NCBI GenBank assembly: GCA_934247125.1
Contig: CAKQIZ010000043.1
Location: 1 to 16,661 of the forward strand
Direction of reading: 5' to 3'
From: an uncultured Clostridia bacterium
GTDB lineage: Bacteria > Bacillota > Clostridia > Peptostreptococcales > Anaerovoracaceae
Length of the DNA stretch: 16,661 bases
This document shows, piece by piece, positions 1 through 16,661 of this stretch (its first letter is position 1; each line of letters starts with the position of its first letter). The position numbers were made by a program, and so were the translations under genes. A model generated the notes under the pieces. The model was given only the letters and a program-made list of their open reading frames with translations. It had not been told where the DNA came from and did no database searches.

Positions 1-384
1 TGCTGTCTTGTGTTTGGAAAATACATCGTGATGATATTCGAACGGCCGGGAAGCGAGCTGTTCGATATAGCGCTGGCAGGAACGAGATACCTGTCGATAG
101 CGCTCCTGCTCTGCGGCTTCAATATATTCGCATCGGGCTTTTTCACGGCATACGGCAATGGTCCCGTGTCGGCGCTGATATCAATGTCGAGAGCCCTGAT
201 AATGACTATCATAGGCGTGGAGCTCCTCGGCAATCTGTTCGGTATGACAGGCATATACCTGACGCTTACATTTGCGGAGGTGACGACACTCCTGCTCACA
301 TTCATCATGTTCAGAAAGTACAGAGACGTGTACCATTACAGATTTTTTCCGGAACCGGAAGATGCACCTTTAAAAAAACATTGA
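1..384 (+). CDS. MATE family efflux transporter, C-terminal fragment (5' end outside window)
   Basis: This is the 3' end of a multi-spanning membrane transporter; the reading frame is open from base 1, so the true start lies upstream. About 127 residues are visible. They contain three hydrophobic helices (near LSIALLLCGFNIFASGFF, ALIMTIIGVELLGNLFG and IYLTLTFAEVTTLLLTFIMF) and end in a short charged tail. The pattern of a helix with an N-[IV]-x-[FA]-S-x-[FY]-x-[TQ]-A-x-GNG stretch, then an R-x-L-I region and a helix with 'xxAE', is typical of the last helices of MATE (NorM/DinF-like) cation-coupled multidrug exporters. The GTG at 10 is an internal valine codon, not a start. Substrate cannot be inferred from this fragment. 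Confidence 0.8.
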   Translation, partial: CCLVFGKYIVMIFERPGSELFDIALAGTRYLSIALLLCGFNIFASGFFTAYGNGPVSALISMSRALIMTIIGVELLGNLFGMTGIYLTLTFAEVTTLLLTFIMFRKYRDVYHYRFFPEPEDAPLKKH

Positions 385-409
385 TTTTAAGTCTGTTTTA
401 ATAAATAAT
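381..409 (+). promoter_or_regulatory. Possible sigma-A promoter for the MurE-like gene
   Basis: TTGATT at 381-386, a 17-bp spacer and AATAAT at 404-409 resemble a -35/-10 pair. The -35 overlaps the stop codon of the MATE gene, and the GTG start of the next gene lies about 50 bases downstream. The stretch is AT-rich, so chance matches are likely. Confidence 0.35.
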
Positions 410-457
410 AATGATGTACGTTTATTCGACACAATTAGACAGAAGAGGAAATCAACC

Positions 458-2017
458 GTGACATTAAAAACATATGAACTTGGACGTTATTACAGGCATC
501 TGCAGAGCTGCGGGCTTGTTGAAGAGTGCAGTGCCGACCAGGCGCAGATGCTGCAGGAAATAGAATATATTTCGTTCGACTCTAAGGATATAAGGAAGAA
601 TACGCTGTTTATATGCAAAGGAGCACATTTCTCTCCCCAATACCTTCAGGACGCGGTGCTCTCGGGCGCTGTGGCATACATATCGGAAACGCCTTACGAT
701 CAGGGTGAGGCAGGCGCTGTGCCGCATATCATCGTAAGCGATATCCGTGCAGCAATGGCTCAGATCGCAGGGATATTTTACGACAACATATGGCAGAAAC
801 TTCATATGATAGGCATCACAGGAACCAAAGGCAAGTCGAGTACCGCATTCTTTGTGAAATACATCATCGATGAGTACATGAAGAATACAGGGGGATATGA
901 GTCGGCAGTGATATCAGGGATCAACAATTATGACGGGGTGATCGATGAGGAATCACATCTGACTACGCCTGAATCGTTTGAGATCTACAGGCACATGTAC
1001 AATGCCGTGAACAGCGGCATAGAATATCTTACTATGGAGGTGTCGAGTCAGGGTCTGAAATATGACAGGACGAGAGGAATAGTCTATGATATAGGGTGTT
1101 TCCTGAACATAGGAAACGACCATATAAGCGGCATAGAGCACAGCAGCCTTGAAGACTATCTGAGATCGAAGCTCATCCTCTTCTCGCAGAGCAGGACTGT
1201 ATGCATCAATTCAGGATCCGACAAGATCGGGCAGATCATGTCAGCGGCGGAAAAAGTGCGCGCAGACAATGAGGCAAAGGGCATCGATATGCCGAAGATC
1301 ATTACTTTCGGACATGAGCCAGGGGATGATTACTGTGTATATGACATAACAAGTCCGAAAGGTGAAAGCGGCGGCATCACATTCAGTGTGAAAGCGCCGG
1401 GCTTTGACGAAAGGTTCGAACTTTCGATGAGAGGACTGTTCAATGTTGACAATGCACTTGCCGCGATCGCGATGACATCCTGTCTAGGCATACCGGTGGA
1501 ATGCATAAAGACCGGACTGAAAAAAGCGAGAGTCAGCGGCAGGATGGAGTTTTTCATCAGCAGGAAACGCGGCTACAGCGTGATAGTAGACTATGCTCAC
1601 AACCAGATGAGCTTTGAGACGCTGTTCCGGTCCGTGAAGAAGGAGTTTCCTGGAAAGAAGATCTCGATCGTGTTCGGATGCCCGGGAGGCAAGGCACAGA
1701 ACAGGAGACAGGAGCTAGGTGATATAGCCGGGAAATATGCGGACATGGTGTATCTGACTGAAGAGGATGCAGGCGAGGAGCCGGTCGTGGACATCTGCAG
1801 ACAGATCGCGGACCATGTCAGCGCGAACGGGTGCCCTTTCAGGATAATAGAAGACAGGGGCGAGGCGATAAGGAGCGCGATGCGCGACGCAGACAGCAAT
1901 ACTGTGATACTGCTCACCGGCAAGGGCCGTGAAACCAGACAGAAGCGCGGTCTCAGATACGTGGATACTCCGTCTGACGTGGAATACGTGCAGGAAGTCC
2001 TTAAATTCGAATACTGA
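458..2017 (+). CDS. murE: MurE-family Mur ligase (UDP-N-acetylmuramyl tripeptide synthase-like)
   Basis: ATP-dependent Mur ligase of the peptidoglycan precursor pathway in the cytoplasm; MurE enzymes add the third amino acid to UDP-MurNAc-L-Ala-D-Glu. The 519 residues show the three-domain layout: an N-terminal UDP-binding domain (about 35-110), a central ATPase with P-loop GTKGKSS (122-128), TTPES (169-173), EVSSQGL (194-200) and a probable carbamylated Lys in YLRSK (238), and a C-terminal ligase domain with DYAHN (378-382) and GKGRE (488-492). The GTG start at 458 follows AGAGGAA at 444-450. At the place of the DNPR motif of diaminopimelate-adding MurE, or DDPN of lysine-adding MurE, this protein has EEDAGEEP (435-442), so the amino acid added is uncertain. 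It could be the main MurE or a second, specialised Mur ligase. The downstream terminator separates it from prmA. Confidence 0.85.
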   Translation: MTLKTYELGRYYRHLQSCGLVEECSADQAQMLQEIEYISFDSKDIRKNTLFICKGAHFSPQYLQDAVLSGAVAYISETPYDQGEAGAVPHIIVSDIRAAMAQIAGIFYDNIWQKLHMIGITGTKGKSSTAFFVKYIIDEYMKNTGGYESAVISGINNYDGVIDEESHLTTPESFEIYRHMYNAVNSGIEYLTMEVSSQGLKYDRTRGIVYDIGCFLNIGNDHISGIEHSSLEDYLRSKLILFSQSRTVCINSGSDKIGQIMSAAEKVRADNEAKGIDMPKIITFGHEPGDDYCVYDITSPKGESGGITFSVKAPGFDERFELSMRGLFNVDNALAAIAMTSCLGIPVECIKTGLKKARVSGRMEFFISRKRGYSVIVDYAHNQMSFETLFRSVKKEFPGKKISIVFGCPGGKAQNRRQELGDIAGKYADMVYLTEEDAGEEPVVDICRQIADHVSANGCPFRIIEDRGEAIRSAMRDADSNTVILLTGKGRETRQKRGLRYVDTPSDVEYVQEVLKFEY

Positions 2018-2060
2018 TACTGAACGGACGATGCATAAGAGAATGAAAAGCAGATAAGTA

Positions 2061-2095
2061 AAAGCCCGCGGGCTGTTGGCTGACGCGGGCTTTTC
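2061..2095 (+). terminator. Rho-independent terminator after the MurE-like gene
   Basis: A perfect 10-bp stem, AAAGCCCGCG (2061-2070) with CGCGGGCTTT (2084-2093), closes a 13-base loop, and TTTT follows. It lies 43 bases after the stop codon. The loop also carries the -35 element of the prmA promoter. Confidence 0.85.
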
Positions 2096-2104
2096 TGGTA
2101 TAAT
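2076..2104 (+). promoter_or_regulatory. Promoter for prmA-rsmE, embedded in the terminator
   Basis: TATAAT at 2099-2104 is preceded by TGG (2096-2098), giving an extended -10. A TTGGCT -35 lies at 2076-2081 with 17-bp spacing, inside the loop of the preceding terminator. The expected transcript start near 2111 leaves a leader of about 28 bases before the prmA ATG. Confidence 0.6.
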
Positions 2105-2138
2105 CGTAAATGCATATAAATTAGGAGGAACATAAATT

Positions 2139-3113
2139 ATGAAATACATTGAATTCAGGGTACGCGCGAGCAGACAGGGTGTGGAGCAGCTGACAGCTCT
2201 GTTCATGGCCAGAGGCATAGACAGCATATGTGTCGACGATCCGGCTGACATCCAGGACATCCTTGACAAGAAGAACGAATACGACTGGGATTACATCAAT
2301 GATGATCTCAGGCAGGATCTCGAAAAGGAGCCTACAGTATCCGTGTACTTTGAAGATACGCCGGAGAACCGCGAGAAGATACAGGAACTCAAGATCGCAG
2401 TGATGATGCTGAAGAGCAAGGAACTCGAAGGAGTGTTCGGCTGGGACGTCGATTTCGGCAGACTTTACGCAGAGGCAGTGCCGGTGGATGATGAAGACTG
2501 GAAGGACAAGTGGAAGGAAAACTTCAAGCCCGCAAAGATAACTGAAAAGCTCGTTGTGAAGCCTACATGGGAAGAGTATCAGGCGGCAGACGGTGAAATC
2601 GTGCTGCAGATAGATCCGGGAATGGCTTTCGGCACGGGGACGCATGAGACGACGTCGCTCTGCCTGAAACTGATGGAAAAGTATCTCGGAGACGATCCGG
2701 CAGGCAGGACTGTGCTTGACGTCGGCTGCGGATCGGGTATACTGTCGATCGCTGCGGCGCTTCTCGGCTGCAGAAAGGTGACAGGCATAGAGATCGACGA
2801 GGATGCAGTCAGGGTCGCAGGAGAAAACGTTGCGCTCAACGAAGTGACTGACGCTGTAAAGATCATGCAGGGCGATCTCGTGAAGGGCATAGATGTAAAA
2901 GCAGACATCATCGTGGCGAACCTGATGGCTGATCTGGTGATGATGCTCGCGGAAAGCGCAAAAGAGCACCTCGCAGATGGCGGTGTATTCATTTCGTCGG
3001 GAATACTCGTGGAAAAGAGAGACAAGGTCGCAGAGGCTGTAAAGGCTGCGGGCTTTGAGATCGTTGAGATCGCGGAAGACGGCGAGTGGTGCGCGATCGT
3101 CGCAAGAGGGTAG
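2139..3113 (+). CDS. prmA: Ribosomal protein L11 methyltransferase PrmA
   Basis: S-adenosylmethionine-dependent enzyme that methylates lysine and N-terminal amino groups of ribosomal protein L11 in the cytoplasm. The 324 residues match the usual family length. An N-terminal substrate-recognition domain (about 1-110) is joined by a linker to a class I Rossmann methyltransferase. Visible motifs are GTGTHETT (165-172), the SAM-binding DVGCGSG (194-200), the acidic end of strand 2 in GIEID (216-220) and VANLMAD (259-265) in the position of motif IV. AGGAGG at 2123-2128 supports the ATG at 2139. rsmE begins three bases after its stop, so the two are co-transcribed and translation may be coupled; the pairing of the two RNA/ribosome modification genes is common in Firmicutes. 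Confidence 0.95.
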   Translation: MKYIEFRVRASRQGVEQLTALFMARGIDSICVDDPADIQDILDKKNEYDWDYINDDLRQDLEKEPTVSVYFEDTPENREKIQELKIAVMMLKSKELEGVFGWDVDFGRLYAEAVPVDDEDWKDKWKENFKPAKITEKLVVKPTWEEYQAADGEIVLQIDPGMAFGTGTHETTSLCLKLMEKYLGDDPAGRTVLDVGCGSGILSIAAALLGCRKVTGIEIDEDAVRVAGENVALNEVTDAVKIMQGDLVKGIDVKADIIVANLMADLVMMLAESAKEHLADGGVFISSGILVEKRDKVAEAVKAAGFEIVEIAEDGEWCAIVARG

Positions 3114-3116
3114 CAG

Positions 3117-3911
3117 ATGAGAAGATTTTTCGTTCCGCCTGAAAACGTGGGAGAGAATACGATAATCATAGACGACAGGAATGATCTGCATCATATGATA
3201 AAGGTGCTGAGGCTTTCGGAGGGCGACCGCATAGCGATCTCCGACTCGCAGGAATGGGAGTATCAGGCGGAGCTGGTGCACCTTGACAGCGACGGTGCGG
3301 AAGCAGCGATACTGGACAAGCAGAAGTTCACAGCCGAGCCGGAAACAAAGATAACGCTTTTTCAGGGGATACCGAAGCAGGGGAAGATGGAGCTGATCGT
3401 GCAGAAAGCTGTGGAGCTCGGCGTCAGCGATATCGTGCCGGTATTCATGAAGCGGACGGTCGTAACTGACAAAGGCAATTTCGGCAGGAAGATACAGCGG
3501 TGGCAGAAGATATCTGATGAAGCGGTGAAGCAGTGCAGACGCGGAGTGATCCCGGAGGTGCATGACGCCGTGAAGATGGACGGGGCGATCGGCCGGTTCG
3601 GCGAGTTCGATATGGTGCTGCTTCCTTATGAAAATGAGGAAGGCACGACGATAAAGGATGTGCTGCGTGCAGCTGTTTCACAAGACTGCGGTAACGGCTC
3701 TGATAGTGATGGCTCTGATGATGCAAAGCCTTCAGGAAGGCCTGTAAGTATTGCTGTCGTGATCGGCCCTGAGGGTGGCTTTTCGGACGAGGAGGCTGAG
3801 GCTGTGGTCGGGGCCGGAGGCCTTTCGGTGTCGCTAGGCAAGACGACGCTGAGGACTGAGACCGCGGGGATCGCAGCGATAGCGATGATAATGTACGAAC
3901 TGGAGCTTTAG
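3117..3911 (+). CDS. rsmE: 16S rRNA (uracil(1498)-N(3))-methyltransferase RsmE
   Basis: SPOUT-superfamily methyltransferase that modifies U1498 of 16S rRNA using SAM. The 264-residue protein starts with the MRRFFVPPEN-type N-terminus of the family. It has an N-terminal PUA-like RNA-binding region (about 1-75) and a C-terminal trefoil-knot domain with GPEGGF (217-222), SLG (239-241) and LRTETA (245-250), which form the SAM site. It starts three bases after the prmA stop, and no separate promoter is seen. One oddity is a Ser/Asp/Gly-rich insert at about 187-209, just before the knot, whose DNA contains GGCTCTGAT twice with a 15-bp period (3696-3704 and 3711-3719). The insert is in frame and sits where a surface loop is expected, so the enzyme should be functional. 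Confidence 0.94.
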   Translation: MRRFFVPPENVGENTIIIDDRNDLHHMIKVLRLSEGDRIAISDSQEWEYQAELVHLDSDGAEAAILDKQKFTAEPETKITLFQGIPKQGKMELIVQKAVELGVSDIVPVFMKRTVVTDKGNFGRKIQRWQKISDEAVKQCRRGVIPEVHDAVKMDGAIGRFGEFDMVLLPYENEEGTTIKDVLRAAVSQDCGNGSDSDGSDDAKPSGRPVSIAVVIGPEGGFSDEEAEAVVGAGGLSVSLGKTTLRTETAGIAAIAMIMYELEL

Positions 3912-3998
3912 GATCCGGTCGGCAAACAGATGAAACCCCCTGCGGGGATACCTAGATGTCGATCCACAATCGACAAATATATGAAACGGAGGTGTGTT

Positions 3999-4910
3999 AT
4001 GAAGTGTGTCTTTCTGGACTGCGCGATAATAAATCCGGGGGATATTTCCTGGGAAAAACTGCAGTCGGCAGCAGATCTCGAATACTATGACAGGACCGTA
4101 TCTGATCAGATAACAGAACGGCTAAAAGGTGCCGAGGGCGTATTCACAGACAGTGCAGTGATGACGAGAGAGATCATGGAGTCGTGTCCGGATCTGAAAT
4201 ACATAGGCATCGCTGCGACAGGCTATAATCATGTCGACCTCGATGCGGCGAAGGAGCTCGGCATAGCTGTGACGAACGTCTCCGGCTATGCGGCAGATGC
4301 AGTAGCCCAGCATGCCATCGCGCTGCTCCTTTACATAACGAACAAAATACAGATCTACAGCGATGCTGTAGCTGACGGTGAATGGAACAGAGCCGAGGAC
4401 TACACATTCATAAAGGCTCCGCTCACGCTGCTTGCCGGAAAATCGATAGGCATCGTCGGATACGGTGCGATCGGGAAGCGAGTGGCCGAGATCGCTAGTG
4501 CGCTGGGAATGACGGTCAACATATACAGCAGAGACAGGGATGCAGCCATCGCATCTGATGTGGTGTCGCTGAACTGCCCTCTGACTAAGGAAAACGCAGG
4601 CATGGTCGATGCCGGGTTCATCTCGGAGATGAAAGACGGCGCGATCCTGATCAACACGGCAAGAGGCGGTCTTGTCGATGAATATGCGCTCGCAGCAGCG
4701 CTTAGATCAGGAAAGCTTGCAGGAGCAGGGCTCGATGTGCTCGCATCTGAGCCGCCTGCGCCGGATGATCCGCTTGTGGGTCTCGAAAACTGTGTGATAA
4801 CGCCGCATATCGGATTCATCCCGATCGAAGCCAGACAGCTGATAATCGACACGCTTGCAGAAAACCTGCAGAGCTTTATCGACGGCGGCGAGCTGAACCG
4901 CATCGTGTAG
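3999..4910 (+). CDS. D-isomer-specific 2-hydroxyacid dehydrogenase (glycerate dehydrogenase-like)
   Basis: NAD(P)-dependent cytoplasmic oxidoreductase that interconverts a 2-keto acid and a D-2-hydroxyacid. I chose the ATG at 3999 because GGAGG (3988-3992) lies six bases upstream and the protein then begins with the family-type first strand MKCVFLD; an in-frame ATG at 3930 would add 23 unrelated residues. The 303 residues include GYGAIG (154-159) for the dinucleotide, catalytic Arg222 in NTARGG, Glu251 in SEPP and His270 in TPHIG. The segment between strand 2 (NIYSRDRD, 174-181) and SDVVSL (186-191) is about 15-20 residues shorter than is usual in the family. Strand 2 ends in Ser-Arg rather than the acidic residue of NAD-specific members, hinting at NADP(H). 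The VAQHAIALLL stretch resembles glycerate/hydroxypyruvate dehydrogenases, but the substrate is not proven. Confidence 0.85.
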   Translation: MKCVFLDCAIINPGDISWEKLQSAADLEYYDRTVSDQITERLKGAEGVFTDSAVMTREIMESCPDLKYIGIAATGYNHVDLDAAKELGIAVTNVSGYAADAVAQHAIALLLYITNKIQIYSDAVADGEWNRAEDYTFIKAPLTLLAGKSIGIVGYGAIGKRVAEIASALGMTVNIYSRDRDAAIASDVVSLNCPLTKENAGMVDAGFISEMKDGAILINTARGGLVDEYALAAALRSGKLAGAGLDVLASEPPAPDDPLVGLENCVITPHIGFIPIEARQLIIDTLAENLQSFIDGGELNRIV

Positions 4911-5017
4911 CAGGCAGTCGTCAGGTCATCAGGCTGACAGATCGTCGAACTGCCGGTCGGGCATGCAGGCTGATGCCAGAGAATGCAGGCTGCCGGCCGG
5001 TCGGGAAATTCAAGCTG
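4911..5017. repeat. Intergenic region with short direct repeats between convergent genes
   Basis: ATGCAGGCTG occurs at 4963-4972 and 4983-4992, and GCCGGTCGGG at 4952-4961 and 4996-5005; CAGGCTG also occurs near 4930. A weak hairpin GGCAT/ATGCC spans 4960-4977. No T-tract is present, so a classical terminator is not supported even though the two flanking genes converge here. Confidence 0.5.
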
Positions 5018-6943
5018 TCAGTCGAGGAATTCAAAAAAATCTTCCGGAGATACGTCGGGAGGTCTGAGATGTCTTTTGATCCTGTAAAGGCATGACGGAT
5101 CTCCTTTTTTGATGGTGCTGACACCCTCGGTGCAGCTCAGCGTCGCCTTGAAACCCATTTTTCGAAGCTCAGCGTCAGTATTTTCGCTGAAAGCTCCGAA
5201 CGGATATGTGAATGTCGTCGGTGCGACTCCGGTGACGTACGCGATCTTGTCCTGCAGTGCCATGATGTCTGAGCGCAGGAAGCTGTCGTAGGAGCTGTCG
5301 CTTTCGCCTTTCATCTGCGAGACTCCGTTCCGCTTTTCGTAGGTGTGGCAGTCGTAGGAGTGGTTTTGTATCTCCCAGTAGCCGGAAAGGTGCATCTCGA
5401 GGATGTCGTCCCATGTCACATGGGCATAGCCCGGGTTGCGGTCGACGTTCCCGGAAAATTCATCGGACATTTTTCCGACGACTGACAGGACTGCCTTCAT
5501 GTTGTACTTTTTCAGGAGCGGGTAGGCATAATAATAGTTGTTGTAGTATCCGTCGTCAAATGTTATCACGATCGGATGTTCGGGCAGGGTGCCGCTGCCT
5601 TCGGCGAATGCGATCACTTCCTTCATGAACACCGGAGTATACCCTTTCTCTTTTATGTATTTCAGGTCTTTTTCGAAGAGATCCGGTGAGACTATGTATT
5701 TGTTGTTATTTTTGTTTTCTTTCAGTATCGCATGATACATCATCACAGGCAGCTCGATCTCATCGGAATCTGAGACATCTGCTGACGCTTCTTTTTCCCT
5801 GAGGTAGAAGTTTTCTTCTATGAACTGGTATTTTCGTTCGTATCTGCCGGTGTCCTCGTTTTTTACCACTGTGCATCTGTGTGATGAAAGCAGCTTTGTG
5901 ATAGAGTAAAGGTCTACCCATATCTGCGTCGGGCTGTCCTTTGTGTCTTCGTCGAATATCAGCTGCATGCCAAAATGGAGATGCGGCGTGTCGATGTTGT
6001 TCGTGTTTTCTCTGAGGCTGTAACCGGTCTGTCCGGTGAATCCGATGACGTCGCCCGCAGTCACGGTCGCTCCGATGTAAAGGTCGTCAGCATATGGGTC
6101 GTCTTTTCGCAGATGGGCATAATAGTAGTATCGCTGTTTATCATAGCTTCTGATACCGATCCGCCAGCCGCCGTACTGGTTCCAGCCGAGAGCTTCGACC
6201 GTGCCGCTTTCTACCGCGATGACGGGTGTGCCTGTCTCGGTCATCATGTCGTGACCGAGATGACGCCTGCTGTATCCGTAGCTGCGGTTTTCCCCGAAGT
6301 CATCGAAATCGGAGTAGCAGAAGCCGTCTGCTATCGGCGAGAAGGCTTTGAGTCCATATGCTTTTTTCCATGTGCCGCCCTGAGACTGGGAAATATCACG
6401 GGCGTCCCGCCCGGCATCCTGTCCTGACCGGGACGAGGCCTGGCTCTTGTCTGCGGGATCGCTCTGATCCGGGGACTGTCCCTGATCTGCCGATGTGCTG
6501 TCAGAAGGGATCTTTATCTGGTATTCGCCCAGCATGCCTCCGAGCACAGCGCTGTACGCCTTGTGATAGTAATCGAAATATTTCATGTCTTTTGTGAGCG
6601 CTGCAATGGAATGTCCGTTCTTTATATCGGACACGAAGCTGTCCATGTCGGCAGCTCTGTATCTTGTAAAATCTCCTCCGTATCTGGCGCCCAGATAGGC
6701 CAGGATATCTGTCCAGTTCATGTGTACGGGTTCATCATACGTTTCGATATCGATATCCATGGCTTTTTTCAGTACATCGTAAGGCACATTGAATTCGACC
6801 CACCTGATGGGTTTGTCGGCATCTGATGACGGCTTGCCGGTTATGGCCGGGATATCGGCCGCGATCAGTGAAAATGCGACAGACAGAGCCGTGCAGAGTA
6901 TCGTCAGGGCGGCCGCCAGAGCTATGCCTCTTTTCTTTTCCAT
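5018..6943 (-). CDS. Membrane-anchored M23 metallopeptidase-polysaccharide deacetylase fusion
   Basis: This 641-residue protein should act on the cell wall or an exopolysaccharide outside the membrane. An N-terminal signal anchor (about 6-30) is followed by a helical domain (about 45-145) often seen before clostridial M23 domains, a Ser/Gln/Asp-rich linker (147-190), an M23 (LytM-like) domain and a NodB-type carbohydrate esterase 4 domain. M23 residues visible: H228 and D232 (HxxxD), H277, and H321/H323 (HLH). Deacetylase residues visible: D463-D464 in TFDDGY, H528 and H533 in an HSxxxH motif, and TYPFG (579-583). Both active sites look intact. The start has CAGGAGGTC just upstream on the minus strand. 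The likely role is coupled cleavage of peptide cross-links and N-deacetylation of glycan; which glycan is unknown. It is divergent from mtaB and convergent with the dehydrogenase gene. Confidence 0.9.
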   Translation of the reverse strand: MEKKRGIALAAALTILCTALSVAFSLIAADIPAITGKPSSDADKPIRWVEFNVPYDVLKKAMDIDIETYDEPVHMNWTDILAYLGARYGGDFTRYRAADMDSFVSDIKNGHSIAALTKDMKYFDYYHKAYSAVLGGMLGEYQIKIPSDSTSADQGQSPDQSDPADKSQASSRSGQDAGRDARDISQSQGGTWKKAYGLKAFSPIADGFCYSDFDDFGENRSYGYSRRHLGHDMMTETGTPVIAVESGTVEALGWNQYGGWRIGIRSYDKQRYYYYAHLRKDDPYADDLYIGATVTAGDVIGFTGQTGYSLRENTNNIDTPHLHFGMQLIFDEDTKDSPTQIWVDLYSITKLLSSHRCTVVKNEDTGRYERKYQFIEENFYLREKEASADVSDSDEIELPVMMYHAILKENKNNNKYIVSPDLFEKDLKYIKEKGYTPVFMKEVIAFAEGSGTLPEHPIVITFDDGYYNNYYYAYPLLKKYNMKAVLSVVGKMSDEFSGNVDRNPGYAHVTWDDILEMHLSGYWEIQNHSYDCHTYEKRNGVSQMKGESDSSYDSFLRSDIMALQDKIAYVTGVAPTTFTYPFGAFSENTDAELRKMGFKATLSCTEGVSTIKKGDPSCLYRIKRHLRPPDVSPEDFFEFLD

Positions 6944-7010
6944 TAAAGACCTCCTGTGTGTTTTAATTAAAAATATGAAGACTTCCGCTGTTTTATGAAT
7001 GACCCGGGTG

Positions 7011-7019
7011 TGCTATAAT
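7011..7019 (+). promoter_or_regulatory. Extended -10 promoter for mtaB
   Basis: TGC directly precedes TATAAT (7014-7019), an extended -10 element, about 32 bases before the mtaB ATG. Only a weak -35 candidate (TTTATG at 6992-6997, 16-bp spacing) is present. The same 108-base gap must also hold the minus-strand promoter of the M23/deacetylase gene, which I could not place. Confidence 0.5.
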
Positions 7020-7051
7020 TACCTGTAATACGATCAGCGGGAGGACAGACG

Positions 7052-8419
7052 ATGAAAGTTGCATTCCACACATTAGGATGTAAGGTTAACCAGTACGAAA
7101 CAGAGGCGATCTCGGAAAAGTTCAGAGAAAAGGGCTATCAGGTCGTGGACGAGAGGGAGTTCGCCGATGTGTATATCATAAATACATGCACGGTCACATC
7201 GGTGGCCGACAAGAAGTCGAGGCAGTACATAAGAAAGATGAAGAAGCTCAATCCCGGCAGCGTGGTCGCGGTGACAGGCTGCTATGCGCAGATAAAGCCG
7301 GAAGAAGTGGCGGCTGTGGAGGGCGTCGACATAGTGGCGGGCACTAATGAAAAGAGCCGTCTGACTGAATATGTCGAGGAATTCATGCAGGAGGGGCAGC
7401 GACAGATACATATCAGAGGATACGAGGAACTGGACGCCTACGATGATATGGGCACGATCACGAGCACGGAGAACAGGACGCGGGCGTATATCAAGATCCA
7501 GGAGGGCTGCAACCGCTTCTGCACCTACTGCGTCATACCGTATGCGCGCGGCAGAGTGAGGAGCAGACCGCTCGACGATATCGTGCGCGAGGCGAAGCAG
7601 CTCGTGGATGCCGGGTATAAGGAGATAGTCCTGACGGGCATAAACACTGCGCTTTACGATATGGAAAGCGGCACGCGTGCTTGCGCCGGGAGCGGTGTGG
7701 ATGCCGGCCGGCAGGATGATGAGCAGCTTTACGGCGTCGAGAAAATAATCGCAGTGCTCGACGAGATGCCGGGCGATTTCAGGATAAGACTGAGCTCGCT
7801 GGAGCCCGCAGTCGTGAATGCGGATTACGTTAAAAGACTGCTGAAATACCGAAGGCTGTGCCACCACCTGCATCTTTCCGCACAGAGCGGCAGCGACAGC
7901 GTGCTCAGTGACATGAACAGGCCGTATGACCGTGCGGAGTACATGGAGATCGTTGATGTGCTGAGATCGTTCGATCCGCTGTACGGACTGTCGACAGATA
8001 TAATCGTTGGATTTCCGGGAGAAAAGGAGAAGGACTTCGAGGACAGCTGCAGCCTCGTGCGGGAGTGTGCTTTCTGCAAAACGCATATATTCAAGTACTC
8101 CAAGAGGCCGTTCACGAAAGCGGCGGAGATGAAGGGCCATGTCGCGCCGCAGGTTAAAAACAGGCGAAGCGAGACGCTCCATAAAGCAGGAAAGGAAGCC
8201 TCGCTGCAGTTCTTTGCAGCAAACAGCGGCAGCGAAGCGGTAGTGCTGGCGGAGGAAATCTACGCAGAGAAGAAACTTATAACCGGCTACACGGGAAATT
8301 ATATAAAAGCATACATCAGATACAAAGATCTGCAGGATGCCGAACGCATGCTCAACACTTTCGTGAATGTGCGGCTGCAGGAGGCATTCGAAGACGGCAT
8401 GACTGCAGAGCTGGTGTGA
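7052..8419 (+). CDS. mtaB: tRNA (N6-L-threonylcarbamoyladenosine(37)-C2)-methylthiotransferase MtaB
   Basis: Radical-SAM enzyme that adds a methylthio group to t6A37 in tRNAs reading ANN codons, giving ms2t6A. The 455 residues fit the family (Bacillus YqeV type). The N-terminal UPF0004 domain opens with FHTLGCKVNQYETEA and carries the auxiliary-cluster cysteines C10, C46 and C77. The radical-SAM cluster C153-x3-C157-x2-C160 lies in EGCNRFCTYC. A TRAM-like RNA-binding region is expected at about 390-455. CGGGAGGA at 7038-7045 supports the ATG at 7052. A Gly/Ala/Asp-rich insert (about 204-226) lies between VLTGIN and the next helix, where family members are usually shorter. The minus-strand amidohydrolase gene ends only nine bases beyond its stop. 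Confidence 0.95.
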   Translation: MKVAFHTLGCKVNQYETEAISEKFREKGYQVVDEREFADVYIINTCTVTSVADKKSRQYIRKMKKLNPGSVVAVTGCYAQIKPEEVAAVEGVDIVAGTNEKSRLTEYVEEFMQEGQRQIHIRGYEELDAYDDMGTITSTENRTRAYIKIQEGCNRFCTYCVIPYARGRVRSRPLDDIVREAKQLVDAGYKEIVLTGINTALYDMESGTRACAGSGVDAGRQDDEQLYGVEKIIAVLDEMPGDFRIRLSSLEPAVVNADYVKRLLKYRRLCHHLHLSAQSGSDSVLSDMNRPYDRAEYMEIVDVLRSFDPLYGLSTDIIVGFPGEKEKDFEDSCSLVRECAFCKTHIFKYSKRPFTKAAEMKGHVAPQVKNRRSETLHKAGKEASLQFFAANSGSEAVVLAEEIYAEKKLITGYTGNYIKAYIRYKDLQDAERMLNTFVNVRLQEAFEDGMTAELV

Positions 8420-8428
8420 CGGGAACGT

Positions 8429-9715
8429 TTACAGGAACTTGTCCAGTTCTGTTTCCACCTGTTTTCTTTTCCTGATTTTCGGATGATCGATGATGCTGCC
8501 TTTTGCGACGACCATCTCGAGATCACGCAGAGCGCGCAGGTCTTCAAGCGGGTTTCCTGCGGTGACGATCATATCTGCGGCTTTTCCTTTTTCGATGGAG
8601 CCGGTGACATCTCCGATACCGGCCAGCTCAGCGCTTCGGCTGGTCGCGGTATACAAGGCGAAAGCGCTGGAAACGCCGACGTATTTGTGGAAGTAGTAAA
8701 GCTCGCGCCAGAAGTCGTACTGCGTGATCCACGGACAGCCGACGTCGTTGCCGAGAACGAGCGGGATATCATTTTCAAGAGCTGCCTTAGCGCAGTCGAT
8801 GATACCTTCGAAAACGACGTTGCCGTTGTACTGTTCGACTTCGCTCGCATTGCTGACAGAACGGTCGAACAGAGCATACGGCAGTGCCGGTGAGATCGTA
8901 GTACAGAGGAATGCTCCGCGTTCTTTGAAAAGCCTTATCATATCATCATCGAGCTTAGCGCCGTGTTCGATAGAGTCTACCCCGTTTTCCAGTGCGGCAC
9001 GCACGCCTTCCGGAGACTCGACGTGCGCGGCGACAAGATAGCCGTCGGCATGTGCCTGACTGCATACCGCACGTATCATTTCAGGCGGCATCTTCATTTC
9101 ACCGGGAACTCCTTTTTCCCGGGCGTCCAGCACTCCGCCGGTGATCATCAGTTTGATGAGATCGACTTTTTCTTCCTTTGATTTTTCAAGCTGTCTGAGC
9201 GCGTCTGAAATGCCTGATGCAGCGACGGCGACGGATCCGGCCATGTGCCCTCCGGGAACGGATATCCCCTGATTGGCAGCGAGGATACGGGGGCCGGTCT
9301 TAGTGCCCGATTCGATCTCGTCGCGCAGACGTGTATCGAAATCGGCGAGTCCTCCGACTGTGCGGATAGTCGTGACGCCGCTCAGAAGCTCGTCCTTTGC
9401 AAAACCTGCGACCATTTTATATGCGACCGCCCTGGTGAGAGAGGTGCTCATGATCTTTTTCACCAGCTTCTCATTGTCGCGCTGCTTTTTCTGAGGTTTC
9501 CCATTCCCTGCAAGATGAACGTGCATGTTGATCAGCCCGGGAAGTATGTAATGACCGTGAAGGTCGATGACATCATGATCACTGAGATCGAGCTCAGCCG
9601 TGTCAGGTACGATATCAGCGATAATGCCGTCATGCACCAGGATGCAGAGGCCCTTCTGTATTTTCATATCTCTGGTCCCGTCCAGAATCAGTCCGTTTTT
9701 AAATGCGTGATTCAT
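8429..9715 (-). CDS. Metal-dependent amidohydrolase (imidazolonepropionase-like subgroup)
   Basis: Cytoplasmic hydrolase of the amidohydrolase superfamily, 428 residues. It has a small beta-sandwich at both ends around a TIM barrel. Metal and catalytic residues visible: H65 and H67 (HxH in INMHVHLAG), K188 in LIKLMITGG as the probable carboxylated lysine, H231 (AHVESPEG), H251 (SIEHG) and D324 (LGNDVG). The closing strand 'GKAADMIVTAGNPLEDLRAL' is typical. The pattern matches members described as Xaa-Pro dipeptidases or carboxypeptidase-like amidohydrolases, but substrates in this subgroup vary, so none is assigned. No signal peptide is present. The start is supported by GGAGAA just upstream on the minus strand, and a promoter is placed at 9757-9786. 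Confidence 0.85.
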   Translation of the reverse strand: MNHAFKNGLILDGTRDMKIQKGLCILVHDGIIADIVPDTAELDLSDHDVIDLHGHYILPGLINMHVHLAGNGKPQKKQRDNEKLVKKIMSTSLTRAVAYKMVAGFAKDELLSGVTTIRTVGGLADFDTRLRDEIESGTKTGPRILAANQGISVPGGHMAGSVAVAASGISDALRQLEKSKEEKVDLIKLMITGGVLDAREKGVPGEMKMPPEMIRAVCSQAHADGYLVAAHVESPEGVRAALENGVDSIEHGAKLDDDMIRLFKERGAFLCTTISPALPYALFDRSVSNASEVEQYNGNVVFEGIIDCAKAALENDIPLVLGNDVGCPWITQYDFWRELYYFHKYVGVSSAFALYTATSRSAELAGIGDVTGSIEKGKAADMIVTAGNPLEDLRALRDLEMVVAKGSIIDHPKIRKRKQVETELDKFL

Positions 9716-9756
9716 AACAATTCTCCGATCATTTTTGTTTGGATTTGCTTGTTTTA

Positions 9757-9786
9757 ACTATACACCAGATCGCAGAACATTTGCAA
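9757..9786 (-). promoter_or_regulatory. Minus-strand promoter for the amidohydrolase gene
   Basis: Read on the minus strand, TTGCAA (9786-9781) and TATAGT (9762-9757) are 18 bp apart. The predicted transcript start lies about 35 bases before the ATG at 9715. Confidence 0.5.
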
Positions 9787-9926
9787 GATTTAGTGAGCCG
9801 TGTCATCCGGTACGGTGAGGATCATCGGATATGTCAGGCAGCAGGGAAAAAATGTACAAATCATCTCGTGTATGATAGGATAGTATGATGCAAACAGATC
9901 GATCGAGAAGCTGTGGAGGTGTGCTG

Positions 9927-10676
9927 ATGAAAAAGTCATATAGAATAAAGTCATATGGAATATTGAAGATCGCTTTAAGGTGTACGTTAGTCATCTATGC
10001 CGGGGCTGCATGCCTGTCACTGTCGTCATGCGGGACGGCGAAGGAAGACAGTAAACGGGATCAGAGCATTTATACCGGAAAAACGCAGGAAGCTGATGTC
10101 TTTATCGATATCCCGGATCTGCGTCAGTATGGAGGCTATACCTGCGGGGCGACATGTGTGCAGATGCTGATGAACTGGATCGATCCATACAGCAGCGACC
10201 TGAATCTGGCAACATATGAAGAAGAACTCGGGACAAACGAGGAGACAGGGACTCCTGCGGAAAATATAGTAGAGTATTTTGAAGAGAATGAAGTGAAGAT
10301 ATCTGCGAAAGAAAAAAGGACGATAGACGATCTGATATCTGCACTGGATCGAGGGCATCCTGTGCTGATGTGCATACAGGCATGGCCTTCGTCAGAAGAA
10401 GGAGACAGATACAATACAACAGATCCCGGTGATGCAGATACATATCTGACTGAAGGGCACTGGGTCATATGCGTCGGCTACCATGATCAGAAAAACGGAT
10501 ATGTATTTTACTTCAATGATCCGGCATGCGTCGGGCATTGCATGATGAATGAAAAAGACCTGGAGGATCGCTGGATCGATATGGATGCCGGGGGTAAAAT
10601 TTATGACCATTACGGCATCGAGATCAGTGAAGATGTGGAAGTCTATGATCCGGACGGGGTTTTTTATCTTGAGTAG
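9927..10676 (+). CDS. C39-like cysteine peptidase lipoprotein
   Basis: Predicted lipoprotein of 249 residues exposed outside the membrane. I chose the ATG at 9927 because GGAGGTG precedes it at the right distance and a basic n-region, hydrophobic core and lipobox (LSSC, lipidated Cys35) follow; the in-frame ATG at 9885 lacks this. The mature part is a papain-fold C39_2-like domain: catalytic Cys73 in YTCGATC after the gln-containing DIPDLRQYGG, His178 in EGHWVICVGY, and Asn197/Asp198 in YFNDPA. The triad order fits bacteriocin-leader-type and related C39 peptidases. No ABC transporter or membrane domain is attached, so a role in bacteriocin export is not supported. It is closed off from the downstream fibre operon by a terminator, so any link with that operon is only by proximity. 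Confidence 0.82.
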   Translation: MKKSYRIKSYGILKIALRCTLVIYAGAACLSLSSCGTAKEDSKRDQSIYTGKTQEADVFIDIPDLRQYGGYTCGATCVQMLMNWIDPYSSDLNLATYEEELGTNEETGTPAENIVEYFEENEVKISAKEKRTIDDLISALDRGHPVLMCIQAWPSSEEGDRYNTTDPGDADTYLTEGHWVICVGYHDQKNGYVFYFNDPACVGHCMMNEKDLEDRWIDMDAGGKIYDHYGIEISEDVEVYDPDGVFYLE

Positions 10677-10705
10677 TAGTTCCGAAAAGATTTATTTCTG
10701 CAGAG

Positions 10706-10743
10706 CTGCGGCCTTTTATGCAAAGGGCTGCAGTTATTTTTTT
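10706..10743 (+). terminator. Rho-independent terminator after the C39-like lipoprotein gene
   Basis: A 12-bp stem pairs 10706-10717 (CTGCGGCCTTTT) with 10722-10733 (AAAGGGCTGCAG), including two G-U pairs, around a four-base loop ATGC. TTATTTTTTT follows. It separates the lipoprotein gene from the fibre operon. Confidence 0.85.
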
Positions 10744-10822
10744 GCAAAAGATCAAAGAGCACGTCCGGCCGCAGGTGCGATATGGACAGATACTATCTTA
10801 TCTTAAAAAACACAGTTTTTTC

Positions 10823-10848
10823 CAGAAAATGTATTGACAGAAAATGTA
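10823..10848 (+). repeat. 15-bp-spaced direct repeat over the fibre-operon -35 box
   Basis: CAGAAAATGTA occurs at 10823-10833 and again at 10838-10848. The second copy begins within the TTGACA box and runs into the spacer. An AT hairpin (AAAAAAC/GTTTTTT, 10805-10821) lies just upstream. The layout suits a regulator binding across the -35, or a small duplication. Confidence 0.6.
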
Positions 10849-10862
10849 AATGTATATATAAT
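10834..10862 (+). promoter_or_regulatory. Perfect-consensus sigma-A promoter of the fibre operon
   Basis: TTGACA at 10834-10839 and TATAAT at 10857-10862 match the consensus exactly with a 17-bp spacer. Transcription should start near 10869, giving a leader of about 86 bases before the first ATG. A promoter this strong is usually restrained by a repressor or by leader control unless the product is abundant. Confidence 0.85.
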
Positions 10863-10888
10863 CCAGATATAGTAAAAAATTCATAAAA

Positions 10889-10935
10889 TCCGGGTACAGA
10901 TCCCGGAAAGTGCCCGGGGTCACAAACCCGGACAC
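10889..10935 (+). promoter_or_regulatory. Structured 5' leader with two related hairpins
   Basis: Hairpin 1 pairs TCCGGG (10889-10894) with CCCGGA (10902-10907). Hairpin 2 pairs GTG-C-CCGGG (10910-10918) with CCCGG-A-CAC (10927-10935), with one C/A mismatch. Because both share CCGGG/CCCGG arms, the arms could re-pair with each other. The Shine-Dalgarno AAAGGAGG lies only a few bases downstream. There is no T-tract, so it is not a simple terminator; I recognise no known riboswitch. Confidence 0.55.
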
Positions 10936-10954
10936 AGTCAAAAAGGAGGAAAAA

Positions 10955-11599
10955 ATGGTGATTGGAAGAACAGAAAGCGGAAAGTCAAAGTTAAGAAAGT
11001 GTGCAGCGGCAGCGCTGGCAGTGATGACGCTTGCATCAGCAGGTGCGACACTTGCATTTTTTACAGATCAGGAAGAGAAGGTAAATACATTTACAGTCGG
11101 AAATATCGACATACAGCTGGAAGAACCGCAGTGGGATCCCGATAAAGGCAAGGACATCACTCCTGATAAAGAGGTGCCCAAGGATCCTCAGATCACTAAC
11201 ACCGGAGCCAACGATGCATATGTGTTCATGGAAGTGAGCGTGCCGAGAAGCGAGGTCAGGACAGTGAATGATGACGGCAGTCTCACAGAAGCGCTCGTTC
11301 AGGATCTGTTCACTTATGAGACGAATGAGGGATGGACGCTGATGAGGAAGCAGTCAAATCATAACAGCACTACATATTACTATGCATATACTGATGCGGA
11401 CAATACGATGAAGGCGCTGAAGCCGGAAGAGACTACGACGCCTGTGTTCAGCAGCGTCAGATTCATAAACATGACAGAAGGAGAGATCGAGGGTGAAGAT
11501 CTTTCCATAAATGTCATTTCGAGAGGAATACAGACGGAAGATCTTGATATAACGGATCCGTTAGAAATATATTCCCTGATCGTAGGAGGAATGAAATAG
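10955..11599 (+). CDS. TasA/camelysin-like fibre subunit with SipW-type signal peptide
   Basis: Secreted protein of 214 residues and probable major subunit of a surface fibre. A SipW-type signal peptide (basic SKLRK, hydrophobic 16-34, then ATLAFFTD) leads into EEKVNTFTVGNIDIQL, the family hallmark also seen in Bacillus TasA (WAAFNDIKSKDATFASGTLDL region). A beta-rich domain follows, with an Asn-containing ITNTGANDAYVFMEV stretch (80-94) and a final strand INVISRGIQTED. AAAGGAGG ending at 10950 supports the ATG at 10955; an in-frame GTG at 10910 lies in the leader hairpin and is unlikely. It is the first gene after a consensus promoter, which fits an abundant product. TasA proteins form biofilm fibres and camelysin is a surface-protease name for the same family; fibre formation here is inferred. 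Confidence 0.88.
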   Translation: MVIGRTESGKSKLRKCAAAALAVMTLASAGATLAFFTDQEEKVNTFTVGNIDIQLEEPQWDPDKGKDITPDKEVPKDPQITNTGANDAYVFMEVSVPRSEVRTVNDDGSLTEALVQDLFTYETNEGWTLMRKQSNHNSTTYYYAYTDADNTMKALKPEETTTPVFSSVRFINMTEGEIEGEDLSINVISRGIQTEDLDITDPLEIYSLIVGGMK

Positions 11600-11611
11600 A
11601 GCGAGAGGTAA

Positions 11612-12127
11612 ATGGGTGAGATGAAAAGCAAATACCAGCTGGGAACAGCGAGTATCGCGGTCATACTGCTGGCTGTGATCCTGCTGATATCGGCAGATGT
11701 GGCGGCGGCACTGCTGATCGCCCGTCATTCTCTGGACAATGATTTCACTGCAGGGGAAAATATCAGTTCTATCGAGGAAAAGTTTGATGATCATGACGGA
11801 TTCAAGGCGGGGGAAACTTATGAAAAAAATGTAGCGGTACGAAATGAAGGGAGCGTCGACTGTTATGTGAGAGTATTTGCCGAGGTGGAGGATCCGCTTG
11901 TATCGGAGTCTCTTAAGATCGATTTCAATGACAGAGAATGGACTGAGAAACAGAGCGATGGATTCTACTACTACAGGAAAGTTCTCAGAACCGGAGAAGT
12001 GACGGAGCCTCTGTTCACTCAGATAAAGGCGGCGAAGGATATAGACGATTTCAGGATGATATGCTACAGCGAAACGGTACAGTCTGAAGGAAGTTCTGAC
12101 AGTATGAGCGCATTCCGGGGCAGATGA
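11612..12127 (+). CDS. Small TasA-like membrane-linked protein, probable minor fibre subunit
   Basis: No confident database-type family name, but the 171 residues repeat the pattern of the neighbouring proteins: a hydrophobic segment (about 13-37), NDFTAGENISSIEE (43-56; compare NTFTVGNIDIQLEE upstream), FKAGETYEKNVAVRN (64-78), YVRVFAEVED (85-94) and a last strand FRMICYSETVQSEG. I infer a degenerate TasA-like fold that may remain membrane-tethered, since the AFFTD-type cleavage motif is missing. It starts 12 bases after the previous stop. The start could be 11612 or the in-frame ATG at 11621; neither has an ideally placed Shine-Dalgarno (AGAGGT at 11604-11609). The next gene follows directly, so it is within one operon. 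It could initiate or cap the fibre, much as TapA does for TasA, but it is not recognisably TapA. Confidence 0.8.
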   Translation: MGEMKSKYQLGTASIAVILLAVILLISADVAAALLIARHSLDNDFTAGENISSIEEKFDDHDGFKAGETYEKNVAVRNEGSVDCYVRVFAEVEDPLVSESLKIDFNDREWTEKQSDGFYYYRKVLRTGEVTEPLFTQIKAAKDIDDFRMICYSETVQSEGSSDSMSAFRGR

Positions 12128-12141
12128 AAGAAGGTGCAGAT

Positions 12142-14214
12142 ATGAAATTTGGATCGATACAGAAAAAGCTGGCGGCAGTGTGTTTTGCGGTCACGGCTGC
12201 AGTGACGGTTTTTATCACGTATACATCTGCGGCATCTGCTGTGGCGACGGGTACAGTAGCGGACATCAACGCTATCGTTCCGGCAGGATATACATTCGAT
12301 ACCGGGTATATAAATGCTGAATGGAAGATAAATGATGCATATAAAAACGTGATAACTGTCATGGACAAGCGGTCGGGAGAAGGCTGCATAAGTTTTGTAG
12401 TAGCGAAGAACAGTTCATCGACGAAGACGTATACGGATCCGCTTACTGTTATATACAGAAATGCAGGAAAGATAAACGGAAGGTCTGTGGACATAAAGCT
12501 CAATGTTGATAAGCTGGTGCAGACCGGCAGCACGAACTCGAATATCGTCAACTGCGATGGCGAGTTCCTGTGCCTGTGGTCAGATTTGACTGATGTTTCA
12601 TCGCATAAGACTACAGGAACGAGGTACAAGCTGACACATACGACAGACCTTTCGTATACGATAATGTATGCTGATGACGGCAGTCTGGTGGAGCTTCCAT
12701 GTTTTCAGGCTGTGACAGATCTTGACACGTTTCAGAATGTCGCATCGGTTGCAGAAGGATTCGTGCCTGTTTCGGGATACAATACGGCGTATCTCTATCC
12801 GGGGAGTCTGCTGAAACAGCAGAATGGAGGTTTTTTCGCACCTTCGCAGCTTGAAACTAACGGAAGTGATTCCTATACGAAGACCGGGCTGTATATAACG
12901 ACGAACAACGGGAAATTCACAGGCAGATTTTACGGCACGAACTGCAGGACGCAGCTTCTTATATACAATCAGTACAGAGCCGGGATGCTGCCGAAGCCTT
13001 CTCTGTATATCGACAGTTCGCATGCTTATGAGCCCGGGGAAGACGTTCAGATAAATGTAAAACAGAAGATAGGCACATTGTTTGTAGATACAGTCACGCG
13101 TTACACGCAGTTCGGAATATCAGATGATATACCGCAGGGGCTTTCGTATAAATCAGCCAGAGTCCTGGATGGATCAGGCAGCGATGTCACAGACAAAGGA
13201 ACGCTGAGTTACGATGAAGCTTCAAGGATAGTGAAGTTCGAGTTTTCGAACAGTTTTATACAGTCTCAGAGCAGCTATGACGGGAGTCAGTATACGCTGG
13301 AGATAACTGCAGCTGCGGACTGCCCGGAAGGAGGAAGCGCAGTGATAACCGATACGGCGAGATCGATCATATCGGGGATAGAGCAGGAGACGAATGAGCA
13401 GTCGCTGAGAGTGGCCGTGCCGTACCATGTTTCGTATGAGTACGTGAGCGGATCACAGGGGCGGAGCCTGCCGGCGGAAATAAGCGTTTCAAAAGGAGCA
13501 TATGCGATTTCAGACAGCGGGGCGTATTATCAGGGGGATGAAGCGGTGAGAACGGAAAGTCCTGCAGAAGGTGCGAAGCTTGAAATCAAAGATGATGACG
13601 GCAGCCCTGCCGGTTCCTGGGTACTGTCATGGGATGCGGAAAAGAAAATTGTGGAAAGCGAAGACATAGTTTTTACAGGGACATGGAGATATGTGCCGGT
13701 TCCTCGTCTGGTTATAGTGAAGAAAATGAAAGACTCAAAAGATGAGTTCACGGCGGCGCATGGAGAGCCGGTATTCCTGTTCAGGATAACCGGCAGTGAC
13801 TCGGGAAAGTCGTGGTACAGAGCGATCACGTTCAGCAGCGAGGCTGTCAGAGCAGTCAGAAAAAACGGTTCATATATGGACAGCGACGGTGTATGCTTTA
13901 TTCTGCGTGATGGATATATCTATGGTAAATATGCACCGGTATATCTTCCGGAAGACGATTATACAGTGGAAGAGATAAATACGTTCAGGTACATCAGCAC
14001 GCTTGCGGAGTCCAGATATCATGGTGATAAGGCAGCTGTTGTGGATTCAGCCAGGGAAGCAGTGAAGGCGCCGCTGAGGCTGAGTGAGTACAAGCCCGGT
14101 CAGGACGGTTTTGGAGCGGATTATATCAGTGTATGCTTTGAAAACGCAAAAACCGACTGGGGCAGGCTGTCGCATACTGATATCATCATAAACAAACTGA
14201 AGGGGGCGGAGTGA
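12142..14214 (+). CDS. Large adhesin-like protein with isopeptide-type fimbrial, SHIRT-like and pilin-like domains
   Basis: Secreted 690-residue surface protein. The ATG at 12142 is preferred for its upstream AAGGTG and signal peptide (hydrophobic 11-28, probable cut after ASA33); an ATG at 12124 overlaps the previous stop and adds six residues. Regions: an unrecognised N-terminal beta-rich domain (34-285), an isopeptide-forming fimbrial-type domain (about 290-425; KQK at 307-309, FGISDDIPQGLSY, SYDEASRIVKFEF, ITDTA), a SHIRT/MucBP-like domain (about 428-516; YHVSYEYVSGSQG to VFTGTW) and a C-terminal pilin-like beta domain (about 521-680; VIVKKM, YLPEDDYTVEEI, SHTDIIINK). There is no sorting signal or C-terminal membrane segment, so it must be held by other subunits. 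The role is probably the adhesive or stalk part of the fibre. It overlaps the next gene by one base. Confidence 0.82.
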   Translation: MKFGSIQKKLAAVCFAVTAAVTVFITYTSAASAVATGTVADINAIVPAGYTFDTGYINAEWKINDAYKNVITVMDKRSGEGCISFVVAKNSSSTKTYTDPLTVIYRNAGKINGRSVDIKLNVDKLVQTGSTNSNIVNCDGEFLCLWSDLTDVSSHKTTGTRYKLTHTTDLSYTIMYADDGSLVELPCFQAVTDLDTFQNVASVAEGFVPVSGYNTAYLYPGSLLKQQNGGFFAPSQLETNGSDSYTKTGLYITTNNGKFTGRFYGTNCRTQLLIYNQYRAGMLPKPSLYIDSSHAYEPGEDVQINVKQKIGTLFVDTVTRYTQFGISDDIPQGLSYKSARVLDGSGSDVTDKGTLSYDEASRIVKFEFSNSFIQSQSSYDGSQYTLEITAAADCPEGGSAVITDTARSIISGIEQETNEQSLRVAVPYHVSYEYVSGSQGRSLPAEISVSKGAYAISDSGAYYQGDEAVRTESPAEGAKLEIKDDDGSPAGSWVLSWDAEKKIVESEDIVFTGTWRYVPVPRLVIVKKMKDSKDEFTAAHGEPVFLFRITGSDSGKSWYRAITFSSEAVRAVRKNGSYMDSDGVCFILRDGYIYGKYAPVYLPEDDYTVEEINTFRYISTLAESRYHGDKAAVVDSAREAVKAPLRLSEYKPGQDGFGADYISVCFENAKTDWGRLSHTDIIINKLKGAE

Positions 14215-15395
14215 TGAAAGCACAGATGAAGATATCTCGCAGAAAGCTCATTGCTGCCGTCGTGATGCTGATGACTGCGTTTACAGGGATAATATCGTAT
14301 GCAGCGTATGTTTCTTCTGAAAAGGTGGCAAACCGCTTCAGTTCCGGAGGCATAAACATCGAAGCGGAATGTTTGCAGGAAAAGGGCGGCGAGTTCATAC
14401 CGGCCGGCGAACTGACGGTTGCGGATCTTGATTCAGTCGTTTCATACATACCGCGCATAACGAACAGGGCAGAGGAATCATATATACGAGTGAAGCTTGA
14501 AGCGGAGAGTGCAGGGGACGATATAAATATCTCAAAGTACCTGTATGGCGTTGACGGCAGATGGAGAGAGATAGGAGAATATATGTACTATACTGAGAAG
14601 CTCGGGCACGATGAGGCTGTAGAGCTGTGCAGGGGTTTCGAGATCCCTGACGACTGGGACTACAGAAAAGAGAACAGGATGAAAGTAAGGCTCACAGCTG
14701 ATGCTGTGCAGACTAAGAATATCTGCCCTGATTTCGATTCAGAAGTACCATGGGGAGATGTGGCGGTCGAAAGATCAGAAGTCAGAGGACAGTACACAGT
14801 CAGAGAAAATGTGCCGGTCTCAGGGCAGGGTGCGGTGAAGATCGTCTGCGACAGGAGTTCGGGTATATCAGTTTCCGAAGACCACATGTTCAGTGATATC
14901 ACAGACGGGGCGTTCGTGCCGGGGGATGAACGCAGCGGAAGTCTGGTTATCAGAAATGATAGGAAGCACAAGGTCAAAGTGCTTTTTAAAGCCGTATCTG
15001 ACAGCTCAGAACTGTCCAAAAGCATGCAGCTGAAGATCTGCAGCAGACAGAATGACGGCGGCATGACAGACGGAAACATGGAGGTTTTCTACAGCGGCCC
15101 GATGGAAGACCGGAGACTGGATGAATACAGGGTCATCGCAGAACTTGATGCAGGTGAAGAGCAGCAGCTGGATATCACCACATCACTTCCGGCTGAGGCA
15201 GATAACAGATGCCAGCTGAAGGAAGGCGCGCAGTTATGGTATTTCACAGTCAGTGAGGATGGAGCCGCACCTGACACCGGTGAAACGGGACATTTCAGAA
15301 TACTGATGATGGCGGCATTATGTGCGGCGGCAGCCGCGGCAGCAGCTTTTATCATCGCGGTATCTGCATGCGGGAGACGGGAAAAAACTGCATAA
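14214..15395 (+). CDS. TasA-like protein with C-terminal APDTGE sorting signal (fibre wall anchor)
   Basis: Secreted 393-residue protein and probable base of the fibre. A signal peptide (basic 6-11, hydrophobic to about 32, SYAAYVSSEK) leads into NRFSSGGINIEAE (40-52). The first TasA-like domain (about 40-172) has PRITNRAEESYIRVKLEAE and ends MKVRLTADAVQTK. A second, shorter repeat (about 205-330) contains FVPGDERSGSLVIRN and VKVLFKAVSD. The C-terminus has APDTGE (352-357), a hydrophobic segment (about 362-383) that includes eight alanines in a row, and a basic tail GRREKTA, the layout of a sortase substrate with Ala in place of the usual first Leu. The ATG at 14214 follows the GGGGGCGGAG region and overlaps the previous stop (TGATG); a GTG at 14211 is possible. 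The sortase that would use APDTG is not in the window. Confidence 0.85.
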   Translation: MKAQMKISRRKLIAAVVMLMTAFTGIISYAAYVSSEKVANRFSSGGINIEAECLQEKGGEFIPAGELTVADLDSVVSYIPRITNRAEESYIRVKLEAESAGDDINISKYLYGVDGRWREIGEYMYYTEKLGHDEAVELCRGFEIPDDWDYRKENRMKVRLTADAVQTKNICPDFDSEVPWGDVAVERSEVRGQYTVRENVPVSGQGAVKIVCDRSSGISVSEDHMFSDITDGAFVPGDERSGSLVIRNDRKHKVKVLFKAVSDSSELSKSMQLKICSRQNDGGMTDGNMEVFYSGPMEDRRLDEYRVIAELDAGEEQQLDITTSLPAEADNRCQLKEGAQLWYFTVSEDGAAPDTGETGHFRILMMAALCAAAAAAAAFIIAVSACGRREKTA

Positions 15396-15430
15396 AAAAC
15401 AGAAACTGTACCGGCTGCAAGCCGATAATG

Positions 15431-15439
15431 TGATATAAT
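15431..15439 (+). promoter_or_regulatory. Extended -10 promoter for the HIT gene
   Basis: TGA precedes TATAAT (15434-15439), an extended -10, about 37 bases before the ATG. No good -35 is seen. A small hairpin (CGGCT/AGCCG, 15412-15424) upstream has no T-tract, so read-through from the fibre operon is possible. Confidence 0.5.
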
Positions 15440-15476
15440 ATGGCATAACGACAGCAAGAAGAAAGGAAGTGAGATC

Positions 15477-15818
15477 ATGAGCGATTGCATCTTTTGCCAG
15501 ATAGGCGATGGACAGATACCGTCGAACAAGGTATATGAAGACGATAAGATACTTTGTTTCCACGATCTGGATCCACAGGCACCGGTACACGTTCTGATAA
15601 TACCGAAGAAGCATATCACATCTCTGGATAACGTCACTGAGGAAGACAGTGAACTGCTTGGATACATAATGACCAAGGTAAAAGAGATAGCAGCGACACT
15701 GGGTCTGGAAAACGGATACAGACTTGTGAACAACTGCGGAGAAGACGGTCTTCAGACCGTAAAGCATCTTCATTTTCATCTTTTAGGAAAACGAAAGATG
15801 ACATGGCCGCCGGGCTGA
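15477..15818 (+). CDS. HIT-family purine nucleoside phosphoramidase (HinT-like)
   Basis: Cytoplasmic histidine-triad hydrolase that cleaves AMP-linked phosphoramidates and related nucleotide conjugates. The 113 residues match HinT length. Visible: CIFC at 4-7 (zinc-type cysteines), the IPKKHI strand (42-47), and the triad HLHFHLL (H97, H99, H101) followed by GKRKMTWPPG, the usual HinT C-terminus. AGGAAGTGAG upstream supports the ATG at 15477. In many Firmicutes this gene follows mtaB directly; here mtaB and this gene are about 7 kb apart. It should be expressed from its own extended -10 promoter. Confidence 0.93.
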   Translation: MSDCIFCQIGDGQIPSNKVYEDDKILCFHDLDPQAPVHVLIIPKKHITSLDNVTEEDSELLGYIMTKVKEIAATLGLENGYRLVNNCGEDGLQTVKHLHFHLLGKRKMTWPPG

Positions 15819-15850
15819 TGACGAGATAAAATCAAGAGGCAGAATGATGA

Positions 15851-15928
15851 GAAAAGGCTATATGCCGGAATTGCCGGGTGTCAGATATGGCACCGGTGAC
15901 CGGATACAGCCTTTTCTTTCTGTTCTTT
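15851..15928 (+). terminator. Probable terminator after the HIT gene, with a branched stem
   Basis: GAAAAGGCT (15851-15859) pairs perfectly with AGCCTTTTC (15908-15916). The stem continues through TAT/ATA and CCGG/CCGG with small defects, and a second inner hairpin (around GGTG/CACC, 15877-15894) is possible. The T-rich TTTCTGTTCTTT follows. Convergent nadC begins to be read on the other strand nearby, so it may act in both directions. Confidence 0.6.
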
Positions 15929-15989
15929 GATATATACAGCAAATATCGCCGTGATCACTGATCGTTATATTGACTGCATACAGATGCGA

Positions 15990-16661
15990 TCAGTCGATGA
16001 TCTTCAGGTTTTTCAGCGAAAGATCGAGAATAGGCGCAGAGTGAGTCAGTGCTCCGCTGGAAACGTAATCGACGCCTATATCGGCCAGCCTTGCGATGTT
16101 TTCCCTGGTGATATTTCCGGAGCATTCAGTCTCTGCACGACCGTCTGTCATCTCGACTGCTTTCTTCATATCATCATCGGACATATTGTCGAGCATTATG
16201 ATATCTGCTCCGGCCTCGAGAGCCTCGCGGAGCATTTCCAGATCTTCCACTTCGACTTCTACCTTGCGTACGAATGGTGCGTATTCTCTGGCCATTTTTA
16301 TGGCGGCTGCGACGCCTCCTGCGGCATTGATATGGTTGTCTTTGAGCATCACGCCGTCGGACAGATTGTATCTGTGATTGTGGCCGCCGCCTGCTCTTAC
16401 TGCATACTTTTCGAATATGCGCATGTTAGGGGTCGTCTTTCTCGTATCGAGAAGCTTTATCCCGGTACCTTCCAGCATGCGTGTCATTTCACTGGTATAA
16501 GTGGCTATCCCGCTCATTCTCTGAAGGAAATTGAGCGCTGTGCGTTCTCCGGACAGTATCGCGCGTGCACTGCCTTCGACAGTGGCGATATGCTGTCCTG
16601 CAGTGACCGCATCGCCGTCGGAAACGAATGCATTAACAACAGTGCTGTCGTCAAGCATACT
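15990..16661 (-). CDS. nadC: Nicotinate-nucleotide pyrophosphorylase (carboxylating) NadC, 5' end outside window
   Basis: Quinolinate phosphoribosyltransferase of de novo NAD synthesis, which converts quinolinate and PRPP to nicotinate mononucleotide, CO2 and pyrophosphate. About 223 C-terminal residues are visible and the frame stays open to the window edge, so the start is beyond it; the Met codon at 16656-16658 is internal. Family signatures present: ERTALNFLQRMSGIAT, the LDTRKTTPNMRIFEKYAV active-site stretch, AGGGHNHRYNLSDGVMLKDNHI, the EVEVE strand and LDNMS. The C-terminus VDYVSSGALTHSAPILDLSL is also typical. Neighbouring nadA/nadB would be expected beyond the window, but this cannot be seen. 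Confidence 0.94.
   Translation of the reverse strand, partial: SMLDDSTVVNAFVSDGDAVTAGQHIATVEGSARAILSGERTALNFLQRMSGIATYTSEMTRMLEGTGIKLLDTRKTTPNMRIFEKYAVRAGGGHNHRYNLSDGVMLKDNHINAAGGVAAAIKMAREYAPFVRKVEVEVEDLEMLREALEAGADIIMLDNMSDDDMKKAVEMTDGRAETECSGNITRENIARLADIGVDYVSSGALTHSAPILDLSLKNLKIID

Follow-up and report, generated by a model that had tools for sequence, protein, structure and literature searches.

A four-gene operon of an uncultured Clostridia bacterium (Anaerovoracaceae; contig CAKQIZ010000043.1) appears, on balance, to encode a fibre of the TasA/BsaA type whose base is linked to the wall and which carries an adhesin. The genes, P1 to P4, lie in a stretch of 16,661 nucleotides that is referred to as the window. 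Biofilm matrix is the known role of TasA- and BsaA-type fibres, and their tie to the cell is little understood. P4, which combines a putative sortase signal with a BsaA-like domain, and related anchors encoded beside SipW/BsaA genes in Clostridia and enterococci would give a concrete answer for fibre attachment. Furthermore, such fibres may act as adhesin carriers, i.e. as pili.

The four genes are co-directional, as the preliminary description had reported, with gaps of 12–14 bases or overlaps of 1–4 bases (Table 1). The P1 frame is readable from GTG 10910, and ATG 10955 is preceded by AAGGAGG. P2 follows after 12 bases, and P3 begins 14 bases past P2 when read from ATG 12142; the alternative ATG 12124 gives a protein of 696 aa and a 4-base overlap with P2. 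P4 and P3 share 1 base, or 4 bases if P4 is started at GTG 14211. The consensus promoter seen earlier is the sole 12/12 match in the window with both strands scanned, and in 300 copies generated from the window by a first-order Markov model, two such matches occurred in total, one strand being counted. At a looser threshold of 9 of 12, the region holds 10 promoter-like sites against a shuffle mean of 10.2, i.e. no excess. An Rfam search of the window gave nothing useful. The separate homolog lists share equal longest-contig values (19174 for P2 and P4; 3534 and 19400 for P2 and P3), which suggests that close relatives keep the genes together. Two pattern-based scans of genome contigs, a check of gene neighbourhoods that had been proposed at the outset, returned no relatives.

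Table 1. Features of the operon and its upstream border, with positions in the window
Feature	Position	Strand	Description
Intrinsic-terminator-like hairpin	10704..10735	+	14 pairs, T-run; tail ATTTTTTTGC; follows the upstream C39 gene and bounds the unit on its upstream side
Promoter	10834..10862	+	sigma-70-type, TTGACA-17-TATAAT, 12/12 match
P1	10955..11599	+	214 aa; predicted TasA/camelysin-superfamily protein with SipW-type signal; putative fibre subunit
P2	11612..12127	+	171 aa; small BsaA-type protein; putative minor subunit or initiator
P3	12142..14214	+	690 aa; large predicted adhesin; neither a sorting signal nor a membrane segment at the C-terminus
P3 head	12289..13404	+	residues ~50-421; Sgo0707 N1-N2-like; 4igb and AgI_II_C2 matches
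P3 SHIRT domain, single	13423..13692	+	residues 428-517; 32.8 bits (cut-off 22.4); 7avh, E 1e-12
P3 C-terminal region	13708..14211	+	residues 523-690; conserved F-N-K-W-SH-N tail (invariant alignment columns); putative docking domain
P4	14214..15395	+	393 aa; two-domain sortase-signal protein; putative wall-anchored base
P4 domain 1	14304..14810	+	residues 31-199; related to P2/BsaA family
P4 domain 2	14811..15260	+	residues 200-349; matches anchor proteins encoded in SipW/BsaA loci
APDTGE sorting-signal-like motif	15267..15284	+	followed by hydrophobic helix (15294-15368) and basic tail GRREK

Profile matches identify P1 as a TasA/camelysin-superfamily protein. It scores 30.4 bits against PF12389 (TasA/camelysin; cut-off 22.5) and 31.8 bits against TIGR04088, the SipW-type signal model (cut-off 19), so that its earlier reading as a SipW-type TasA-like subunit is upheld. 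The PF12389 match is confined to residues 17-106 and to the first half of the model. PF12389 matches neither P2 nor P4, and the TasA equivalog NF046066 matches none of the four proteins at E<=1; a plain TasA ortholog was therefore rejected for both P1 and P4. P2, described before as a small related protein, is indeed tied to P1 (hhalign 98.2% for P1 against the P2/BsaA family) and can be specified as a probable BsaA-like member of the gene set. Its score against TIGR04090 (BsaA), 58.1 bits, is just under the 60-bit cut-off, and the same model is matched at E<=0.01 by all 33 members of alignment A3, which consists of P2 and 32 of its 77 homologs, picked by eye for spread. The SipW-type N-terminus of P1 is recognised by the model, whereas those of P2 and P4 are assigned by the sequence pattern N-x-F-x-x-G only; TIGR04088 lists neither protein and matches just 3 of the 33 P2-family members. 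A SipW domain is absent from the 15 longer window ORFs scanned with Pfam. P1 and P2 carry no C-terminal hydrophobic segment and no sorting signal. TasA was not listed when PDB sequences were searched with P1, the P2 family, the P4 family or an Acetoanaerobium TasA-like protein, and scans of viral records with A2, A3 and P0003 as well as plasmid tblastn with P4 and P1 gave nothing useful.

P4 has no Pfam match at E<=1, and its sole NCBIfam match is irrelevant and weak (12.2 bits, cut-off 170). Profile comparison relates its first domain to the P2/BsaA family: without the signal region it scores 38.2 in hhalign against this family, with 22.4 as the best of 100 shuffles (0/100 as high), and P4 reaches 96.7%. 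A direct similarity between P1 and P4 was rejected, the score of P1 against domain 1 (19.2, with 12 shuffles reaching at most 17.9) being near noise; the tie runs through the P2 family. Domain 2 groups with anchor proteins of other SipW/BsaA loci, scoring 44.3 against that of Acetoanaerobium and 25.2 against that of Enterococcus wangshanyuanii (0/100 shuffles as high in both cases), and weakly, 18.6 with 2/100 shuffles as high, against that of E. raffinosus, for which the comparison with whole P4 is at noise level (0.5%). The predicted structure contains two beta-sandwich domains at low confidence (pLDDT 65), and the fold neighbours of this model are generic beta-sandwiches (RbmA, transglutaminase, integrin), TasA not being among the matches listed. 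These fold comparisons speak neither for nor against a TasA fold in P4. The preliminary description of P4 as a TasA-like protein with an APDTGE signal holds for the C-terminus and, by way of the P2/BsaA family, for domain 1, but not for domain 2.

At its C-terminus, P4 has the layout of a sortase signal, i.e. a motif, a hydrophobic helix and a basic tail, which suggests covalent linkage to peptidoglycan. The hydrophobic segment after APDTGE has a Kyte-Doolittle value of 2.54 over 19 residues, and such a segment is found in 11/11 P4 homologs (2.21 to 2.99). The motif AxxT[GS]x occurs in ten of these eleven and EPDTGE in the remaining one, with APDTGE, APDTSE, APRTGD, AVKTGN and AVDTGD as variants within the family. 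Among 10 P4-family members, one matches the LPXTG model (E 0.018) and one the NPXTG model (E 0.0045). It could be argued that the C-terminus is a membrane anchor only, with a membrane-bound base and no involvement of sortase: the motif is degenerate (APDTGE, not LPXTG), P4 has no match to the LPXTG anchor model TIGR01167 at E<=1, and no sortase domain is present among the 15 longer window ORFs scanned with Pfam. However, alignment A1 (9 of the 11 homologs; P0005, at 99% identity, and P0013, of 234 aa, excluded) keeps the motif threonine in 10/10 and the glycine in 9/10 sequences, relatives of domain 2 in other loci end in the canonical LPRTG and LPKTG, and the Acetoanaerobium record holds one sortase, far from its SipW/BsaA locus. 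We consider a mere membrane anchor distinctly improbable.

The large protein P3, reported earlier as a fimbrial/SHIRT-type protein of 690 residues, is confirmed as such by matches over cut-off to AgI_II_C2 (37.0 bits, cut-off 27.1), to the isopeptide fimbrial model TIGR04226 (31.7 bits, cut-off 30; second head domain) and to SHIRT. Together with a score just under the cut-off for Sgo0707_N1 (24.3, cut-off 25), a PDB sequence-profile match of the head to 4igb (E 7.4e-8; profile positions 83-419) and a Foldseek match of the predicted structure to 4igb_C (E 5.5e-18), these matches identify a Sgo0707-type head and a SHIRT domain in P3. A multi-SHIRT stalk ending in LPXTG is not present in P3, and a C-terminal hydrophobic segment is absent in 10/10 full-length P3-type proteins (Kyte-Doolittle <= 1.11; the 417-aa P0023 excluded as a fragment). 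Alignment A2 comprises 9 of 13 homologs besides P3 itself (P0017, P0023, P0027 and P0028 excluded). The same head occurs in two long relatives, P0027 and P0028 (50% and 48% identity over ~60% of P3), which have a longer repeat region, with three SHIRT-like segments in P0027, and end in TGD, a helix and a basic tail. P3 matches in 2 Listeria phage and 378 plasmid records never cover 80% of the protein, and those listed fall mostly in residues 299-418. A link to WxL systems, raised by a protein in a Terribacillus WxL/DUF916 locus with 24% identity to the head region, was rejected: the scanned window ORFs hold no WxL/DUF916 match, and the Terribacillus protein is taken to be a relative of the head only.

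Residues 613-690 of P3 are predicted to be disordered (pLDDT <50), values that a shallow alignment alone could cause. The sole match of the C-terminal domain above shuffles in the set is the self-anchored P0027, and it is weak (21.7, 0/100 as high, probability 3.7%). Against the fibre proteins, the domain scores 19.0 with P1 (1/100 shuffles as high), and 69/100 and 27/100 shuffles are as high for the P2 family and P4 domain 2, respectively. Since the domain matches no fibre protein, our trust in an adhesin-carrying fibre was slightly lowered.

A P2-like protein is encoded in five records of a plasmid collection: Acetoanaerobium noterae NZ_CP154629.1, E. wangshanyuanii NZ_CP021876.1 and E. raffinosus NZ_CP081847.1, NZ_CP104763.1 and NZ_CP104393.1. 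The last three represent one locus, leaving three independent loci. All five records contain a SipW-type peptidase, TasA/BsaA subunits, a sortase-signal protein and a large unanchored protein. The peptidase exceeds the TIGR02228 cut-off in the three records tested; in L006 and L007, it was assigned from its position and from the resemblance to L004. A C-terminal domain common to P3 and these large proteins was rejected, the comparisons being no better than shuffles (46, 18 and 59 of 100 as high). The plan thus recurs in two bacterial classes, as judged from encoded proteins, and the adhesin does not. The mixture of TasA-type and sortase-signal proteins noted in the preliminary description is in this respect not confined to this operon, but its exact four-gene set was not found elsewhere.

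These loci bear on whether a long fibre is made at all. P4 might be a wall-anchored receptor that holds P3 directly, with P1 and P2 as short accessory caps or chaperones pairing with P4 domain 1, so that the product would be a multi-part adhesin and not a filament. Such an arrangement would suit a sorting-like signal confined to P4 among the four proteins, a P3 without anchor, and a P1 of 214 aa that fits part of PF12389 and no TasA equivalog. We regard it as rather improbable, as the studied members of the P1 and P2 families, TasA and BsaA, polymerise according to the text consulted (PMC9674648, PMC7395162), and two larger BsaA-type proteins accompany the P2-like one in 4/5 comparison records (two loci; L006 and L007 by likeness to L004).

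In the proposed fibre, the subunit that repeats would be P1, and P2, which belongs to the same superfamily, would be a minor one. Cleavage would take place at the SipW-type N-termini of P1, P2 and P4, and each mature N-terminus could then provide a donor strand in the manner of Bacillus TasA, whose fibres are built by N-terminal donor strands, with TapA proposed to give the first strand in the parts of the literature consulted (PMC9674648, PMC10151520). P4 would carry its BsaA-like domain on the anchor domain, be joined to peptidoglycan by a sortase encoded elsewhere and supply the first donor strand, tying the fibre to the wall; TapA would do that job without a covalent link. At the other end of a fibre of this polarity, the C-terminal domain of P3 may dock, in the simplest case by taking up the donor strand that the final P1 leaves unpaired. 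FimH-type tip adhesins take up a free donor strand with their C-terminal domain in the same way. P3 combines a head of the Sgo0707 type with a single SHIRT domain and has no anchor, so the fibre may stand in for the long covalent stalk found in ordinary adhesins of this type.

BsaA filaments of Clostridium perfringens require SipW and not SrtB, and their polymers are described in the accessible text as mostly free and not wall-bound (PMC7395162), which counts against a wall-linked fibre. They fit a biofilm matrix instead of a pilus, in which P1 and P2 would form shed BsaA-type fibres, P3 would be a secreted glue to the host or other cells, and P4 would retain part of that matrix on the wall. 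BsaA is encoded together with the putatively secreted BsaB, C and D (PMC7395162), and B. cereus TasA and CalY are reported as matrix filaments (PMC13082335), each in the part of the source consulted. However, every comparison locus encodes a sortase-signal protein and the P4 homologs are of this kind as well, which argues for deliberate wall linkage, and we hold the matrix reading to be unlikely. With more doubt than conviction, the wall-linked fibre might be extended to a class of Gram-positive donor-strand pili, in which a SipW-processed TasA/BsaA polymer is made sortase-free, a sorting-signal subunit fixes its base to the cell wall and a modular adhesin without an anchor of its own caps it by strand complementation, FimH-like but without an usher; adhesin heads would then move between such fibres and multi-repeat stalks.

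No TasA/BsaA-type fibre with a sortase-anchored base is described in the open papers searched, in agreement with the initial impression that exactly this set had no described counterpart. The Bacillus subtilis tapA-sipW-tasA operon, as far as the sources consulted describe it, shares a SipW-type signal, a TasA-superfamily subunit and an accessory protein that possibly gives the first donor strand, and lacks both a covalent anchor and a large adhesin; in the present case, the scanned window ORFs contain no sipW, the sortase-signal P4 takes the place of TapA and P3 is added. The C. perfringens sipW-bsaABCRSD operon (Obana 2020, PMC7395162) likewise combines a BsaA-type protein that forms filaments with further secreted proteins. 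It differs in having sipW and bsaRS within the operon and mainly free polymers independent of SrtB, and the accessible text does not describe BsaB, C and D as wall-anchored or Sgo0707-like. The streptococcal LPXTG adhesins Sgo0707 and FibA share the N1-N2 head and SHIRT domain of P3; Sgo_0707 and its homologs carry 3 to 14 SHIRT repeats and LPXTG in the text consulted (PMC8201768), compared to one SHIRT, no LPXTG and another C-terminal domain in P3. Sortase-assembled pili (SpaA/EbpC/RrgB type) resemble the operon in the plan of anchored base and adhesin and in the TIGR04226 match, but here P1 and P2 have no sorting signal and no sortase lies beside the genes in the ORFs scanned. The Acetoanaerobium and Enterococcus loci differ in a SipW-type peptidase gene inside the locus, an anchor protein without a counterpart of P4 domain 1 and large proteins without Sgo0707 or SHIRT matches; they share with the present operon the TasA/BsaA subunits, the P2-like protein, a sortase-signal protein with similarity to P4 domain 2 (weak for E. 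raffinosus) and a large unanchored protein.

The preliminary description had placed four co-directional genes behind a consensus promoter, and both elements are indeed present: the promoter matches the consensus at 12/12 positions (10834-10862), is the single such site in the window, and is followed by the genes for a TasA-like protein (P1), a BsaA-type protein (P2), a large adhesin (P3) and a protein with the sorting-signal-like motif APDTGE (P4). P1 and P2 are spaced by 12 bases, P2 and P3 are separated by 14 bases or overlap by 4 depending on the choice of P3 start, and P3 and P4 overlap by 1 or 4 bases. The genes around the operon are ordinary. The C39-like ORF is followed by its own terminator-like hairpin, and further upstream (5018-6943, minus strand) the M23 peptidase and polysaccharide deacetylase domains are joined in a single protein of 641 aa. 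Among the 15 window ORFs scanned with Pfam, neither a SipW-type peptidase nor a sortase domain was found.

Features of the operon and its surroundings
Feature	Position	Remarks
Mur ligase, PrmA, RNA methyltransferase, hydroxyacid dehydrogenase, M23/deacetylase, radical SAM, amidohydrolase genes		Further upstream; Pfam
C39-peptidase-like gene	9885-10676	Directly upstream of operon; Pfam; lipoprotein-like by eye
Terminator-like hairpin, strong	10704-10735	3' of upstream gene, before promoter
P1	10955-11599
P2	11612-12127
P3	12142-14214	Alternative start 12124
P4	14214-15395
HIT protein and nadC		Downstream of operon; Pfam

P1 exceeds the cut-offs of PF12389 and of TIGR04088, the model of the SipW-type signal, while P2 reaches 58.1 with the BsaA model TIGR04090, whose cut-off is 60. 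For P2, 77 homologs were found, and all 33 rows of the P2-family alignment A3 (32 homologs and P2 itself) match TIGR04090 at E<=0.01, but only three of them match TIGR04088. P1 in turn matches A3 with a probability of 98.2% (E 2.9e-14) in a single comparison that includes the signal region. Furthermore, reading of the sequences shows that P1, P2 and P4 have the pattern N-x-F-x-x-G in common at what are presumed to be their N-termini after processing. A C-terminal hydrophobic segment is absent from P1, P2 and P3; it is present in 11/11 P4 homologs (KD 2.21 to 2.99), ten of which carry the motif AxxT[GS]x and one EPDTGE.

P4 looks like a BsaA-type domain joined to an anchor module that is made elsewhere as a separate protein, because its domain 1 (about residues 31-199) matches the P2 family and its domain 2 (about residues 200-349) matches the anchors of other bacteria. 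Residues 5-197, signal region included, match A3 at 96.7% (E 3.8e-10), and domain 1 without the signal still scores 38.2 against the P2 family (shuffle maximum 22.4, 0/100). Domain 2 scores 44.3 against an LPRTG protein of Acetoanaerobium (shuffle maximum 17.9) and 25.2 against an LPKTG protein of E. wangshanyuanii (shuffle maximum 20.6); the match to the YPRTG protein of E. raffinosus is weak (18.6, reached by 2/100 shuffles), and this protein compared with whole P4 gives 0.5%. Domain 2 also scores 34.6 against the P2 family (shuffle maximum 23.0). The AlphaFold model of P4 contains two beta-sandwiches at low confidence (pLDDT 65, pTM 0.42), and its best fold matches, to RbmA, transglutaminase and integrin domains, are counted as unspecific. 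A region like P4 domain 1 (hhalign 97.1%, E 7.2e-11), containing a DAVQxxNxxPDFxSxxPW motif, occurs in a 667-aa protein of an IMG/VR contig catalogued as viral (L005:9605-11608, IMGVR_UViG_3300031867_001215), which has a long TP repeat and ends in QTGDD, a helix and KKK.

The head of P3 resembles the N1-N2 head of the streptococcal LPXTG adhesin Sgo0707 both in profile comparison (E 7.4e-8) and in Foldseek (E 5.5e-18, TM 0.45 on target, from a P3 model of pLDDT 63.7), and is accompanied by one SHIRT domain. Two long relatives carry this head, P0027 with 50% and P0028 with 48% identity across about 60% of P3. Their repeat region is longer and matches DUF11 and SHIRT, P0027 having three SHIRT-like segments, and they end anchor-like, whereas P3 is short and unanchored; therefore, one head occurs in a self-anchored or an unanchored form, P3 being the unanchored form beside fibre genes. 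None of the ten full-length P3-type homologs has a C-terminal hydrophobic segment. Mainly because the same head is found long and self-anchored as well as short and beside fibre genes, we think that the fibre may do the work of a stalk for the P3 head. Against this reading counts that the C-terminal domain of P3 has no similarity to the fibre proteins. This region of 168 residues has no family match, and among the sequences compared it exceeds its shuffles only with the C-terminal part of P0027, and there weakly (21.7, 0/100, probability 3.7%); docking of the domain neither needs such similarity to P0027 nor gains support from it. In the last 27 residues of P3, F, N, K, W, S-H and N are kept in 10/10 aligned sequences, although the model shows this tail as disordered, a prediction that is weak because the alignment is shallow. 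A distant relative of the P3 head (24% identity over P3 99-417) is encoded on a Terribacillus goriensis plasmid (NZ_CP008877.1) between WxL and DUF916 genes, so this head type occurs in a WxL locus too.

A P2-like protein was found in five plasmid-collection records (search at E<=0.1), and searches with other P2-family members returned four, five and two records, all among the same five. Three of these represent the same E. raffinosus locus, leaving three independent loci in two classes. Each of the five holds, on one strand within about 8 kb, a SipW-type signal peptidase, the P2-like protein with at least one further TasA/BsaA-type protein, a sorting-signal protein, and a large protein (863 to 1124 residues) that lacks a sorting signal; sorting signals were checked in the listed locus proteins, and more anchored proteins may lie nearby. 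The peptidase call rests on TIGR02228, over its cut-off in the three tested records, and for the E. raffinosus records L006 and L007 on position and likeness to the third, L004; the Bacillus SipW model NF046067 stays below its cut-off in 3/3 peptidases tested. Gene names in the annotated Enterococcus records are limited to signal peptidase I, BsaA family, TasA family, cell wall protein and hypothetical protein. The large protein of Acetoanaerobium contains domains of the VWA and DUF11 types. In E. wangshanyuanii and E. raffinosus the large protein has no Pfam match at E<=0.1, and none in the three loci resembles the P3 C-terminal domain. The two Enterococcus proteins (L003:10555-13929, L004:10630-13923) are mostly dissimilar (233 identities in 1251 columns) and most alike at the extreme C-terminus, where a shared PYSWDYKxN tail hints, suggestively only, at a docking tail. 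The Acetoanaerobium noterae record (NZ_CP154629.1), labelled a plasmid, is circular and chromosome-sized (2.63 Mb), and its single sortase lies far away from the SipW locus. Longest contigs of equal size (19174, 3534, 19400) recur across separate homolog lists of the operon proteins, which suggests that the operon genes travel together in close relatives. No relatives were retrieved when the species-genome collection was scanned twice by pattern, and the exact P1-P4 set was seen nowhere else in the sequences searched.

According to published accounts, the N-terminal strand of each TasA subunit completes the next one, and TapA is proposed as the supplier of the first strand (PMC9674648, PMC10151520). 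The literature likewise describes BsaA filaments as mostly free and requiring SipW but not SrtB (PMC7395162), and Bacillus cereus CapP as chaperone-like, sortase-independent and partly in the wall (PMC13082335). In the most economical model for the present operon, which we infer beyond the sequence facts, wall-held P4 would supply the first strand, P1 would polymerise outward from it, and the C-terminal domain of P3 would take up the last free strand. For such strand uptake, FimH provides a comparison. Searches of open papers brought up no description of a TasA/BsaA system whose base is anchored by a sortase or which carries an adhesin of the Sgo0707 type.
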